Assembly: GCF_000591035.1 (NCBI RefSeq)
Contig: NC_022521.1
Span: forward strand, 434,001-498,000
DNA: 64,000 nt
Reading direction: 5' to 3'
From: Aeropyrum camini SY1 = JCM 12091
Lineage (GTDB): Archaea > Thermoproteota > Thermoprotei_A > Sulfolobales > Acidilobaceae
The notes under the pieces were generated by a model, which saw only the letters and a list, made by a program, of their open reading frames with translations, ran no database searches and was not told the DNA's origin. Position numbers and translations under genes: made by a program. This document shows positions 1 through 64,000 of the stretch, one piece after another; the stretch's first letter is position 1; each line of letters opens with the position of its first letter.

Positions 1-1616
1 TTGAGCATGTAGACGTGGCCGCTTGAGGTCCCCACGTAAATGACGCCGCCCCCGCCAGCGATCTCGACCTCGGTGGGCGCGCCGCCAAGGTATATCGACT
101 GGGGGGCCGGCTTCCCCCGAGCCGGGTAGCCCTTGTCGTCGAGATAGTATATGTGTAGGAAGCCCTGCCCGCTGCCCACTAACAGCAGCTTGGAGAACCC
201 GTCGAACACCGGGTTCAGCGGGGTGTAGACCTCCGCTACCGTAGCCCCTGCCAGCCCGTCGGCCTCCAGGTCCTCGGGCAGTGGGAGCCAGGCCATCCAG
301 GTGTCGTCCACATAGCTGAAGCTAGCCTGGCTGGTCTCCAGCGTGATGTTGAGCAGCGGCTGCAGCGGCTTCACACCCCGCTCCAAACCCAGGACGTCTA
401 TGCACGTCTCTAGGCTGTCTGCGTCGCTCACGAACTCCATTATCACTATATCAAGGTCTACATGGGAGCCCGGCTCTGGGTCTAGGGGTGTCTCGGCCGC
501 ATAGCAGGTTGTGCTCAGGAGCTTCTCGTTACCCTGCTCGTCCACTAGGTAAGTAGACTCTGTATACAGGAATAGTAGGGTCTGGTCTGTGGCCGGCACC
601 AGGGCGTCGAGGACCTCGCTCGGCAGGACGGCGAGGCCTGTGTAATCGTCAACATAACCCTCCTCGACACCAAGCCCTGACCAGCTGGGGGGGACTAGTA
701 TGCGGAGTCCCTGGCCCGGGGTTGAGGCCATGTAGAGGGTGTACCTAGTCAACACGCCCCTATCGCTGTCGAATATCTCCTGCGGCGTGGCGGGGAGTAT
801 TGCGCCCGAAGGGGTCTTGTAGAACAGTAAGCCCGAGACCCGGGCGTCGAGGCCCTCGTAGTACGAGTCCGACGTGTTGGATACTGTGGAGCCCTTCTGG
901 AGGGCGCCGAGGATTAGTGAGGCCGTAGTGCCCAGGCTCCACTGCCCGGTGGGGGAGACGGCCTTGTCCCCCAACACCCCGGCGACAGGCGGGGAGGCGA
1001 AGCCGTGCTCAACCCCGCCGCCCCCCGTGGGGCTGAACTCGACCCAACCGTCGAGAGTCGGGTCTGCAAGGTAAGCCGCCCCCCCGCCATCCACCGCCAC
1101 TATCCTAGGGCTTCCTCCCCCGTCCCACACTAGGAGGCTTGAGACGCCTAGCCTGGAGGCTGTGTAGAAGTCTGCTCTGACGCTAGGGTTATCCAGGTTT
1201 ATAACGGCGACCTCTCCGGAAGAGGTTCCCACAGCCGCCCAGGAGCCTGTTGAACCGTCTATAGCCAGTTCTGTGGGGTCGCCGACGAGGGCCTGGCTCC
1301 ATGAGAGGCTCTTAGACCCCATGTCAACCCCCATAACGAGGCTCCCGAGCCCGGGCGAGGAGCCCGCCGCCACCAGGAGGCCCCTCCCCTCTGAGTATGC
1401 CGACAGCTGAACCGTAACGCCTCCAGGCAGGCTATAGCCCCTCAGCCCGTAAACCCTAGTGTAGAACCCTTCAAGCTCTTCCCCCGCGATCAGCCCCTGC
1501 TGGGGCGCCTCGCCCGGAGAGGCTGATAGGGGGGGCGAGGAGGCTAATGCCAGTATAGCGAGTATTGCTAAGGCTAGAAGGAGCTGTCTCAGGTTAATAA
1601 AGCTATTCTTCGACAA
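1..1616 (-). CDS. Large secreted protein, N-terminal part (runs off left edge)
   Basis: This reading frame is open from a TTG at 1616 through to the left edge, giving about 538 residues, so the gene is cut by the window. The N-terminus has a charged start followed by a long run of Leu, Ala and Ile and a small-residue cleavage region near residue 33, which reads as a signal peptide. The rest is rich in Gly, Ser, Val and Asp with recurring short hydrophobic strands, which suggests an extracellular beta-rich or propeller-like fold. I recognise no family. An AT-rich stretch near 1655-1668 could be its TATA box. The start is inferred from the signal peptide. Confidence 0.72.
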   Translation of the reverse strand, partial: MSKNSFINLRQLLLALAILAILALASSPPLSASPGEAPQQGLIAGEELEGFYTRVYGLRGYSLPGGVTVQLSAYSEGRGLLVAAGSSPGLGSLVMGVDMGSKSLSWSQALVGDPTELAIDGSTGSWAAVGTSSGEVAVINLDNPSVRADFYTASRLGVSSLLVWDGGGSPRIVAVDGGGAAYLADPTLDGWVEFSPTGGGGVEHGFASPPVAGVLGDKAVSPTGQWSLGTTASLILGALQKGSTVSNTSDSYYEGLDARVSGLLFYKTPSGAILPATPQEIFDSDRGVLTRYTLYMASTPGQGLRILVPPSWSGLGVEEGYVDDYTGLAVLPSEVLDALVPATDQTLLFLYTESTYLVDEQGNEKLLSTTCYAAETPLDPEPGSHVDLDIVIMEFVSDADSLETCIDVLGLERGVKPLQPLLNITLETSQASFSYVDDTWMAWLPLPEDLEADGLAGATVAEVYTPLNPVFDGFSKLLLVGSGQGFLHIYYLDDKGYPARGKPAPQSIYLGGAPTEVEIAGGGGVIYVGTSSGHVYML

Positions 1617-1730
1617 CCCAGGGTAACCCCCGGGTATACAGTAGGCCCAAGGGGTTTATGATATTATGCACCTCCCACCTCTTCCCTCGCCGGATTCAAA
1701 GCCCCAGAGCCAGTAGTATCCTGGTGGGGG

Positions 1731-2006
1731 ATGTTGGTGTTGAGGGTTAGCTGTGTTCAGGAGGCTATAAGGAAGGCGTATCTCGAGAGGGACGCGGCCC
1801 GGGGGCTTTTCCAAACCTTCTCGTGGCTTGTGGAGGAGGTTGGAGAGCTCTCAGAGGCCCTTAGAAGGGGTGAAAAGGATGGGATCGCAGAGGAGATAGC
1901 AGACGTTATAGCATGGACAATCAGCATAGCCAACCTGGTTGGGGTGGATGTCGAAGAGGCCCTAAGATCTAAGTACGGCGGCGAACTCTCAGGCTGCACC
2001 GGCTAG
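1731..2006 (+). CDS. MazG-like nucleotide pyrophosphohydrolase
   Basis: A short protein of 91 residues with the all-alpha NTP pyrophosphohydrolase signature: EEVGE around residues 35-39 and, after a spacer, EEIAD around residues 54-58. These acidic residues bind Mg2+ in the MazG/dUTPase-like family, which hydrolyses (d)NTPs to monophosphates and PPi and is thought to clean nucleotide pools. A GGTGGGGG ribosome site at 1723-1730 abuts the ATG, so the GTG at 1737 or TTG at 1740 is an equally good start. It stands alone, divergent from the secreted protein gene and convergent with GGGP synthase. The exact substrate cannot be read from the sequence. Confidence 0.85.
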   Translation: MLVLRVSCVQEAIRKAYLERDAARGLFQTFSWLVEEVGELSEALRRGEKDGIAEEIADVIAWTISIANLVGVDVEEALRSKYGGELSGCTG

Positions 2007-2194
2007 ACAGCCCAGCCTCCCCAAACCTCCCCGGAGGCTTGAGGGCCGGCGTCCCGCCCTTAGCAGGATCACCTATCTTGAATAACGGGTTTATGCTGCA
2101 CAGGCTTCCACCCGGGGGGGCGTTAGCCGCCTGGAGTAGTCTGGCGTTTCGGGGTTGCGACAGTGCAGCTGGTATTGAGGCTGTTGAACCGCGG

Positions 2195-2974
2195 CTATGT
2201 GGGTGACCCCGACTTGAAGGCCTTCACAATCTCGGCCAGCCTCTCCGGGTTCTCCTCGGCTAGCGTGCCTGTGACTAGGACGTCTGCCCCGGCTTCCGCC
2301 GCGGCCCTCGCGGCTTCCGGCGTCCTCACGCCCCCGCCCACTGTGAGGAGGACCTCGCCCCTGTACCCGGCGGCGTCTATGAGCTTCCTCGAAGCTGCTA
2401 CTGCCTCTGGGGGGACGGGTTTGGGGGCCCCGCTCCCGGCTTCGAGGTATACTATCCTCCCCCCCATCATTGCCCCTGCCAGTGCGTGGAGGGCTGCCAG
2501 CTCGGGCTTCTCGTAGGGTATGGGTCTGGCCCTTGCTACGAAGCCCGCGGCGCCTCCGTAGCCGACTATTATGTAGCTGGTCGGTATAGCCTCTAGCCCG
2601 AGCTTTAGGGCCAGGGGGGCGCCGAGTATCTGGGCCTGGACTATGTAGTATGGGTTGTCGCTGTTCAACACTGTTAGGAAGAGAACGGCGTCGGCATGGC
2701 GGCTCGCGTTCGTATGGCCCCCCGGGAATAGTATGACGGGGAGGCCGGAGGTCTTCGCCGCCTTCACAACCTCGTCGGTCTCCTCGAAAGTAACGCCAAT
2801 ACTCCCGCCTACCAGCACGGCGTCGCTCCCCGCCTCGGCAGCTCTAGCCGCTATCTCCCCGGCCTCGGCGGGGCCTGTCTTGTCGGGGTCTATCAGGGTG
2901 AAGTGGAGCCTCCCGCTAGACCTCCTCTTCTCCAGGAGCTTCTCCAGAAGCCTCCTCCCCGCCAACCTCTCCAC
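2195..2974 (-). CDS. Geranylgeranylglyceryl phosphate synthase
   Basis: This 259-residue TIM-barrel prenyltransferase of the PcrB/GGGPS family joins geranylgeranyl diphosphate to sn-glycerol 1-phosphate, the first committed step of archaeal ether-lipid synthesis. Visible motifs are LIDPDK near residue 27, GGSIGVT near 55, YLEAGSGA near 175 and VGGGVRT near 210, the last two forming the phosphate-binding site. The start lies inside the 3' end of the upstream Elf1-like gene (59-base overlap), so the two are almost certainly cotranscribed. The linkage of membrane-lipid synthesis to a transcription factor has no obvious functional meaning. Confidence 0.93.
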   Translation of the reverse strand: MERLAGRRLLEKLLEKRRSSGRLHFTLIDPDKTGPAEAGEIAARAAEAGSDAVLVGGSIGVTFEETDEVVKAAKTSGLPVILFPGGHTNASRHADAVLFLTVLNSDNPYYIVQAQILGAPLALKLGLEAIPTSYIIVGYGGAAGFVARARPIPYEKPELAALHALAGAMMGGRIVYLEAGSGAPKPVPPEAVAASRKLIDAAGYRGEVLLTVGGGVRTPEAARAAAEAGADVLVTGTLAEENPERLAEIVKAFKSGSPT

Positions 2975-3251
2975 ACCCTCTGCCCTCGAAATAGGCGTCG
3001 CTCACCAGGTTATACACGTCAACCTTCTCCAGACCCTCGGGCACCTCCATCTCGCAGCGGAGGCCGCAGTTGCCGCACACCGCCACAGCCCTCTTGACCC
3101 CGCTCTTCACATTCCCCTCCTCATCCTTAGCCTGGGTTAGGGTTATCGAGAGCGTGAGGCTGCCGCACCGGGGGCAGGTGAAGTATCTCTTGTAAACCTG
3201 CGGGACGCTCCGGACCTGCCTCCTCATCCTCTTCCTACGCCGCCTGCCCAA
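2916..3251 (-). CDS. Elf1-like transcription elongation factor (zinc ribbon)
   Basis: A 111-residue protein starting at TTG. It has a strongly basic N-terminus (GRRRRKRMRRQ), then CPRCG near residue 26 and CGNCG near residue 59, giving one four-cysteine zinc ribbon, and an acidic Glu-rich tail. This arrangement matches the Elf1/Spt4-partner family of elongation factors found in archaea and eukaryotes, which bind RNA polymerase. The divergent promoter shared with ahcY lies just upstream, around 3294-3302. Family assignment is by layout and the basic head plus zinc ribbon; precise function is inferred. Confidence 0.8.
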   Translation of the reverse strand: MGRRRRKRMRRQVRSVPQVYKRYFTCPRCGSLTLSITLTQAKDEEGNVKSGVKRAVAVCGNCGLRCEMEVPEGLEKVDVYNLVSDAYFEGRGCGEVGGEEASGEAPGEEEV

Positions 3252-3270
3252 AGTCTATAGGCACCCCTCA

Positions 3271-3313
3271 TGGATGCAAGGTTTGTCCAGAGGCCTTTTA
3301 GCCTTGGATGCAA
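3271..3313. promoter_or_regulatory. Divergent Elf1/ahcY promoter with 9-bp direct repeats
   Basis: The segment CCTTTTAGCC at 3294-3303 reads as a TATA element in either direction. It is flanked by two exact copies of TGGATGCAA at 3271-3279 and 3305-3313. If the box drives ahcY, transcription would begin near 3323, which places the ATG at 3308 outside the message and supports the TTG start at 3344. Whether the repeats bind a regulator is unknown. Confidence 0.4.
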
Positions 3314-3343
3314 ACCCTGTGGGGGGAAGAGGGGTGCCTAGGC

Positions 3344-4594
3344 TTGGCCCAGGGCTTCAAGGTTAGAGACCCCTCCCTGGCCGGGGAGGGCAGGATGCAG
3401 ATAGAGTGGGCGGAGAGGCACATGCCAGTGCTCATGAGGCTGCGTTCTGAGATGAGGGGGGAGAGGCCGCTGCGCGGTGTTAGGGTTGCGGCGTGCCTCC
3501 ACGTCACCAAGGAGACGGCGGTGCTGGTTGAGACTCTGAGGGAGTGGGGGGCCGAGGTCTACCTAGCCCCCAGCAACCCCCTCTCCACCCAGGACGAGGT
3601 TGCCGCGGCCCTGGCGGAGGCTGGTATAGGTGTTTTCGCGTGGAGGGGCATGACCCCCGAGGAGTATAACTGGGCTCTAACCACGGTGGCCGGGAGGGAG
3701 CCGGACATAGTTATCGACGATGGAGCCGACCTCCACGTTCTCCTGCACGAGGAGATGAGGAGCGTGGGGGAGAGGGTGTGGGGAGGCACGGAGGAGACTA
3801 CAACGGGTGTCATAAGGCTTAGGGCCCTCGAGCGGGAGGGCAGGCTCCTCTACCCCGTGATAGCTGTTAACGACGCCCTGACGAAGTTCATGTTCGACAA
3901 CAGGTATGGGACCGGGCAGAGCACTGTAGACGGGGTGCTCAGAGCCACTAACATACTGATCGCCGGTAAGACGGTTGTTGTAGCGGGCTATGGATGGGTG
4001 GGCAGGGGTATAGCCGCCAGGTTCAGGGGGATGGGCGCCAGGGTTGTGGTCACCGAGGTCGACCCGATAAGGGCTCTCGAGGCTGCTATGGACGGGTTCT
4101 CCGTCGCCACGATGGACGAAGCCGCTTCCGTCGGCGACGTGTTCATAACCGCGACGGGTAACATAAACGTGATAGACTCCAGGCATATGGAGAAGATGAA
4201 GGACGGGGCTATACTTGCAAACGCAGGCCACTTCAACGTGGAGATAAACGTCAAGGCGCTCGAGGAGATGAGCGTCTCAAAGAGGAGGGTGAGGAGATAC
4301 CTAGACGAGTACACCCTCCCCGACGGGAGGAGGCTATACCTGATAGGAGAGGGGAGGCTGGTCAACCTGGTCGCGGCCGAGGGCCACCCCAGCGAGGTTA
4401 TGGACATGAGCTTCTCCAACCAGGCCCTCGCCGTCCTCAAGATAGCCAGGGAGAGGGGGAGGCTGGAGAAGAGGGTGCACAGGGTTGAGAGGAGCCAGGA
4501 CGAGAAGGTCGCCAGCCTCAAGCTGGAGACCATGGGTATAAGGATAGACAGGCTCACGGAGGAGCAGAGGCTCTACCTGCAGAAGTGGAAATAA
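3344..4594 (+). CDS. ahcY: S-adenosylhomocysteine hydrolase
   Basis: A 416-residue enzyme that splits S-adenosylhomocysteine into adenosine and homocysteine, relieving product inhibition of methyltransferases. The NAD-binding Rossmann motif GYGWVGRG lies about residue 215, followed by the family motif TGNINVI, and the C-terminal part carries [13 protein letters not shown]. The frame is open from an ATG at 3308, but the promoter position and a GGGGTG ribosome site at 3331 favour the TTG at 3344. It stands alone as a single gene before the tRNA. In this window it pairs with MtnA and SpeE as AdoMet by-product recycling. Confidence 0.95.
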
Positions 4595-4658
4595 TCCGGA
4601 AACAGCTCCGGAAACAGTATTAAACCCTGGGAGGAATTGTAGATAGCTGTGGAGGCCT

Positions 4659-4770
4659 GGGCCCGTAGCTCAGCCAGGTAGAGCGCCCGGCTCATACCGC
4701 CGGGTCTCGGGTTCGAGCCAAACCCGCGTGAGACACCGGGTGGTCGGGGGTTCAAATCCCCCCGGGCCCA
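4659..4770 (+). tRNA. tRNA with anticodon CAU (Ile2 or elongator Met), intron-containing
   Basis: The gene folds as a full cloverleaf: acceptor GGGCCCG/CGGGCCC, D stem GCTC/GAGC, anticodon stem CCCGG/CCGGG, T stem GGGGG/CCCCC with loop TTCAAAT, discriminator A at 4770 and an encoded CCA at 4771-4773. The loop reads CTCATA then A after removal of a 38-base intron at 4697-4734, so the anticodon is CAU. The G1-C72 pair rules out the archaeal initiator. The GGGCCCG acceptor arm resembles crenarchaeal isoleucine tRNAs, so tRNA-Ile2 (substrate of TiaS) is slightly preferred over elongator Met. A TATA-like TATTAAACC lies near 4617. Confidence 0.93.
4697..4734 (+). other. tRNA intron at canonical position 37/38
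   Basis: These 38 bases interrupt the anticodon loop directly after A37. Within it GTCTC pairs with GAGAC and CGGGTT pairs with AACCCG, making the helix of a bulge-helix-bulge substrate for the archaeal splicing endonuclease. Removal leaves a 74-base tRNA with a standard seven-base anticodon loop. Confidence 0.88.
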
Positions 4771-4781
4771 CCACACATCCT

Positions 4782-4852
4782 AGCCAGCGATGAGGACGGT
4801 GGAGCGACGCTGACCACAACGGGGATGAGGAGCGACACTCCTCCGAGCACAC
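4782..4852 (+). ncRNA. Candidate C/D-box guide RNA directly downstream of the tRNA
   Basis: In order the segment shows a box C-like GCGATGA (4787-4793), a box D' CTGA (4810-4813), a box C'-like GGGATGA (4822-4828) and a box D-like CCGA (4843-4846). C to D' spacing is 16 bases and C' to D is 14, near the archaeal norm, and the GA dinucleotides needed for kink-turns are kept. Both putative guides contain GGAGCGAC or AGCGAC. It begins only 9-14 bases after the tRNA CCA, so a dicistronic tRNA-sRNA transcript is possible. An outer 9-bp inverted repeat, ATCCTAGCC at 4777 and GGCTAGGAT at 4869, encloses it. Confidence 0.42.
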
Positions 4853-5076
4853 GAGACAAAGCCTGCGAGGCTAGGATGGCTGTATCGCGGGGAGAACGGT
4901 GCAAACTTCTTAAACCGCCTACCCACAACCCAAAGAATAGTGGGGGCGGAGCCCCCTACCCAGAGACTCTGCCGGAGTAAGTGTAGGCAGGGGGTCCAAG
5001 GCTCGAGAATGCCTGCGTGGAACGAGGACCTCGGGGTGTTCGAAAGGCTGTTGGCGAGTGGAGTGGTGTTGGAGAG

Positions 5077-5367
5077 ATGGCCAGCGTGAGGTTCGAGGAC
5101 CTGAGGGTTAACGGCAGTGTAGTCTGCCCCAGGTGCAGGATACCGATGTACTATGCCAGCGAGACCGTGAAAGAGGGTGGAAGGCACATGATAACCAGGT
5201 TCTACGTCTGCACCTCCTGCAAGCTAAGGCTAGTAGACGAGAGGATAGTCGTTATCCCACACTCCAGCATTGTCGAGGTGGAGGTAACTGGCGACAGGAG
5301 GACCATCTACAGACAACATGTAGACAAGCCTAGAAGGCAGGCCAGGGGAAGGGCTACAAGGAGATAA
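5077..5367 (+). CDS. Small conserved zinc-ribbon protein
   Basis: A 96-residue protein beginning at ATG 5077; an upstream in-frame ATG at 5017 lacks a ribosome site and adds unlike sequence. CPRC near residue 16 and CTSC near residue 43 form one zinc ribbon, followed by a beta-rich middle and an Arg-rich tail that could contact nucleic acid. I do not recognise a named family. It is likely a crenarchaeal single-domain protein with a role in information processing, which is inference from the zinc ribbon and basic tail alone. T-rich stretches after the stop (5382-5387 and 5401-5406) look like archaeal termination signals. Confidence 0.7.
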   Translation: MASVRFEDLRVNGSVVCPRCRIPMYYASETVKEGGRHMITRFYVCTSCKLRLVDERIVVIPHSSIVEVEVTGDRRTIYRQHVDKPRRQARGRATRR

Positions 5368-5379
5368 TAGACCTAGACT

Positions 5380-5407
5380 ATATTTTTGCATGCAACCCTG
5401 TTTTTTA
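5380..5407 (+). terminator. Oligo-T terminator region
   Basis: Two T tracts, five T at 5383-5387 and seven T across 5400-5406, lie 15-40 bases beyond the stop of the zinc-ribbon gene. Archaeal RNA polymerase terminates at such tracts without needing a hairpin. A palindrome TTGCATGCAA lies between them. Confidence 0.4.
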
Positions 5408-5784
5408 ACGGCAAACCCCCCAGGGCTAATCAGGAAGCCCCGGGAAGCCCCCTTACGGGGCTGATGCTTAAATTATGGATTTGTAGAGTTTATATTCATA
5501 ACCTGCCTAGGTTCTTCTCTCGACCCCTGCGGGTGATGGGAGCGGTGTTCCAAGACCCATAGGGTTAGTCTAGATATGAGCCCCACGCCGCTGGGCTCCA
5601 CCGCCCTCCGCAACACCCCAGAGGGGGCTTGGTTGCCAGCGCGGGCGAGGCGGAGCTGGATGAAAACCACATCACAGTAGGAACTGGGGCTATGGGGCTA
5701 TAATGTGGGGGGACGGCAATCCTGGCTTCACGCATTATCCTAATTTCCCCTTCGGGACTCTACACACTCATACTCCGGTGCTCT
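5408..5784. other. Intergenic region, no gene recognised
   Basis: No convincing coding frame is seen. There is a small hairpin at about 5446-5462 (AGCCCC and GGGGCT around a CTTAC loop) and a TATA-like GTTTATATTC near 5487. The stretch after 5520 is GC-rich and could hold a structured RNA, but I could not build a coherent fold or find SRP, 5S or C/D-box signatures. Confidence 0.35.
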
Positions 5785-6408
5785 TTGGTGAGGCGCCTCA
5801 GGGAGATGTACATGGAGTATAGGAGGATAGTGCAGGTGTATCCCGACACGCCAGCCATAGCTAGGAGGATGTTTGTGACCAACGGTTTCGATGGTCTCCT
5901 GGCCGCCATAGGCGTTAACATAGGCGGCTACAGCAGCGGGGCTGATCCGGTTGTCATGGTTATGAGCATTATGGGAGGGTCGCTTGCTATGGGTGTTCTG
6001 AGCGGGGTCGTGGGTGTTTATCTCAGCGAGAGGGCTGAGAGGCTTAAGGAGCTGTCTAGGCTGGAGAAGAAGGTGTCGAGGAGCCTGAGGAGGAGCATAT
6101 ACTGGAAGGCCGCCAACATAATACCCCTCTACATAGCGCTCTGGAGCGGGGTGGGTGTGATAGCCTTCCCCCTGGTAAGCATCACCCCCTATATCGCAGC
6201 GGCCTACGGCCTCCTCGGCATGGGAGAGGCTTTCGCGGCCTCCCTAGCCATAGCACTTACACTATCGGCGGCCCTAGGCCTCTACCTAGGCGTTGTGAGC
6301 GGCGAGAGCAAGCTGTACTCGATGGTTAGGGGGCTGATGCTCGCTGTGGGGGCTATTATACTGGTGCACCTGTTCAAGTTCGCCGTTGCAGGGCCCCTGC
6401 CAGGGTGA
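5785..6408 (+). CDS. VIT1/CCC1-like membrane protein
   Basis: A 207-residue polytopic protein. After a basic amphipathic head come hydrophobic segments at about residues 35-55, 60-80, 110-130, 133-160 and 180-200. The TNGFDGLLAAIG stretch around residue 32 and the following Gly-rich helix resemble the first helix of the VIT1/CCC1 family, which moves Fe2+ or Mn2+ across membranes. Between helices 2 and 3 there is a charged Glu/Arg/Lys segment where the family holds its metal-binding helices, but I cannot identify the metal-binding glutamates. TTG 5785, GTG 5788 and ATG 5806 are all possible starts. Its end overlaps the convergent M20 gene by 35 bases. Confidence 0.6.
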   Translation: MVRRLREMYMEYRRIVQVYPDTPAIARRMFVTNGFDGLLAAIGVNIGGYSSGADPVVMVMSIMGGSLAMGVLSGVVGVYLSERAERLKELSRLEKKVSRSLRRSIYWKAANIIPLYIALWSGVGVIAFPLVSITPYIAAAYGLLGMGEAFAASLAIALTLSAALGLYLGVVSGESKLYSMVRGLMLAVGAIILVHLFKFAVAGPLPG

Positions 6409-7687
6409 GGGGCAGCCTGGCGAACGCCTCAACCAGGAACCTCAGCTCGACAAGGTCTATATGCTCGTCTGGAGCGTGGGCCAGCTCTCCGCGGGGCCCG
6501 TATGCAAGGGCTTTAGAGCCTTTGACGGTGTAGTACCACATGTCAAGGCCCCCGGGGCATACAACAGGCTGTCCTATAACCCTCCCTGACTGGCGGGCCG
6601 CCTCACGGAGAGCCTCGTACAGCTCCCCCGGCTCGTTTATAGCCGGCTCCGCAGAGATGACCTCCTCCGCCTCGACCTCAGCCCCATGCTTCACAGAGAG
6701 CCAGGTCAGCACGCCGACAAGCTCGCCCCGCGCCTGGGCCACGGTCTCCTCCGGTATGAGACGCCTGTCCACCGTGAAGTAGAACTCTCCCGGCACCTGG
6801 TTAGTCTTCCCTCCCCCGGTGACGCCAGCCTCGCCCCCCAGGGATACTGTAGGCCTGGCGGACTCCTCAGGCTCTATCCTGTACTTGCTCCTCCTTCCAG
6901 CGTACATAGCGGCGAGAGCCTGCTGGAGGTCTAGGGCTATGGCAGACGCCAGCAGGAAAGCGTTCCGCCCGTGCCAGGGCGTGCTGGCGTGAGCAGTCCT
7001 CCCCTTAACCCGGACCTTCATCCAGAGTATACCCCTGTGGCCGTGCCACGGCTTCTCCAGGCCGCTGGGCTCCGGCAGTATAACGTACTCGGGCGTCACA
7101 CCCATCCCGTTCACAAGGTATCCTGTGCCGCACTCGCCCCCGATCTCCTCGTCGGGCACGAAGGCAGCCTCAAGCCTAAGCCCCTGCGGCCAGGCCCCCG
7201 AGAGCTGGAGGGCCTTGAAGGCGCCGAGGGCGGCGGCTATACCCCCCTTCATGTCTATAGCGCCGCGGCCGTAGAGCTTCCCATCCTTCACCACAGGCTT
7301 GAAAGGCTCTGTTACAGTCCACCCCGGCCCGCCTGGCACGACGTCGTAGTGGCCGTTGAAGTGGAGGGCGGGGCCCCCCTCCCCCCTCCTGCCGTAGACT
7401 ATAAACCTGGGGTTCTCGGAGGCGTGTCTACACTTCTCCCTCTGATACTCAGCGGGGACCCTCTCAACAGCCACCTCAAAGCCCATGGACTCGAGCTCCC
7501 TGGCTAGGAGTTCCGCGGCCTCCTCATAGTGGTCCCCCTGGGGGGCGACAGTCGGGATCGAGACCAGCCTCTTCAACACCTCCACAGAGTAGCCGAAAGC
7601 CTCCTCCAACACACCAGCTTCTAGAGAAGCGGCCAACGGGTTCACCAGGATAGTATATTGGGGGGTGAGGATATTAGGTTGACGCAC
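6374..7687 (-). CDS. M20 family zinc peptidase/deacylase (ArgE/DapE-like)
   Basis: A 437-residue open frame with all M20 landmarks: FNGHYDVVP (His and Asp ligands) near residue 110, GRGAIDMKGG near 137 with the bridging Asp, PDEEIGG near 174 with the catalytic Glu pair, and a C-terminal GGLDMWYY segment. Such enzymes hydrolyse N-acyl or peptide bonds, as in acetylornithine deacetylase or succinyl-diaminopimelate desuccinylase. No amino-acid biosynthesis neighbours help choose a substrate. The first 25 residues look unlike coding sequence of the family, and in-frame GTG codons at 7645 and 7612 are likely better starts. Confidence 0.85.
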   Translation of the reverse strand: MRQPNILTPQYTILVNPLAASLEAGVLEEAFGYSVEVLKRLVSIPTVAPQGDHYEEAAELLARELESMGFEVAVERVPAEYQREKCRHASENPRFIVYGRRGEGGPALHFNGHYDVVPGGPGWTVTEPFKPVVKDGKLYGRGAIDMKGGIAAALGAFKALQLSGAWPQGLRLEAAFVPDEEIGGECGTGYLVNGMGVTPEYVILPEPSGLEKPWHGHRGILWMKVRVKGRTAHASTPWHGRNAFLLASAIALDLQQALAAMYAGRRSKYRIEPEESARPTVSLGGEAGVTGGGKTNQVPGEFYFTVDRRLIPEETVAQARGELVGVLTWLSVKHGAEVEAEEVISAEPAINEPGELYEALREAARQSGRVIGQPVVCPGGLDMWYYTVKGSKALAYGPRGELAHAPDEHIDLVELRFLVEAFARLPLTLAGALQRRT

Positions 7688-7961
7688 ACAGACGTTCGGC
7701 CATGCAGCTTCACACCGTATAAAATAGAGAGACTTCCCGCCCCGCCCTCAACCCTTTCCTGAGGGTTATGGGGTTATGGTGGCCGTGGAGGCCAACGGCG
7801 CGGGCCTCCCATCTAAGCCAGCCCCCAGGGGCGCTGGGCTGCTGAATAGCATCTCCACCCCGCCTCCCACCGGGCGCCGGGGCCCGCCAGGTCATTCGAG
7901 GGAGTAGTGTTGTCCGCTAAAGCTTCCAGCCCACATCAAAGTACTTCGTTGGTGTTCTGGG

Positions 7962-8714
7962 TTGTCGTGCGCCGAGCTCTACTTCCTCGGTACTGGAGCC
8001 GCCGTACACCCCCGGAGGATGCAGTCCTCCCTGCTCCTAGACTATAGGGGGGCCGCGGTACTTGTAGACGCGTCCTGCGGGGCCGCCAACGCCCTCCAGG
8101 CCCTGGGATACCCTCCCGAGTCTGTGGGGGTGGTGTTTGTGACCCACGGCCACTACGACCACGTGTGCGGCCTGGGGCTACTGTCGTTCGTGAAGTCCTT
8201 CCGTGGCGGGCCTCCCCTAACCCTGTATACCCCCCCGGCCGCGGCGGGTGTTGTGAGGAGTGTTGTTGAGGCGGGGGTGAGGTCCTCGGCAAGGTATGGG
8301 GTTGAATACTCCCTCCTCCCTCTACAGCCGGGTGAGGAGGCGGGTGTCGAGGGGTTAATACGTGTTAGGGGCTACAGGGCGGAGCACACCGTGGAGGCCC
8401 TGAGCCTGGAGCTGGAGCTGGCTGGGCTCGGTTCCATACTTGTGAGCGGCGACACCAGGCCCACCGAGGCCTTGGCCTCGAGAGCACCGGAGGCCCTAGC
8501 TACAGTCCACGAGGCGACTCTCCCCTCCAGCATGGCCGAGAAGGCCGCAGTCACCGGCCACTCTACCGTGGGGGAGGCTGTGGGGATAGCCTCGAAATCG
8601 AGTCTAGGCCTCCTATACCACCTGACTCCGGAGAGCGAGGATGAGGCCCTGCAGGCCTCCAGGGGTACCAGGGTTATAGTTCCCCAGGACCTGCAGGCTG
8701 TGAAGATATGCTGA
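7962..8714 (+). CDS. RNase Z-like metallo-beta-lactamase hydrolase
   Basis: A 250-residue protein starting at TTG. It opens with FLGTGAAV, typical of the tRNase Z/ElaC clan, then the metal-binding THGHYDH near residue 60, SGDTRPTEAL near 165 (Asp ligand) and GHSTVGEA near 200 (His ligand). Archaeal RNase Z trims the 3' trailer of pre-tRNAs. The clan also holds phosphodiesterases and arylsulfatases, and the exosite arm of true RNase Z is not evident, so RNase Z activity is likely but not certain. It lies alone, with the AdoMet decarboxylase gene convergent downstream. Confidence 0.8.
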   Translation: MSCAELYFLGTGAAVHPRRMQSSLLLDYRGAAVLVDASCGAANALQALGYPPESVGVVFVTHGHYDHVCGLGLLSFVKSFRGGPPLTLYTPPAAAGVVRSVVEAGVRSSARYGVEYSLLPLQPGEEAGVEGLIRVRGYRAEHTVEALSLELELAGLGSILVSGDTRPTEALASRAPEALATVHEATLPSSMAEKAAVTGHSTVGEAVGIASKSSLGLLYHLTPESEDEALQASRGTRVIVPQDLQAVKIC

Positions 8715-8785
8715 GTGAGGAGTCGTCTTAAAAATATTGTGAGGGGCCGCGTGTGCAACCCCCCGGCGGCGCCGGGGGGCTTCTA

Positions 8786-9190
8786 CTATTCCAGGTGCCT
8801 CTCTGCGACCCCCTTCTCTACTCTAGCCGGCTTCAGGGCTTCCGCGAGGACCTCAAAGGCCCTGTGGGGGTTGGTGTGGCTGCCGCAGCTGTACACGTCG
8901 ACGGTTGCGAACCTGTACTCGGGCCATGTGTGCACTGTTATGTGGCTCTCCAGTATTATGGCGACGACGCTCACGCCCTCCCCGATCTTCCAGGACTTTA
9001 TGTCTAGAACCGTCATGCCACCCTCTCTGGCAGCGTCGAGTACCGCCTTCTCAAGCTTCTCAGGGCTCTTCAGGATCTCGGTGTTGGCGCACTCATAGAA
9101 ATTCCCGTACACGTGTAGGCCGAAAACCCTCATCTGCGCCCCCGAGCCGTTGGTCCTCGAGGACGGTATCTGAGCCAATAATGGTCTCAC
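8786..9190 (-). CDS. speH: S-adenosylmethionine decarboxylase proenzyme (pyruvoyl)
   Basis: A 134-residue proenzyme that cleaves itself at the Glu-Ser bond of [13 protein letters not shown] (about residue 80) to make the pyruvoyl cofactor; HVYGNFYEC near residue 25 and DVYSCG near 99 are further family motifs. AdoMet decarboxylation supplies aminopropyl groups for spermidine, matching SpeE at the right edge. Crenarchaea also carry a paralogue that decarboxylates arginine; the TWPEY variant favours AdoMet here, but this is not decisive. The GTG at 9190 sits inside its own GGGGGTGAG ribosome site, so the TTG at 9178 is the more likely start. Confidence 0.85.
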
Positions 9191-9281
9191 CCCCTACATA
9201 AGCCCCGGTGTTTTTGAGGGCATTTAAGGGTTATACGAGCCGGCTTGCAACACAGAGTTTGATGCGGGTGCTGCATAGGCT

Positions 9282-10055
9282 ATGTCAAGCGGCGTCGGCA
9301 TAGTGACCAGGATACCCAGCGTCTCGCCGGCTACAAGCGCCGTGCTGCTTGACCACCCCGACGTTTATCTTAGGACGGTTAGAGGCGCCTCCACGATATA
9401 CGGGGGGGAATACACCGGGTCGCCGGGCTTCAGGTTCACAGTAGCGAGGGTTGGTGAGGCGAACCTTCTCATAGGCCTTATACCACCCTATCCGCAGGCC
9501 GTCGCCGAGGCCGTCTACGAGCTCTTCATACTCGGCATAAGGAATGTTATAGCTATAACGCGGGGTGCCAGGCTTGGCAGGAGGGGTGAGGAGGGTGAGA
9601 GGGTGGTGCTAGCCAAGGCAGCCATACCCCTGGACACCGTCTCCCAGAGAATAGCCCCTCCCGGCACCCCTCTCCTAGCCTCAGCCGAGCTGCTTAGAGG
9701 CCTCCTAGCATACGCGGAGCTGGGAGTACTGAAGGGGTCGGTGAGCCCCGGCACGACGGTGACCATGCAGAGCCTCAGGATGGGGTGGAGCTACGACGAC
9801 GCCGAGGAGTACATAGGGTTGAGGGATGTGAGGGCCGCCGACACGGTTACAGCCCCCCTCTACGCGCTGCAGTACCAGTTCGAGAGGCTTAACGCGCTCT
9901 CGGTCGTGGTGGCGGAGCGGCCCCTAACACCAACGCCCAGGCCTGTGGAGACTGACGCTAGGGCTCTGGAGAGGCAAGACGAGAGGGAGGCTGACCTTGT
10001 ATCAAAGATACTCATAGCCGCGGTCGAGACTATAAAGGCGGTGGCCGGAGAGTAG
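9282..10055 (+). CDS. Divergent nucleoside phosphorylase-fold protein
   Basis: A 257-residue protein. The stretch RGASTIYGGEYTG around residue 33, the following beta strand, and the helix ending ELFILGIRNVIAITRGARL around residue 90 line up with the purine/MTA/uridine phosphorylase fold, where the corresponding region ends in a Gly-rich phosphate site. The usual GTxGxL loop reads ITRGARL, and I do not find the MEMxxA ribose-binding motif of active enzymes. It may therefore bind a nucleoside without phosphorolysis, or be a distant active relative. It lies divergent from the AdoMet decarboxylase gene, whose pathway releases methylthioadenosine. Confidence 0.5.
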   Translation: MSSGVGIVTRIPSVSPATSAVLLDHPDVYLRTVRGASTIYGGEYTGSPGFRFTVARVGEANLLIGLIPPYPQAVAEAVYELFILGIRNVIAITRGARLGRRGEEGERVVLAKAAIPLDTVSQRIAPPGTPLLASAELLRGLLAYAELGVLKGSVSPGTTVTMQSLRMGWSYDDAEEYIGLRDVRAADTVTAPLYALQYQFERLNALSVVVAERPLTPTPRPVETDARALERQDEREADLVSKILIAAVETIKAVAGE

Positions 10056-10069
10056 CCGCGCGGCCCCCC

Positions 10070-11176
10070 TCAGCCGCCGTATATCTCCCTGGCCTTCTCC
10101 ACCTTCAAGCCCCAGGGTGTGGCGCCCACCAGCTTGTCCACGATCCTCCCGTCCTTGTAGAACACCAGTGTGGGGGTACCCTCCACACCAGCCTTGTTCA
10201 TCTCCAGCCTGGCGGCGGAGAGCTCCCTCTCCCCTATGAGGCTGCCCCATATGAACATTACTATGGGAACGTCAATCTCCCGGGAGGCCTGGAGCAGCTG
10301 CGGCCAGTCCCTATGGCAGTGTGGGCATGTCTTGCTATACACAGCCAGTATAGCGTCGCCCTGGAGCAGCTGCCTGAACTCCTCCGGCGTTATGTATGTT
10401 AGCCCGCCGTCCCTCAGCACAGCCAGCCCCTCCCTAACGTAGCTGAGGTTGCTGCTGAAACCGTCGGCGGTGCACTCCCACTCAACGCTAACCCCGGTGT
10501 CGGAGCCCGAGACGCTAGCCTCGACCAGGCTCTGGGTGTAGCGTATGGATAGTCCCCCGCCAACTATCCCGGCTTCGAAAGACTCTAGAATGCCGTCCCC
10601 CCTATAGACGGCCTTCACAGTCACGGTATAGTCGCCAACGTTAGCGTACCCCCTATAGACGTAGCCCCCGCCGTCTCCAGCCTCGAGCGACATCCTCATG
10701 CAGAGGCCCGATCTCCCCGGGGGTATGTAGACCGGAACAACGATCTCCTGCTGCCCGAGATACTCCTCCGGGAGGGCTAGGAGAGTGGTTGTCAACACTC
10801 CCTTCTCCGGCGTGGACGTCACCACAGGGTCCCCAGCCTCTAGCAGCTGGACCTTCACCTCGCTCTCGGGCCACCCCGGCTTGACAATGGAGACTGAGTT
10901 CGTAGCAACGTTGGTGCCGCTGGTGGACGTTGACGTCGACTCGTACACAAGCCTATCCCCCTCTGCAAGGGGTATTGTAAGTGTCACCGTGGGGAAGAGT
11001 CCCTGCGGCTCCTCTAGCTCGCCGCCCCCGCCGCCGGAGGAGCTTGAGCCTCCCCCAGCTGGGGCTGTCAGGCCGAAGCCCTGGAAGACCACTACAAACG
11101 TCGACGCTACCATAACCAGGCCGAGGAAAACGCCTATAACTAGCCTAGCGTTCAACCCGATACTCCCAACCACCAC
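10070..11176 (-). CDS. Membrane-anchored protein with C-terminal thioredoxin-like domain
   Basis: About 368 residues if started at GTG 11176; the frame is open to 11212. A single hydrophobic helix (roughly residues 12-35) is followed by a Gly/Ser linker, a beta-rich domain of some 210 residues unlike anything I recognise, and a thioredoxin-fold domain with a KTCPHCHRDW active site near residue 285 and a cis-Pro segment EGTPTLVFY near 335. The layout places the CPHC dithiol outside the cell, suggesting disulfide exchange on secreted proteins. A TATA-like GCTTAAACC (11191-11199, minus strand) lies close before the start, implying little or no leader. Confidence 0.75.
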   Translation of the reverse strand: MVVGSIGLNARLVIGVFLGLVMVASTFVVVFQGFGLTAPAGGGSSSSGGGGGELEEPQGLFPTVTLTIPLAEGDRLVYESTSTSTSGTNVATNSVSIVKPGWPESEVKVQLLEAGDPVVTSTPEKGVLTTTLLALPEEYLGQQEIVVPVYIPPGRSGLCMRMSLEAGDGGGYVYRGYANVGDYTVTVKAVYRGDGILESFEAGIVGGGLSIRYTQSLVEASVSGSDTGVSVEWECTADGFSSNLSYVREGLAVLRDGGLTYITPEEFRQLLQGDAILAVYSKTCPHCHRDWPQLLQASREIDVPIVMFIWGSLIGERELSAARLEMNKAGVEGTPTLVFYKDGRIVDKLVGATPWGLKVEKAREIYGG

Positions 11177-11289
11177 ATTGTCTAGGGGGAGGTTTAAGCT
11201 TGAGCACCACACGCGGGGGTTCTGTGGTGTATGGGATATTAGCTTAAGGCTGCGTAAGATAGAACTGTTTGGGGGAGAGTGCTGGGGCT

Positions 11290-12369
11290 ATGGGCGCCGC
11301 GGCCGCGGTCAGGCTGAAGAGGGCTAGGGGCAGGCTGCTGGGAGACCCGTTCAAGGCCCTCCTAGCGGGCTCTAGAGGCGTCTGGATGGCCCGGGGGTGT
11401 GACCTGTGCTTCCCAGGCCGGAAGGCGGTTGTGTTCGTGACAGGCCTCTGCGACGACTCCTGCTTCTACTGCCCAGTTAGCAGGGCCAAGCTTGGGAGGG
11501 ACGTGTTCTATGTTAACGAGGTCCCCGTGTCTAGTGTTTGGGAGGCGGTGTCCGAGGTCCTGAGGACAGGCGCCTCGGGGGCTAGCCTCACAGGCGGAGA
11601 CCCCCTGGTGGCGCTCCACAGGACCCTCGAGGTGGCGGAGGCGTTTAAGTCGGAGCTGGGGAGGGGGTTCCATATACACCTCTACACGAGCGGCCGGAGG
11701 ATGACCCCGGAGGTTGCCAGGGCTCTCTGGCGCGCCGGTGTAGACGAGGTGAGGATACACCCCACGGAGAGGAGCCTTCTCTCGAGGGTTGAGATGGTTA
11801 AGAGGTATACAGGTATGAGCGTGGGGGTTGAGATGCCCATAGCCCCCGGGCTGGAGGGGCTGGCTATCGAGGCTGTTAAGACTGTAGAGGCCGCTGGCGG
11901 CGGCTTCGTTAACCTGAACGAGATGGAGATAGTGGAGCCCAACGCGAGAGCCCTCCTAGCCCGCGGGTATACAGAGAGTGGTGAGAGGCCCTTCACCGTT
12001 AGAGGAGCCCTCGAGGCCGCCCTGAGGGTTTTGAGGTGGGCGGCGGAGAACAGCAGTGTGCCCGTCCACTTCTGCCCCGCCAGCTTCAAAGACTCTATAC
12101 AGACCGGCAACAGGCTGAGGTCCTCAGCAGCCAGAGACGCATACTGGTATGAGGAGCCGACCAGCCACGGAACCCTTGTGTGGGGGGAGGTCAGGGGTTC
12201 CACCGCCCCCACAGGCTTGGGGGAGGAGAGGGGCGGGGTTGTAATGCTGCCGCCGCGGGAGGACCTCCTCAAGACCGTTGTAAGGCTGTATGGGGGTGAA
12301 GCCTACATAGTGGAGGCCCATCCAACCCCCTCCAGGACCCCAATAGTATCCGAGAGGAGGATAGCCTAG
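11290..12369 (+). CDS. Radical SAM protein
   Basis: About 359 residues from ATG 11290; an in-frame TTG at 11269 precedes the likely ribosome site GGGGGAGAG. The cluster motif CDDSCFYC near residue 50 binds the 4Fe-4S and AdoMet, and SLTGGDPL near 98 is the GGE-like AdoMet contact. Two more cysteines lie upstream in CDLC near residue 36. The TIM-barrel part resembles pyruvate-formate-lyase-activase-type archaeal proteins of unknown substrate. A TATA-like AGCTTAAGG is at 11241-11249. The next gene begins 20 bases downstream and is probably cotranscribed. Confidence 0.82.
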   Translation: MGAAAAVRLKRARGRLLGDPFKALLAGSRGVWMARGCDLCFPGRKAVVFVTGLCDDSCFYCPVSRAKLGRDVFYVNEVPVSSVWEAVSEVLRTGASGASLTGGDPLVALHRTLEVAEAFKSELGRGFHIHLYTSGRRMTPEVARALWRAGVDEVRIHPTERSLLSRVEMVKRYTGMSVGVEMPIAPGLEGLAIEAVKTVEAAGGGFVNLNEMEIVEPNARALLARGYTESGERPFTVRGALEAALRVLRWAAENSSVPVHFCPASFKDSIQTGNRLRSSAARDAYWYEEPTSHGTLVWGEVRGSTAPTGLGEERGGVVMLPPREDLLKTVVRLYGGEAYIVEAHPTPSRTPIVSERRIA

Positions 12370-12388
12370 GGGCTTGGGGTGACGCCGC

Positions 12389-12826
12389 GTGTCTGGATCA
12401 AGCCTCGACGAGGCCGCCCTCCTGGTCGAGGAGCTGCAGGGCGCCTTCGACTTCGCGGGGGTAGAGAGGTTCGACGTGGGGGGGCTAGACGTTACCGTGC
12501 TGGACGCTGGCATCATATCCGGCAGGAGGGTTATCGTGGTGGTCCTCCCGGAGGGGTCAAAAATAGGCATATGGTCCTCCCGGAGGGCTGTCGCCGCGGG
12601 CCTCGCAATGGGAGGGGGGAGGGATACCCTCATAATTATATATAGTAGGAGGGGTAGGATAGGGAAGGCCGGCTACCTCTATCTAGGATACCTGGCCCAT
12701 AGCCACGGGTTCGACGTTGTAGTGGTCAACGGGGGGCCCAGAGAGGTTAGGGACGTGCTGGACATGCTATCCAAAACGGGTAGGGTTGTGGTTAGGGAGG
12801 ATAAACTATATCCCGTTAGGCCTTAG
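12389..12826 (+). CDS. Conserved hypothetical protein
   Basis: A 145-residue protein starting at GTG shortly after the radical SAM gene. It is predicted to be soluble and alpha/beta, with hydrophobic strands such as [15 protein letters not shown] and DVVVVNGG alternating with helices, in the manner of a nucleotide-binding or nuclease-like fold. No catalytic motif is recognised. Its stop overlaps the stop of the convergent ppsA gene by four bases. Codon use matches its neighbours. Function is unknown; coupling to the radical SAM enzyme is inferred only from position. Confidence 0.65.
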
Positions 12827-15288
12827 ACCCTGGATAGCCTGGAGCCCAGCTCCTCCAGCCTCTCCAGCATTATCCTCCTCTCTATACTGGCCACCTGCCT
12901 CCTCACCCTCACAACAGCGTCTGGGTTGACGCTTATCGAGTCTATACCCCTCCTCACCAGGAACTCGACGAGCTCGGGGTACACGCTGGGCCCTTGGCCG
13001 CATATGCTCACGGTGGCCCCCTGGCTGTGCGCCTTCTCTATCAGTATCTCGATGGACCTGAGTACCGCGGGGTCCCTCTCGTCGAAGTAGCCCATCTTCG
13101 CTAGGAACCCGCTGTCCCTGTCAACGCCTAGAACCAGCTGGGTTAGGTCGTTGCTGCCTATGCTGAACCCGTCCACCATCTTGGCGAACTCGTCGGCCAG
13201 GAAGACTGTGCTTGGCACTTCAACCATTATCCACACCTTAAAGTCTCTCCCGCGGGAGAGCCCCTCCTCCTCCATTATCCTCAGCGCCTTCTCCAGCTCC
13301 CACGTGGTCCTGACGAACGGGAACATAACCCACACATTCTTAAGGCCCCACTCCTCCCTAACCTTCTTTATAGCCCTGACCTCCAGCCTGAAGGCGGGCT
13401 CGTAGTTGGGGTGTATATACCTGGAGACTCCTCTCCAGCCTATCATCGGGTTCCTCTCGTCGAGCGTCTCATACTTCTCGCCCCCCTTAAGCCTCCTGTA
13501 CTCGTTGGTCTTGAAGTCGCTGAACCTTACAACCACAGGCCTGGGGTATATGGCGCTGGCTACCTTGGCCACACCCTCAGCCAGCTTGTCTATGAAGTAC
13601 ACGCCCCTACCCTGCTCTATAAGGTACATCGGGTGGTAGCCTATCCAGCTGGAGATTATGAACTCTATCCTCATCAGTCCTATGCCCTCGAAGGGGAGGT
13701 GCTTGTACCTGTCTATCTCCTCGGGGTGGCCCAGGTTCATGTAGATCTTGGTGGCGGTTACGGGGTAGACCTCGGAAAGTATCTCGGCCGCCACCGCGCC
13801 CAGCTCAGGCCTAGCCTCCTCCTCCCTAGCCTCCTCCTCGGTTTTGACTGCGCCAGCGTATACCACGCCCCTGCTACCGTCGACGGTAACCAGCATCCCG
13901 TCTTTGAGCTTCTTGGTCGCGTCTCCGGTGCCCACCACCGCGGGTATGCCCAGCTCCCTAGCCACTATGGCGGCGTGGGCGGTCATGCCCCCCTCATCCG
14001 TCACTATGGCGCTGGCGAGCTTCATGTAGGGCACCCAGTCGGGGTCCGTCATCTTCGTCACAAGCACGTCCCCCTTCTCCATCTTCTTAGCAGCCTCCTC
14101 GACAGTCAGGGCCACCTTGACCCTTCCCGATGCAACGCCAGGGCTGGCAGGCACCCCCCTGACGAGGACCTCGCCCTCGGGCACCGCCTCCTCCGCCGGC
14201 TGCCCAGCCTCAGCCTCCTCCTTCTTCCTGGACCACACCGTCTCGGGCCTTGCCTGGAGTAGGAGTATGTTGTCCGGAGGCCTGAGCTCGAAGTCTATAG
14301 CCCACTCTATATCCATAGGCCTGGCGAAGTGGTTCTCAACTTTTACAGCCAGCCGGGCCAGCTCTTTCACCTCCTTCTCCGAGAGCGATGGGGCCTCCGG
14401 CCTTATCCCAAGCTTCTCTATAACCTCAGCCACCGCGGGGTGCCTCCTCCTGAGGTCCTCAAGCTCCTCCTCGCCCTCGGGTATCCTGATCTCGACGTTC
14501 TCGTTCAAGTCTGGATCGTAGAATAGAGCCTTATCCTTCCTGGACACCCTAGCCTCCAAAATCTCCAGGTCAGACTTCCTAACGACGAACCTGTCGGGAG
14601 TCACCTTACCCCCGACTATGTACTCTCCGAGGCCCCAGATCGACTCTATAACGATCTTATCCTCCTCACCCGTCACTGGGTGTATGGTGAACATGACGCC
14701 GCTGCTGCGGCTACTCACCATCTTCTGCACTACAACCGCCATCAACGCTGTCTCATGGTCTATGTTTAGGCTGTCCCTATAGCTGAGCGCCCTGGCCGTC
14801 CACAGGCTGGCCCAGGCTGTCTTAACCTTCTCGACAACCTCCTCCTCACCCTTAACGTTAAGGTAAGTCTCCTGCTGGCCGGCGAAGCTGGCCTCTGGGA
14901 GGTCCTCCACAGTGGCGCTGCTCCTCACAGCCACACGGGGCTCCTCAACACCGACCATGGTGCCCAGCTTCCTGTAGGCGTCAACTATAGCCCTCCTTAT
15001 ATGGGGGGGCATCGGTGTCCTCACGAACTTGCTCCTAATGAGCTCGCTAGCCTTCTCATACTCCTCCGGCCTACCGCTCACAATCGTCTCCTCAAGGACA
15101 TGCTTTATATAGCCCGCTATACCGGTCTCGAACACGAACCTCCTGTAAGCCTCACTGGTAACAACAAAACCGGGGGGCACGGGTATGCCCGCCTTTATCA
15201 TCTCACCGAGGCCAGCGGCCTTGCCGCCCACCAGGGGGACGAGGTCCTTGGAAACCTCGTCTAGCCAGAGGATGAGCCTCCTCTCCAC
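12823..15288 (-). CDS. ppsA: Phosphoenolpyruvate synthase
   Basis: About 821 residues from GTG 15288; the frame stays open to 15411 but the extra 41 residues are hydrophobic and unlike the family, which begins near [17 protein letters not shown]. PpsA makes PEP from pyruvate and ATP, giving AMP and phosphate, for gluconeogenesis. The N-terminal ATP-grasp part has [18 protein letters not shown], the swivelling domain has the phospho-His in [15 protein letters not shown] near residue 425, and the C-terminal PEP domain ends with SICGQGPS. Several TATA-like stretches lie upstream between 15297 and 15345. Confidence 0.95.
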
Positions 15289-15296
15289 AAACAAAC

Positions 15297-15306
15297 ACCA
15301 TATAAA
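15297..15306 (-). promoter_or_regulatory. TATA-like element upstream of ppsA
   Basis: On the minus strand this reads CTTTTATATG, a strong archaeal TATA match, but it is only about 10-15 bases from the preferred GTG start. A second candidate, CTTATATACTTTATT near 15331-15345, has better spacing and would leave a leader of roughly 25-30 bases. Which one is used cannot be decided here. Confidence 0.4.
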
Positions 15307-15511
15307 AGGTGTTAACCCAGGAGGTAAATGAATAAAGTATATAAGCAGGACATGTATTCTCACATATCCTACACGCAAAAGAACCCGGGTAGATAAGGCA
15401 AAGATACGCAAACCACGGCGGCTATCAGCTCTAGCGTAACAGTAATACCATCACCCGGCATCCGCGAGTGTTAAGCTGGCGGCCAGCTTCTACAGCATCC
15501 TACCGTGGCTG

Positions 15512-15691
15512 CTACGGCACTGCGGGGAGGAATATGTGGGCGGCTGCAACTAGCGCCGAGACAAGGACGGCTGCTCCCACTACAATGGTGGGGCTCACCT
15601 TTATCTTCCCCTCATACTCCTCGTAGAAGGACAGCAGCCCCGCGGCTGTGACGGGTGCGGCCCTCCTCTCCCTCCTCCTCCTGACTGACAA
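15512..15691 (-). CDS. secG: Preprotein translocase SecG/Sec61-beta subunit
   Basis: A 59-residue protein starting at TTG 15691, well inside a longer open frame. It has the archaeal Sec61-beta layout: a basic head (SVRRRRERR), the conserved AAGLLSFYEE stretch, a short turn KIKVSPT, and one C-terminal transmembrane helix of about 24 residues. The subunit sits beside SecY and SecE in the protein-conducting channel. It is the last gene of a minus-strand run behind TiaS and a membrane protein. Assignment rests on length and layout, which are distinctive. Confidence 0.88.
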   Translation of the reverse strand: MSVRRRRERRAAPVTAAGLLSFYEEYEGKIKVSPTIVVGAAVLVSALVAAAHIFLPAVP

Positions 15692-15783
15692 GCCTCTACA
15701 TACCCCCGGGATCTCCCACATGTACCGTAATGTGCGGGGGGTTAAATCTCCCGCCGCCCCCTTCCAGCAGGTTTCCCCCGCGG

Positions 15784-16833
15784 CTAGGACGGTTTTAGGC
15801 TGGCTGAGGATAGTATGGGTAGCGGGTCCCCCGACACCGATTTCAGTATACACACGGCCTTCACCTCCTCGAGGCCAGATACTACTGTGACCCTTGTCTC
15901 GAACCCTGTGAACTCCGCGTTAACCCCTATAGTTGCGCTTCCAACGTCTATGGTGTAGAGGTAGGTTAGGTTGTCCATGTCGAATACCGTGGTGTACACG
16001 GTCTTGCCCGGTGCCACAGGCTTCCTGGTTGACATGCACTCGTAGCTTCCCGAGGGGAGTACCACGTCCTCGCTAAGCTGCTCCTGAACATCTACTATAT
16101 TGAACCTGGCCTCAGGCTTAGCGTCAACGTTTGCAAAGGATATTCCAAGCTCAACTGTTGAGCCGCCGCAGTCGAATTCGAGGGTTCCTCGAAGCATCTC
16201 CACCGAGGCCTCTAGGTAAACGTACACCATCTTACCCTGGGGGGCCTTCACCTCCGAAACCCGGCTTAGGTCTAGATCAACGCTTATAGAGCCCCCCTTG
16301 AAGCTCCTGCTACCCACCTTGGCAGGTATCTCAATCTCTATCCTAGGCTTCATATCCTCCTCCGGTTTGATGTTTATAAGTATAGAGTCGCTCCTGCTCA
16401 GGGCGAGAGCTAGCACCTGCTTAACGGTAACCGGCCCTTCAACCCCGCTCCCCACAACCCCCTGTAAAACACAACCCGGCCTCAAACCGTCAACGTCTAT
16501 GAACCCCTTTTCTACGGCTTTTGCAGGCGCTGGCAGCGGTAGGGGGTACGGCCTCTCCTCAACCAGGTAGATCATCACACCCCCCTCAACTGGCTCCAAG
16601 GCTATGGTGTAGCCCTGGGAGGGGGTTCTCACCAGCATGTAGCCCTCGCCCCTCTCCAAAACTGGCTCCACACTATAGCTCAGCTTGCCCCCGCTAACGC
16701 CTAGCAAGATCACGTCGCTCTCGGGGGCGTAGCTGGGCTCGACTATTAAAAGGATGCTGTATGCTATAACGGCGAGTATTATGAGTGTGAGAAGAACGTT
16801 AGTGGCCCTGCCGAAGACCTCCTGCACACTCAT
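15784..16833 (-). CDS. Membrane-anchored extracellular protein, unknown function
   Basis: A 349-residue protein with one N-terminal helix (about residues 13-32) and a long beta-rich remainder expected to lie outside the cell. Cysteines occur at roughly residues 127, 230, 270 and 335 and could form disulfides, which are common in hyperthermophile surface proteins. No catalytic motif or named domain is recognised. The start is ATG, only four bases after the tiaS stop, so it is probably cotranscribed with tiaS and secG. Any link to secretion or tRNA modification is positional only. Confidence 0.72.
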   Translation of the reverse strand: MSVQEVFGRATNVLLTLIILAVIAYSILLIVEPSYAPESDVILLGVSGGKLSYSVEPVLERGEGYMLVRTPSQGYTIALEPVEGGVMIYLVEERPYPLPLPAPAKAVEKGFIDVDGLRPGCVLQGVVGSGVEGPVTVKQVLALALSRSDSILINIKPEEDMKPRIEIEIPAKVGSRSFKGGSISVDLDLSRVSEVKAPQGKMVYVYLEASVEMLRGTLEFDCGGSTVELGISFANVDAKPEARFNIVDVQEQLSEDVVLPSGSYECMSTRKPVAPGKTVYTTVFDMDNLTYLYTIDVGSATIGVNAEFTGFETRVTVVSGLEEVKAVCILKSVSGDPLPILSSASLKPS

Positions 16834-16837
16834 ACCA

Positions 16838-18220
16838 CTATTCCCGAGGGCCTAGGGGGCTCTGCTGGAGGCTAAAACTGTCTCCCACTGGAGGAGGCCT
16901 TGGTGGAGTGGGGTCTGGCGAGTACGCCCACAGAGCCTCTACGAGGCGGGGCGGCGTCCAGCGGGCAGGCCTCCTGCCTGGCGGGGCGACCAGGTGTCTA
17001 AGCCTCCCCTCCCTCGGCGTGTAGACGCCGGGCTGTAGAGCACGGGGCACGGGTGTCTCAATAGGTCTGGCGCTGGGAGAGGAGAAGCCGCAGCGGGGGC
17101 ACCTGTAGCCCCTCCCCCTCCCGGCGCTCTCCAACCTAGCCCCGCAGCGGGGGCATAGGGGGGAGTGCACCTCGATAACTGGGGATAGCCGCTTGACAGA
17201 CAGCTTGTCCACCGCAACCGTCCAGAGTCCGCGGGGCCTGTAGGGCCTCACGCTCCCCATAGCCTCCACAAGGTCGCCGGGCGCCAGGAGCCTAGCCACC
17301 TGGTTGAGAGGCGAGGCCTCCCTATAGAATACAAGGTCGACCTCGCCGCCGCCTGCTGATGCCCTCACCACCACGTGCCCCCCAGGCAGTGTTTGCGGGG
17401 TGCCGGCCACCACCGCCTCCAATGTTACATAGGAGTACGGGTAGACCCTCCTCTCCACCCCCCGGGGCGCGTCTGTGTGTTGGTTGCTGCGGTAGAGGAC
17501 CCAGAAGTGAGGCTCCTCGCAGAGCGCCTCAGAGTAGCGGTGGAGGAGGTGGGGGCAGTCGCCGCGGAACCCGGTTAGCACAGGATCCGGGCCTGCCGGG
17601 GCGGCTGCAACCCTCCCCCCAGCGATGTCTATGTTGTTGAACGTGCAGGGCGGTAGTGAGGCTTCAACCCTAGCAGCCGCCTCCCAATCCACGCACCTCC
17701 CCTTCCCCCACATCTCCGGTTTCCGGTAGGCCACTAGCTCCCAGGTATAGTCCTCCCCGGGCTTCAAGGCTGCGAGGGATGCGGATGCACCCACAACACC
17801 CCAGCCACCCCGAACCCAGCCCCCCTCCCTCTCCACAACAGCCACCGCGAAACCTCTATCCAGGACCCCTGCCAGGGCCCTCCTATACAGCTCCTCGAGG
17901 CTAGGTCTGAAGGGGTCTCCCACGAGGGCTGCCATACCAGGCCCCTTACCCGCCTCAGAGGGCCTCCCGCCAGTGTAGTCCCACATAAGCTGGACTGCAG
18001 TCTCGACGGCGTCTAGAGCCTCATCCTCACCCCTTGTCCATAGCCTTATCACCACTGAAGCATTGCCCCTAGTCTTCCAGGGTATGCCGGGGTTAAGCCT
18101 GACGAGTAGGGGGTAGTCCGCCAGTGTGTAGCGGCCGCGGGGTAGGAGGGTGTGTAGGAGGAGGCCTGCGAAGTGTGTTGTACATCCTCCCCCTCTAAAA
18201 TCGATATCGTCGAACGCCAT
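16838..18220 (-). CDS. tiaS: tRNA(Ile2) 2-agmatinylcytidine synthetase
   Basis: A 460-residue enzyme that converts C34 of tRNA-Ile(CAU) to agmatidine using agmatine and ATP, so that it reads AUA and not AUG. The N-terminal AFDDIDFRGGGCTTHFA matches the DDTD-type entry motif of TiaS. A central domain follows, then an OB-like segment and a C-terminal zinc ribbon with CPRCG and CPRCGF near residues 360 and 376. The usual DDTD reads DDID, a conservative change. The start is ATG directly after TGTTAAGT. The likely substrate, an intron-bearing CAU tRNA, is encoded at 4659-4770. Confidence 0.9.
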   Translation of the reverse strand: MAFDDIDFRGGGCTTHFAGLLLHTLLPRGRYTLADYPLLVRLNPGIPWKTRGNASVVIRLWTRGEDEALDAVETAVQLMWDYTGGRPSEAGKGPGMAALVGDPFRPSLEELYRRALAGVLDRGFAVAVVEREGGWVRGGWGVVGASASLAALKPGEDYTWELVAYRKPEMWGKGRCVDWEAAARVEASLPPCTFNNIDIAGGRVAAAPAGPDPVLTGFRGDCPHLLHRYSEALCEEPHFWVLYRSNQHTDAPRGVERRVYPYSYVTLEAVVAGTPQTLPGGHVVVRASAGGGEVDLVFYREASPLNQVARLLAPGDLVEAMGSVRPYRPRGLWTVAVDKLSVKRLSPVIEVHSPLCPRCGARLESAGRGRGYRCPRCGFSSPSARPIETPVPRALQPGVYTPREGRLRHLVAPPGRRPARWTPPRLVEALWAYSPDPTPPRPPPVGDSFSLQQSPLGPRE

Positions 18221-18266
18221 ACTTAACAGGAGGATGCCTGGCCCCCCCGCCCCGTCTTAGGAGGGG

Positions 18267-18530
18267 TTACCCCTTGTTCTTAACCCTCCTGGTCACTATA
18301 ACCATTGTGAGTGTCATCTTTACCCCGTCAATCTTCCTTATCTTACCCGTTATAGTCTCCCTCAGCTGGTCCATGGTTGGGGCCTCAACTAGGGCTATGA
18401 TATCGTATATCCCGTATACCATGAATACTTCCTTGACCTCCGGCATCTCCAGCAGCTTGTTAAACACTTCATCCTCCTTCCCGACGTCAACGTTGATAGC
18501 GACAAGCGCCTCCGGCATCTCGGGCACCAT
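18267..18530 (-). CDS. Stand-alone Lrp/AsnC effector-domain protein
   Basis: An 87-residue protein made only of the C-terminal ligand-binding (RAM) domain of Lrp/AsnC regulators. The sequence shows the alternating beta-alpha pattern with EALVAINVDVG, the VKEVFMVYGIYDIIALVEA core and TMVIVTRRV at the end. It lacks a helix-turn-helix, so it cannot bind DNA alone; family members form octamers that bind amino acids and may modulate full-length Lrp proteins. A TATA box centred about 18559 lies close to 27 bases before the ATG, pointing to a leaderless message. Confidence 0.88.
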   Translation of the reverse strand: MVPEMPEALVAINVDVGKEDEVFNKLLEMPEVKEVFMVYGIYDIIALVEAPTMDQLRETITGKIRKIDGVKMTLTMVIVTRRVKNKG

Positions 18531-18552
18531 ACACCATCTATTGAGCCGTTAC

Positions 18553-18570
18553 GGGTTTAAAACCTTATAG
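18553..18570. promoter_or_regulatory. Bidirectional TATA region between the RAM protein and the hisS cluster
   Basis: GGGTTTAAAACC (18553-18564) is nearly palindromic and can serve both strands, with a further CTTATAG at 18564-18570 toward the plus strand. On the minus strand its centre is about 27 bases from the RAM protein ATG. On the plus strand it would start transcripts near 18585-18595, ahead of the GTG at 18603. Confidence 0.55.
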
Positions 18571-18602
18571 CAACCATAAGTTGTGTTAGAAGCTGTGTAG
18601 AG

Positions 18603-18959
18603 GTGTGGCCTGTAGAAATGGATGAGGAAGCAGGAGGCGGGCAATGCTGTCTCGACCCCTCCATGTTCTCCCACAGGCAGGGTGACATAGCTAAGGCCCT
18701 CAGCCTAAACGATGAGGAGGCGGTGCGTGTGAAGAAGTATGTAGAGGACCCTCTCAAACAGCGTCCTCCGCCCAAGGTTAGCGAGGCCCTGGAGAGGATA
18801 TGGTCTAGGGACTGTGCTAGCCTATCCCTGAGGCAGAGGATCTACGCTACATTCATACTAGGGATTAGTATATACGGCAGCATAGTTCAAGAGTACCTCA
18901 TAAGGTCTATGAGTAGTATGGAGGCTAAGGGTGCCTCAGGTGGCGGGAGGTCGCCCTAG
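18603..18959 (+). CDS. Hypothetical protein upstream of hisS
   Basis: A 118-residue protein beginning at GTG 18603 after GAGGT. It is helical and charged, with a patch LSLRQRIYATFILGISIYGSIV (around residue 73) that could be a short amphipathic or membrane-associated helix, and two cysteines together near residue 15. No family is recognised. Its last 29 bases overlap the start of hisS, so the two are cotranscribed and translationally linked. The codon pattern and promoter placement support a real gene. Confidence 0.6.
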   Translation: MWPVEMDEEAGGGQCCLDPSMFSHRQGDIAKALSLNDEEAVRVKKYVEDPLKQRPPPKVSEALERIWSRDCASLSLRQRIYATFILGISIYGSIVQEYLIRSMSSMEAKGASGGGRSP

Positions 18960-20247
18960 GCCCCCCAGAGGCTTCAGAGACTTCCCCCCCGAAGTCATGA
19001 TACTCAGGAAGAGGCTGCTCTCCAGGCTTGAGAGGGTGTTCGAGAGCTACGGCTTCGACCCGCTCGACACCCCTGCTGTGGAGTACTGGGAGACCCTCTC
19101 GGGTAAGTATGGGGAGGAGGCGGAGGCCAGGCTCATATGGAGGTTCCAGGACCCGTGGAGCGGTAGGTGGTACGCGCTCAGGTACGACCTTACAGTCCCC
19201 CTAGCCAGGTTCGTCGCGTCTAACCCGGGGCTGCAGATGCCGTTCAAAAGGTATCATATAGGGAAGGTTTGGAGGCATGAGGAGCCCCAGAAGGGGAGGT
19301 ATAGGGAGTTCGTGCAGTGCGACGCCGACATAGTGGGCAGCCCGCACCCCGAGGCGGATGCCGAGGTTGTGAGCCTCGTGGTAGACAGTATGGAGGCCCT
19401 GGGGTTCAATGGTTTTAGGGTTAGGGTTAACGATAGGCGCCTCCTAGCAGGCATATTCGAGGAGGAGCTGAGCCTCGAGAACCCCCTGCCGATCTACAGG
19501 GCTATAGACAAGCTGGACAAGATAGGGGAGGAGGGTGTTAGGAGGGAGCTTGAGAAGCTGGGGCTAGCGGGCTCTACGGTAGCAAGGATTATGGAGATTA
19601 TCTCGTGGAGGGGGAGGCCCGGCGAGGTCCTAGAGTCCGCGGGGAGGGTTTACGGGTCTAACAGGAGGGTTAGGGAGGCTCTCGACCATCTGGAGGAGAT
19701 GCTATCCCTAGCCAGGGATAGTAGGGTTGAGCTAGACTTGAGCCTTGTCAGGGGGCTAGACTACTACACCGGGCCCATACTAGAGGTTGTCCTCGACGAG
19801 CCAAGGATAGGGAGTGTGGCCGGTGGAGGGAGGTACGACGGGTTGATAGGCATGTTCGCGGGCAGGGATATACCGGCAACCGGTGTCAGCATAGGTATAG
19901 AGAGGATTATAGACGCGGGCCTGGAGCTCGGCGTGTATAGCCTTGACGTGAAAACCGTCGCTCAGGTCGCAGTCGTCGTCCTTGACAGGAGCTACTACAG
20001 CTACGCCTGGGAGGCCGCCCGGCTTCTCAGGAAGGGAGGTTTCAACGTGAGGATAGACCTCTCCCGGGCCAGCGGACAGGTTCAGAGGAGGAAGGCATCG
20101 AGGCTTGGCATACCCGTGGTGGCGTTCGTGGGGGGTAAGGAGGCTGAGGGGGGCTTCCTAACACTATACAGCGCCGCGACGGGGGAGAGGGTTATGGTGC
20201 CCCTGATTGAGGCTGCCAAGGCTGTGGAGAGGCTTCTCCCCCGCTAG
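18931..20247 (+). CDS. hisS: Histidyl-tRNA synthetase
   Basis: A 438-residue class II synthetase that charges tRNA-His. Motif 1 follows PPRGFRDFPPE, motif 2 contains KRYHIGKVWRHEEPQKGRYREF near residue 105, and the histidine-specific loops are GLDYYTGPI near 267 and GGGRYDGLIG near 294, with motif 3 arginine in GVSIGIERI. The C-terminal anticodon-binding domain covers about the last 95 residues. It starts at GTG 18931 within the preceding gene. Its stop overlaps the end of the convergent SWIM gene. Confidence 0.95.
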   Translation: MPQVAGGRPRPPRGFRDFPPEVMILRKRLLSRLERVFESYGFDPLDTPAVEYWETLSGKYGEEAEARLIWRFQDPWSGRWYALRYDLTVPLARFVASNPGLQMPFKRYHIGKVWRHEEPQKGRYREFVQCDADIVGSPHPEADAEVVSLVVDSMEALGFNGFRVRVNDRRLLAGIFEEELSLENPLPIYRAIDKLDKIGEEGVRRELEKLGLAGSTVARIMEIISWRGRPGEVLESAGRVYGSNRRVREALDHLEEMLSLARDSRVELDLSLVRGLDYYTGPILEVVLDEPRIGSVAGGGRYDGLIGMFAGRDIPATGVSIGIERIIDAGLELGVYSLDVKTVAQVAVVVLDRSYYSYAWEAARLLRKGGFNVRIDLSRASGQVQRRKASRLGIPVVAFVGGKEAEGGFLTLYSAATGERVMVPLIEAAKAVERLLPR

Positions 20248-20603
20248 CCGCCTGAAGCCAGCCTCCTCCTAACAGTCACCGCCAGGCCTGAGGCGTAAAC
20301 CTCCATAACAACCCTCCCCACCTCCCTAGGCTCCATAGCAACCCTCCTGAACCTGCCGCTCGAGACTGCGGCCTTAAGCCCTCTCAAATGCTTGCACCCC
20401 CAGCCCCCCTTCAACAGGCTCCCCGCCATGCTGGGGCAGGAGCAGTATAGCCCCTCGACCAGAATATAGTCCCTCGACCCGCCCAGGTAGACCCAGACCC
20501 CCGTGGCACCGCCCGCCTCGAGCTTCACATACCTCCCGGAGAGGCCGAGGACCTCGTCGGGCTCGAGGGCCAGATACTCTAGGCAGGCGTCCCTCACCGA
20601 CAC
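20244..20603 (-). CDS. SWIM zinc-finger protein
   Basis: A 119-residue protein centred on a SWIM-type finger, CSCPSM followed after 13 residues by CKHLRGL (residues about 53-75), with pattern CxCxnCxH. SWIM domains bind nucleic acid or proteins and occur with recombination and repair factors in archaea and eukaryotes. Nothing else in the short sequence indicates an enzyme. It begins one base after the rpiA stop on the same strand, so the pair forms an operon. Its proximity to the putative replication origin (about 1 kb) may be chance. Confidence 0.8.
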   Translation of the reverse strand: MSVRDACLEYLALEPDEVLGLSGRYVKLEAGGATGVWVYLGGSRDYILVEGLYCSCPSMAGSLLKGGWGCKHLRGLKAAVSSGRFRRVAMEPREVGRVVMEVYASGLAVTVRRRLASGG

Positions 20604-20604
20604 G

Positions 20605-21357
20605 CTAAACCCCTCCCCTCCTGTAGGGGCCTAGAACCTTGTAGCCACAGCCTGAAAGACCTACTACAATGTAGTCGGCGAGCCCCAGGAAGAGGCCGGT
20701 CTCACGCACCCCCGGCACCATCCTGAGCGTCGACTCCAGATCCCGCGGATCCTCTATGGGCCCGGTGTGCAGGTCGACCAGCACACCGCCCCAGTCGCTA
20801 ACCACAGGCCCTCTCTTACCCTGCGAGGTCCTCAGCCGTGGTTTAAGCCCAAGCTCCTCAAGGCCCGCCAGCGCCATAGCGGCAAAGCCGGGCTCAACCT
20901 CCACGGGAATAGGCATCCTCTCCCCAAGCCTCCCCACCAGCTTGTCCTCACCAACTATGAATATGTTGAGCCTAGACCTGGAGGCAAGTATCTTCTCCCC
21001 CAGCAGAGCCCCCCCACCCCCCTTCACCATATACCCGCTTCCAGGCTCCACCTCGTCAGCCCCGTCGACATAAGCGTCAACCCCCCGGTATACGCGGGGG
21101 TCACCCACAGTCCACCCCAACCCGTAAACCGCGGCCCCCGTCTCAAAGCTGCTGGGCACAGCAACCCCCGGCTCCACCCCCGCGTCGACGGCCATGTGGA
21201 GGAACCTCAACACAGTCCTGCCACTACCCACACCGAGGACGCCGAGCTCAACGTCAAGCATGCGGAGAAGCTCCAGCGCCCCGCGGGAAGCCTCGGCCAT
21301 AGGGTCGCAGTCGCCCAATAGAGGCACCCACGGAAAACCTGTAGACACCGCACTCAA
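20605..21357 (-). CDS. rpiA: Ribose-5-phosphate isomerase A
   Basis: A 250-residue enzyme interconverting ribose 5-phosphate and ribulose 5-phosphate; in archaea it supplies PRPP for nucleotides. Signatures are GVGSGRTVLRFL near residue 42 (phosphate loop), DGADEVE near 95 (catalytic Asp/Glu) and VKGGGGALLGEK near 108 with the catalytic Lys. The RpiA loop is usually GxGTGST and here reads GVGSGRT. The predicted start is 41 bases from the first ORB-type repeat, so its promoter lies in the left part of the putative origin. Confidence 0.93.
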   Translation of the reverse strand: MSAVSTGFPWVPLLGDCDPMAEASRGALELLRMLDVELGVLGVGSGRTVLRFLHMAVDAGVEPGVAVPSSFETGAAVYGLGWTVGDPRVYRGVDAYVDGADEVEPGSGYMVKGGGGALLGEKILASRSRLNIFIVGEDKLVGRLGERMPIPVEVEPGFAAMALAGLEELGLKPRLRTSQGKRGPVVSDWGGVLVDLHTGPIEDPRDLESTLRMVPGVRETGLFLGLADYIVVGLSGCGYKVLGPYRRGGV

Positions 21358-21397
21358 AATAGGGTGAAGTATTGGGCAGCCTCTGACAGGCTATAAT

Positions 21398-21420
21398 TCT
21401 CCACAGGAAACCGAGGGGTC
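21398..21420 (+). repeat. ORB-like element 1
   Basis: Reads TCTCCACAGGAAACCGAGGG followed by GTC. It has the full dyad-like core CCACAGGAAAC and the G-string. It lies nearest to rpiA and is followed by a TATA-like CTTATAAACC. Confidence 0.85.
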
Positions 21421-21468
21421 CTTATAAACCCCGAGCATACAAAGCCAGCCCTCCGGAGGCTCGAGCCC

Positions 21469-21492
21469 CACACCCCACTGTTTCCCATGGAG
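21469..21492 (-). repeat. ORB-like element 2 (inverted)
   Basis: On the minus strand it starts CTCCATGGGAAACAGTGGGG, with the same core and G-string in the opposite direction to element 1. It is about 45 bases left of the AT-rich segment. Confidence 0.8.
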
Positions 21493-21534
21493 CGTCAGGA
21501 GAACTGGGCTCTCACAGCCTCTCCACGGATGCAC

Positions 21535-21593
21535 ATACAATATAATGATACAAAAACATTATATAGAAAAGATGATCAAAACAAACAGCGAAT
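21535..21593. other. AT-rich putative duplex-unwinding segment
   Basis: A 59-base stretch of strongly AT-rich DNA, with runs such as AATATAATGATAC and CATTATATAG, stands out from a GC-rich surrounding and lies between ORB-like elements 2 and 3. Its placement fits the site where origin DNA first melts. Confidence 0.7.
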
Positions 21594-21625
21594 CTCGTTT
21601 GAAACTAGACCCGCAGCCTCACACG

Positions 21626-21648
21626 ATCCACCGGAAGCCAGGGGGTGT
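21626..21648 (+). repeat. ORB-like element 3
   Basis: Reads ATCCACCGGAAGCCAGGGGG then TGT. It is the most divergent copy but keeps TCCAC, GGAA and the G-string at the same spacing. It lies just right of the AT-rich segment. Confidence 0.72.
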
Positions 21649-21675
21649 GGGGGGTGTTGTGAAGCGGCGTTGACT

Positions 21676-21698
21676 CTCCACAGGAAACTGAGGGGGTG
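21676..21698 (+). repeat. ORB-like element 4
   Basis: Reads CTCCACAGGAAACTGAGGGG then GTG, nearly identical to element 1 over the core. It lies between element 3 and the 3' end of rnpB. Confidence 0.85.
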
Positions 21699-21811
21699 TA
21701 TACTGGGGGGTTAACAGGGTAGAGCAGTACCCATCACACCTATCACAACTCACAACCCCAACACGGCCGAGGGCTGGGTATGGAGGTGCATCGGCGTGAT
21801 CCATGTTTACT

Positions 21812-22152
21812 GGAGGGCGGCGCCGGCCATAACCCGCCTTCTGTACTTCGGCGGCATTGGGCTTAGCGGTCTACCCCCCGGGCTTCGCGCGGCCCTCACC
21901 GCCCGGGGGCCTTGCTCCGCCGGGGGCGGCCGTTTCACCGCATCCCCGGGGTTCCTCTGCGGTTTGCTGCCGCCCTGTTGCCAGGGCGGCCTAGCCGCGT
22001 CCTCGACACGCCCCGGGGCCGTGTCGTTTCTGTGCCGTTGCCACGGGTTTCACCCGTGCCCCTTGCGGGGCCCGGCTGCCGCGGGGAGGGCGGAGTTTCC
22101 TCAGCCCCCGAGGGTATAGGGGACCGTGGGCCGCCGGCCAGCGCCGCCCCCG
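21812..22152 (-). ncRNA. rnpB: RNase P RNA
   Basis: On the minus strand the sequence has both universally conserved halves of the P4 core: GAGGAAACTCCGCC (complement of 22089-22102) near the 5' end, and AGTACAGAAGGCGGGTTATG (complement of 21829-21848) at the 3' end. The ends pair over 13 bases, GGCGGCGCTGGCC with GGCCGGCGCCGCC, forming P1. Several strong GC hairpins with GNRA-like loops lie between. The RNA is the catalytic part of the ribonucleoprotein that removes tRNA 5' leaders. Length of about 340 bases fits archaeal type A. Plus-strand open frames over it are spurious. A T-rich stretch at 22179-22190 may hold its promoter. Confidence 0.93.
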
Positions 22153-22209
22153 GGTTTACAGGTTATTTCCCGTGGGGGGGTTTTACTTTGGTTTTTGGGT
22201 TGTGGTGGT

Positions 22210-23214
22210 GTGCTTGTTAAGAAGTATCCCTTCCTCATAGGCCTTGAGAGGGCTTTGGAGCTTGTGGCGGGGTTTAGGGGTGAGGCTGCTAGGCGTGTTT
22301 TAGCTGGTGATGAGGATCTTGTTAGGCTTGGTTTTAGGAGGGCTGTGGCCGCTGTGGAGGGGTGGCTCGACTATCCTTTCGCCGATACTGTGGAGGGGGA
22401 GGTGGCTAGCTTTTACCTCGGGCTGGCTATAGCCTATAGGGCTGGCCCGGCTGCCGTGTCGAGGGTTGTGGCCGGCGAGTCTTCAAGGGCTGCGAGGCTG
22501 GTGGCTGGCGAGCCTGGGGAGGTTGCAGCCAGTATACTCGGGGGGCTGGGGTTTCCTGTTGAGAGGGGCGGCTTGAATATTCCATGGGTTGTTGATAGGC
22601 GCGGGGTTGTCACCCTCCCTCTCGGCTGGAGGATGGGTGTTGACGTTTTCCTGAGGCTCTCCGCAGCTGACGAGCATGCTCCGGAGCTGAGGCTCGCCAA
22701 CCAGATGCTGCTCTCGGGCGGCGTCTATCTGAGCGACGCTAGGCTGAGGGCTCTAGCCTCCGCAGCCTCGAGGCTGGCTATAGAGGGGAGGGTGTCTGAG
22801 GCCAGCTCCCTCGAGTCGGAGGCTATCGAGAGGTATGCCAGGCACCTGGCGGCCCTCGCCGAGGGGGGGCTGCCGTTCGTGCCGGAGGCGCTGCCCGCCT
22901 GCGTGAAGGAGGTTCTCGGGAAGGCTGTGAGGGGGGTTAGGCTCGGGTGGCTGGAGCTCTACCTGGCCCTGGTATTCCTCGCCAGGATTAGGGCGGGGCC
23001 GGAGGTGGTGGCTGAGGTCCTCTCTCCCAGCATCGGCAGGGGGGCTGCCAGGGCGTTGGCCAGGGTGTACGGCCAGTCACCACCCACTGACCACAGGCTA
23101 CCCCCCTGCGAGGTCCTCGCAGCCTCGGGCGTCTGCAGGTGCCGTGGCAGCCTGCTGGCCGAGTATAGGCAGAGGGTGAGGAGCTATCTAGGGTTGCCGG
23201 TGGTTAGCAGATAA
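22210..23214 (+). CDS. priL: DNA primase large subunit
   Basis: A 334-residue protein from GTG 22210, preceded by GGTGGT; longer versions would run into the RNase P RNA gene. PriL regulates the catalytic PriS subunit and contributes to primer length and hand-over. The C-terminal part has a Cys in LPACVKEVL near residue 234 and then PPCEVL and CRC near 305-316, the four cysteines that hold the 4Fe-4S cluster in archaeal and eukaryotic PriL. The N-terminal half is helical as expected. It lies about 0.5 kb from the putative replication origin; PriS is not in the window. Confidence 0.88.
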   Translation: MLVKKYPFLIGLERALELVAGFRGEAARRVLAGDEDLVRLGFRRAVAAVEGWLDYPFADTVEGEVASFYLGLAIAYRAGPAAVSRVVAGESSRAARLVAGEPGEVAASILGGLGFPVERGGLNIPWVVDRRGVVTLPLGWRMGVDVFLRLSAADEHAPELRLANQMLLSGGVYLSDARLRALASAASRLAIEGRVSEASSLESEAIERYARHLAALAEGGLPFVPEALPACVKEVLGKAVRGVRLGWLELYLALVFLARIRAGPEVVAEVLSPSIGRGAARALARVYGQSPPTDHRLPPCEVLAASGVCRCRGSLLAEYRQRVRSYLGLPVVSR

Positions 23215-23252
23215 TTCCCCCGGGACGTTATAAACAACTAATTATTACGGGT

Positions 23253-23337
23253 GCGGGGGTGCCCGAGCCAGGGCGAAGGGGGCGGGCTCAAGACCCGTTG
23301 GCGTAGGCCGGCGTGGGTTCAAATCCCACCCCCCGCA
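23253..23337 (+). tRNA. tRNA-Leu (CAA)
   Basis: A class II tRNA: acceptor GCGGGGG/CCCCCGC, anticodon stem and loop GCGGG-CTCAAGA-CCCGT, long variable arm, T stem GTGGG/CCCAC with loop TTCAAAT, discriminator A and encoded CCA at 23338-23340. No intron. A TATA-like TTATAAAC at 23228-23235 sits about 22 bases upstream. It differs at only five positions from the tRNA-Leu (UAA) gene at 53563-53647. Confidence 0.95.
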
Positions 23338-23347
23338 CCATACCCAG

Positions 23348-24034
23348 CTACACAGGCCACTTCTCCATGTTCCAGGCCATATCCCAGAACATGTACTCGT
23401 ATCTAACGGCCTTCCTGAATATCCTGTTAAGCCTCTGGTAGACCCCTCCCTCCTCTTCCCATAGCCTGTCAACGGCCCTCCTATACTCGTCTACCGCATC
23501 TCCATACTCTCTGCTGAGGTAGACGGACGCCCACCTCCTATACAGGTCTACACCGTTGTTCTCTAGCAGCTCCCGGTTAGCCAGGGCTATGTCCCTGTAG
23601 CTCCAGTAGCATGGTAGTAGGGATACCATGCACTCTAGGGCCGTGCCGGTGCTGCACGTGGCTATCATGAAGTTTACGTACGCCTCGTTAGTGGGGGCTG
23701 GCTCCTCCCTGAGGACCTCGCTGAGGCTTAAGCCTAGCTCGCCCAGCAGCTTTTCATAGTTTTCCATCTCTGTCGATGCTAGGAAGCTTGCGTGCGATAG
23801 AGCCAGCCTGGCTACGTCGAAGTCCCACGACTTGGAGGCTGCGAGGCTTAGGCTTTTCACCAGGCCTACCAGGTAGTTGTAGTCCTGGACGGCGTAGAAC
23901 CTAAACCTGTCTAGGGGGAGGTCCCCGCTATATAGGGCTTTCACGAAGGGGTGTTGGGGCAGGAGGGCCCAGAGATCGTTATTATCCCTCTTTAGCCTCT
24001 CACTCAGAGACGACTCCCCCATATGGGGCACCAT
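23348..24034 (-). CDS. tenA: TenA family thiaminase II/aminopyrimidine hydrolase
   Basis: A 228-residue all-alpha protein. Conserved TenA points are AVQDYNYL near residue 48, EMENYEKLL near 90, the catalytic Cys in SLLPCYWSY near 141, and the YRRWASVYLSREYG segment near 165. TenA enzymes hydrolyse thiamine breakdown products such as aminomethyl-pyrimidine so the HMP moiety can be salvaged. The gene is divergent from a membrane transporter 58 bases away, which could import a pyrimidine precursor; that link is inference. Its 3' end lies 10 bases from tRNA-Leu on the other strand. Confidence 0.88.
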   Translation of the reverse strand: MVPHMGESSLSERLKRDNNDLWALLPQHPFVKALYSGDLPLDRFRFYAVQDYNYLVGLVKSLSLAASKSWDFDVARLALSHASFLASTEMENYEKLLGELGLSLSEVLREEPAPTNEAYVNFMIATCSTGTALECMVSLLPCYWSYRDIALANRELLENNGVDLYRRWASVYLSREYGDAVDEYRRAVDRLWEEEGGVYQRLNRIFRKAVRYEYMFWDMAWNMEKWPV

Positions 24035-24092
24035 AATATTCGGTAGAGGTCTGGAGATATTCTAGCTATGCTGCGAGCTGGTGGCCTGACCG

Positions 24093-25244
24093 ATGGGTGG
24101 ATATAGAGGCCTCAGGGTTATGGCGGCTGCGCTGCCGGCCTACGCTTACTTCTACAACGTCGGCTCCATAGGCTTCTGGCTTCCGCTACATGTGAGAGAG
24201 CTTGGATGGCCATACACCTACATAACGCTCATAGCCACCTGGTACTTTGTGGCCGTCACGCTGGCCACCCCCCTCGTGGGGCTGCTCTCCGACCTGACTA
24301 GGAGGCCGGGCTACATACTAGCGGCTGGTATGGCTGTGGTGGCTGCAACCTCGGCCGCGATGCCCCACGTCGAGGACCCTCCCCTGCTCATGGCCCTTAG
24401 AGCCCTCCAGGGGCTGGGCCTCGCCGTCGGTCTCCCGATAGCCCTGGGGAGCCTATCGCTGATACAGGGTGTGAGGAGGGGGGTCGCCTCTACGGTGATA
24501 GCCTCTGGCCTGGGCATGTCCGGGGGCGCCCTCCTGTCGGGGGTTATAGTCGAGTATCTGGGGTTCCCTATGCTATTCTACGCCGCTGCAGTCCCGGCGG
24601 CCCTCTCAACCGTAGTGGCCCTGCTATGGAGCCCCCCGCCGCCCCCCTCAGGAGGTCCAGGCCTTCTGGCGGCCCTCGCCAGGGTGCCCTGGGAGGTTTT
24701 CGTTGTTATGGCTGGGATAGCTGTTAGGAACACCTTCGCCAGCGGTGTCTTCAGTATAGTATCCATAATTTTCAACAAGATAGTCGGGATCTCCTACCTC
24801 TCCACTGGCGCCGTGCTGGCTATAAGCCCGGCTATACAGGCTTCGGCCAGCAGCTTCTTTCAGAGGATTATGAGGGGGCGGGCCCTCCTCTTCTACTCCG
24901 CGGGGCTGAGCGGCACTGCCATAACATTCTATATATACCATAGCGCAGACTCCGCCCTAGACCTGGCGGCCGCCCAGGCGGCCCTCGGCACGTTCTACGG
25001 CGCCACGGTTGTCGCGGGCAACACGATGATAATAGCTCTGGCGCCCAGCGAGATAAGGTATACCGCCTCCAGCCTCTACACATTCGCCTTCAACATAGGC
25101 TGGATACTGGGCACCAGCGTGGCTGGGAGGATAATGGACGCTGCTGGAGTGGACGCGTGGATAAGGCTGGCCGTTGCGGGCACACTCGCCTCAGGACTTA
25201 TACCCCTCACCCTACTGGCCTCGGCCAGGGCGAGGAGGATATAG
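24093..25244 (+). CDS. MFS transporter
   Basis: A 383-residue permease with about 12 hydrophobic segments. The loop between helices 2 and 3 carries GLLSDLTRRPGY (around residue 64), the major facilitator signature, and a longer central loop with a Pro-rich patch (PPPPPSGGP) splits the two six-helix halves. The substrate is not evident. Divergent placement next to tenA suggests uptake of a thiamine-related pyrimidine, or equally export of a drug-like compound. Starts at ATG after CTGGTGG. Confidence 0.85.
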   Translation: MGGYRGLRVMAAALPAYAYFYNVGSIGFWLPLHVRELGWPYTYITLIATWYFVAVTLATPLVGLLSDLTRRPGYILAAGMAVVAATSAAMPHVEDPPLLMALRALQGLGLAVGLPIALGSLSLIQGVRRGVASTVIASGLGMSGGALLSGVIVEYLGFPMLFYAAAVPAALSTVVALLWSPPPPPSGGPGLLAALARVPWEVFVVMAGIAVRNTFASGVFSIVSIIFNKIVGISYLSTGAVLAISPAIQASASSFFQRIMRGRALLFYSAGLSGTAITFYIYHSADSALDLAAAQAALGTFYGATVVAGNTMIIALAPSEIRYTASSLYTFAFNIGWILGTSVAGRIMDAAGVDAWIRLAVAGTLASGLIPLTLLASARARRI

Positions 25245-25322
25245 TGTCTATGTGGGCCGTAAAGCTCATGGCGGGTAAAAATCTCCCCAGGTTTCCGTGT
25301 TTAGGGCGGGTTTACCCCCTTT

Positions 25323-26249
25323 TTAGCCCTTGAGCTGTGGTGGCAGGGCTTGGACCAGCTTCCTAACCGCCTCTACAGCCTCGTCGAACTTTCTCTTCTC
25401 CTCGTCGGTCAGGGGGAGCTCGATTATCCTCTCTATCCCGCTCCTCCCTATGACGGCGGGCACCTCGGCCACTATATCGCTGTAGCCGTACTCGCCCTGC
25501 AGGTATAGGCTGTAGGGGTAGATCCTCTTGGCATCCCTCTTTATAGCCTCCACGGTGAGGACTAGGCCCGCCGCTGGGCCGTAGTTGCTGCTGTAGCCTC
25601 TGAGCTCTGTTATCTTTGCACCTGCGTTGACTGTTTCGGAGACAACCTCGTCTATCTCCTCCTTCGACATTAGGTGCTCCAGCGGGACCCCCCCTACGCT
25701 GGATAGCCTGGGTACGGGGAACATCTTCTGGCCGTGCATGCCGAGGACTATGGCGTTGACGCTTCTGAAGCTGACGCCGAGCTTCTGGGATATGTAGTAG
25801 GCCATCCTGGCCGAGTCTAGTATGCCGCTGAACCCTATCACCCTCTCCCTGGGAAAGCCCGTCTTCTTGTACATCACGTAGGTCATAGCGTCGACAGGGT
25901 TTGTCGTTATGACCACTATAGCGTCCTTGGCGTACGCCTTAATCTTCTCAGCCAGGTCGGCCATGGTCTGGGCGTTCGCCTCGAGGAGCTGCTCCCTGGT
26001 CATACCCGGCTTTCTGCCTATGCCAGCCGTCACCAGCACTATGTCGCTGCCCCTCATGTCCTCGTAGCTGTTGCTCCCCCTGATGCTTATGTCCACCCCC
26101 AGCTCCGCCGCCGCGTGGGCGAGGTCGAGCGCCTCCCCCTGGGGCTTCCCCGGGGTCCTGGCTATGAGGAGGAGGTCGTCGTAGCCCCTCATCATCAGCA
26201 TAACAGCAGCGGCCATACCAACCTTGCCAGCGCCAAGTATCGTTATCAA
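25323..26249 (-). CDS. mdh: Malate dehydrogenase
   Basis: A 308-residue NAD(P)-dependent enzyme of the LDH-like MDH group. GAGKVGMAAA near residue 6 is the dinucleotide site. GIGRKPGMTREQL near 78 holds the substrate-binding arginines, with Arg and not Gln in the specificity position, which marks it as malate and not lactate dehydrogenase. ITTNPVDAMTYV and the catalytic His in GMHGQKMFPV near 172 complete the site. It starts at TTG after a GGTGGAG ribosome site. With isocitrate dehydrogenase elsewhere in the window it belongs to the TCA cycle. Confidence 0.95.
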   Translation of the reverse strand: MITILGAGKVGMAAAVMLMMRGYDDLLLIARTPGKPQGEALDLAHAAAELGVDISIRGSNSYEDMRGSDIVLVTAGIGRKPGMTREQLLEANAQTMADLAEKIKAYAKDAIVVITTNPVDAMTYVMYKKTGFPRERVIGFSGILDSARMAYYISQKLGVSFRSVNAIVLGMHGQKMFPVPRLSSVGGVPLEHLMSKEEIDEVVSETVNAGAKITELRGYSSNYGPAAGLVLTVEAIKRDAKRIYPYSLYLQGEYGYSDIVAEVPAVIGRSGIERIIELPLTDEEKRKFDEAVEAVRKLVQALPPQLKG

Positions 26250-26385
26250 AGCGTCTCCACCATATCCTCATAGTCTAAAAATGTAGAATTAATAAGTCTC
26301 CGGAGTTACCGTCGAACCGCTGGCCCACGGGAATTTCTTAATTACCCTGGCTCTCCCAGGCGCTAGTTGGGATTAAGGGGGAGGG

Positions 26386-28446
26386 GTGTTGCTGCTACCC
26401 AGGACGCTGGAGGAGGTGGTGCTGGCGGTACCCGCCAGGGATTATGACAGGGTTGTGGCCGGGCTGGCTGTCGAGGGCATCTTCCACGTCGACACCCCGC
26501 CGCAGGGTGTCAAGGGGGAGGTCGACAGGAGCTATAGGTCGCTCCTGACCCAGGCTTCCGAGAGGTCCTCAAGGATAAGGCAGTACTTCGAGCTCGCCGG
26601 GGTGGAGCCCTACAGGGTGTCGGGTGTGGAGGTAGAGGTTGGGGGCTGGGAGGAGAGCTTCAGGAGATACCTGGAGAAGTACTCTGAGGTGGAGAAGTTC
26701 TACTCAGGCCTCCTGGAGGAGTATTCCGAGGCTGAGTCGAGGCTTAAGGAGCTTCTCGACATAGAGGCTAGGATATCCCCTGTCTCACATGTAGACGCGG
26801 ATATAGCAAGGCTCTACAGCTCCAGGGCCTTCGACTTCGCGGTCTACTACGGAAGCTACTGGGAGGGGCTGGAGGCCCGGGTCGGCGAGATAGTGTCTAG
26901 GGTTGGGGGTCTCGCGGTTGTGGAGCCCTCCGGCGGTTATGTGGTGGTGGCGGTCGCCGTGCCGAAGGGCGCCCTCTCCAAGGTGTCCCCCGAGATACTC
27001 GGCCTCAACCTCTCGATATACACTCCACCGGAGGGCGTGCCCGGCAGCCCTAAGAAGGCTATGGAGTATATTAGGGAGGAGAAGGGGAGGCTCGGCGGGC
27101 GGCTGGCTAGAATCCAGGAGATGGCATCGGAGAGGCTGGGTGAGCTGGCGGAGTTCTACACAGTGGTCTCGGCTTTCGAGAATATATTCAGGTTCCTGGT
27201 GTCGACGCTGAGGAGGGGAGAGACGAGGATAGTCAGGGGGTTCGTGGACGTCAGGGACTCGAGGAGGCTTAGGGGTATACTTGATAAGATGACCCGGGGT
27301 AGCTACGTTATACTCAGCCTCGGCGTCAGGCGGGGGGGCGAGACGCCCACGCCCAGCAAGGTCGACCTCCCCCAGTTCCTCAAGCCTTTCTCCAGGGTTG
27401 TTGAGCTGTACGGCTACCCCGACCCCAACGAGATAGTGCCCACGGCGTTCCTCGCTGTAACCCTGCCGCTAACATTCGCCCTCATGTTCCCTGACGCGGG
27501 CCACGGCCTCCTAGTCCTCCTATTCTCGATATTCTACCTGAGGAGGGTGAGTAGAGACTGGGCGTACGTTCTGGCTGTTATGGGCGGTGCGAGCATAGTC
27601 TCGGGGCTGCTGGCGGGGGAGGTGTTCGGCCCTCTAGTGTCTAAGATGCTGGGGCTGCCTGAGCTCTGGCTCCGGCTGGGGCTTGAGACGCCGCCCTACG
27701 CCATGCCAACCTACGCTATAGACCATGGCGAGGAGGAGCTCGTCCCTACTCTGGTCTACAGAGCGTTGAACGTCAGCCTCTTCATGGGTGCTTTCATGCT
27801 CAGCTTTGGAACGCTGCTTGGAGTCGTTAACGGGGTTATAAAGAGGGATTGGGCTGGCCTGGTGGAGTCCAGGCTACCAAGGTTCCTCCTGTTCGCCTCG
27901 ATAACCAGCCCCTTCCTAGTCTACATGGACGCTGGGGAGGCTGGCTCGGTGCTTAGGCAGGCGCTCCTCGAGCTGGGTGGAGATAGCTTGGCGGCCAAGC
28001 TTGTTCTAGCGGGCTCCCTACTCGGCCTGGTGTGGATGCTGCTGGCCGGCCCCATATTGTACATGCTGGAGGGCCACAGCCCCCTAGCCGGGCTGGCAAA
28101 CAGCTTCCTAGAGGCCTACGAATCCCTCCTGATGCTAGTCGGCAACATACCCAGCTTCCTCAGGATTATGGCCCTCGCACTGGCCCACTCCAGCCTGGTC
28201 TTCGTGGTCTATTATCTAACAGTTATGATAATGCAGGGGGGGATACTGGCTGACGTGGTGGGCGCCCTCCTGTACGTTGGAGGCAACCTCGCCGTAGCCG
28301 GTATGGAGGGCCTGCTGGCGTTCGCCCACGCATCGAGGCTGCACTTCTACGAGTGGTTCAGCAAGTTCTACAGCGGCACAGGGGTGCCTTACACGCCGAT
28401 CAGGGTTGAGGGTGTAAGGATAAAAATAGCAGGCCAGACTTTTTAA
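26386..28446 (+). CDS. atpI: A/V-type ATP synthase subunit I (116-kDa family)
   Basis: A 686-residue protein with a coiled-coil-rich soluble half (to about residue 345) and a membrane half of seven or so helices. FPDAGHGLLVLLF near residue 367 is the family hallmark, and IPSFLRIMALALAHSSL near 583 carries the conserved Arg facing the proton path. This subunit links the stator stalks to the rotor ring. No other ATP synthase subunits are nearby, so it is separated from the main operon. It starts at TTG behind a GGGGAGGGGTG ribosome site, divergent from mdh. Confidence 0.93.
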   Translation: MLLLPRTLEEVVLAVPARDYDRVVAGLAVEGIFHVDTPPQGVKGEVDRSYRSLLTQASERSSRIRQYFELAGVEPYRVSGVEVEVGGWEESFRRYLEKYSEVEKFYSGLLEEYSEAESRLKELLDIEARISPVSHVDADIARLYSSRAFDFAVYYGSYWEGLEARVGEIVSRVGGLAVVEPSGGYVVVAVAVPKGALSKVSPEILGLNLSIYTPPEGVPGSPKKAMEYIREEKGRLGGRLARIQEMASERLGELAEFYTVVSAFENIFRFLVSTLRRGETRIVRGFVDVRDSRRLRGILDKMTRGSYVILSLGVRRGGETPTPSKVDLPQFLKPFSRVVELYGYPDPNEIVPTAFLAVTLPLTFALMFPDAGHGLLVLLFSIFYLRRVSRDWAYVLAVMGGASIVSGLLAGEVFGPLVSKMLGLPELWLRLGLETPPYAMPTYAIDHGEEELVPTLVYRALNVSLFMGAFMLSFGTLLGVVNGVIKRDWAGLVESRLPRFLLFASITSPFLVYMDAGEAGSVLRQALLELGGDSLAAKLVLAGSLLGLVWMLLAGPILYMLEGHSPLAGLANSFLEAYESLLMLVGNIPSFLRIMALALAHSSLVFVVYYLTVMIMQGGILADVVGALLYVGGNLAVAGMEGLLAFAHASRLHFYEWFSKFYSGTGVPYTPIRVEGVRIKIAGQTF

Positions 28447-28467
28447 ACGGTGCACGCCCCCTTGGCA

Positions 28468-29667
28468 GTGAGTTATAACAGGAGGGTAGACCTCATAACA
28501 GGCAGCCCTACGAGGAAGATAGATGCTGTGAGGGAGAGGCTGGCCCGGGAGGGTAGGGACGTTATCCTACTCTCAACCGGCCAGCCCGGCTTCCTGCCCC
28601 CCAGGTTTCTTAGGGAGAGGCTGGCCCGGGCTCTTCTCGACGAGGGGTTTAAGAGGCTGTACTCCTACACCCCGACCCCAGGCTATGCTGACGTTAGGGA
28701 GTCTATAGCCGAGGACCTCGCAGCCCTAGGCGGCCCCAGGGTTGAGCCCGACGACATACTTGTTACCGCCGGCGGGCAGGAGGCCATGTTTGCAGCCCTC
28801 TCCACCATACTGGAGCCTGGCGACAAGGTAGTGCTTATGGACCCGACATACTTCGGCTACAAGCCGATAGTCGAGTACCTTGGGGGGAGGGTGGAGTGGG
28901 TTAGAGCACCCCCCTCTCTAGGCTTCCAGCCGGACGAGGAGGAGCTTAAGAAGGTTTTCACGAGGGGTGTGAAGGCTGTGGTGCTGGTGTCGCCCGACAA
29001 CCCTACAGGCAGGCTTCTCTCAGCAGACTCTGCGAAGCTCGTCGCGGATCTCGCTGTAGACTCGGGGGCGTGGATAGTCTATGACGAGGCCTATAAGACA
29101 CTGGTTTTCGAGGGGGAGCACGTCTACCTCTACAAACTCGCCCCGGACAACACTATATCTATAAACACGTTCAGCAAAGACCCGGGCTTCCCCGGCTGGA
29201 GGCTGGGCTACCTCTACGGGCCTAGGTGGATCGTAGGGAAGATAAGGCTTGTGTCGGAGGAGCTGGTATACTGTCCCCCCAGCATAGCGCAGGTGGCCGC
29301 CAAGATATACCTGGGGGACAGGGAGGCCAGGCTCAAGCACCTAGAGTACGCCAGGGAGTTCCTGAAGACGAGGATGGAGGCTATGGCTGTTGCCCTAGAG
29401 GAGATGCTGCCGGAGGCGGTGTTCACGAGGCCGGGCGGCTCCATGTTCATAACAGTGGACCTCTCCAGCTACCTATCTAGAGCTTCGTTAACCTCGGAGG
29501 AGCTGTCGGTGAAACTCTTGGACGAGGAGTCAGTAGCCACGGTGCCGGGCCGCTACTTCGGCCCCAGCGGAGACACCATGCTAAGACTGAGCTTCGCCAC
29601 GGAGACGCCGGAGAGGATAAGAGAGGGTATAAGGAGGCTGGCCAGCCTCCTTGAGAGGCTTGGATGA
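28468..29667 (+). CDS. Class I/II PLP aminotransferase
   Basis: About 399 residues from GTG 28468. The fold type I signature runs from SYTPTPGYADVR near residue 66, through SPDNPTGR near 175 and DEAYK near 206, to the PLP lysine in NTFSKDPGFPGWRLGY near 233, with a conserved substrate-carboxylate Arg near the C-terminus (MLRLSFAT). It resembles archaeal aspartate or multi-substrate aminotransferases; substrate is not defined. A TATA-like TTTTTAAACG overlaps the end of atpI, about 25 bases before GTG 28468, so a separate leaderless transcript is likely despite the tight spacing. Confidence 0.88.
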   Translation: MSYNRRVDLITGSPTRKIDAVRERLAREGRDVILLSTGQPGFLPPRFLRERLARALLDEGFKRLYSYTPTPGYADVRESIAEDLAALGGPRVEPDDILVTAGGQEAMFAALSTILEPGDKVVLMDPTYFGYKPIVEYLGGRVEWVRAPPSLGFQPDEEELKKVFTRGVKAVVLVSPDNPTGRLLSADSAKLVADLAVDSGAWIVYDEAYKTLVFEGEHVYLYKLAPDNTISINTFSKDPGFPGWRLGYLYGPRWIVGKIRLVSEELVYCPPSIAQVAAKIYLGDREARLKHLEYAREFLKTRMEAMAVALEEMLPEAVFTRPGGSMFITVDLSSYLSRASLTSEELSVKLLDEESVATVPGRYFGPSGDTMLRLSFATETPERIREGIRRLASLLERLG

Positions 29668-29713
29668 AAACGGCGGAAACCGGAAGCCCCATACTATTAT
29701 TATCCGCCCCCGG

Positions 29714-30064
29714 CTAGCATACCTTGCTTCCAGGCTCAACCGGCTCGCTCACAGTCAGTAGAACCGGCTTCTCCCCGTCGCCGCAGGGGGCCGCCAGCAC
29801 CATCCCCTGGCTCACCTCCCCCGCCATCCTCTTCGGCCGCAGGTTGGCGACCACTATGACGAGCCTTCCAACCAGCTCCTCGGGCGAGTACCATCTGGCT
29901 ATGCCGGCGAGGACCTGCCTCTCCTCACCGCCTATGTCTACTATTAGTTTGAGTAGCTTCTTGCTGTGCGGAAGCCTCTCAGCCCTGACAACCCTCCCCA
30001 CACGCAGGTCGACTTTGGCAAAGTCCTCTATACCTATGAGCTCATCCCCTCCTCCCTGCGCCAC
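29714..30064 (-). CDS. Stand-alone tRNA-binding domain protein (MetRS beta-like)
   Basis: A 116-residue OB-fold protein with the EMAP II/MetG C-terminal pattern: FAKVDLRVGRVVRAE near residue 15, HSKKLLKLIVDIG near 32, QVLAGIARWYSPEEL near 50 and VIVVANLRPKRMAGEVSQGM near 70. In many archaea this domain is a separate subunit that binds methionyl-tRNA synthetase and improves tRNA affinity. The main MetRS subunit is not in the window. The start is ATG, with a TATA-like CTTTATCCC near 30100 on the minus strand. Confidence 0.88.
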   Translation of the reverse strand: MAQGGGDELIGIEDFAKVDLRVGRVVRAERLPHSKKLLKLIVDIGGEERQVLAGIARWYSPEELVGRLVIVVANLRPKRMAGEVSQGMVLAAPCGDGEKPVLLTVSEPVEPGSKVC

Positions 30065-30118
30065 AACCTTCCACCACGCTGAAATATCCCGCCAGGGGGA
30101 TAAAGAATCTAATTCCCG

Positions 30119-30172
30119 GGGTGACGACCCCAGGCGACACCGAACACCCCCGGGAGGGAGCCTGGGGGTGTT
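30119..30172 (-). other. Double hairpin between panB and the MetRS beta-like gene
   Basis: A 12-base-pair hairpin (AACACCCCC.GG arm at 30143-30154, CC.GGGGGTGTT arm at 30161-30172, one G-U pair, six-base loop) is followed on the minus strand by a smaller GGGG-TCGTCA-CCCC hairpin at about 30119-30132. It lies 36 bases after the panB stop and before the next promoter. It could be a processing or termination structure, or a small RNA. Seen directly; role unknown. Confidence 0.4.
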
Positions 30173-30207
30173 GTGAGGAGTTCAGCCTTGTCTGACCTTG
30201 GCCAGCT

Positions 30208-31032
30208 CTAGTCTAGGTCATCCAGGGGCTCCTTCGCGTGTACCACATGCTCCTCGCTGGGGAACCTGCCGGCCCTCACGTCCTCGGCGTATCTGGAGAG
30301 GGCTTCTAGCATTATTCTCCTGGCGTCAACATATTTTTTGGCGAAGGGTGGTGTGAGGCGTGAGAGCCCTACTATATCGTGGAACACTAGTATCTGGCCG
30401 TCGCACCTTCGACCGCTGCCTATGCATATAGTCGGCACCGGCAACCTCCTTGTCACTATCTCGGCCGCCTCCTCCGAGACGAACTCCAGTACTATGCTGA
30501 AAACCCCGGCCTCCACGAGGGACTCGGCGTCTAGGAGGAGTTCACGCGCCTCACCCCTCCCCCGGGCCCTCGGCCTGTAGCCCCCTATCCTCAAGGCTCT
30601 CTGCGGCGTTAGGCCGAGGTGGCCCATGACCGGGATGCCCGCGTCAACTATAGCCTTCACCCTGTCGGCGTACTCGCTGCCGCCCTCGAGCTTAACCGCC
30701 TCGCCCCCCGCCCTGACCAGTGCTATGGCGCTCTCGACCGCGGAGGTCACGCTTGACTCGTAGCTGCCGAAGGGCATGTCAGCCACTATCAACGGACTCC
30801 TAGCGGCCCTCGCAACGGCTGCTGTGTGCCTCACCATGTCATCCAGGGTTACCTGGAGCGTCGAGGGGTAGCCGAGTACAACCATGCCCAGGCTGTCGCC
30901 CACTAGTATCACATCAACCCCCGCATCCTCTGCTATCCACGCTGTAGGGTAGTCGTAGGCCGTCACCGCCACTATCGGCCTCTCCCCCTTCATCTTCAGT
31001 ATCCTCCTAGCCGTGACCTTCTCCCGGGCCAT
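30208..31032 (-). CDS. panB: Ketopantoate hydroxymethyltransferase
   Basis: A 274-residue TIM-barrel enzyme that adds a hydroxymethyl group from methylene-tetrahydropterin to alpha-ketoisovalerate, the first step to pantoate and CoA. Visible signatures are VAVTAYDYPTA near residue 21, VGDSLGMVVLGY near 42 (metal-binding Asp), DMPFGSY near 84, VKLEGG near 113, GHLGLTPQ near 136 and a Glu in VLEFVSEEAAE near 180. It starts 22 bases after the panE stop on the same strand, so the two consecutive steps form one operon. Confidence 0.95.
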   Translation of the reverse strand: MAREKVTARRILKMKGERPIVAVTAYDYPTAWIAEDAGVDVILVGDSLGMVVLGYPSTLQVTLDDMVRHTAAVARAARSPLIVADMPFGSYESSVTSAVESAIALVRAGGEAVKLEGGSEYADRVKAIVDAGIPVMGHLGLTPQRALRIGGYRPRARGRGEARELLLDAESLVEAGVFSIVLEFVSEEAAEIVTRRLPVPTICIGSGRRCDGQILVFHDIVGLSRLTPPFAKKYVDARRIMLEALSRYAEDVRAGRFPSEEHVVHAKEPLDDLD

Positions 31033-31054
31033 GCAGCCACACCGTGATGCCGGG

Positions 31055-31984
31055 CTAGTTGTCCGCCGTGGGGTTTAGTCTTTCCATGGAGCCGCATCTA
31101 AGCGTGTAGAGGGCCTGGAAGAGGAGGTAGAGGGCCTCCACCGTAGGCGCCCCGACGCCGAGCCTCCGCGCATCCTCTACCACACGCCCCGCTATGTAGG
31201 GTGCCTCGCTCCTCCTACACCTCTTCAGGTCCTGGAGCGTGGAGGACTCGTTGTCGTACGTCTGCAGCGCCACAAGCCTGGTATACCCGACAGGGTCCTC
31301 CGGGAGCCTGTAGCCCAGCATAGATGCCACCAGCCCAACCTCCGAGGTCGCCTTCGACGCCAGCCTCCACGCCCCAGGGTTCTCGACCACTATACCGTTC
31401 CTCGAGCCCAGTATCGACGTGATAAGGTTTATGGCCGTGTTTGCAGCGGCCTTCAGCCACCTCCACGCCTCAATATCACCCGTCATCACCGCAGGCGCCC
31501 CGCCCCTGCGAAGTATCTCGAAAGCCTCTAGAGCGGCATCGCCAGCCTCGCCCCGCGACCCCACTATCAACCTGCCTATACCCGCGACCCTAGCAAGCCC
31601 CGCCTCCATCGAGGAGACCCCGCTCTCCACAACTATGGCAGCAGCGTCGAGGCCCAGTTCCACGGCCCTCTCATAACCCCCCCACCCGTTGCTGGCTACA
31701 GCCACCATATCGGAGAACCCTGAGGCAGCCTCTACAGCCGCGGCTGCGTCATACGCTTTCACAGCTATGAAGGAGAGCCTGCACCTGCGCGGCGGCGACC
31801 CCTCATACGGCTCTATAGGGACGTGGGCGTCTATGAGGCCGTAGAGCCTGAGGCCAGCCAGCAGGTTAATAGCCTGACGCCGCCTCCTAACCACCGCTAC
31901 AGGCGGCCTGCCTGTAGCCCTGTGTATGTAGTATGCCAGCAGGCTCCCTACACCGCCCATCCCAACTATGCAGTACGCATTCAC
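31055..31984 (-). CDS. panE: Ketopantoate reductase
   Basis: A 309-residue NAD(P)H-dependent enzyme reducing ketopantoate to pantoate. GMGGVGSLLAYY near residue 8 is the dinucleotide fold, VKAYDA near 74 follows the strand holding the cofactor, and the catalytic Lys lies in WRWLKAAANTAINLI near 186 with Asn residues that bind substrate. A second conserved region near residue 252 (SSTLQDLKRCRRSEAPYI) replaces the usual SSMLQDxxxGRxTEID, keeping the Glu. It leads the panE-panB operon. Confidence 0.9.
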   Translation of the reverse strand: MNAYCIVGMGGVGSLLAYYIHRATGRPPVAVVRRRRQAINLLAGLRLYGLIDAHVPIEPYEGSPPRRCRLSFIAVKAYDAAAAVEAASGFSDMVAVASNGWGGYERAVELGLDAAAIVVESGVSSMEAGLARVAGIGRLIVGSRGEAGDAALEAFEILRRGGAPAVMTGDIEAWRWLKAAANTAINLITSILGSRNGIVVENPGAWRLASKATSEVGLVASMLGYRLPEDPVGYTRLVALQTYDNESSTLQDLKRCRRSEAPYIAGRVVEDARRLGVGAPTVEALYLLFQALYTLRCGSMERLNPTADN

Positions 31985-32051
31985 CCCGACTAACCCCGGA
32001 GCCCAGCCCGCACTCCGTCTAGACTACCATGGGGGAGGATGGGGTGGGTGG

Positions 32052-32125
32052 TGGACCGGCCGGGATTTGAACCCGGGGCCTCCCGGATGCCAACCGGGCG
32101 CTCTTCCAGGCTGAGCTACCGGCCC
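32052..32125 (-). tRNA. tRNA-Ala (GGC)
   Basis: On the minus strand: acceptor GGGCCGG/CCGGTCC with a G3-U70 wobble pair, the alanine identity element, D stem GCTC/GAGC, anticodon stem and loop CCCGG-TTGGCAT-CCGGG with anticodon GGC, T loop TTCAAAT, discriminator A and encoded CCA (complement of 32049-32051). No intron; 74 bases. Confidence 0.95.
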
Positions 32126-32270
32126 ACGCCCGCTTCCCGCTGGAGGTGCGGGGCCCCAGGATACCTATCATACTTTATGAAGCGGTTTTAAGGATTAGGG
32201 CTTATACAACCGTTTCTGCCTTAAGGACGTAAAACCCGCCGGCGGCCCTCTAGTGGGTTTGGTGCTTGGC

Positions 32271-32717
32271 GTGGCGGGGGCTATCCACTCCCTCAGGGGT
32301 ACTGTATTCTGGAGTGAGACTGACGCCGCGCAGATAGCCCATTTCAGCACGTTTTTCAAGATATGCGAGTGGGCTGAGGAGGATTTCTTCAGGCGGGCTC
32401 TAGGGGACGAGGCTTTCCACGGTGTTCTGGAGTCTAACGTGATGTTCCCCAGGGTTAGGGCCGAGTGCACCTACCACTACCCACTCCACGTGCACGACGA
32501 CTTCAGGGTTGATATTGTCGATGTGTCTATAGGCGTTAAGAGCATATCCTACGCGTTCAAGGTGTGGAACGAGACGCACTCAACCCTCTCGGCGGAGTGC
32601 AGGCTTGTCACTGTGGCGGTGGACCCGAGGGGCTTCAAGTCGGTGGAGGTTCCGGGCTATATAAGGGAGAGGCTGCTGGCGGCTGGGGCGCGGCATGGTG
32701 AAGGTGGGAGGCGGTAG
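32271..32717 (+). CDS. Hotdog-fold acyl-CoA thioesterase (YbgC/4HBT type)
   Basis: About 148 residues from GTG 32271; the frame is open from GTG 32253. The pattern RGTVFWSETDAAQIAHFSTFFKICEWAEEDFF near the N-terminus contains the catalytic Asp and following helix of the 4-hydroxybenzoyl-CoA thioesterase family, though the family position D-x-x-G-x-v-y reads D-A-A-Q-I-A-H. The long beta strands later (FRVDIVDVSIGVKSISYAFKV) complete the hotdog. Substrate acyl-CoA is unknown; the acyl-CoA dehydrogenase in the window hints at fatty or aromatic acyl metabolism. Confidence 0.8.
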   Translation: MAGAIHSLRGTVFWSETDAAQIAHFSTFFKICEWAEEDFFRRALGDEAFHGVLESNVMFPRVRAECTYHYPLHVHDDFRVDIVDVSIGVKSISYAFKVWNETHSTLSAECRLVTVAVDPRGFKSVEVPGYIRERLLAAGARHGEGGRR

Positions 32718-32782
32718 GGAACGGCGGCCAACTGCTTTAACCTCCAAACACTATACTCTAATCCCCTTGGGGATGCTGGAGG

Positions 32783-33079
32783 TTGCCCGCGCCTCTTAGG
32801 AAGGTCGTCCTCGACGTGCTGAAGCCCATAAGGGGCCCCTCAATAATAGATGTGAGTAGAGAGGTGGCCGCCCTCCCCGGGATAGAGGGCGTCAACATAA
32901 CTGTTAAGGAGATAGACGTGGAGACTGTGACGCTGACCATGACGATCGAGGGCAGCGACATAGATTATGGTTCTGTGGAGAAGAAGCTGGAGGAGCTTGG
33001 GTGCATTGTACACAGTATAGACCAGGCTGTAGCCGGTAAGAAAATAGTCGAGCAGGAGGAGGTCGAGCAGGGGGAATAG
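32783..33079 (+). CDS. DUF211 family protein
   Basis: A 98-residue protein starting at TTG behind GGAGG. It shows the DUF211 pattern: LRKVVLDVLKP, GPSIIDVSREVAALPGIEGVNITVKEID, and CIVHSIDQAVAGKKIVE at the end. Members have a ferredoxin-like beta-alpha-beta fold and form hexamers, with proposed metal or ligand binding; no enzyme activity is established. The C-terminal tail is Glu-rich. It is convergent with the JAMM protease gene, 21 bases away. Confidence 0.88.
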   Translation: MPAPLRKVVLDVLKPIRGPSIIDVSREVAALPGIEGVNITVKEIDVETVTLTMTIEGSDIDYGSVEKKLEELGCIVHSIDQAVAGKKIVEQEEVEQGE

Positions 33080-33100
33080 GGGGCTGGCGGCCCCGCGTCC

Positions 33101-33487
33101 TCACCCCTCCAGCTCTACCTCTACAGGCTCCTCACCCTCCAGCCTCCACGCTTTGACCTCGCCTGGGCAGGCTATAAGCCAGACTCCGGGCCACCTCTTC
33201 ATCCCCTCCACATCCTTCCCGCTCGGGTCTGGAGGGCAGGATGTGTGGGTGTGGTAGACCCCTAACACTTCTAGCCCCAGCTTCTCCGCCGCCCTGTGGG
33301 CCTGAACCACCTGCCAGGGGTCCGACTCGAACTCCCGGGGGCTCTGCTTTAGATTGTCAGTCCTGTAGAGTATGTAGGCGTGGACGGTATCCCCCTCCCT
33401 AGCCCCTATAACCAGGCCGGCCTCCTCGTTCTGGGCGAGGGCCATAAGCTTCAGGACCTGCCTCAGAGGGCCTATTCTAGCCTTCAA
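33101..33487 (-). CDS. JAMM/MPN+ zinc isopeptidase-like protein
   Basis: A 128-residue protein with the complete JAMM motif: Glu near residue 22 (NEEAGLVIG), then HTH near residue 79 followed by seven residues, Ser, two residues and Asp (HTHTSCPPDPSGKD). These bind the zinc of deubiquitinase-like enzymes; archaeal members remove ubiquitin-like SAMP proteins or process sulfur carrier proteins. Its start overlaps the end of the phosphodiesterase gene by 11 bases, so the pair is cotranscribed. No SAMP-like gene is nearby. Confidence 0.85.
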   Translation of the reverse strand: MKARIGPLRQVLKLMALAQNEEAGLVIGAREGDTVHAYILYRTDNLKQSPREFESDPWQVVQAHRAAEKLGLEVLGVYHTHTSCPPDPSGKDVEGMKRWPGVWLIACPGEVKAWRLEGEEPVEVELEG

Positions 33488-34010
33488 GGCTTACCAGCCT
33501 CGCCTCCATAGCCTCCAGGTCTAGAAGTGCCGCCGAGGGCTTTTCTAGAGAGCCTCCCCCGTCGCCGGGGTTTAGTACTAGAGAGCCCCCGACCCTCTCT
33601 ATCCTAGCCTTATGGGTATGGCCGTATAGAACGGCGTCCCACCTGCCGCTCGCTGCAAGGGCATCCACTATCTCTACAGTGTTTTCAGGCGACCCGAAGC
33701 CGTGTAGCAGCAGGAGCCTCCTGCCGCCGAGGGTGACGGTGGCAGGGGGGTCGAGGAGGGTGGCGCCAAAGCCCTCGGCAATCCTAGCGAGCCCCAGCCT
33801 CTCGCCGTCGTTGTTGCCGAAGACACCGTAGAACCTTGCCCTACCGCCCACAACCCCGAGGAGCTCGGCTAGTGTGAAGGGCGCAACATAGTCGCCGAGG
33901 TGTATGACAGCCTCAACACCCTCACCGATGAAGACCTCCCCAGCCCTCCTGGCCAGGGCCAGGTTATCGTGGGTATCACTCAAGACTCCAACAAGCAAGG
34001 GACCCCCCAC
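33477..34010 (-). CDS. YfcE/MJ0936-type metallophosphoesterase
   Basis: A 177-residue calcineurin-like phosphodiesterase. Metal ligands appear in order: GVLSDTHDN near residue 8, HLGDYV near 37, GNNDGE near 65, LLLHG near 100 and GHTHKA near 129. Small enzymes of this type hydrolyse phosphodiesters such as 2',3'-cyclic nucleotides or modified phosphates, and the physiological substrate is usually unknown. It is the first gene of a two-gene operon with the JAMM protein. Confidence 0.9.
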   Translation of the reverse strand: MGGPLLVGVLSDTHDNLALARRAGEVFIGEGVEAVIHLGDYVAPFTLAELLGVVGGRARFYGVFGNNDGERLGLARIAEGFGATLLDPPATVTLGGRRLLLLHGFGSPENTVEIVDALAASGRWDAVLYGHTHKARIERVGGSLVLNPGDGGGSLEKPSAALLDLEAMEARLVSLEG

Positions 34011-34067
34011 CCATTTACTCCTATGGGGAGTCGAATTAATTTGACCTTGGAGAGCAGCTAGGTTCCC

Positions 34068-34289
34068 TTGGGTGTACCCTGTTTGGAGGGTTTGAGGAAC
34101 CTGGTGGTGGAGGATCTCTCGAGGCTCTGGATAGAGTATGATAGGAACACCGACACACTCTACATAAACTTCGGGGAGGGGGAGCCCGACGAGAGCGTGC
34201 TTATAGGGGATAACATAATTGCTAACATCAGGGAGGGGAGGCTGATAAGCATTATAGTCACAGACTTCTCGAGGCTAGCGGGCCTGTAG
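34068..34289 (+). CDS. DUF2283 family protein
   Basis: A 73-residue protein starting at TTG. The core matches the small DUF2283 fold: WIEYDRNTDTLYINFGEGEPDESVLIGDNIIANIREGRLISIIVTDFSRL, with its tyrosine-bearing strand, acidic turn and final helix start. Members are small beta proteins of unknown role, sometimes paired with toxin-like or regulatory genes. Here it is followed 30 bases later by a HAD phosphatase gene in the same direction, likely one transcript. Confidence 0.75.
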   Translation: MGVPCLEGLRNLVVEDLSRLWIEYDRNTDTLYINFGEGEPDESVLIGDNIIANIREGRLISIIVTDFSRLAGL

Positions 34290-34319
34290 CCCCCCGGGTG
34301 CTGGCGGGGTAGCGGGGCT

Positions 34320-34988
34320 ATGGCTGGGGGCATCAAGCTTGTCATATTCGATGTTGACGGTGTTCTAGTTGCGGTCAAGAGCAGCTGGGGTTATGTTCAT
34401 AGGAGGCTGGGCGTTGAGGAGGAGGCGCTGAAGGTTAAGGAGATGTTTGAGAGGGGGGCTATAGACTATATAGAGTGGATGCGGCTGGACACGGAGCTGT
34501 GGATCAGAGCCTCGGGGGGTAGGCTTCATAGGAGCAGGCTTCTTGAGATAGTGGGTGAGATACCGGTGAGGGAGGAAGCCTTCGCCGCTGTGAAGGCGCT
34601 GCGCCGCATGGGGCTGAGGATAGGGCTGGTCAGCAGCGGGATAGACATACTAGTGAGGCGGGTGGCCGCCGAGATTGGGGCTGACGCGTGGGTGTCCAAC
34701 AGGCTGCTGTTCGACAGGAACGGCTTCCTACTCCCGGGAGGCTCGCCCCTCGTGGGGGTTGACAAGCGGGGTGCGGTGGCTAGGATGGCGTACGAGCTGG
34801 GCGCTAGCCTGGAGGAGGTGGCCTACGTGGGCGACAGCATGTGGGATGCGAGTGCTATGAGGATAGTGGGACTACCGATAGCATACAACGACGGGGGCGA
34901 GCTTGAAGGGGTGGCTAAGGTGAGGGTCGCCAGCCTGCTGGAGGTACCTAGGGTGGTTGAGGAGTGGGGGAGGATAAGGGCGAGGTAG
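34320..34988 (+). CDS. HAD phosphatase, phosphoserine-phosphatase-like
   Basis: A 222-residue haloacid dehalogenase hydrolase. Motif I is FDVDGVLV near residue 10 with the nucleophile Asp, motif II is GLVSSG near 101, the motif III Lys is in GVDKRGAV near 147, and motif IV is YVGDSMWDASA near 168. The cap between residues 20 and 85 is helical as in SerB. Substrate could be phosphoserine or another small phosphate ester. Its last 25 bases overlap the splicing endonuclease subunit gene. Confidence 0.85.
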   Translation: MAGGIKLVIFDVDGVLVAVKSSWGYVHRRLGVEEEALKVKEMFERGAIDYIEWMRLDTELWIRASGGRLHRSRLLEIVGEIPVREEAFAAVKALRRMGLRIGLVSSGIDILVRRVAAEIGADAWVSNRLLFDRNGFLLPGGSPLVGVDKRGAVARMAYELGASLEEVAYVGDSMWDASAMRIVGLPIAYNDGGELEGVAKVRVASLLEVPRVVEEWGRIRAR

Positions 34989-35476
34989 CTGCGTGCAAGG
35001 CTAGGGCCAGGCTGGAGGGGGGCAGCGTTGTTTTGGAGAAGTGTTTTGACAGCGGGTACTGCAGGAACCTGGAGAGGCTCGGCTACCTAAGGGACAGGAC
35101 CCTAGACCCGCTGGAGGCCGCCTACCAGGCCTCCCGGGATATGCTCTGCCTCGGGGGGATTAGGGGCTGGAGGGCGGCTATAGGGGTTATAGCCAGCCTG
35201 GGCCTAAGCCTCGACACTGCACTAGTATACTTCGACCTGAGGAGGAAGGGTAGGAAGCCTCTGGCGGGCGTGAGGAGGGGTACCCTCGTCTACGAGCATG
35301 GGGGCAGGGTTTACGAGGTCCTAGTGCTGAGCGAGGGCTACCCGCTGAAGATAGGGAGCCTGGTGGAGTGGAGTAGGGGGGCTTCGATGGACAACCACTC
35401 CCCCATAGTGGCCATAGTCGACAGGACAGGGCTGATAACCTACTATGAGGCCAGGGCTGTGAGGGGCATACAGTGA
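34964..35476 (+). CDS. tRNA-splicing endonuclease structural subunit (EndA-like, non-catalytic)
   Basis: A 170-residue protein with the EndA two-part layout. The C-terminal half has YFDLRRKGRKP near residue 89 and AIVDRTGLITYYEARAV near the end, both endonuclease landmarks. Where catalytic subunits have Lys just before the AIVD strand, this one has SPIVAIVD after NH, and the catalytic His/Tyr region is also altered, so it should be the structural partner of an alpha2-beta2 enzyme. This type cleaves relaxed bulge-helix-bulge introns, like that in the CAU tRNA. The catalytic subunit is elsewhere. Confidence 0.8.
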   Translation: MGEDKGEVAACKARARLEGGSVVLEKCFDSGYCRNLERLGYLRDRTLDPLEAAYQASRDMLCLGGIRGWRAAIGVIASLGLSLDTALVYFDLRRKGRKPLAGVRRGTLVYEHGGRVYEVLVLSEGYPLKIGSLVEWSRGASMDNHSPIVAIVDRTGLITYYEARAVRGIQ

Positions 35477-35526
35477 ATCGCCGCCCCCAATATTTCACGT
35501 TCTGGGCCACACCTATAGTATAGGGG

Positions 35527-36648
35527 ATGCACGTGTTGGTGGATGTGGATCCTTCTCTAAGGCGCGAGCTGGAGTCTCTAAACAGGTTCCTCAGGGTTAA
35601 GCCGCTGTACTTCGACTTCGACGAGGGCGTGTTCGTCTGGCTCGACACGAGGCTAATCCCCTTTAAGGAGGTGTACCGGAGGACGGCCGACTACAGGCGG
35701 GTGGCCAGGGCTATAGTCGACATGGAGATAAGGGGGGCGCCCGCGATAGGTGTGGCGGCGGCCTACGGCCTAGCCCTGGCGGCGGCCGAGGCGGCCTCTA
35801 GGGGCGGCGACGGCTTTATGGAGGCAGTCTCCGAGGCTAGGAGGAGGATAGAGTCGACGAGGCCCACAGCCTACAACCTCTTCTGGGCTACAGCAAGTGT
35901 TTACAACGCGGTTGCCGAGGCTTATAGGAAGTCTGGTCTGGACGCGGCTGTTAGGGCTGGGCTGGAGGAGGCGACCAGGATTTACGTGGAGGATGTGAAG
36001 GGTAATGTGGAGATAGGCAGGGTCGGGTCGAGGCTCCTGGAGAGCGGCGACACGGTGCTGACCCACTGCAACACGGGGGCTCTGGCGACGGCTGGCTTCG
36101 GCACAGCCCTGGGCGTTATACGGTACGCGTGGATGGAGGGGAAGGATATCAGTGTTGTAACGACGGAGACCAGGCCGGTGCTGCAGGGGGCCAGGCTTAA
36201 CGTGTGGGAGCTGAGGAAGGAGGGTATACCCTTCAAACTCATAGTAGACAGTGCAGCGGGCCTTGTTATGAGCCGGGGGATGGTTTCCAAGGCTATAGTT
36301 GGGGCTGACAGAATAGTGTCCACAGGCCACACGGCAAACAAGATAGGCACCTACATGGTAGCCCTCGCTGCCAGGAGGCACGGGGTGCCGTTCTACGTGG
36401 CGGCTCCCGCAAGCACCTTCCAGCTCGACGCCGGCCCCGAGGCGATAGTAATAGAGGAGAGGAGCCCCGACGAGGTTAGGGGGGTTATCAGCGAGGCGGG
36501 GTATGTGAGGATAACCCTGGGTGATGTGGAGGCCTATAACCCGAGCTTCGACGTTACGCCGCCCGACCTGATAACCGCGTTCATAACTGACAGGGGCGTC
36601 ATAGAGCCTCCGTTCGACGTTAACATTAAGAGGGCTCTAGAAGGCTAG
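35527..36648 (+). CDS. mtnA: Methylthioribose-1-phosphate isomerase
   Basis: A 373-residue member of the eIF2B-like isomerase family that converts 5-methylthioribose 1-phosphate to methylthioribulose 1-phosphate in methionine salvage. Key motifs are MEIRGAPAIG near residue 66, STRPTAYNLFWA near 117, THCNTGALATAG near 179 with the catalytic Cys, VTTETRPVLQGARLN near 217 and VGADRIVSTGHTANKIGTY near 259 with the catalytic Asp. Archaeal eIF2B-related proteins are similar, but the Cys and Asp pair argues for isomerase. It follows the EndA-like gene by 50 bases. Confidence 0.92.
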   Translation: MHVLVDVDPSLRRELESLNRFLRVKPLYFDFDEGVFVWLDTRLIPFKEVYRRTADYRRVARAIVDMEIRGAPAIGVAAAYGLALAAAEAASRGGDGFMEAVSEARRRIESTRPTAYNLFWATASVYNAVAEAYRKSGLDAAVRAGLEEATRIYVEDVKGNVEIGRVGSRLLESGDTVLTHCNTGALATAGFGTALGVIRYAWMEGKDISVVTTETRPVLQGARLNVWELRKEGIPFKLIVDSAAGLVMSRGMVSKAIVGADRIVSTGHTANKIGTYMVALAARRHGVPFYVAAPASTFQLDAGPEAIVIEERSPDEVRGVISEAGYVRITLGDVEAYNPSFDVTPPDLITAFITDRGVIEPPFDVNIKRALEG

Positions 36649-36889
36649 ACGATTGGCACAGTGCTATATTAGCTTCGTAGCCCTCGAGTTTTTGACAGGG
36701 TTTGTAGCATCGGGTTTAAAGCTATTTTAGACGTGTGAAAGGATAGCTTGACTAGACTGTCTGCAACGGCTCTAGTGATAAGGGCTTAACTCGTTTTCTC
36801 GCCCAGCATAACCTGCCCTCGGCGAGCCCGTCTTTCTCCAACAATATTATCCTTCTACCTTTCATGCTAACTATGTGGAGGTGTAGGCT

Positions 36890-38194
36890 ATGGCTTCTCC
36901 TCCCTGTTCTCCCGAGGACCTCTCGCCTCCTCCGGAGGGCTCTCTGGTGGAGTATAGAGGCGGGAGCCTTAGGGTTCCTGATAATCCCGTGGTTGCATTC
37001 ATCAGGGGCGACGGGGTTGGGCCTGAGGTTGTTGAGAGCGCTCTGAAGGTTGTTGACGCCGCTGTGAGGAAGGTTTACGGGGGGTCTAGGAGGATAGTCT
37101 GGTGGGAGCTGCTAGCTGGCCACCTGGCCCGGGAGAGGTGTGGCGAGCTACTCCCCAAGGCGACGCTGGAGGGTATAATGCTAGCTAGGGTGGCTCTTAA
37201 GGGGCCTCTTGAGACCCCAGTCGGCACGGGCTATAGGAGTCTAAACGTGGCTATACGCCAGGCTCTGGACCTCTACGCCAACATAAGGCCTGTGAGGTAC
37301 TACGGCCAGCCCGCCCCCCATAAATACGCGGATAAGGTTGACATGGTTATATTCAGGGAGAACACTGAGGATGTGTACGCCGGGATAGAGTGGCCCCACG
37401 ACAGCCCTGAGGCGGCTAAGATAAGGAGGTTCCTGGCCGAGGAGTTCGGCATATCCATAAGGGAGGACGCGGGTATAGGGGTTAAGCCGATAAGCAGGTT
37501 CGCCACGAGACGGCTTATGGAGAGGGCTCTCGAGTGGGCTATCAGGAACGGAAACAAGGTAGTCACAATAATGCACAAGGGAAACATAATGAAGTATACG
37601 GAGGGCGCTTTCATGAGGTGGGCCTACGAGGTGGCGCTGGAGAAGTTCAGGGACTACGTCGTCACCGAGCAGGAGGTCCAGGAGAAGTATGGCGGCGCCA
37701 GGCCTGAGGATAAGATACTGGTGAACGACAGGATAGCCGACAACATGCTGCAGCAGATCATAACGAGGCCCTGGGACTACCAGGTCATAGTAGCCCCCAA
37801 CCTAAATGGAGACTACATAAGCGACGCGGCCAGCGCCCTCGTAGGCGGTATAGGCATGGCCGCAGGGATGAACATGGGCGACGGGATAGCAGTTGCAGAG
37901 CCAGTGCACGGCACGGCGCCGAAGTACGCTGGAAAGGACCTGATAAACCCCTCCGCCGAGATACTGAGCGCCTCCCTGCTGATTGGAGAGTTCATGGGCT
38001 GGAGAGAGGTGAAGGAGATTATAGAGTATGCTGTGAGAAAGGCGGTGCAGAACAGGAAGGTCACCCAGGACCTCGCCAGGCACATGCCCGGGGTCCAGCC
38101 GCTTAGGACGAGCGAGTACACCGAGACGCTGGTAGCCTATATAGAGGAGGCAGACCTGAACGAGGTCCTCATGCCCACAGGAAAAACCGGGTAG
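36890..38194 (+). CDS. icd: NADP-dependent isocitrate dehydrogenase
   Basis: A 434-residue decarboxylating dehydrogenase of the TCA cycle. FIRGDGVGPE near residue 38, RSLNVAIRQALDLYANIRPVR near 115 (substrate arginines), FRENTEDVYAGIEW near 158, the catalytic Lys in IKPISRF-type GVKPISRF near 204, and the metal aspartates in APNLNGDYISD near 302 are all present. A VHGTAPKYAGK segment near 345 contacts the cofactor. The start is ATG after GGAGGTG, with an AATATTATCC TATA-like stretch near 36842. The N-terminus is very like what I recall of the Aeropyrum enzyme. Confidence 0.95.
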   Translation: MASPPCSPEDLSPPPEGSLVEYRGGSLRVPDNPVVAFIRGDGVGPEVVESALKVVDAAVRKVYGGSRRIVWWELLAGHLARERCGELLPKATLEGIMLARVALKGPLETPVGTGYRSLNVAIRQALDLYANIRPVRYYGQPAPHKYADKVDMVIFRENTEDVYAGIEWPHDSPEAAKIRRFLAEEFGISIREDAGIGVKPISRFATRRLMERALEWAIRNGNKVVTIMHKGNIMKYTEGAFMRWAYEVALEKFRDYVVTEQEVQEKYGGARPEDKILVNDRIADNMLQQIITRPWDYQVIVAPNLNGDYISDAASALVGGIGMAAGMNMGDGIAVAEPVHGTAPKYAGKDLINPSAEILSASLLIGEFMGWREVKEIIEYAVRKAVQNRKVTQDLARHMPGVQPLRTSEYTETLVAYIEEADLNEVLMPTGKTG

Positions 38195-38293
38195 GGGGGC
38201 GGACCGCGCCCGGCGGGGAAACTAGCGGCAAGCCATAGGCCTGGGCAACCTGTTTTTAGTGGCTGGCCCCTTAGTGGCTTGTGTGCCTATTAT

Positions 38294-39748
38294 TCACCAG
38301 GCCAGCAGCCCCCCTCCTGCAGCTGCGTATGCTAGGGATGCAGCTGCGAGGCTGTATAGGGGGCTGGGGGCCCCGGGCCTGTGTATGACTGCGGCGGGGA
38401 CTGGTATCAGCGGGGATACAGTCATTATTAGGGATGCTGTGGACGTGAGGGTGTCTAGAGGCACCAGGACCTGGCCTGCCTGCCAGGAGGCCGCCGCCTC
38501 GCCTATAACCTTTAGAAGTAGTATGGATATGGCGGGCACGGCCACGCTGGCGGCTCCTAGGATTATAGCCACGGTCTTAGCCCTCCCGGCTAGGAGCCTG
38601 GACTCGAGTATAGTGCCGTGCACGGCCTCCATAGCCTTAGACAGCCCCGTCTTCCCGGCGGTTGTGGACGCGCTTATGACAATGTCAACAACGGCGCCAG
38701 CAGCCCCCCTGGCCCTCCTGAGGTCCTCGTGGAAGTCTAGCCCGGCCCTGGCCTTTGCAACAGCCACCCCAAGGCTCTCCAGCGCCCGCCTCTCCCTCCC
38801 GGACTGGATCATGTAGCCAGCCTCGACTGCTAGGGCGAGAGCCGCGCCCGCGGCGAGGGCGTGGAGCGGTGTTGCCAGCGTTAGGGCCGCCGCCATTGCT
38901 GCTGGTGCACCGTATGAGGCTAGGGCTAGTAAGGTGTTGGTGGGGGGCGAGCCCAAGGGGGGCTTGAGCGCGGCCAGGACGAGAGCTAGGGCTGGCGAGG
39001 CTACTGCTGGGAGGAGGACTGCTGCGGCGGCAGCCTGGGGCTTTACAAGTATTGCCATGGGTGTGAGGAGAAGGGCTGTGGATACCAGGGTTAGGTTGAT
39101 CTCCCCCAGGGACTGGGCTAGCCTGGAGTAGGAGTCCCACTGGGTCTTGATAGCCCTAGCTGTATGCTCTATTATATACAGGGTCAGCCTGCTCCTCGAC
39201 AAGCCCAGCCTCTCGGCTGTTATATACTCCCTGAGCATGGCTCCCAGGGTTTTAGAGGGGGTGGTTCTGGCCAGCATCCTCGCCGCGGCCTCGGGGTCGA
39301 GGCCGGACTTTATCATCAGCCTAAGCCTCTCAACCTCCCTCCTAGCCCACCTGAGGCTGGGGTGGTCGGAGGCGAGCATCAGGTCAGCGACGTTCGAGGC
39401 CACCGGGGAGTAGGGTAGCATGTAGAGGAGGAGCATGGGCACCTCCCTCTCCACCATGCTACCAACTATAAGCCTGTACAAGGCTGGCGCGAGCCCGGCG
39501 GCGGCCGAGGCACCCCCGGCAAGGAGGGGTAGCCAGTAGGGGGCGTGGCCGGCCAGCCAGAGGAGGAGGCTGGCGGATGCTATGAGTGCTAGGGCGAGCA
39601 TGGCAGCCAGGGAGTACCTCGAGAGCCTGGCGGCACCGGGGCCTAGGAGAAGTGGGTCTGAGAATCTGTGCAGCTTTATGTGCAGCAGCCTGAGGCTCCT
39701 CAGCCTGAGGGCGTGTAGCCTGCTGGCCACGGCGCTACACCCTCCCAT
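38294..39748 (-). CDS. Type IV pilus membrane platform protein (TadC/FlaJ-like)
   Basis: A 484-residue integral membrane protein with two membrane-rich regions (roughly residues 45-95 and 215-310, plus C-terminal helices from 395) separated by cytoplasmic helical stretches such as EREVPMLLLYMLPYSPVASN near 99. This is the layout of the archaeal T2SF/FlaJ/AapF platform, which holds the pilus base and contacts the ATPase. Its start overlaps the ATPase gene by 14 bases. It closes the pilin-ATPase-platform operon. The specific filament type (adhesive pilus or archaellum relative) cannot be read from this protein. Confidence 0.82.
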   Translation of the reverse strand: MGGCSAVASRLHALRLRSLRLLHIKLHRFSDPLLLGPGAARLSRYSLAAMLALALIASASLLLWLAGHAPYWLPLLAGGASAAAGLAPALYRLIVGSMVEREVPMLLLYMLPYSPVASNVADLMLASDHPSLRWARREVERLRLMIKSGLDPEAAARMLARTTPSKTLGAMLREYITAERLGLSRSRLTLYIIEHTARAIKTQWDSYSRLAQSLGEINLTLVSTALLLTPMAILVKPQAAAAAVLLPAVASPALALVLAALKPPLGSPPTNTLLALASYGAPAAMAAALTLATPLHALAAGAALALAVEAGYMIQSGRERRALESLGVAVAKARAGLDFHEDLRRARGAAGAVVDIVISASTTAGKTGLSKAMEAVHGTILESRLLAGRAKTVAIILGAASVAVPAISILLLKVIGEAAASWQAGQVLVPLDTLTSTASLIMTVSPLIPVPAAVIHRPGAPSPLYSLAAASLAYAAAGGGLLAW

Positions 39749-41153
39749 AGCGCTCTGAGTAGAACCTGGCTAGAGCCTTGTGGAACACCTCAGGCGGCGA
39801 GCCCGCCAGCTTCTCGAGGAGCCCGGCCCTCTCCTCCAGCTCCGACTCTAGATCTGTAACCAGGTCCGGTATCCGCGACACCGACTCCCTAAGCCTGTAG
39901 CTAGACTCGACAACGCCACCTGGGGTGTCGGGGGCCACAGAATCTCCCTTGGGATCCCATGCGAACACGTCTATCGCCTCGCCACCCTCAATCTCGGTGA
40001 TCGAGATAACACGCCTCCTAACAGCCCCTCCATAGCCTGGGAGCCTGCGGAGCATCACGATAGCTCCGACGAGGCTGAGGAAGACCGGGGGGAGGCTTAT
40101 GGGCTCGAGCTGGAGCCTGAGCACTACACCCTCGGGCGTGTCACCGTGCATTGTAGTCATGGAGCCGTGGCCGCTTGCTGCGGCCTGGGCGAGGAGCCTC
40201 GCCTCCCTCCCCCTAACCTCCCCAACTATAATATATTCAGCCCTCCTCCTGAGGGCGAACTTGAGGAGCTCCTCAAGCCCAACCTCAACCATGCTCTCCC
40301 CGGGCAGGGGCGGCCTTGTCACCAGCGAGTCCCAGTGCCTGTTGTAGAGTCTTATCTCGGGCGTATCCTCGATGGTTATGACCCTGTAGAAGGGGGGTAT
40401 GAGGCCTGCGAGGGCCTGGAGCAGCGTCGTCTTACCACTGCCCATGGGCCCGGAGACTATTATGAACTGCTGCGCCTCTACAAGCAGCCACAGGTAGGCG
40501 GCCTGCAGCGGGGTGATAACCCTCCCCGCCACCAGGTCAGCCATGGTGACGGGCTTCTCCGGGTACTTTCTTATGACGAAGCTGCTGCCGAACCGGGAGA
40601 CCTCCCTGGAGAAGGTGATAGCCACCCTATGGCCCTCGCCCGTTAGCCCCTCGGCGAGCGGCTGTGCTAGGCTGAGGCTCCTCCCAGCCTTTCTAGCGAG
40701 CTGTAGGGCCAGGGAGTTGGCCTCATCCTCTCCCAGGTCTAGATCGACGTCTATCCACCTTCCGGGGACTAGGCTGTGTATGACGGAAACGCCTCTCCCA
40801 GGCCCCTCGAAGGCTATCTCCTCTATATGGCTGTCTATCACGAGCGGGTATAGTCTGCCGTAGCCGCTCATCCTCTTCTCAACATGATACCTCTCCCCCT
40901 CCCCGGACGGCTCTATGTTTCCGGCTATGATCTCCTTGACAACGGCCTCCCCAGGCTCGGGCGGCTCATTGAAGGCGAGCCTCACACCCTCGCTGTTATC
41001 CCGGTAGAGGTAGTACTCCACAGGCCCTACAGAGTATTTGGCCACTAGCCTCCACTCCTCGAGGCCGCTCCATCCACGCCCGCCACCCTGCTCTACACCC
41101 GGCTTGCTGGGGGTTTGACGCTGTTTGGGTGTAAAAAACCTCCTAATCAACAT
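39735..41153 (-). CDS. Type IV pilus assembly ATPase (GspE/TadA-like)
   Basis: A 472-residue secretion ATPase of the archaeal FlaI/AapE type. The Walker A motif GPMGSGKTTLL lies near residue 240, TIEDTPEIRLYNRHWDS near 268 is the Asp box, and the Walker B and His box run through YIIVGEVRGREARLLAQAAASGHGSMTTMHGD near 310-345. The N-terminal 130 residues form the docking region. It powers polymerisation of the pilin encoded just upstream. TTG or ATG near 41153 starts the frame 31 bases after the pilin stop. Confidence 0.9.
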   Translation of the reverse strand: MLIRRFFTPKQRQTPSKPGVEQGGGRGWSGLEEWRLVAKYSVGPVEYYLYRDNSEGVRLAFNEPPEPGEAVVKEIIAGNIEPSGEGERYHVEKRMSGYGRLYPLVIDSHIEEIAFEGPGRGVSVIHSLVPGRWIDVDLDLGEDEANSLALQLARKAGRSLSLAQPLAEGLTGEGHRVAITFSREVSRFGSSFVIRKYPEKPVTMADLVAGRVITPLQAAYLWLLVEAQQFIIVSGPMGSGKTTLLQALAGLIPPFYRVITIEDTPEIRLYNRHWDSLVTRPPLPGESMVEVGLEELLKFALRRRAEYIIVGEVRGREARLLAQAAASGHGSMTTMHGDTPEGVVLRLQLEPISLPPVFLSLVGAIVMLRRLPGYGGAVRRRVISITEIEGGEAIDVFAWDPKGDSVAPDTPGGVVESSYRLRESVSRIPDLVTDLESELEERAGLLEKLAGSPPEVFHKALARFYSERYGRV

Positions 41154-41183
41154 TCACACCCGAGGACCTCCCGCAGCCCTAGC

Positions 41184-41612
41184 CTAGGAGAGGCTCACCG
41201 GAGGAGATGACAGTGTCTCCCCCGTGTCTGTTGTGTAGACCAGTGTGGCTGCGGCTGCGTCTGCTGGTAGTAGGAGATCGATAGTGAACTTGTCTCCCGG
41301 TTTGACTGTTATTGTGCCACCGTTCTGCGATAAATCTACGGTCTGCGGGGTGCCGTCTGGCATGTAATATTTAACCTGGGTTATGGTTATTGTGCCGCTG
41401 TGACCGTTGACGCCCGAGAGGTAGACGAGCTTCTCGGAGTTGCTGACGTACACTGTGTTTGCATTGACTATTACACCCTCGCCAGCCGCCATGACCGACT
41501 CGCTGCTGGACATGAAGTACTCGTAGACGACGAAACCCCCTATTATGGTGAACGCTATTAGGATTATGGAGGCTACCAGGGGGGAGAGCCCCCTCCTGCT
41601 CCTTCCTCCCAT
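41184..41612 (-). CDS. Archaeal type IV pilin
   Basis: A 142-residue precursor with a short basic leader MGGRSRRG followed by LSPLVASIILIAFTIIGGF, the class III signal in which the prepilin peptidase cuts after the Gly and the hydrophobic helix forms the filament core. The remaining 110 residues are beta-rich, with many Thr, Ser, Tyr and Asp and no Cys, as expected for an outward-facing globular head. It is the first gene of the operon with the ATPase and platform protein. No prepilin peptidase is in the window. Confidence 0.88.
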   Translation of the reverse strand: MGGRSRRGLSPLVASIILIAFTIIGGFVVYEYFMSSSESVMAAGEGVIVNANTVYVSNSEKLVYLSGVNGHSGTITITQVKYYMPDGTPQTVDLSQNGGTITVKPGDKFTIDLLLPADAAAATLVYTTDTGETLSSPPVSLS

Positions 41613-41639
41613 GTCTTCCAGCCGTGATCTAGTGTAGGG

Positions 41640-41680
41640 GGCGTTATACTCGAAGTCGTTTTAACGTTTAAACATTTAAG
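41640..41680. promoter_or_regulatory. Divergent pilin/deoxyhypusine synthase promoter region
   Basis: The segment GTTTTAACGTTTAAACATTTAAG at 41658-41680 holds overlapping TATA-like boxes on both strands, with the GTTTAAAC palindrome at 41666-41673. For dys a box centred near 41669 puts the transcript start near 41694, ten bases before the GTG. For the pilin a box near 41645-41660 gives a short leader. Confidence 0.5.
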
Positions 41681-41703
41681 AAGGGTGGCTTGGTGCGGCT
41701 GCG

Positions 41704-42636
41704 GTGGAGGAGGTTAGGGACTGCAGGCTGGAGGAGGGGTTGACTGTAGACGGCCTTATAGGCTGCTACCGGGGGATACACGGCTTCATGGCCGGCCATC
41801 TGGCTGAGGCGGTTGAGGTCCTCAGGGAGGGGCTGGGGGTTAGTAGAGTGAGGATACTCACATTCACGGGCAACCTTGTGGCCACGGGGCTGAGGGGGGT
41901 TATAGCCCAGCTTATAGCCGGAGGCTTGTTCAACGTGGTGTTCACAACCACCGGAGCCCTAGACCACGATATAGCCAGGTTCATGGGGGGTAGGTATCTG
42001 AGGGGCCGCTTCGAGGCCGACGATGTGGAGCTTCATAGGAGGGGTGTGCACAGGCTCGGCAACGTGTTCATACCTGTGGAGAGCTACGGCCCCCTTGTGG
42101 AGAGGTTTGTAAGAACCCTCGTCGAGCGGGCGGCCGGGGAGAGGAGGGAGTGGGGTGTCTACGAGCTGCTGAGGCTAGCTGGCGAGCTTATGGAGGGCGA
42201 TGAGAACTCCATACTAGCCGCCGCAGCCAGGAGGGGCGTGGACGTCTTCGTGCCAGGCTGGCCAGACGGAGCCTTCGGAACCTCCCTGTTCATGGAGAGA
42301 CAGCGGGGCGCCGGCATAGCGGTAGACTACTTCAGGGATATGACCCGCCTCGCAGACATATTCTTCCCCCAGGAGGGCAAAGCGGCCGCACTGATAGTGG
42401 GGGGCGGCATCAGCAAGCACCACGCCATATGGTGGAGCCAGTTCAGAGGGGGCCTCGACTACGCCATCTACGTTACTACTGCTGTGGAGTATGACGGCAG
42501 CCTCAGCGGGGCGCACCCGCGAGAGGCGGTCAGCTGGGGGAAGATAAAGGAGTCTTCCAGGAGGGTTGTAGTCTACGGCGACGCAACTATAACACTCCCC
42601 ATAATAGCCTACTGCCTCCTACACGGCTGCGGCTAG
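41704..42636 (+). CDS. dys: Deoxyhypusine synthase
   Basis: A 310-residue enzyme that transfers the aminobutyl group of spermidine to a Lys of initiation factor aIF5A. GNLVATGLRG near residue 57 and TTTGALDHDIAR near 80 contact NAD, LIVGGGISKHH near 235 follows, and the catalytic Lys lies in SWGKIKESS near 280. The start is GTG 41704. The stop overlaps the end of the convergent hypothetical gene by four bases. It ties to the polyamine genes speH and speE in this window; aIF5A itself is not here. Confidence 0.95.
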   Translation: MEEVRDCRLEEGLTVDGLIGCYRGIHGFMAGHLAEAVEVLREGLGVSRVRILTFTGNLVATGLRGVIAQLIAGGLFNVVFTTTGALDHDIARFMGGRYLRGRFEADDVELHRRGVHRLGNVFIPVESYGPLVERFVRTLVERAAGERREWGVYELLRLAGELMEGDENSILAAAARRGVDVFVPGWPDGAFGTSLFMERQRGAGIAVDYFRDMTRLADIFFPQEGKAAALIVGGGISKHHAIWWSQFRGGLDYAIYVTTAVEYDGSLSGAHPREAVSWGKIKESSRRVVVYGDATITLPIIAYCLLHGCG

Positions 42637-43133
42637 CCGCCTCTAGCCTTGTGTGACGCTATTAGGAAGTACTCCGGCCTGGCCGAGTGCCCGTGCTTTG
42701 GGGAGATATACTCCCTCACGCCCTTCAGCTTCAGCCTGTACACGCACCTCCCAGGTGTTACTATGCTGGGGTCATAGCTCTTCTCGAAAACCAGCTCTAG
42801 AACACCTTTGCGAAGCCTGTACCTACCCTCTGCTATAAGCCTGTCACCCTCCTCCTCGTCAACCTCTATCTCCTCAATAGGTATGACGCCGTAGCTGCGG
42901 GCCAGGGTGTTAAGGCACCTGAAAACCTTGTCGTTCCACACGAAAAGGCTGATCGCCTCCCTATCGTTAAGAACAAGCTTTATATGGAACCCCTTCTCCC
43001 CAGCGTGATGCACAACCCTCATATAGCCGCCGGCCTCAAGCCTCTCCAAATCCACCAGCTGCAGCTCCAGAGGCTGGTCCCTCTCACCCTCCATCCTAGG
43101 CTTATAGGGTATAACAGGATAGGCAGCCTCCAA
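42633..43133 (-). CDS. Hypothetical protein
   Basis: A 166-residue protein from TTG 43133. It appears soluble and alpha/beta, with an acidic stretch EEIEVDEEEGDRL in the middle and basic termini, and one conserved-looking pattern GRYRLRKGVLELVFE. There are two cysteines. I do not recognise a family or a catalytic motif. It ends four bases into the convergent dys gene and starts near tRNA-Gly. Codon use and the lack of a competing frame support it as real. Confidence 0.6.
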   Translation of the reverse strand: MEAAYPVIPYKPRMEGERDQPLELQLVDLERLEAGGYMRVVHHAGEKGFHIKLVLNDREAISLFVWNDKVFRCLNTLARSYGVIPIEEIEVDEEEGDRLIAEGRYRLRKGVLELVFEKSYDPSIVTPGRCVYRLKLKGVREYISPKHGHSARPEYFLIASHKARGG

Positions 43134-43221
43134 ACCCCCACCCCCTGGAATTTACTGGGGGGTATCTGGAGGGAAGAAGGTTTAAGCCCGAGCTAGAAGA
43201 TGCCAAGGTTAAGAAAGCTGG

Positions 43222-43297
43222 TGCGGCGGCCGGGATTTGAACCCGGGACCTCCGGCTTGGCAGGCCGGCGTCCTAGTCCAGGCTAGACGACCGCCGC
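43222..43297 (-). tRNA. tRNA-Gly (GCC)
   Basis: On the minus strand: acceptor GCGGCGG/CCGCCGC, D arm GTCTAG/CTAGGAC, anticodon stem and loop CCGGC-CTGCCAA-GCCGG with anticodon GCC, T stem CCGGG/CCCGG with loop TTCAAAT, discriminator A and encoded CCA (complement of 43219-43221). Length 76 bases, no intron. A TATA-like CTTTAACCC lies about 35 bases upstream. Confidence 0.95.
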
Positions 43298-43421
43298 GCC
43301 CAGACTCTTGAGTACTGTCTCCGGAGGGTTAAAGATTTACTGGGGCCAGCCCAGCATTCCCACGAGGCTAAACCGACATACCTTATCTTTAAATCCTCCG
43401 GCGTGTTATCTGGTCTGTAAA

Positions 43422-43904
43422 GTGGGGGTGCGCGGGGTTGGACTGGCTGGAATGCCTCTGAATGTGTTCAAGCCCCTCTTCAGGCTTAGCCATGGTGTGG
43501 TAGGCCTGGTTTCCATCTCCTCCCTAAAGCCGCATGAGGAGATAGAGGGTGAAAGGCTCCATATCCTCCTCGAGGATATTAAGCGTAGGAGGCTTGTTGT
43601 GAAGCCCATACTCGTTGACGCCAAAACCCTTGTGATACTGGACGGCCACCATAGGTTCAACGCCCTTAAGATACTGGGAGCCAGGTACGCGCCAGCTGTG
43701 CTAGTAGACTACGACTCACCATGCGTCTCAGTAGGCTCGTGGAGGGAGGGTGTTAGCGTTTCGAAGGAGGAGGTTAGGAGGAGGGGTGTAGAGGGCAGGC
43801 TTTACCCGCCGAGAACCAGCCGCCATAGAGTGTGCTTCGAGATACCCGACGTCAACGCCACCCTGGAGGAGCTTGCGGGCGATGGGGTGGGGAGCGTTGG
43901 GTAG
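43422..43904 (+). CDS. SerK-like protein of the ParB/sulfiredoxin superfamily
   Basis: About 160 residues if started at GTG 43422; a longer frame back to 43308 would run upstream of the likely promoter (CTTTAAATCC, 43387-43396) and is rejected. The core KPILVDAKTLVILDGHHRFNALKILGAR near residue 60 has the ParB-type DGHHR motif found in the archaeal ADP-dependent free serine kinase family. Partitioning ParB proteins carry a helix-turn-helix domain, which is missing here. Serine kinase activity would feed cysteine synthesis; this is inferred from the family. Confidence 0.72.
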   Translation: MGVRGVGLAGMPLNVFKPLFRLSHGVVGLVSISSLKPHEEIEGERLHILLEDIKRRRLVVKPILVDAKTLVILDGHHRFNALKILGARYAPAVLVDYDSPCVSVGSWREGVSVSKEEVRRRGVEGRLYPPRTSRHRVCFEIPDVNATLEELAGDGVGSVG

Positions 43905-43925
43905 TTCTTAGGCCTGCCGCCCTCC

Positions 43926-45095
43926 CTAGTCTATCCAGTCTCCCGTCTCTATCTTCTCCGGTATGTACTGGTGGGCGAAGAACTTGAGGCCCTTGCTGGC
44001 GATAGCCTCTATCTCGAGCTTCACCAGGTGCTTCAGGAACAGCCTTATCTCGACGTTCCACCTACGGTTCTTCCCTATCCACGAGTAGTTTAGCAGCTCT
44101 TTAGCCCTCTTCACGTCCTTGTCTGTAGCCTTTATCATGAACTTCTTCCTCTCAGCCTCGCTAAGATACGGCTTCTTCCCCCTGTAGCCGAAGATGTCTG
44201 TCATCTGGACTCCGAGGAACTTGGCCTTGGGGGTGGCGAGCCTCTCGCTCTCGTAGCTGAGGGTTATGCTGCCCACCTTGTAGACCGAGTAGATGTACCA
44301 CCCGTAGGGGTCGCTGTCGGTTATAATGTACACTGGCAGGTTCAGCTCCTCGTGCAGCCTCCTGACGAACCTCCTTGTGGCCCTGTCGGGCTGGCCGGAG
44401 CCCGTAACGAGAAGGGCCTTATACTTCTTCCAGAACCCGGCCCTGTGTAGCTGCTGGAACACAGCGTCCTTCTCAACAACAAGCACGAACTCAGCGTCGA
44501 CGTCGAGGAACTCTATCAGGTCGGGGGTGGGCTCTATTGCGTACGCCCCGTGTCCTAGCTTGGAGAGGTCTATAACGTCTCCACCGCTCCTTATCCTCAT
44601 GTTGCCGACTACTTTGCCCTTCTCCTTCGAGAGTATTAGCATGTCCTCCCTGAAGAGGCCAGTGTAGACCTCTATATCCTGTATCACGCTGTCGCTCTCC
44701 TTCTGCTCGTCCCACGTGTTCTCCTCCCTCTTCCTCCCAGTATAGTCCCTATACACTATAGTGTGCTTCCCCTTGTAGTACAGGTCCCTTATAGTCGGGT
44801 ACTCGTTCTCGATGAGGGACTGGTATATTATGGAGGCCATCAGCAGGGTCTGCATGAACCTCCTCGACTCGCCCACGTTCAGGAACTCCCTCTCCAGCTT
44901 CTCCTCGCCTATAACCAGTATACCCCTCTCCGGGTCGAATATGGTGTTGGAGAGGGTCCTCTTCGGTATCTCCAGCTTAGGCGGCCTACCCTTTATGACG
45001 TCGCTTATCAGCCTGTGGAACTTCTTATACATAACCTCAGCCGCCCTAAGCCTAGCCTTAATATCTACCTCGTCCCCGAACATCTCGCCCGACAC
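43926..45095 (-). CDS. top6A: DNA topoisomerase VI subunit A
   Basis: A 389-residue Spo11-like subunit that makes and reseals the double-strand break in type IIB topoisomerase. The catalytic Tyr is in TIRDLYYKGKH near residue 106, within the CAP-like domain. The Toprim acidic residues follow in VVEKDAVFQQL near 208 and TDSDPYGWYI near 260. The gene starts 18 bases after the stop of top6B on the same strand, as is typical for the A/B pair. Relaxes and decatenates DNA in archaea. Confidence 0.95.
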   Translation of the reverse strand: MSGEMFGDEVDIKARLRAAEVMYKKFHRLISDVIKGRPPKLEIPKRTLSNTIFDPERGILVIGEEKLEREFLNVGESRRFMQTLLMASIIYQSLIENEYPTIRDLYYKGKHTIVYRDYTGRKREENTWDEQKESDSVIQDIEVYTGLFREDMLILSKEKGKVVGNMRIRSGGDVIDLSKLGHGAYAIEPTPDLIEFLDVDAEFVLVVEKDAVFQQLHRAGFWKKYKALLVTGSGQPDRATRRFVRRLHEELNLPVYIITDSDPYGWYIYSVYKVGSITLSYESERLATPKAKFLGVQMTDIFGYRGKKPYLSEAERKKFMIKATDKDVKRAKELLNYSWIGKNRRWNVEIRLFLKHLVKLEIEAIASKGLKFFAHQYIPEKIETGDWID

Positions 45096-45113
45096 CCACC
45101 GTCACCCCCCCGG

Positions 45114-46820
45114 CTACTCGAGCTCCACGCTCTCCACTATCCTCCTTACAATCGCCTCCGGATCCTCGGTCTTGCCATCGACGGGCGGCAGCTCTATGTG
45201 GCGTGCTACAATCTTGATGAGGGCTTCCTGCAGCTTCTTAACCTCCTCAGGCTTGGGCGGCTGCCACTTGCTGGGGGGCCGTAGGAAGTATGCCAGGCTC
45301 ACGGCAACCTCGGGTATGTACTTCGCCAGGGTCACACTCCTCCTTATAGCCTCCTCCTCCCTGGCCTTCCTGGACAGGTAGAGCCTAAGCCTCCTGGCAA
45401 CCTCCTGCACCGCGTTCCTTATCTCCGCCTCTATCTCTGGGACGTCGCTGACGCTCTCTTTACCCACGCCCTTGTATGGCACCTTGGTGCTGGCTATGTG
45501 GACGAGCACAACAAGGGGGGCTGGGAAGTCGACGTTATACTGCCTCCAGTTGATGCTGCTGACCACCTTGTAGCTCACGTCCTCCCTCTCCTCGTAGAGC
45601 AGAGGGATCTTGTTGGCGTACCTCAGCAGCAGCGGCTCGCTGCGGGGCTCTATACCGCCCCCGTAGGCTATCCCAACCTCCACTATAAACGGGTGGCCCC
45701 TGTAGGCCTTGGGGCTCCTCGAGACAGCCCCCACCCACTCGGGGTTGAACATCCTCCTAAGCCCAATCTCTATTATATCGCTGCCTATTGGGCTCAGGTA
45801 GTCGCTCTTCGGGGCTCTGAAGGGGTACTCCATCAGGGCGTCTACCAGGCGCCTCAGGAGGCCCTCCCTACCCTTCTTCAAAAGCTCCCTGGGCTTCAGA
45901 CCCGGGTCCAGCCCGTACCTCTCGAGGAAGTCCTGGGCGGTCTTGTCGCCTATGCTCTGGAACTCTTTCACGAGGAACTCCCTGAGGGTGGAGGCTCTGG
46001 TGTTCCGGAGCATGGATTTAAGCTGCTCAATATCGACGCCGTGTGGATGCGGCTTAGACTCCCTCGGCGGCTTGGGCAGCTTCCTCGTAGACCTGGGGAA
46101 ATAGTATATCTCGCCGTCGGGCGTCTCAAGTATTATCTCGGCGTACGGCGCTATAACCGCAGTCCTCTTAATGTACTCCAGGATCTTGCTCTTAGCCCTG
46201 CTCCAGTCCCCCTCTAGCGAGAGGGTGACCCTAGTGCCGTGCCACGAGCCCCTCTTATTCCACTCACCCCTCTCCAGTATCCTGGGCTCGTTACGCTGGA
46301 CGTCTATGACGAGCTTCATCATATAGACGTACTGGGACCCCTTAGTCGCGCTGTAAACCTCCACAGGGGTCCCCGCAGTCATCTGGCCGTAGAGTATGGC
46401 GGCCTTCACGCCCAGGCCGTACATCCCCCTCGTCTGTCTTATAACATATTTACTGCTGAAGAGGACCTTGCCGAAAGCCATAGCCATGCTGGTGACGGGC
46501 ACCCCAATACCGTTGTCCTCAACCGTAACCCTGTAACGGGGCCTCCCCCCTTTATCCTCCGAGCCCTCTATCTGCCTAATGGATATGTGGATCCACGGTA
46601 GAATCCCCTTCGCGTCGGTGGCGTCCAGGCTATTCTCCACTAGCTCCCTTATAGTCTGGTAGAGGGCTCTAGTGGGGTTTGCGAACCCCGCCAGCTCCTT
46701 ATTCTTGGCGAAGAACTCGGCTACACTCATCTCCCTATACTTCTCGCCCGTAGACCCGGGCCTCGCAGCCTCCTCAGCCCTCGCCCTCGACCTCCTGCTC
46801 CTCTTAGCCACAGCGCTCAA
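45114..46820 (-). CDS. top6B: DNA topoisomerase VI subunit B
   Basis: A 568-residue GHKL ATPase subunit that gates strand passage. The ATP-binding motifs appear in order: [11 protein letters not shown] near residue 63 (Mg2+-binding Asn), EDNGIGVP near 100, and [16 protein letters not shown] near 134. A helix-two-turn-helix domain and the transducer domain with its conserved Lys ([14 protein letters not shown] region near 460) follow. The N-terminal 25 residues are basic and low in complexity. It is the first gene of the operon with top6A. Confidence 0.95.
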
Positions 46821-47205
46821 GCTACCCGCCCACCCCCGCAGAAGCGTTGGCGAGAGGCGGCAAACCTACCCCCGGAAAAAGAAATAACCCCCTAAGGCTA
46901 TATGCAGGCCAGACTACATAACAGGGTAGCCCCAACCCCCTACATCCCGCTTGTGTTCTAAATCGTCGTCGGGAACCATAGGCTAATTGTTAAAAAGCCT
47001 ATTCACGGCGGTGACTGTTGGAGTGGTTGGAGTCTGGTACAGTTCAGATTCAAATACTGTAGACTTCGACCCGCAAGTACCAGTCCGAAGCTTTGGTTTG
47101 AAGGGACTGCTTGTCCGTATATGTGTATAGCGGCAACTTAATCTATACTGCGATAGTGAATTAATCCTGGATTCCACATTAGGGTCTTGAAGCGGGTGTG
47201 GTGTA
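46821..47205. other. Intergenic region with lowered GC, no gene recognised
   Basis: This 385-base stretch between top6B and the molybdopterin gene is AT-richer than its neighbours, especially from 46960 to 47180. It has a small inverted repeat AGTCC/GGACT at 47081-47107 and TATA-like stretches near 46988 (GTTAAAAAGC) and 47136 (ACTTAATC). Open frames are short and uncodonlike. It may hold promoters, an RNA, or a decayed element. Confidence 0.35.
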
Positions 47206-48126
47206 TTGCGTCTATCCAGGTGGGTAGGCTGGAGGTATGTGGGTAGGCGTGTGAGGAGGCTTGAGGACTACCGCTTGTTGACAGGGAGGGGGAGGTATGT
47301 TGACGATGTTAGGCTGGAGGGCGTGCTCTACGCCGCGTTCGCCAGGTCCGAGTACCCCCACGCGGAGGTTAGGAAGGTTGACCTTAGCGATGCTTTGAAG
47401 GCGCCGGGCGTCGTGGCCGCGTTCAGCTATCAGGATCTCGAGGGCTCGCTGAAGCCGTGGACATTCGACGTCCCCTCGAGCCCCATGTACCCCCTGGCGA
47501 GGGATAGGGTTAGGTATTATGGGGAGCCTGTAGCGGTTGTTGTCGCCCGGGACCCGTACCAGGCGGCGGATGCTGTGGAGCTGGTGTCGGTCGACTACGA
47601 GCCCCTGGAGCCCGTCGTGGACCCTCTGAAGGCTATGGAGCCTGGGGCGCCTAGGGTGCATGACGAGGCCGAGGGTAACATAGCATATTCTAGGAGGCTG
47701 TCGTGCGGTGATGTGGAGAAGGCTTTCAGGGAGGCCGCGGTGGTTGTGGAGGACAGCCTTTGGGTTGCGAGGAAGTATGCGGCGAGCCTCGAGCCCCGGG
47801 GAGTCGCCGCCAGCTTCGACGGTAAGACTTTGACCGTGTGGGTGTCGACACAGACCCCCCACGACCATAGGGACGAGCTTCTCGAGAAGATAGTGCCTCC
47901 CCCGGCTGACGTTAGGGTTATACAGCCTGACGTGGGCGGCGCCTTCGGCGCTAAGATAGAGGTGTACCCTGAGGAGATTGTGGTTCCCTACCTAGCCATG
48001 AGGCTTGGGAGGCCGGTCAAATGGTATCCCTCCAGGAGGGAGGACATGGTAGCCACAACCCATGGGCGAGACATAAGGGCTGAACTCTCCCTAGCCGCCT
48101 CAAGGGACGGTATGATACTGGTTTGA
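47206..48126 (+). CDS. Molybdopterin hydroxylase large subunit (CoxL/XdhA-like), N-terminal fragment
   Basis: A 306-residue piece of the molybdenum-binding subunit of the xanthine oxidase/CO dehydrogenase/aldehyde oxidoreductase family. It has the entry motif RRLEDYRLLTGRGRYVDD near residue 16, the VAVVVARDPYQAADAVE segment near 106 and GGAFGAKIEVYPEE near 245, the first molybdopterin-contact loop. It stops at TGA 48124-48126 within the MoCo domain, and the family sequence resumes in the next frame at TTG 48123. GTG 47239, preceded by GGAGGT, may be the true start. No FAD or 2Fe-2S subunit genes are adjacent. Confidence 0.8.
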   Translation: MRLSRWVGWRYVGRRVRRLEDYRLLTGRGRYVDDVRLEGVLYAAFARSEYPHAEVRKVDLSDALKAPGVVAAFSYQDLEGSLKPWTFDVPSSPMYPLARDRVRYYGEPVAVVVARDPYQAADAVELVSVDYEPLEPVVDPLKAMEPGAPRVHDEAEGNIAYSRRLSCGDVEKAFREAAVVVEDSLWVARKYAASLEPRGVAASFDGKTLTVWVSTQTPHDHRDELLEKIVPPPADVRVIQPDVGGAFGAKIEVYPEEIVVPYLAMRLGRPVKWYPSRREDMVATTHGRDIRAELSLAASRDGMILV

Positions 48127-49499
48127 AGGGTAGGATAATAGGTGATGTGGGTGCTTACCCCCTAGGCATCTTCCTCCCCCTGATAGCTGGCCGCATACTC
48201 CCGGGAGCCTACGATATTGGGAACGGGGATGTGGAGGTCCTCGCAGTCTACACTAACAAGACGCCTCTAGCTGCCTACAGGGGGGCTGGGAGACCTGAGG
48301 GCATCTTCTTCATAGAGAGGATGATGGACCTGCTGGCCGACGAGCTGGGTATGGACCCGGCCGAGCTTAGGCTGAGGAACATGATAAAGCCCGAGGCAAT
48401 GCCCTATAAGAACTGCTTCGGCTGGCAGTACGACTCCGGCGACTATCCTGGAACCCTGAAACGCGGTCTGAAACTCCTGAGGCTGAGGGAGCTCGAGTCC
48501 TGGGTCGAAGAGGAGAGTAGGAAGGGTAGGATGCTGGGCCTCGGCTACGCCTTCTACGTCGAGATAACCAGCGGCGGCCCCTTCGAGACGGCTAAGGTGT
48601 CGCTGGGGCGGGATGGCACGGTGAGCATTGTAGTGGGCTCCACCCCCACGGGCCAGGGAGACGCCACCGGGTTCGCCCAGATCGCGGCCGACCTCCTGGG
48701 AGTTGACGTCGGGAGGGTGAGGGTCTACTGGGGGGACACCGGTCTCATAGGAGAGGGTGTAGGCACCTTCGGCAGCAGGACCATAACTGTAGGCGGCGGG
48801 GCCGTTATAGAGGCCGTGTCCGAAGTCCTGGAGGGGCTGAGGGCGAAGGCCGCGGAGATGCTGGGAGTCGAGCCCGAGAGGGTCGAGTACAGGCCGGGCG
48901 AGTTCTACGTCGCCGACAGCCCCGAGGACTTCGTGGGCCTGTGGGACGTGGTCGAGCAGCTGTACAGGGAGCTGGGTGAGGGGGCCAGCGAGGTACTCTC
49001 TGCATACGCAAAGTACGACCCTAGGAAGCCCGTCTACCCCTACGGCCTGCACGTGGCGGTTGTCGAGATAGACCCCGGGACGGGGGTGCCGAGGGTTGTG
49101 GAGTATAGGTCTCTCGACGACGTAGGCCGCATAGTCAACCCCATGCTTCTTGAGGGGCAGCTGGTGGGCGGTATAGTGCAGGGTATAGGCGACACCCTAT
49201 ACGAGGAGATGGTGTACACCAGCGACGGCTACCCGGCTTCGCTGAGCCTGGCGGACTACGGAGTGCCCACGGCCCTCGAGTACCCCGACGTTGTGGAGAT
49301 CCACTTCCAGGAGACCCCCACACACCACCCCCACGGCACCCGCGGTGTAGGGGAGATTGGCACTATAGCCGCGCCACCCGCCGTTGCGAGGGCTGTGGAG
49401 GACGCGGTTAGGAGGTATACAGGGCGCCGAGGGTTTAGGGTGAGGAGGCTGCCGGTGAAGCCCGAGGATATACTGGCTGCCCTCAGCGCCGAGGGTTGA
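48123..49499 (+). CDS. Molybdopterin hydroxylase large subunit, C-terminal fragment
   Basis: A 458-residue continuation of the same protein, overlapping the previous stop by three bases (TTGA). It keeps AYRGAGRPEG near residue 54, the STPTGQGDATGFAQIAADLLG Moco loop near 170 and the catalytic Glu in GVGEIGTIAAPPAVARA near 425. Together with the upstream piece it gives about 764 residues, the family's usual length, so the full enzyme is intact apart from a one-base frame change. Either a deletion, a -1 frameshift or coupled re-initiation at TTG is possible. Confidence 0.8.
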   Translation: MKGRIIGDVGAYPLGIFLPLIAGRILPGAYDIGNGDVEVLAVYTNKTPLAAYRGAGRPEGIFFIERMMDLLADELGMDPAELRLRNMIKPEAMPYKNCFGWQYDSGDYPGTLKRGLKLLRLRELESWVEEESRKGRMLGLGYAFYVEITSGGPFETAKVSLGRDGTVSIVVGSTPTGQGDATGFAQIAADLLGVDVGRVRVYWGDTGLIGEGVGTFGSRTITVGGGAVIEAVSEVLEGLRAKAAEMLGVEPERVEYRPGEFYVADSPEDFVGLWDVVEQLYRELGEGASEVLSAYAKYDPRKPVYPYGLHVAVVEIDPGTGVPRVVEYRSLDDVGRIVNPMLLEGQLVGGIVQGIGDTLYEEMVYTSDGYPASLSLADYGVPTALEYPDVVEIHFQETPTHHPHGTRGVGEIGTIAAPPAVARAVEDAVRRYTGRRGFRVRRLPVKPEDILAALSAEG

Positions 49500-49521
49500 A
49501 CCGGCGAGAGGATAGGGGGAG

Positions 49522-49728
49522 ATGCCAGCGCCGCCTAGGAGGCTGTTTTTCAGGAGGCTCAAGACTATAGTCATCGCAGCCATAGTCTTCATAGTAGCCT
49601 ACAGGCTGGCCCTCGCCCTGGCCGCCTCGATACTGAAGGGGGCTATAGCCACCGCCACGCTGGCCTCGATACTCATAGCCGCTGCCGTTATAGTAGCCGT
49701 GCTCATGCTGCTGAGGAGGGGTGGGTGA
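49522..49728 (+). CDS. Small two-helix membrane protein
   Basis: A 68-residue protein from ATG 49522 with a basic head (PPRRLFFRRLK) and two hydrophobic helices, about residues 14-36 and 40-62, ending in RRGG. No family is recognised. It lies between the molybdopterin gene (22 bases) and the DNA glycosylase gene (6 bases) and is probably on their transcript. It could be a membrane partner of either, but nothing in the sequence says so. Confidence 0.55.
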   Translation: MPAPPRRLFFRRLKTIVIAAIVFIVAYRLALALAASILKGAIATATLASILIAAAVIVAVLMLLRRGG

Positions 49729-49734
49729 GGCTTC

Positions 49735-50601
49735 TTGGCCCAGAGGCTCAGGTGGGAGAGGGTTGAGGGGGTTGCCAGGGCGTTCTCCAGGCTTAGCTTG
49801 GGCGAGGTCCTCGCTTTCGAGGAACAGGCAGACCCCCAGTACAAGCTCGTGTCGAGGCTGGCCTCCGAGGTGGGGCCGGGGAAGGCGGCTGTCGCCGCCC
49901 TCCTCACAGGCCTCGCCAGCTACAGGCTGGCCATGAGGGGTGAGGAGTGGTGGCTCTGCTTCTACAGGCACATGAGGTCCTCGCTACCCCGTGCCGAGGG
50001 CCTGGAGGGTGTCTTGAGGGCTGTAGAGGGGTTTCTCACCTCCTGCAGCGGGGCCGCTATAGGTAGGGAGGCTAAGCTGAGGAGGGTTAGGAAGGCCGCC
50101 AGCGCGGCCGAAACCCTCCGGGGTGTTCTGGAGGATCCTCCAGCCCTGGTGGAGATGGCCCCCCAGATACTGGAGGCTCTGAGGACGGCGTTGGGCGAGA
50201 AGGGCTTCAGGAAGACCACGGTATTCTCGGTTAAGATAGCGTACTATGCTGTAAGGCCGCTAGCCGGTAGGAGGCCGCTGACGCTAGACGTCCCCATACC
50301 GGTTGACGTTAGGGTTGCCTGCGCCAGCATATCCTCGGGGATGGTGGACGCCCCTAGCTATAGGGAGGTTGTAGCCAGGCCTGAGGCGGCGCAGAGGGCT
50401 TGGGGCTACGTTTCGAGGTCCTCGGGCATACCGGTCCTCCACATAGACTCGATACTGTGGGTAACAGGCTGGGCCCCTAGGGAGCTCCCGCCGGGCGAGG
50501 CTCGGGATATGGTGGCTAGTCTGCTCTCACGCGCCCTCGATAGGGAGAAGGCCCTGCTCCTCGCTTCAGAGCTCGTCAGGAGGCCTTGCCCTGGAGGGTG
50601 A
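49735..50601 (+). CDS. Archaeal 8-oxoguanine N-glycosylase/DNA lyase (AGOG type)
   Basis: A 288-residue helix-hairpin-helix glycosylase of the AGOG family, which removes 8-oxoguanine and nicks the strand. Landmarks are KGFRKTTVFSVKIAYYAV near residue 160 with the catalytic Lys, LDVPIPVDVR near 184, and SGIPVLHIDSILWVTGW near 228 with the catalytic-site Asp and conserved Trp. TTG 49735 starts the frame. The last 26 bases overlap the convergent enolase-superfamily gene. Oxidised-base repair suits an aerobe with SOD in the same region. Confidence 0.82.
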   Translation: MAQRLRWERVEGVARAFSRLSLGEVLAFEEQADPQYKLVSRLASEVGPGKAAVAALLTGLASYRLAMRGEEWWLCFYRHMRSSLPRAEGLEGVLRAVEGFLTSCSGAAIGREAKLRRVRKAASAAETLRGVLEDPPALVEMAPQILEALRTALGEKGFRKTTVFSVKIAYYAVRPLAGRRPLTLDVPIPVDVRVACASISSGMVDAPSYREVVARPEAAQRAWGYVSRSSGIPVLHIDSILWVTGWAPRELPPGEARDMVASLLSRALDREKALLLASELVRRPCPGG

Positions 50602-51715
50602 AGCTTCTACTCCTCCTAACGTATTTACGCAGCCGCTCCCAGTTCACCTCAACCCCTATCCCGGGCCTGTTCCTCGCCCTTATGACGCTGCCAGGCTCAA
50701 GCTCCCACGGCGCGTCTACTATGTCCTCCGCGTAGTATCTGCTGCTGGCGCTTATGTCGGAGGGGTACCTGACGCCAGGGAGGGTTCCTAGGGCTACAAG
50801 ATGGCCCCTGCCCACCCCCGTCTCCAGCATGCCCCCTATCCAGACCGGTAGGTGTGCCTTGAGGCTCCAGAAGTCGTGTATCTCGAGCGAGGACGCCAAC
50901 CCCCCCACCCTCCCCGGCTTGATGTTTATTATCCTGGCCGACCCGAGTCTGAGGGCTGCAACGGCGTCTCTAACGCTCCTAACGCTCTCGTCGAGGCAAA
51001 CCGGCGTTCTAACCATGCTCTGGAAGTACGCGTGCTCGAGCAGGTCCTCGTGGTGGAAAGGCTGCTCTATCATAAGGAGGCTGTACTCGTCTAGCCTCGA
51101 CAGCCGGGGGGCGTCGAGGAAGGTGTAGGCGGCGTTAGCGTCCACCTGCAGCGGCACATCTGGGAACTCCCTCCTAAGCCTCTCGACAGGCTCTATATCC
51201 CACCCCGGCTCTATCTTGATCTTTATCCTGCCATAACCCTCCTCGAGATAGCGGGAAACCGTTTTAACCAGAATGTCTATGGAGGGCTGGATGCCCACGC
51301 TCACCCCCACGATCACATCCCTCTTAACCCCCCCGATGAGGCTCCAGAGGGGCTTCGACTCCATTCTAGCCTTAAGATCCCACAGAGCCATCTCAACACC
51401 AGCTTTAGCCATGTTGTGCCCCCTGATCCTTGAGAGGCGTTCCCCCACTAGTTCGGGCGACTCTATATTGCTCGGCAGCAGCCTTGCTATGTAGTCCTCG
51501 ATAACGTGCCAGGCTGTCCAGACTGTCTCGCTAGAGTACCATGGCCCCTCGCCGGCCACAACCTCCCCCCAACCCTCCTCGCCACCCCTCTCCACAGCCC
51601 TAACCAGGAGGGCTGGCCTGAGCCTTGTGCTCCCGAAGCTCGTCCTAAACTCTGAGACAAGGGGCATCCAAACCTCGAAAACCTCGAGCCTAGCCACCTC
51701 CAACCCGTGCAGCAC
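50576..51715 (-). CDS. MenC/N-acylamino acid racemase-like enolase superfamily enzyme
   Basis: A 379-residue member of the muconate-lactonising branch of the enolase superfamily. KIKIEPGWD near residue 165 carries the catalytic Lys pair, QVDANAAYT near 190, MIEQPFHHED near 215 and CLDESV near 241 supply the three metal ligands, and NIKPGRVGG near 264 the second Lys. The GGMLETGVGR segment near 293 matches o-succinylbenzoate synthase/N-succinylamino acid racemase. Both activities occur in one protein in some species; no menaquinone genes are nearby, so racemase activity is as likely. Confidence 0.85.
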   Translation of the reverse strand: MLHGLEVARLEVFEVWMPLVSEFRTSFGSTRLRPALLVRAVERGGEEGWGEVVAGEGPWYSSETVWTAWHVIEDYIARLLPSNIESPELVGERLSRIRGHNMAKAGVEMALWDLKARMESKPLWSLIGGVKRDVIVGVSVGIQPSIDILVKTVSRYLEEGYGRIKIKIEPGWDIEPVERLRREFPDVPLQVDANAAYTFLDAPRLSRLDEYSLLMIEQPFHHEDLLEHAYFQSMVRTPVCLDESVRSVRDAVAALRLGSARIINIKPGRVGGLASSLEIHDFWSLKAHLPVWIGGMLETGVGRGHLVALGTLPGVRYPSDISASSRYYAEDIVDAPWELEPGSVIRARNRPGIGVEVNWERLRKYVRRSRSFTLQGKAS

Positions 51716-51901
51716 CCTCCCAACAGACCCACAGCCATATTAATACGATCCAAATCATCCAAATAATCGAAAATGGGGGGCTGAAGACATGCACCTCCAC
51801 CGAGGGCCCCGGTGAGGAGTTTAGCCTGGCTTCGACCCCCCGCGGCTGTGATTATAACCTCCGACCCCGACATCAACACCCTAGGACTCTTTACCCGTGG
51901 A

Positions 51902-53461
51902 ATGGGGAGGCCCTGCGTGTATGAGCCGCGGAGGGGTGCTGTGCGTCCCTTGGCTGTCGGGAGGCGGCGTCAAACCCTGTTTACAGCCGTCCAGTACCTA
52001 GGTCTCATACTCATGGTTACTAGCCTGCCTTTCACGGTCTCAGGCCTCACGGGCCTTCTCGTATGGGGCGGCCGTAGTGAGGTGGAGTTTAGGGTTTCAG
52101 CCGAGCTGCTCGCCTCTGGTGTTGGGCTTGTGCTTTTCGGCCTCCTCCTATCCAGGGCGCCTGGAGGGCTGCTTGGCCGGGGGGATGCCGTCTTCATAAC
52201 CGTGGCTACCTGGCTGGCGGTACCCCTGTTCTCAGCCGCCCTGATGTCGGAGATCCTGGATATACCGTATATCGACGCCCTGCTGGAGACTGTGGCGGGC
52301 TGGACGACGACGGGGCTCTCCATACTCACTGGTGCGGAGAGCAGCAGTGGGGGGTATGTGCCGAGCGTTGACGAGATACCGGAGTCCGTCAAGCTGTGGA
52401 GGAGCATGCTGCAGTGGGTGGGGGGTGTGGGTATTGTGGTGTTTACCGTGGCTTTCCTGGCAAGGCCGGGGATCTCGGCCGCCGCCCTGTACATAGCCGA
52501 GGGTAGGTTTGAGAGGCTTGAGGCCAGCCTGAAGGCGAGCGCCATAAGGATGACGCTGGTGTACACTGTGTACACGCTGCTGGGAGCCATAATAATATAC
52601 CTCTCGGGTATGAGCCTCTCAGACGCCATACAGCACAGCATGACAGCCATATCGACGGCGGGCTTCTCGACCCACGCCGACAGCGTGGGTTTCTACAAGG
52701 GCAACTACGCGGTGTACGCCTCAACCCTGCTCGTATCCCTGTTCGGCGCCCTCAGCTTTGTCGACCTGGACAACATGATGAGGCTCAGGCTGGGCAGGGT
52801 GCTTAGGAGCGTTGAGTTCAGAGCAATACTACTTCTGACTGCAGTCTCAGCCGTCGCGGCCACGGTAATATGGTATGTGGACCCTGTGATGAGGAGTTCA
52901 TATAGCCTGGCCGACGCCGTCTACAACAGCGTCTCCGGCTACATAACAGTCGGCTTCTCAACCGCCAGCCTGGAGGGGGCTAGCGACAGCTACAAGCTGA
53001 CGATAGCAGCCCTAGGCCTCATAGGGGGGAGTGCGTTCAGCACTGCGGGGGGTATAAAGGTTCTCAGGCTGGCCATAGCATTGAAGACCCTAGACGTGGA
53101 GACGACGAGGATACTGAAGCCAAGCAGCTACGTACCCAAGAACCTCCTGGGAGGGAGGAGGCTGACGGAGGACATGGTGAAGAGGAGTCTGGCTGTTATA
53201 ATGGCGTTCACCACTGTCGAGGTCCTCCTGGGTCTCACCGCCGTAGCCCTCTATTCAAGCCAGTACAGCACTGTCGACATCATATTCGATGTTACAAGCG
53301 CCCTAGCGAACATAGGCCTCTCAACCGGCGTCACATCCCCAGAGGCTCCCGCAGGGATGAAGATAATATTGATAGCTGGGATGCTGCTGGGGAGGCTGGA
53401 GATACTCCCATACATAGTAGCCGCAAAATACCTGGTGGAAACCGCCAGGGGCAGAATCTAG
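51902..53461 (+). CDS. TrkH/Ktr-type potassium transporter
   Basis: About 519 residues from ATG 51902; an upstream in-frame ATG at 51812 precedes a TATA-like GATTATAACC (51851-51860) and is less likely. It shows the four pore loops of the TrkH family: TTTGLSIL, STAGFSTH, ITVGFST and ANIGLSTG, each with the filter Gly. About ten membrane helices surround them. TrkH channels take up K+, usually with a TrkA-type NAD-binding gating subunit, which is not in the window. Confidence 0.92.
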   Translation: MGRPCVYEPRRGAVRPLAVGRRRQTLFTAVQYLGLILMVTSLPFTVSGLTGLLVWGGRSEVEFRVSAELLASGVGLVLFGLLLSRAPGGLLGRGDAVFITVATWLAVPLFSAALMSEILDIPYIDALLETVAGWTTTGLSILTGAESSSGGYVPSVDEIPESVKLWRSMLQWVGGVGIVVFTVAFLARPGISAAALYIAEGRFERLEASLKASAIRMTLVYTVYTLLGAIIIYLSGMSLSDAIQHSMTAISTAGFSTHADSVGFYKGNYAVYASTLLVSLFGALSFVDLDNMMRLRLGRVLRSVEFRAILLLTAVSAVAATVIWYVDPVMRSSYSLADAVYNSVSGYITVGFSTASLEGASDSYKLTIAALGLIGGSAFSTAGGIKVLRLAIALKTLDVETTRILKPSSYVPKNLLGGRRLTEDMVKRSLAVIMAFTTVEVLLGLTAVALYSSQYSTVDIIFDVTSALANIGLSTGVTSPEAPAGMKIILIAGMLLGRLEILPYIVAAKYLVETARGRI

Positions 53462-53562
53462 CACCTCGACGGGCCGCCGCTCCCCCTCTCACTATCCAAG
53501 CAGGAAGCCCTGAGCGTCCGGAAGGCTCCCCCTGCCGACACCTATTTAGGCTGTTAGGATGG

Positions 53563-53647
53563 TGCGGGGGGTGGGATTTGAACCCACGCAGGCCTACGCC
53601 AACGGGTCTTAAGCCCGCCCCCTTTGGCCAGGCTCGGGCACCCCCGC
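53563..53647 (-). tRNA. tRNA-Leu (UAA)
   Basis: On the minus strand: acceptor GCGGGGG/CCCCCGC, anticodon stem and loop GCGGG-CTTAAGA-CCCGT with anticodon UAA, long variable arm, T loop TTCAAAT, discriminator A and encoded CCA (complement of 53560-53562). 85 bases, no intron. A TATA-like GTATTTTTAGC lies about 38 bases upstream. Confidence 0.95.
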
Positions 53648-53718
53648 ACCATAGGTAAGTATTTCTCCCCGGGTCTGGCTAAAAATACTCGCCGCGGCAG
53701 CCTACTCAACCTGGTACA

Positions 53719-54777
53719 GTGTGGCCCGGGTGGTCCTTAGTGTACTCGGAATCCTGTTTAGGGCCCGGTGCTTCGAGGCTCTTGGATGAGGAGCTTGCAG
53801 GCCTGGCGGGAGACATTGACAGGGAGAACCGGGTTCCCAGTAGCCTGCTGGACAAGGCTGCTGCTGAGGGCCTCTTCGATATAGAGAGTGTGGAGTGCCT
53901 TCTCCAGGCTGTTAGGAGGGCCTCCAGGTATAGCCGTGGGTTTGCCCACGTCCTGCTGGTCCATGGTAGCTGTAGGCTTGCCGCTGGCGGGGAGGGCAGG
54001 ATATACGCATTGGGCATAACCGAGGCGGGGGGCGGTACTGATGTTAGGGCTAACATAACGACGAGGGCGGATGAGCTGGGCAACGGTTCATACAGGCTGG
54101 AGGGTATGAAGTACTTTACCAGCAACGCCCTCTACGCCACCCACTTTGTCGTGCTGGCCACGGCTGGGGGGGAGCCAGGGTTGTTCCTGTGCGAGAGGCA
54201 GCCCCAGATAAGGGTGGAGCCGCTGGACCTCTCGGGCTTCAGGGGCTCCGGGGTGGGTAAGGTCTTCTTCGGCGGCGCCGTCTGCGAGAGGCTGACGGAG
54301 CCGGGGGTGGACGGGGTTAGGGTGGCGCTCGGGTATATAAACGTCGGGAGGCTCGGCTACGCCTCGCTCGCCCTCGGCATAGCGGATAGGGCCATAGAGA
54401 TTATAGCCGAGGCAGCCTCGTCAAAGACCGTCTTCGGCAGGCGCCTAATAGAGTATCAGGGGGTGCAGTGGAGGATAGCCTCCATAGTGGCGCGTAGAGC
54501 CGCCCTCGAGAGCCTAGTGCACTCGGCCCTCCAGGATGGAGCCAGGGTGGACCCGGAGAGGGCGGCTATGGCGAAGATCCTGGGGGGTGAGCTGGCCCTC
54601 GAAGCCGCCTGGTCGGCGGTTCAGATACTTGGCGGCAGGGGGCTGGCCATGTGGGGTGAGGCGGAGAGGATGTACAGGGATGCAAAGGTGATTGACATAG
54701 GTGAGGGGGCGAAGGAGGTGCTTATGGACTATATAGCTGGTAGGACTGTTAAAAAAGTGCTAGCAGGCCGGAGCTAG
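53719..54777 (+). CDS. Acyl-CoA dehydrogenase family protein
   Basis: A 352-residue flavoenzyme, shorter at the N-terminus than usual members (about 380). YALGITEAGGGTDVRANITT near residue 96 is the FAD-contact signature, KYFTSNALYATHFVVLAT near 130 follows, FGRRLIEYQGVQWRIA near 240 and QILGGRGLAMWGEAERMYRDAKVIDIGEGAKEV near 300-335 carry the conserved Arg and the Glu base region. It oxidises an acyl-CoA to the 2-enoyl-CoA; chain specificity is unknown. It stands alone with no adjacent electron-transfer flavoprotein genes. Confidence 0.88.
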   Translation: MWPGWSLVYSESCLGPGASRLLDEELAGLAGDIDRENRVPSSLLDKAAAEGLFDIESVECLLQAVRRASRYSRGFAHVLLVHGSCRLAAGGEGRIYALGITEAGGGTDVRANITTRADELGNGSYRLEGMKYFTSNALYATHFVVLATAGGEPGLFLCERQPQIRVEPLDLSGFRGSGVGKVFFGGAVCERLTEPGVDGVRVALGYINVGRLGYASLALGIADRAIEIIAEAASSKTVFGRRLIEYQGVQWRIASIVARRAALESLVHSALQDGARVDPERAAMAKILGGELALEAAWSAVQILGGRGLAMWGEAERMYRDAKVIDIGEGAKEVLMDYIAGRTVKKVLAGRS

Positions 54778-54784
54778 TGGAGGT

Positions 54785-55429
54785 CTACTGGGGCAGCAGG
54801 TATAGGGGCTTCGCGTTGTTTAGAGCCTGCTCCAGCCTCTTCTCCACGTCGTCCCAGTTTACCACGTTCCACCAGTTATCAACGTAGCTGCCCCTGTCGT
54901 TCTTGTACTGCAGATAGTATGCGTGCTCCCAAACGTCGATGACCAGTATGGGCACCAGGCCCGCGGTCATGAGGACGTTATGCTTCTCCACCTGCAGTAT
55001 CCTAAGCTCCTCGGTTAGGGGGTCGAAGGCGAGGACACCCCAGCCCACGCCCTCAACAGTCTTGGCGGCCGCGCTGAAGAGAGACTTAAACTTCTCGAAG
55101 CCGCCGAACTGTTTCTCGATCAGATCCGCCACCCTGCCGCCGGGCGTCCCTCCACCCTTGCCCGGGGGAGCCATGTTTGGCCAGAAAATGGTGTGCATTA
55201 TGTGGCCTGCATAGTTGAAGCTGAAGTCCCTCATAACCGCCCTGACATCTATCTGGGCCTCACCCCTGAGATGCTTCTCTATCTTCTCGAGAGCCGCGTT
55301 AGCCCCTTTGACATAGGTGTTATGGTGCTTCTGGTGGTGCAGCCTCATTATCTCCTCGATGATGTAGGGCTCCAGCGCGTTGTAGTTATAGGGGAGCGGG
55401 GGTAGCTCGTACCTCTTAAAACTAACCAT
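54785..55429 (-). CDS. sod: Fe/Mn superoxide dismutase
   Basis: A 214-residue enzyme dismutating superoxide. Metal ligands are visible: His in MRLHHQKHHNTYV near residue 31, His in NYAGHIMHTIFWPNM near 80, Asp and His in VIDVWEHAYYLQYKND near 168. Active-site Trp residues and the FNYAGH stretch fit the Fe- or cambialistic group. It starts at ATG 55429 (GTG also possible nearby) and runs convergent to the acyl-CoA dehydrogenase with a 7-base gap. Metal preference cannot be decided here. Confidence 0.95.
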   Translation of the reverse strand: MVSFKRYELPPLPYNYNALEPYIIEEIMRLHHQKHHNTYVKGANAALEKIEKHLRGEAQIDVRAVMRDFSFNYAGHIMHTIFWPNMAPPGKGGGTPGGRVADLIEKQFGGFEKFKSLFSAAAKTVEGVGWGVLAFDPLTEELRILQVEKHNVLMTAGLVPILVIDVWEHAYYLQYKNDRGSYVDNWWNVVNWDDVEKRLEQALNNAKPLYLLPQ

Positions 55430-55577
55430 GCCAAGTCACCTGCTCGAACCACATGAGATAGTATGTTAACGGAGTTAAAGAATAGTTTAATAATTAGGAT
55501 AAATATTTCGTGCACCGGTTTAAGAGCAGGCTTTATTTAAAACCGTTTAAGCAGGCCCGGTCCCCGGCGCGGGCGCC

Positions 55578-55889
55578 CTACCCCTCACCAGCCGCCATGG
55601 AAACCTGGACATGCTTCACCGTCAGCAGCCTGCCCAGGGGGTACTTCATCTCCTGTAGCACGTCCTCGACAGCCCTCCTGACGTCGGTTAGCTTCTCGAC
55701 TGAGCCGGAGAATATGTCTATATCGGTTATAGGAAGCCTTGAGGGCTGGGCTATGAAACTGTTTATACGCACCTCGGTATCCCCGCCGAGGACCTCCATA
55801 AGCTTCTCTGAGAGAGCCTTCAGGAAAGAGAGCCTCCACCTCCTGCCTACAAGCCTGACCCTTATCACGGTAACTATCTGCTCCGACAC
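55578..55889 (-). CDS. Conserved small protein, unknown function
   Basis: A 103-residue protein from ATG 55889. The pattern is alternating strands and helices, with a basic core LVGRRWRLSFLKALSEKLMEVLGG and a second half DVRRAVEDVLQEMKYPLG, reminiscent of small ferredoxin-like folds. No motif identifies a function. It has its own AT-rich upstream region on the minus strand. It is located after sod but 148 bases away, so cotranscription is unclear. Confidence 0.6.
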   Translation of the reverse strand: MSEQIVTVIRVRLVGRRWRLSFLKALSEKLMEVLGGDTEVRINSFIAQPSRLPITDIDIFSGSVEKLTDVRRAVEDVLQEMKYPLGRLLTVKHVQVSMAAGEG

Positions 55890-56332
55890 CGCAAACCACC
55901 ATAAAGGAATGTAACACTTCTATTGCCACTCACATATTAATAATTATTTCAACAATATTTATTTGTAAAATCTGGAAACCCGCTCTCGAGCCCTGGAGAG
56001 CTATATATATGAATTATATATTTTTATACTTTCGCCAGAGGACACGAGACCCCGCCCCCCGGGAATTCAGCTGGGGCTATTAATAGACTGGCTACGGTGG
56101 AGGAGGGGGTGCACAGGCAGGATAAATGCTCTGCGCGGCGGCGGGCCTCGCTACCCCAGAGGCAGTCACCGACCTCCTCCTGGGCACGACTGGCTTCATA
56201 GGCCCGCCGAGGAGTCCTCCAAAAATCATAATGTCCCTACGTCCAGCCCTATATGCTTCTCCCACACTACTGGCTGGCATCCTGGATTAACCCTTATACC
56301 CTTGGGCGTCCTTTTCAATTCTCCGGGTAGAG
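55890..56332. other. AT-rich intergenic region before the NMD3 cluster
   Basis: This 440-base gap has two AT-rich blocks, 55920-55970 and 56000-56035, the second containing ATATATATGAATTATATATTT-like runs. No coding frame convinces me; a minus-strand frame at 56092-56280 looks spurious. The CCCTTATACC box at 56291-56300 fits a promoter for the following gene. I saw no clear ORB or RNA signature. Confidence 0.4.
56291..56300 (+). promoter_or_regulatory. TATA box of the NMD3 cluster
   Basis: CCCTTATACC is a good TATA match about 37 bases before the ATG at 56333, placing the transcript start near 56321 and leaving a short leader. Confidence 0.55.
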
Positions 56333-56530
56333 ATGGTTAGCGTGGAGCAGTTGAAGACTGGTGTGGAGTTTTTCGATAATCCGATACTTGGGGGTGTACC
56401 TAGCGGAATCTTCGCCTGGACAGCTGTACCCCACGATGAGCAGCTGAGCCGTGTGAGGCGGCCGGGGGAGTCTATGGAGACGATTTGCCCGGTAAACAAG
56501 ATATTCAACAATATAATGCACGGGTTGTGA
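56333..56530 (+). CDS. Short open frame upstream of nmd3, possible leader gene or remnant
   Basis: A 65-residue frame with ATG placed correctly behind the TATA box. The sequence KTGVEFFDNPILGGVPSGIF near residue 8 resembles the entry of KaiC/RadB-like ATPases (TGIxxLDxxLGGGIPSG), but no Walker A or later motifs follow. It may be a small gene, a truncated KaiC-like remnant, or a leader peptide. Codon use looks coding. Low certainty. Confidence 0.45.
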   Translation: MVSVEQLKTGVEFFDNPILGGVPSGIFAWTAVPHDEQLSRVRRPGESMETICPVNKIFNNIMHGL

Positions 56531-56601
56531 CTATTCGGGACTGGCCGTGGATAGGCGTTTACCTGTTGCGTATGCGGCGCGTATGCGGCGGTGGCTCTGG
56601 T

Positions 56602-57690
56602 ATGCCGGGTGTTTGCCCCTCTTGCGGAAGGCCTCTAGAGGGCAAGGGTGTTAGGAGGCTCTGCCCAGACTGCTATGTGGAGCGGTACGGAGTGGCTAGG
56701 CTGCCGGAGACTATCAGGTTCGTCTACTGCAGGGACTGCGGAGCCTACAGGTACCAGGGGGGGTGGAACGAGGGGTTGGAGAGCGCCGAGGACACTCTCA
56801 GGGAGTACTTGCACATGGTGCTTACGATGAGGATGAAGCCCACGGAGGCTGTGGAGGAGGCTTGGGTAGAGTCTATAGAGTTAATGCAGGGCTTCGAGGG
56901 GCCGGGGCTCTATACGGTCCTGGTTACGATAGCCGGGAGGGCTGGCGGCCGGGATCTGGTTGAGAGGAGAACTGTCTCTGTAGAGGCCTCCCAGGCCCTC
57001 TGCCCCCGCTGCACAGCCAGGTCTACCGGGAGGGGTTTCGAGGCTGAGGTTAGGGTGAGGAGCACGGCCGGTTCTCTGGGTGGAGATGTGAAGGCGGGTG
57101 TGGCAAGAGTTATAAGGAGGAACAGGTCTATAGCGGGCTTCATAGTGAAGGTTGACGAGTCGAGGGAGGGTCTCGACATCTACCTCACAGACCAGACAGC
57201 AGCCAGGATGCTGGCGGGGAAGCTCAGGTCGGAGTTCTCGGCCGAGGTCAAGGAGTCCTACAAGCTTGTGGGTAGGCAGCCGTCTGGAAAAAGGAAGGGT
57301 AGGCTGACAATATCCGTCAGGATACCCGAGTACAGGCCAGGGGAGATTATATCTGTTGATGGGAGGCCCCACCTATACCTGGGCAGGAGCGGTAGGGGGC
57401 TGGTGACTATAGATCTGGATAGCGGTAGGGAGAGGGTGGTAGACACCAGCAGGTCTGGCGTTCTCGCTGGTGTGAAGCGTTACGAGCCCGGCTCCAGCCT
57501 GAGGAGGATGATGCTCCTCAGCAGCGACGGCGATTCCATTGTTTTCCTAGACGCCGACAAGGGGATGCAGGAGGTTGTGGACGCTCCTAAGGGCTCCGTC
57601 ATGTCCTTCGTAGATAGCATGGAGCCCGGCAGGGTTTACGAGGTCTTTATACACGGCGGCCGGATATATGTCTTGAGGGAGACCGGTTAG
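56602..57690 (+). CDS. NMD3-family ribosome factor
   Basis: About 362 residues from ATG 56602, preceded by GGTGGC; a longer frame back to 56485 is unlikely. The N-terminus has a four-Cys zinc site (CPSC and CPDC near residues 5-24), then YCRDCGAY near 40 and CPRCTAR near 135, as in the NMD3 zinc-binding head. The rest has the OB- and SH3-like beta segments expected of the 60S adaptor family. In eukaryotes NMD3 exports large subunits; in archaea it probably helps subunit maturation. It leads into aIF1A and Rio1. Confidence 0.85.
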   Translation: MPGVCPSCGRPLEGKGVRRLCPDCYVERYGVARLPETIRFVYCRDCGAYRYQGGWNEGLESAEDTLREYLHMVLTMRMKPTEAVEEAWVESIELMQGFEGPGLYTVLVTIAGRAGGRDLVERRTVSVEASQALCPRCTARSTGRGFEAEVRVRSTAGSLGGDVKAGVARVIRRNRSIAGFIVKVDESREGLDIYLTDQTAARMLAGKLRSEFSAEVKESYKLVGRQPSGKRKGRLTISVRIPEYRPGEIISVDGRPHLYLGRSGRGLVTIDLDSGRERVVDTSRSGVLAGVKRYEPGSSLRRMMLLSSDGDSIVFLDADKGMQEVVDAPKGSVMSFVDSMEPGRVYEVFIHGGRIYVLRETG

Positions 57691-57707
57691 AGTGGAGGTA
57701 AAGCGGC

Positions 57708-58043
57708 ATGGCTAGGGGTAGAGGTAGGCATGAGAGGAGGGGCGAGATGCCGCTCCCCAGCGAGGACGAGGGTACTATGCTGTGCATAGTGCAGCGGGTA
57801 GTGGGCGCGGGGTTCCTGGAGGTCCTCTGCACAGATGGCGAGGTGTATATGGCCAGGATACCTGGGAAGATGCGTAGGAGGGTGTGGATGAGGGAGGGCG
57901 ACGTGGTCCTCTTCCTCCCCTGGGGTACTGCGGACAAGAAGGGGGAGGTTGTATACAGGTACCTTAGGGACGAGGTTAGGAAGCTCGTCGAGATGAACCT
58001 CCTGCCCGAAGAGCTGGTGGAAGAGGTGGCTGGAGCGGAGTGA
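57708..58043 (+). CDS. Translation initiation factor aIF1A
   Basis: A 111-residue S1/OB-fold factor that binds the small-subunit A site during start-codon selection. It has the family head MARGRGRHERR, then LPSEDEGTMLCIVQRVVGAGFLEV and the KMRRRVWMREGDVVLF strands, with an acidic tail. The start ATG lies 17 bases after nmd3 and its stop overlaps the rio1 start by four bases, so all three share a transcript. No missing core residues were noticed. Confidence 0.93.
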   Translation: MARGRGRHERRGEMPLPSEDEGTMLCIVQRVVGAGFLEVLCTDGEVYMARIPGKMRRRVWMREGDVVLFLPWGTADKKGEVVYRYLRDEVRKLVEMNLLPEELVEEVAGAE

Positions 58044-58840
58044 GGCGGAGGGCTAGATGGCTGCGGAGGGAGAGGGAGGAGGAAGAGAGGGTTAAGGACC
58101 GGGATATGTTCAAGATTGTAGACGAGGTATTCGACTCCATAACCCTTTCTCACCTCTACAAGCTCTACTCCCGCAGGGTTCTCAGGGAGCTCAAGGGCTC
58201 TATAAGCAGTGGGAAGGAGTCAAAGGTCTACTGGGGTGTTGGGTGGGATAAGAGCGATGTAGCCGTTAAGATATACCTATCCTTCACGTCCGACTTCAGA
58301 AAGAGCATAAAGAAGTACATAGTAGGGGACCCCAGGTTCGAGGACATACCCGCCGGCAACATCAGGAGGCTGATCTACGAGTGGGCTAGGAAAGAGTATA
58401 GAAACCTTAGGAGGATGCGCGAGTCGGGTGTGAGGGTGCCCAGACCCATTGCTGTCGAGGCTAACATAATAGTCATGGAGTTCCTGGGGGAGAGGGGCTA
58501 CAGGGCCCCAACTCTGGCGGAGGTTGCGGAGGAGCTGGAGGGGGGAGAGGCGGAGGCTATAGCTGCCGAGGTCCTCCGCCAGGCGGAGGCTATAGTGTGT
58601 AGGGCTGGGCTGGTGCACGCGGACCTCAGCGAGTACAATATTCTGCTCTGGAGGGGGGAGCCTTGGATCATAGACGTCTCCCAGGCCGTCCCCCACAGCC
58701 ACCCTAGGGCGGAGGAGTTTCTCGAGAGGGACGTGGAGAACCTCTACAGGTTTCTTACCGTTAAGATCGGGTTTGAGTTCGACTTTGACGCTTATCTCTC
58801 TAGGCTGCGAAGCTGTATCCACCGGGGTGTGAGGGGTTGA
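58040..58840 (+). CDS. Rio1-type serine kinase
   Basis: A 266-residue atypical kinase of the RIO1 group, needed for late small-subunit maturation. The nucleotide loop ISSGKESKVYWG near residue 55, the Lys in VAVKIYL near 75, the catalytic HADLSEYNIL near 192, and the metal Asp in WIIDVSQAVPHSHPRAEEFLERDVENL near 214 are all present. Frame starts at ATG overlapping the aIF1A stop and ends overlapping the KH protein start (TTGA). The N-terminal 40 residues are strongly basic. Confidence 0.93.
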   Translation: MRRRARWLRREREEEERVKDRDMFKIVDEVFDSITLSHLYKLYSRRVLRELKGSISSGKESKVYWGVGWDKSDVAVKIYLSFTSDFRKSIKKYIVGDPRFEDIPAGNIRRLIYEWARKEYRNLRRMRESGVRVPRPIAVEANIIVMEFLGERGYRAPTLAEVAEELEGGEAEAIAAEVLRQAEAIVCRAGLVHADLSEYNILLWRGEPWIIDVSQAVPHSHPRAEEFLERDVENLYRFLTVKIGFEFDFDAYLSRLRSCIHRGVRG

Positions 58841-59424
58841 GCGGGGAGGGGGCGAAGCCAAGGATATATGTGAAGGTGAGGCCTGAGAGGCTTGGTGCTG
58901 TGATAGGGCCGCAGGGCGAGGTTAAGGCCGAGATAATGAGGAGGACTGGTACTGTGATAACAGTGGATACCGAGAACTCGATGGTTATAGTTGAGCCGGA
59001 GGCCGAGGGCGTCCCACCGGTTAACATGATGAAGGCCGCCGAGGTGGTTAAGGCTATATCCCTGGGCTTCCCGCCTGAGAAAGCTTTCAGGCTGTTGGAG
59101 GAAGATCAGATACTTGTAGTAGTAGACCTGAAGCAGATAGTGGGGGATAGCCAGAACCACCTGAGGAGGATAAAGGGCAGGATCATAGGAGAGGGCGGCA
59201 GGGCCAGGAGGGCTATTGAGGAGATGACGGACACCTACATAAACGTGGGCGAACACGAGGTCGCCATAATAGGCGACTACGAGAGGGCTATGGCGGCGAA
59301 GCAGGCTATAGAGATGCTGGCGGAGGGGAGGATGCACAGCACGGTCTACAGGCATCTAGAGAGGATTATGAGGGAGATAAAGAGGAGGGAGCGCCTTAGA
59401 ATGTGGGCTAGGGAGGAGATGTGA
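58837..59424 (+). CDS. KH-domain ribosome biogenesis protein (Dim2/Pno1-like)
   Basis: A 195-residue protein with two KH domains, the second with KGRIIGEGGRARRAIEEMTDTYINVG near residue 110 (GxxG loop IGEGGR). The first domain carries VIGPQGEVKAEIMRRTG near 20. Archaeal Dim2/Pno1 binds 3' pre-16S rRNA and partners with Rio1 and Nob1. It starts at TTG overlapping the rio1 stop, completing the NMD3-aIF1A-Rio1-Dim2 run that points to a ribosome-assembly operon. Confidence 0.9.
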   Translation: MSGEGAKPRIYVKVRPERLGAVIGPQGEVKAEIMRRTGTVITVDTENSMVIVEPEAEGVPPVNMMKAAEVVKAISLGFPPEKAFRLLEEDQILVVVDLKQIVGDSQNHLRRIKGRIIGEGGRARRAIEEMTDTYINVGEHEVAIIGDYERAMAAKQAIEMLAEGRMHSTVYRHLERIMREIKRRERLRMWAREEM

Positions 59425-59481
59425 CGCCCACCACCCGTTTAGAAAGGGCCGAATCACCGGTTTAACAGGGGGTGGAGGCGT

Positions 59482-60357
59482 GTGGTGGAGAGGGTTGCTG
59501 TTGTAGGAGCTGGCAGGATGGGGTCGGGGGCGGCTAGAAGGCTGGCCTCGAGAGGGTACAGGGTGGTAGTCTGGAATAGGACCCGGGAGAAGGCTGAGAG
59601 GCTAGCGCGGGAGGCTGGAGTGGAGGCTGCTGGGAGCCTTGCTGAGGCCATAGCCGGCGTGGAGGCGGCGCTGGCCTTCGTCTCAGACGACGACGCCCTC
59701 CTCAGCGTGGTGTCCCAGCTTAGGAGGAGCGACGGCCTAGTCTTCGTGAATAGCGCTACCACAACGCCGAGGGCAAGCATAGCGGCGGCAAGGTATCTAG
59801 AGGGGCTGGGTATACAGTATGTTGAGGCCCCAGTAATAGGCGGGCCGGGTGCTCTGGAGCGCGGCGAGGCTATAGTGCTCGCGGCAGCCCCCAGGAGCGC
59901 TCTAGCCCCCGTACTCCCCCTTCTCTCGGAGCTGGGGGAGCTGGTGAAGGTGGGCGATAGCTACGGCACGGCTGCGGCTTTGAAGCTGGCCTTCAACAAC
60001 CTACTCCTAACAACCCTGGTGGGCCTGGGGGAGAGCCTGCTGATACTAGACGCCTACGGTGTGGACAAGGCCCTGTTCTCCAGTATACTCGAGAGAACGG
60101 TCTTCTCGGGCCTCGCGGGCAAGTACTTCGAGAGGGCTGTGTCCAAGCCGAAGCCCACATTCACAGTCTCCCTCGCCGAGAAGGACGCTAGATACGCATT
60201 CCAGGCCCTGGCGGACAGGGGTTATCCGAGGCTTGTCTCGCACGCAGTGTCAAACGTCTACGCCACCCTATCCCAGATGGGTTTTGGCGGGGAGGACTAC
60301 GTGGGTGTATACAGGCTTCTCAAGAAGGCGGGGGCTGGTGGCCGTGAGGAGCATTAG
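59482..60357 (+). CDS. Beta-hydroxyacid dehydrogenase (HIBADH/GND family)
   Basis: A 291-residue NAD(P)-dependent oxidoreductase. The Rossmann motif GAGRMGSGAARRLAS near residue 10, NRTREKAERLA near 33, VNSATTTPRASIAAARYLE near 87, APVIGGPGALERGE near 116 (substrate loop), and the catalytic Lys in ALKLAFNNLLL near 165 match the 3-hydroxyisobutyrate, tartronate semialdehyde and glyoxylate reductase group. Substrate is unknown. It starts at GTG 59482 after GGTGGAGGCG and overlaps the next gene by 14 bases. Confidence 0.87.
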   Translation: MVERVAVVGAGRMGSGAARRLASRGYRVVVWNRTREKAERLAREAGVEAAGSLAEAIAGVEAALAFVSDDDALLSVVSQLRRSDGLVFVNSATTTPRASIAAARYLEGLGIQYVEAPVIGGPGALERGEAIVLAAAPRSALAPVLPLLSELGELVKVGDSYGTAAALKLAFNNLLLTTLVGLGESLLILDAYGVDKALFSSILERTVFSGLAGKYFERAVSKPKPTFTVSLAEKDARYAFQALADRGYPRLVSHAVSNVYATLSQMGFGGEDYVGVYRLLKKAGAGGREEH

Positions 60358-61414
60358 CATAGTGGGCCTCGGGCCCGCTGGGGCCGGTGCAGCTGCCGCG
60401 GCCTCGAAGCTGGGAGTGAAGCCTGTAGTGTACGAGGCCATGGAGAAGCCTGGTCTTAAGCCGTGTGGCAGGGGGCTTCCAGTAGTTGACGACGGCCTGC
60501 CGGTCAGAATTCCCAGGGACTCTATTCTCAGGCGTATAAGAGGGGCTAGGATGTATGTGGACGGTGAGTTCCTGTTCGAGATGAGGGAGTTCCTGGAGGG
60601 CTATATAGTGGACAAGACAGTTATGCTCGAGGCCATAGCAGTAGAGTCCGACGCCGAGATATATTACAGGGCCAAGTACAAGCCTGGCTCCTCTAGGGTT
60701 AAGCTGCCCGGGGGTGGCGAGGCTAGGGTGGAGAAGGGCGTCTTCGCCGGGGGACACCCCTACTATGGCGGGCTGAAGATAACGGCTGTCCAGTGGATAA
60801 TGGAGACCGGCTCCAGGAGCGATCCCGTGGGGGACATGCTGGAGATACACTTCGACACCAGCCTCCTCGGCTATGCATATGTTTTCCCCAAGGAGGAGGG
60901 GTTCATAGAGGTCGGCATAGGGGGTTTCGCAACAGCCGGCGAGCTGAGGAGCAGGCTGGAGCGGTTCATCTCCTCGCGGAGCGACCTGCGGGGTCTTAAG
61001 AGGGTTAAGCTGGAGGGGGCTAGGATAGCTATTGGGGGGCTTGACCTGGGACTGGTGGATGGCATGGTCAAGGCGGGGGAGGCCGCCGGCTTTGTCCTCC
61101 CACTCACGGGAGAAGGTATAAGGCCCTCACTAATATCCGGCTACGAGGCGGCGGCGTCCCTTATAGAGGGCGGCAGGCCGCTGGAGAGACTGAGAGCCAC
61201 GCCTATAGCAAGGGCTGTCTCAATGCAGAAGAGGATACTAGACCTGGTCGCTGAGATGAAGGTCGAAGAGAGGAGGAGGCTGCTCAAGTCGCTTACCCCC
61301 CGGGCGCACGCCGAGATAGCCCTCGGCATGTTCAGGAAGCACGTCCTCCTCAGGGAGCTCGCCAGAAGCCCGGGCGCGCTGAAACTCCTGGGCCTCGCGA
61401 CAAGGCTGATATAG
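60344..61414 (+). CDS. Geranylgeranyl reductase family flavoprotein
   Basis: About 356 residues from GTG 60344 (GTG 60338 is also possible); an open frame running further back to 60059 is spurious. SIVGLGPAGAGAAAAASKLG near residue 4 binds FAD, VYEAMEKPGLKPCGRGLP near 30 is a family-specific loop with Cys, and GFVLPLTGEGIRPSLISGYEAA near 250 is the second flavin motif. These enzymes saturate the geranylgeranyl chains of archaeal lipids, downstream of GGGP synthase at 2195-2974. A menaquinone-type reductase role is an alternative. Confidence 0.8.
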   Translation: MRSISIVGLGPAGAGAAAAASKLGVKPVVYEAMEKPGLKPCGRGLPVVDDGLPVRIPRDSILRRIRGARMYVDGEFLFEMREFLEGYIVDKTVMLEAIAVESDAEIYYRAKYKPGSSRVKLPGGGEARVEKGVFAGGHPYYGGLKITAVQWIMETGSRSDPVGDMLEIHFDTSLLGYAYVFPKEEGFIEVGIGGFATAGELRSRLERFISSRSDLRGLKRVKLEGARIAIGGLDLGLVDGMVKAGEAAGFVLPLTGEGIRPSLISGYEAAASLIEGGRPLERLRATPIARAVSMQKRILDLVAEMKVEERRRLLKSLTPRAHAEIALGMFRKHVLLRELARSPGALKLLGLATRLI

Positions 61415-61540
61415 CATGGCGGTCCGGCGAGAGCCCAAGGCCATCCCAGCGGTGAGCCACGGTTAGCTAGTCTTCATCCCGCCGGTATTACTGGGTAGGC
61501 TTGAGGGGGTAAATCGCCCCTTAAGGCCTGGCTCGGGGTT

Positions 61541-62518
61541 GTGGTGCTGTTGGTTAGGATTGTTGCTGTTGGAGGGCTAGGCTACGTCGGCGTCAACATA
61601 GCCCCCGCCCTGCTGGAGGTGGGGGAGCTTGTTGTGGTGTACAGGGGTTTAGCCAGGGGTTTTAGGCGGGTTATAGCGTCTAGGCTGGAGTCCCTAGGAG
61701 CTAGGCTCGTCAGGCTGGACCCGCCGATTACCGCAGACGGGCTGGAGCGCCTCGGCGGGGATGTGTATATTCATCTTGCTGGCAAGATATCGGGGAGGTA
61801 TAGGGTGCAGTGGGAGTCTCACGTCGGCCTGCTAGAGTCCGTGATAGAGGCTGCCGAGCGCCTCGGCTCGCGGGTGGTGTATACTAGCAGTGTGCTGGCG
61901 TACGGCAGGCTTGAGGACCTCCCCCCCGGGTCTATAGTGTACGAGGAGGAGGAACACCTATCTGGGAGGCGGCGGTGGAGGTCTCACCACGCGAGGACCA
62001 AGGCTGAGGGGGAGAAGCTGCTGGTGTCGAGCTCGGGGAGGCTGGGAGGGAGGTTCTCCATAGTGAGGCCCGGCCTTGTAGTGGGCTCCCACGCCTACCA
62101 TAGGGAGTGGAGTATACTCTTCACCCTGGCCCGGCTCGGGCTCTATCCACGCCTCGACTACACAGTCAACTACGTCTCCTCCCGGGTCCTGGGGGGGGTG
62201 TATAGGAGGGCTGTCTCAGGGGGTTTCGACGGGAAGTGGGTTCACGCAGTCTCCCACCACGCCCCCTACTATAGGGGGGCCGAGCTGTTATGCACCGCCC
62301 TGCGGGGGGGCGCTTGTAGAGGGCTCCCGTTGAAGCCGCTCTTCTCCATGGCTGGCAGGCTCGCCCCGCCCTCGACGGCCCTAGCAGCCTCGTGGGAGGG
62401 TGTGAGCAGCGGCTACATCTTCAAGTCTAGGCACGGCGTGCCCCTCGACGGAAGCATAGAGGAGACGTTCTCCGGCCTTATCGAGTGGTTAGCAGGCGGG
62501 GGCTGGCCCGCCTCCTAG
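61541..62518 (+). CDS. Extended SDR/NAD-dependent epimerase-like protein
   Basis: A 325-residue protein with the TGxxGxxG-type motif written GGLGYVGVNIAP near residue 11 and the hydroxysteroid-like core VYIHLAGKISG near 77 and VVYTSSVLAYG near 113. The usual YxxxK catalytic pair appears as HARTK near 152, so the tyrosine is replaced by histidine. Activity may be altered or lost, or another residue may serve. N-terminal ATG or TTG near 61541 starts it. The last 30 bases overlap the convergent HAD gene. Confidence 0.72.
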   Translation: MVLLVRIVAVGGLGYVGVNIAPALLEVGELVVVYRGLARGFRRVIASRLESLGARLVRLDPPITADGLERLGGDVYIHLAGKISGRYRVQWESHVGLLESVIEAAERLGSRVVYTSSVLAYGRLEDLPPGSIVYEEEEHLSGRRRWRSHHARTKAEGEKLLVSSSGRLGGRFSIVRPGLVVGSHAYHREWSILFTLARLGLYPRLDYTVNYVSSRVLGGVYRRAVSGGFDGKWVHAVSHHAPYYRGAELLCTALRGGACRGLPLKPLFSMAGRLAPPSTALAASWEGVSSGYIFKSRHGVPLDGSIEETFSGLIEWLAGGGWPAS

Positions 62519-63238
62519 CACCCTCTGTATTATCTCCAGCGTCCCCCGGGCTCCGGGGCTCCTGGCCACCAGCTTGGCGACCCGCTTAGCCTGCTCCGAC
62601 GCATCACCCGGGGCCCCCGAGTAGCCGGCCCTGGCCAGGACCTCGACGTCGTTCTCCCCGTCGCCCACCGCGAGGACCTCGCTCCAGCCTGCTCCTATCC
62701 TCTCCAGGACCTCGCCAACCCCGCGCGCCTTACCACCCCCGGGGGGTTGTATGTGGAGGGCGTAGCCTGACCATATCGCCCTGTACCCCTCTCTCTCGAC
62801 AATGTCCGAAGCCTTCTCGACAACGCTGGGCTCCCTTCTCACGGGTATGAGGCTGTACTCATGATACCTATACTCGTTCTGCCAGCTAGGCCTGAACCCG
62901 AGCTCCATAACTCTCCTAACCAGACTCTCCGGGGGCCTGCCGGAGCATATGTGAACCCTCTCCCCGCCAACCAGTGCCACGCAGCCGTTCTCCGCCACGA
63001 CAGGCCCCTCAAGTCCTAGGTAGACGCCGAGGCCGACGGCCACCGGGAGGCTGTTACCCGTCATCAGTATCGTGGTAACCCGCAGCGCGTTGAGAAGCCT
63101 CGCCACGGCAATGCTACACACATCCAGCCTGGCGGCCCCCCTCCTCTCTGTGAGAGTCCCATCTATATCCAGGGCCGCCACCCTAATGCTCCCAGCCACC
63201 CCCTGCAACACGCCACCCCCAACGCTCCACGACACCAA
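62489..63238 (-). CDS. Phosphoglycolate phosphatase-like HAD hydrolase
   Basis: A 249-residue HAD phosphatase of the archaeal C2-cap type. LDIDGTLTERRG near residue 24 is motif I, ILMTGNS near 57 motif II, and VLAVGDGENDVEVLARAGYSGAPGDA near 190 motif IV with its metal aspartates. The long inserted cap between residues 85 and 165 suits sugar-phosphate or phosphoglycolate substrates. The GTG at 63199 gives a neater N-terminus than 63238. It lies divergent from the speE start. Confidence 0.85.
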   Translation of the reverse strand: MVSWSVGGGVLQGVAGSIRVAALDIDGTLTERRGAARLDVCSIAVARLLNALRVTTILMTGNSLPVAVGLGVYLGLEGPVVAENGCVALVGGERVHICSGRPPESLVRRVMELGFRPSWQNEYRYHEYSLIPVRREPSVVEKASDIVEREGYRAIWSGYALHIQPPGGGKARGVGEVLERIGAGWSEVLAVGDGENDVEVLARAGYSGAPGDASEQAKRVAKLVARSPGARGTLEIIQRVLGGGPAPAC

Positions 63239-63341
63239 AGTATAGCCGGGCCGAGGAGGTAATAGAAGCTGTAGGGAGGTCGAGGAAGGCGGTTAAGCTA
63301 TTTCCCCCCACCCCCCATGTGGGAAGGGGGGGTGGCTCTGG

Positions 63342-64000
63342 TTGGCTGGCGGTGGGGAGAAGAGTGTGTTTTTGAAGTGGAGCTGGTTCCTGGAGTGGCT
63401 CACCCCGGATAGGGCTACGCTGAAGCATGTTGAGGAGGTTTTATTCCAGGGTAGGAGCAGGTTCCAGGAGATAGCTGTTATAAGGGTTAGCGGGGAGGGT
63501 AAGGTGCTTGTCCTCGACGGCAAGACCCAGTCTAGCGAGTCCGACGAGTACATATACCATGAGGCCCTTGTCCACCCCGCGATGATCCTGCACGGCGGCC
63601 CCAGGAAGGTTCTGATACTGGGGGGTGGGGAGGGGGCTACCCTGCGCGAGGTCCTCAAGCACAGGAGCGTGGAGAAGGCAGTAATGGTTGATATAGACGA
63701 GACGGTTGTAAACGTTGCCAGGGAGTATCTGGGCGAGTGGCACAGGGGGGCTTTCGACGATCCTCGTGCGGAGGTTGTGATTGACGACGCCTGGAACTAT
63801 GTGGCTCGCAGGGCGGAGACGGGGTTCGACGTCGTGATAGCAGACCTGGTCGACCCCCTGGAGGCGGGGCCGGCTACGAGGCTGTACTCGGAGGAGTATT
63901 ATAGGATGGTGAAGGAGGTCATGGGGCCTGGGGGCGTGTTCGTCACCCAGGCCGTCAGCATCTCACACCTCACAGAGTACCACGCGATAATAAGGAACAC
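63342..64000 (+). CDS. speE: Spermidine synthase, N-terminal part (cut by right edge)
   Basis: About 219 residues are visible before the window ends. SpeE transfers an aminopropyl group from decarboxylated AdoMet to putrescine or a longer polyamine. LILGGGEGATLREVLKH near residue 93 binds the nucleotide, MVDIDETVV near 116 and VIDDAWNYV near 147 line the site, and ADLVDPLEAG near 165 holds the catalytic Asp. The TTG at 63342 follows GGTGGCTCTGG; the GTG at 63366 is an alternative. Pairs with speH at 8786-9190 and dys at 41704-42636. Confidence 0.93.
   Translation, partial: MAGGGEKSVFLKWSWFLEWLTPDRATLKHVEEVLFQGRSRFQEIAVIRVSGEGKVLVLDGKTQSSESDEYIYHEALVHPAMILHGGPRKVLILGGGEGATLREVLKHRSVEKAVMVDIDETVVNVAREYLGEWHRGAFDDPRAEVVIDDAWNYVARRAETGFDVVIADLVDPLEAGPATRLYSEEYYRMVKEVMGPGGVFVTQAVSISHLTEYHAIIRN

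Follow-up and report, generated by a model that had tools for sequence, protein, structure and literature searches.

The window, the whole 64-kb stretch of DNA analysed here (positions 434,001-498,000 of a 1,595,994-base contig), contains a gene-free gap of 460 bases between rpiA, which ends at 21357 on the minus strand, and the RNase P RNA gene, which starts at 21818. Four sites of the origin recognition box (ORB) type were found in this gap, three direct and one inverted; ORB2 and ORB3 flank an AT-rich block. The features, in window coordinates, are as follows.

20605..21357, minus strand: rpiA, ribose-5-phosphate isomerase A, flanking gene and conserved origin neighbour
21398-21716: segment assigned to oriC1
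21398..21433, plus strand: ORB1, TCTCCACAGGAAACCGAGGGGTCCTTATAAACCCCG; identity to A. pernix ORB1 33/36
21458..21493, minus strand: ORB2, inverted, GCTCCATGGGAAACAGTGGGGTGTGGGG...; same orientation in A. pernix
21534..21592, no strand: AT-rich segment, presumed duplex unwinding element (DUE), 76% A+T
21538..21557, plus strand: central 20-mer CAATATAATGATACAAAAAC, containing ATGATACAAAA; candidate ucm motif
21625..21660, plus strand: ORB3, GATCCACCGGAAGCCAGGGGGTGTGGGGGGTG...; identity to A. pernix 30/36
21675..21710, plus strand: ORB4, TCTCCACAGGAAACTGAGGGGGTGTATACTGGGGGG; identity to A. pernix 32/36
21699..21716, plus strand: element outboard of ORB4, TATACTGGGGGGTTAACA
21818..22146, minus strand: RNase P RNA gene, the other flank

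The original prediction described four copies of one repeat. Four ORB-type sites are indeed present, but the wording slightly overstated their uniformity; only two of the four cores, those at 21399 and 21676, are perfect copies of CTCCACnGGAAAC (both read CTCCACAGGAAAC). The inverted core, CTCCATGGGAAAC, has one mismatch and the third core, ATCCACCGGAAGC, has two. The cores lie at 21399-21411 (plus), 21480-21492 (minus), 21626-21638 (plus) and 21676-21688 (plus), and each is followed at constant spacing by a G-string (GGGG or longer). The remainder of the predicted layout was recovered as described: a G-run beside each repeat, one inverted copy on the left (21480-21492), two repeats on either side of a 59-base AT-rich stretch (21534-21592) and a gap without a gene. 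The A+T content of this stretch is 76% vs 40% across the window, and the best 59-base AT-rich stretch there is beaten at just two other start positions in the 64 kb. An AT-rich region flanked on each side by a pair of ORBs is the arrangement of an Aeropyrum oriC1. On the minus strand, a TATA-like TTTATAAGG (21419-21432) overlaps the G-string of ORB1 and faces rpiA; binding of Orc1-1 at ORB1 could influence rpiA transcription.

Orthology to the A. pernix origin and GC skew

Comparison with a same-genus genome (G027; 1,669,696 bases) identified homologous DNA at 444,914-445,237 (E 5.4e-34). The published A. pernix Ori1 spans 444,909-445,231; its four ORBs are bound by Orc1-1, and this binding renders the AT-rich DNA separating ORB2 from ORB3 sensitive to P1 nuclease (PMC8287685). 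The agreement between the two intervals fits G027 being A. pernix K1 and indicated that the window carries the Aeropyrum orthologue of oriC1. The similarly designed Aeropyrum origin from the literature that the original prediction mentioned thus corresponds to this site by both position and sequence. In the alignment, the four ORBs are kept with order and orientation unchanged, and ORB1 to ORB4 share 33, 25, 30 and 32 of 36 bases with their A. pernix counterparts. ORB2 and ORB3 deviate from the consensus, and the same deviation is found in A. pernix. Identity is 71% in the DUE and falls to 29-50% in the spacers. All 20 bases of CAATATAATGATACAAAAAC are unchanged in A. pernix, and this 20-mer has a single occurrence per genome, even with 3 mismatches allowed. 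Both genomes have the gene order tiaS, Lrp, hisS, rpiA, ori, RNase P RNA, priL-like, tRNA-Leu, tenA. Marker-frequency analysis found both A. pernix origins to be active and no others (PMC10769869), and an in vivo replication start at the A. pernix origin was also shown in PMC4010727.

A turnover of GC skew had been proposed as a check on the site. GC skew within the 64-kb window alone was too noisy to decide, and 400 kb (255,001-655,000) were therefore analysed. The raw cumulative minimum fell at 455,632, inside the cluster, and its position remained in the cluster in 8/8 sub-ranges; the minimum of the detrended skew depended on the range chosen, shifting by as much as about 10 kb. Mean G minus C per kb was -23.5 over the left 200 kb and +12.7 over the right. 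In block shuffles, a minimum equally deep was obtained in 0.2-1.75% of cases, and one equally deep and close in 0.05% or fewer. AT skew and purine skew had no clear turnover at the site.

Based on these sequence comparisons, the segment 21398-21716 is almost certainly oriC1, one chromosomal replication origin in this genome, orthologous to A. pernix oriC1. The origin is real and well explained; it is not new but the counterpart of an experimentally proven A. pernix origin, and the copy in this species probably fires as well. That the segment could be an inactive relic of an origin still firing in A. pernix but lost here is very improbable: sequence conservation in all four ORBs and in the central 20-mer exceeds that of the spacers, and the GC-skew turnover lies exactly at the cluster. 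A. pernix K1 oriC1 (Ori1) was reportedly described by Grainge et al. in 2006 and by Robinson and Bell in 2007; a 2007 PNAS paper is said to have defined A. pernix oriC2 and ucm.

Conservation and neighbours of the repeat cluster

Of 48 family genomes searched with an ORB pattern, 29 gave matches, and 23 loci from relatives were examined (L115-L117, L122-L141). In every one of them, rpiA and/or tiaS is found no more than about 1 kb from the ORB cluster. Most relatives have the order Lrp-tiaS-ori-rpiA, vs tiaS-Lrp-hisS-rpiA-ori-RNase P RNA-priL here (16838-21357 compared with L123, L124 and L128); the gene order around oriC1 is thus rearranged in Aeropyrum, which places the origin at a breakpoint. 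The RNase P RNA gene was discarded as a general origin neighbour, being found in this position only in the Aeropyrum genomes (G000, which is this genome, G027 and G069) among those scanned. Many relatives carry a near-palindrome, GTTAACCGGGGnGTTAACA, on the outer side of ORB4, in the same place as TATACTGGGGGGTTAACA here. A search for plasmid relatives of the origin returned none.

The repeats could also be read as transcription factor operators for rpiA and the RNase P RNA gene, and not as an origin. They do lie in the upstream region of rpiA, and ORB1 overlaps the TATA-like element facing that gene, but the site is orthologous in position and sequence to a proven origin, the skew minimum falls within it, and in several relatives rpiA is 3-7 kb off while the cluster still keeps its ORBs. 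We consider this reading highly unlikely, although control of the rpiA promoter may be an alternative or added role of the cluster.

The pattern TCCNNNGGAANNNNNGGGG has four matches genome-wide (1,595,994 bases), all within these 300 bases, and in G027 four of its five matches lie at the homologous place; read backwards, it has 6 matches in this genome and 5 in G027. Since TCCNNNGGAANNNNNGGGG was drawn from these very sites, two independent tests were added. With the Ori-Finder 2 consensus and 3 or fewer mismatches, only ORB1 matched genome-wide here, and ORB1 and ORB4 matched in G027. A weight matrix built solely from ORBs of other genomes was used to scan 400 kb and ranked the four sites 1-4 (31.1, 29.9, 22.9 and 19.3 bits), the next-best score being 14.6 bits, 4.7 bits lower. 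That the G-rich repeats of this G+C-rich gap cluster by chance, a reading favoured by the further G-runs present there, has a negligible probability, as all four genome-wide pattern matches fall inside 300 bases, the cluster is conserved in 23 relatives and the independent matrix ranking also refutes it.

Adjoining the origin, 22216-23214 encodes a divergent DNA primase large subunit (PriL) that is missed by Pfam. NCBIfam PriL models gave E-values of 1.8e-7, 6.9e-9 and 1.3e-8 for three orthologues, in every case falling well short of the curated cut-offs. The Pfam model, which misses the gene described here, also detected no PriL elsewhere in the genome.

Initiator genes and their distance from the origin

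The genome contains two orc1/cdc6 genes, at about 121 kb and 332.7 kb. Both lie outside the window (434-498 kb), in agreement with the predicted lack of a cdc6 gene there. A third cdc6 candidate at 233 kb (233163-233345) was rejected and is a TIP49/RuvB-like ATPase instead; the Cdc6_lid Pfam model exceeds its cut-off on this ATPase, a trap when counting cdc6 genes. The orc1-1 gene, at 332.7 kb, is not adjacent to the origin but 122 kb distant. An origin apart from its initiator, as originally proposed, is therefore what the genome holds; this is not new and was already known for A. pernix, in which neither cdc6 gene adjoins the origins (review, PMC5333045). An orc1/cdc6 gene beside the origin is frequent, though not universal, among archaeal chromosomal origins; because orc1 is non-adjacent in A. 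pernix as well, adjacency is not a defining feature of the Aeropyrum oriC1 type. No orc1 gene was detected by tblastn near the relatives' clusters (23 loci; flanks of about 8 kb, less at contig ends), indicating that the separation of oriC1 and orc1-1 is a family trait and not peculiar to this window. Where both share a contig, the distance between orc1-1 and the cluster ranges from about 14 kb to 390 kb. An origin apart from orc1-1 appears to be the family rule.

The Orc1-1 product matches 2V1U chain A, the A. pernix Orc1 structure (E 7.6e-238), with zero differences across chain residues 310-387 (the end of the chain), within the winged-helix region, and is about 96% identical to the G027 (A. 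pernix) protein. The genome hence encodes an Orc1-1 with a conserved DNA-binding surface. The second orc1 product (about 121 kb) matches 1W5S, Orc2. According to reviews, the A. pernix structure is that of Cdc6-1 bound to oriC1. Because Orc1-1 is so near to the A. pernix oriC1-binding protein, we can safely infer that it would bind the four ORBs here.

An ORB3-like site, GATCCACAGGAAAACA, lies upstream of orc1-1 at 332786-332801, about 103 bases before the first conserved codons of that gene (LLPDYVP). The pattern GATCCA[CA/GC]GGAAAACA is found upstream of orc1-1 in three Aeropyrum genomes, namely this one, A. pernix and one other; in this genome and A. pernix, it occurs only at ORB3 and upstream of orc1-1. 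Likewise, GATCCANNGGAARNCA occurs twice here and twice in G027 (ORB3 and upstream of orc1-1). The upstream copy of A. pernix (G027), GATCCAGCGGAAAACA, equals its ORB3 in all 16 bases, and the upstream stretch in G027 is non-coding in the orc1-1 frame because a TAG comes after it. This distribution suggests that Orc1-1 binds near its own promoter, and the ORB3-like site is possibly an autoregulatory site or an origin relic. We propose only tentatively, and with more doubt than confidence, that origin and initiator have long been stably separated in the family, with this site bridging the two through control of orc1-1 by its own product. The upstream orc1-1 site and the divergent priL are the only new leads, and the upstream site merits a bench test.

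Proposed mechanism and comparison with known origins

Orc1-1 would occupy the four ORBs via its winged helix and AAA+ domain, with a defined polarity. The inner pair, ORB2 and ORB3, would face the AT-rich block, which would melt and take up MCM; the MCM would be loaded into the DUE by Orc1-1 bound on either side of it, at ORB2 and ORB3 (PMC12141716), and two forks would then depart in opposite directions. The MCM-loading steps are transferred to this site from Sulfolobus work. Inside the DUE, ATGATACAAAA is the conserved counterpart of ATTATACAAAC in relatives. The ucm is common to Sulfolobus and A. pernix origins and is bound by UBP in Sulfolobus (PMC12141716). The conserved ATTATACAAAC-like motif is a candidate for this 11-base ucm and probably represents it.

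With this analysis, one origin is placed on the chromosome of a second Aeropyrum species. Comparison of the two copies also marks the constrained letters of A. pernix oriC1, namely the four ORBs, the central 20-mer and the GTTAAC element outboard of ORB4. The rpiA/tiaS neighbourhood provides a simple oriC1 finder where orc1-1 gives no marker.

The origin resembles A. pernix K1 oriC1 in its place in the genome, its neighbours, its four ORBs and their orientations, the AT-rich block between ORB2 and ORB3, the lack of an orc1 gene nearby and a near-identical Orc1-1. It differs by point differences in each ORB, by diverged spacers and by a DUE that is about 3 bases shorter here in the alignment; A. 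pernix K1 oriC1 is proven by experiment, whereas the copy described here is known from sequence. Sulfolobus oriC1, characterised by ORB1-3, ucm and UBP (PMC12141716), similarly has ORBs around an AT-rich DUE, a short conserved central motif and Orc1-1 as initiator, but its ORBs number three, compared with four here, and it shows linkage to orc1-1/cdc6-1 (PMC3718332), whereas the two are 122 kb apart in this genome. The archaeal ORB consensus of Ori-Finder 2, TCCA[CG]T[TG]GAAA[TC][GA]AAGGGGT (PMC4164010), shares with the sites described here an equally spaced TCCA, GAAAC and GGGGT, whereas ORB2 to ORB4 depart from this general consensus by more than 3 mismatches.
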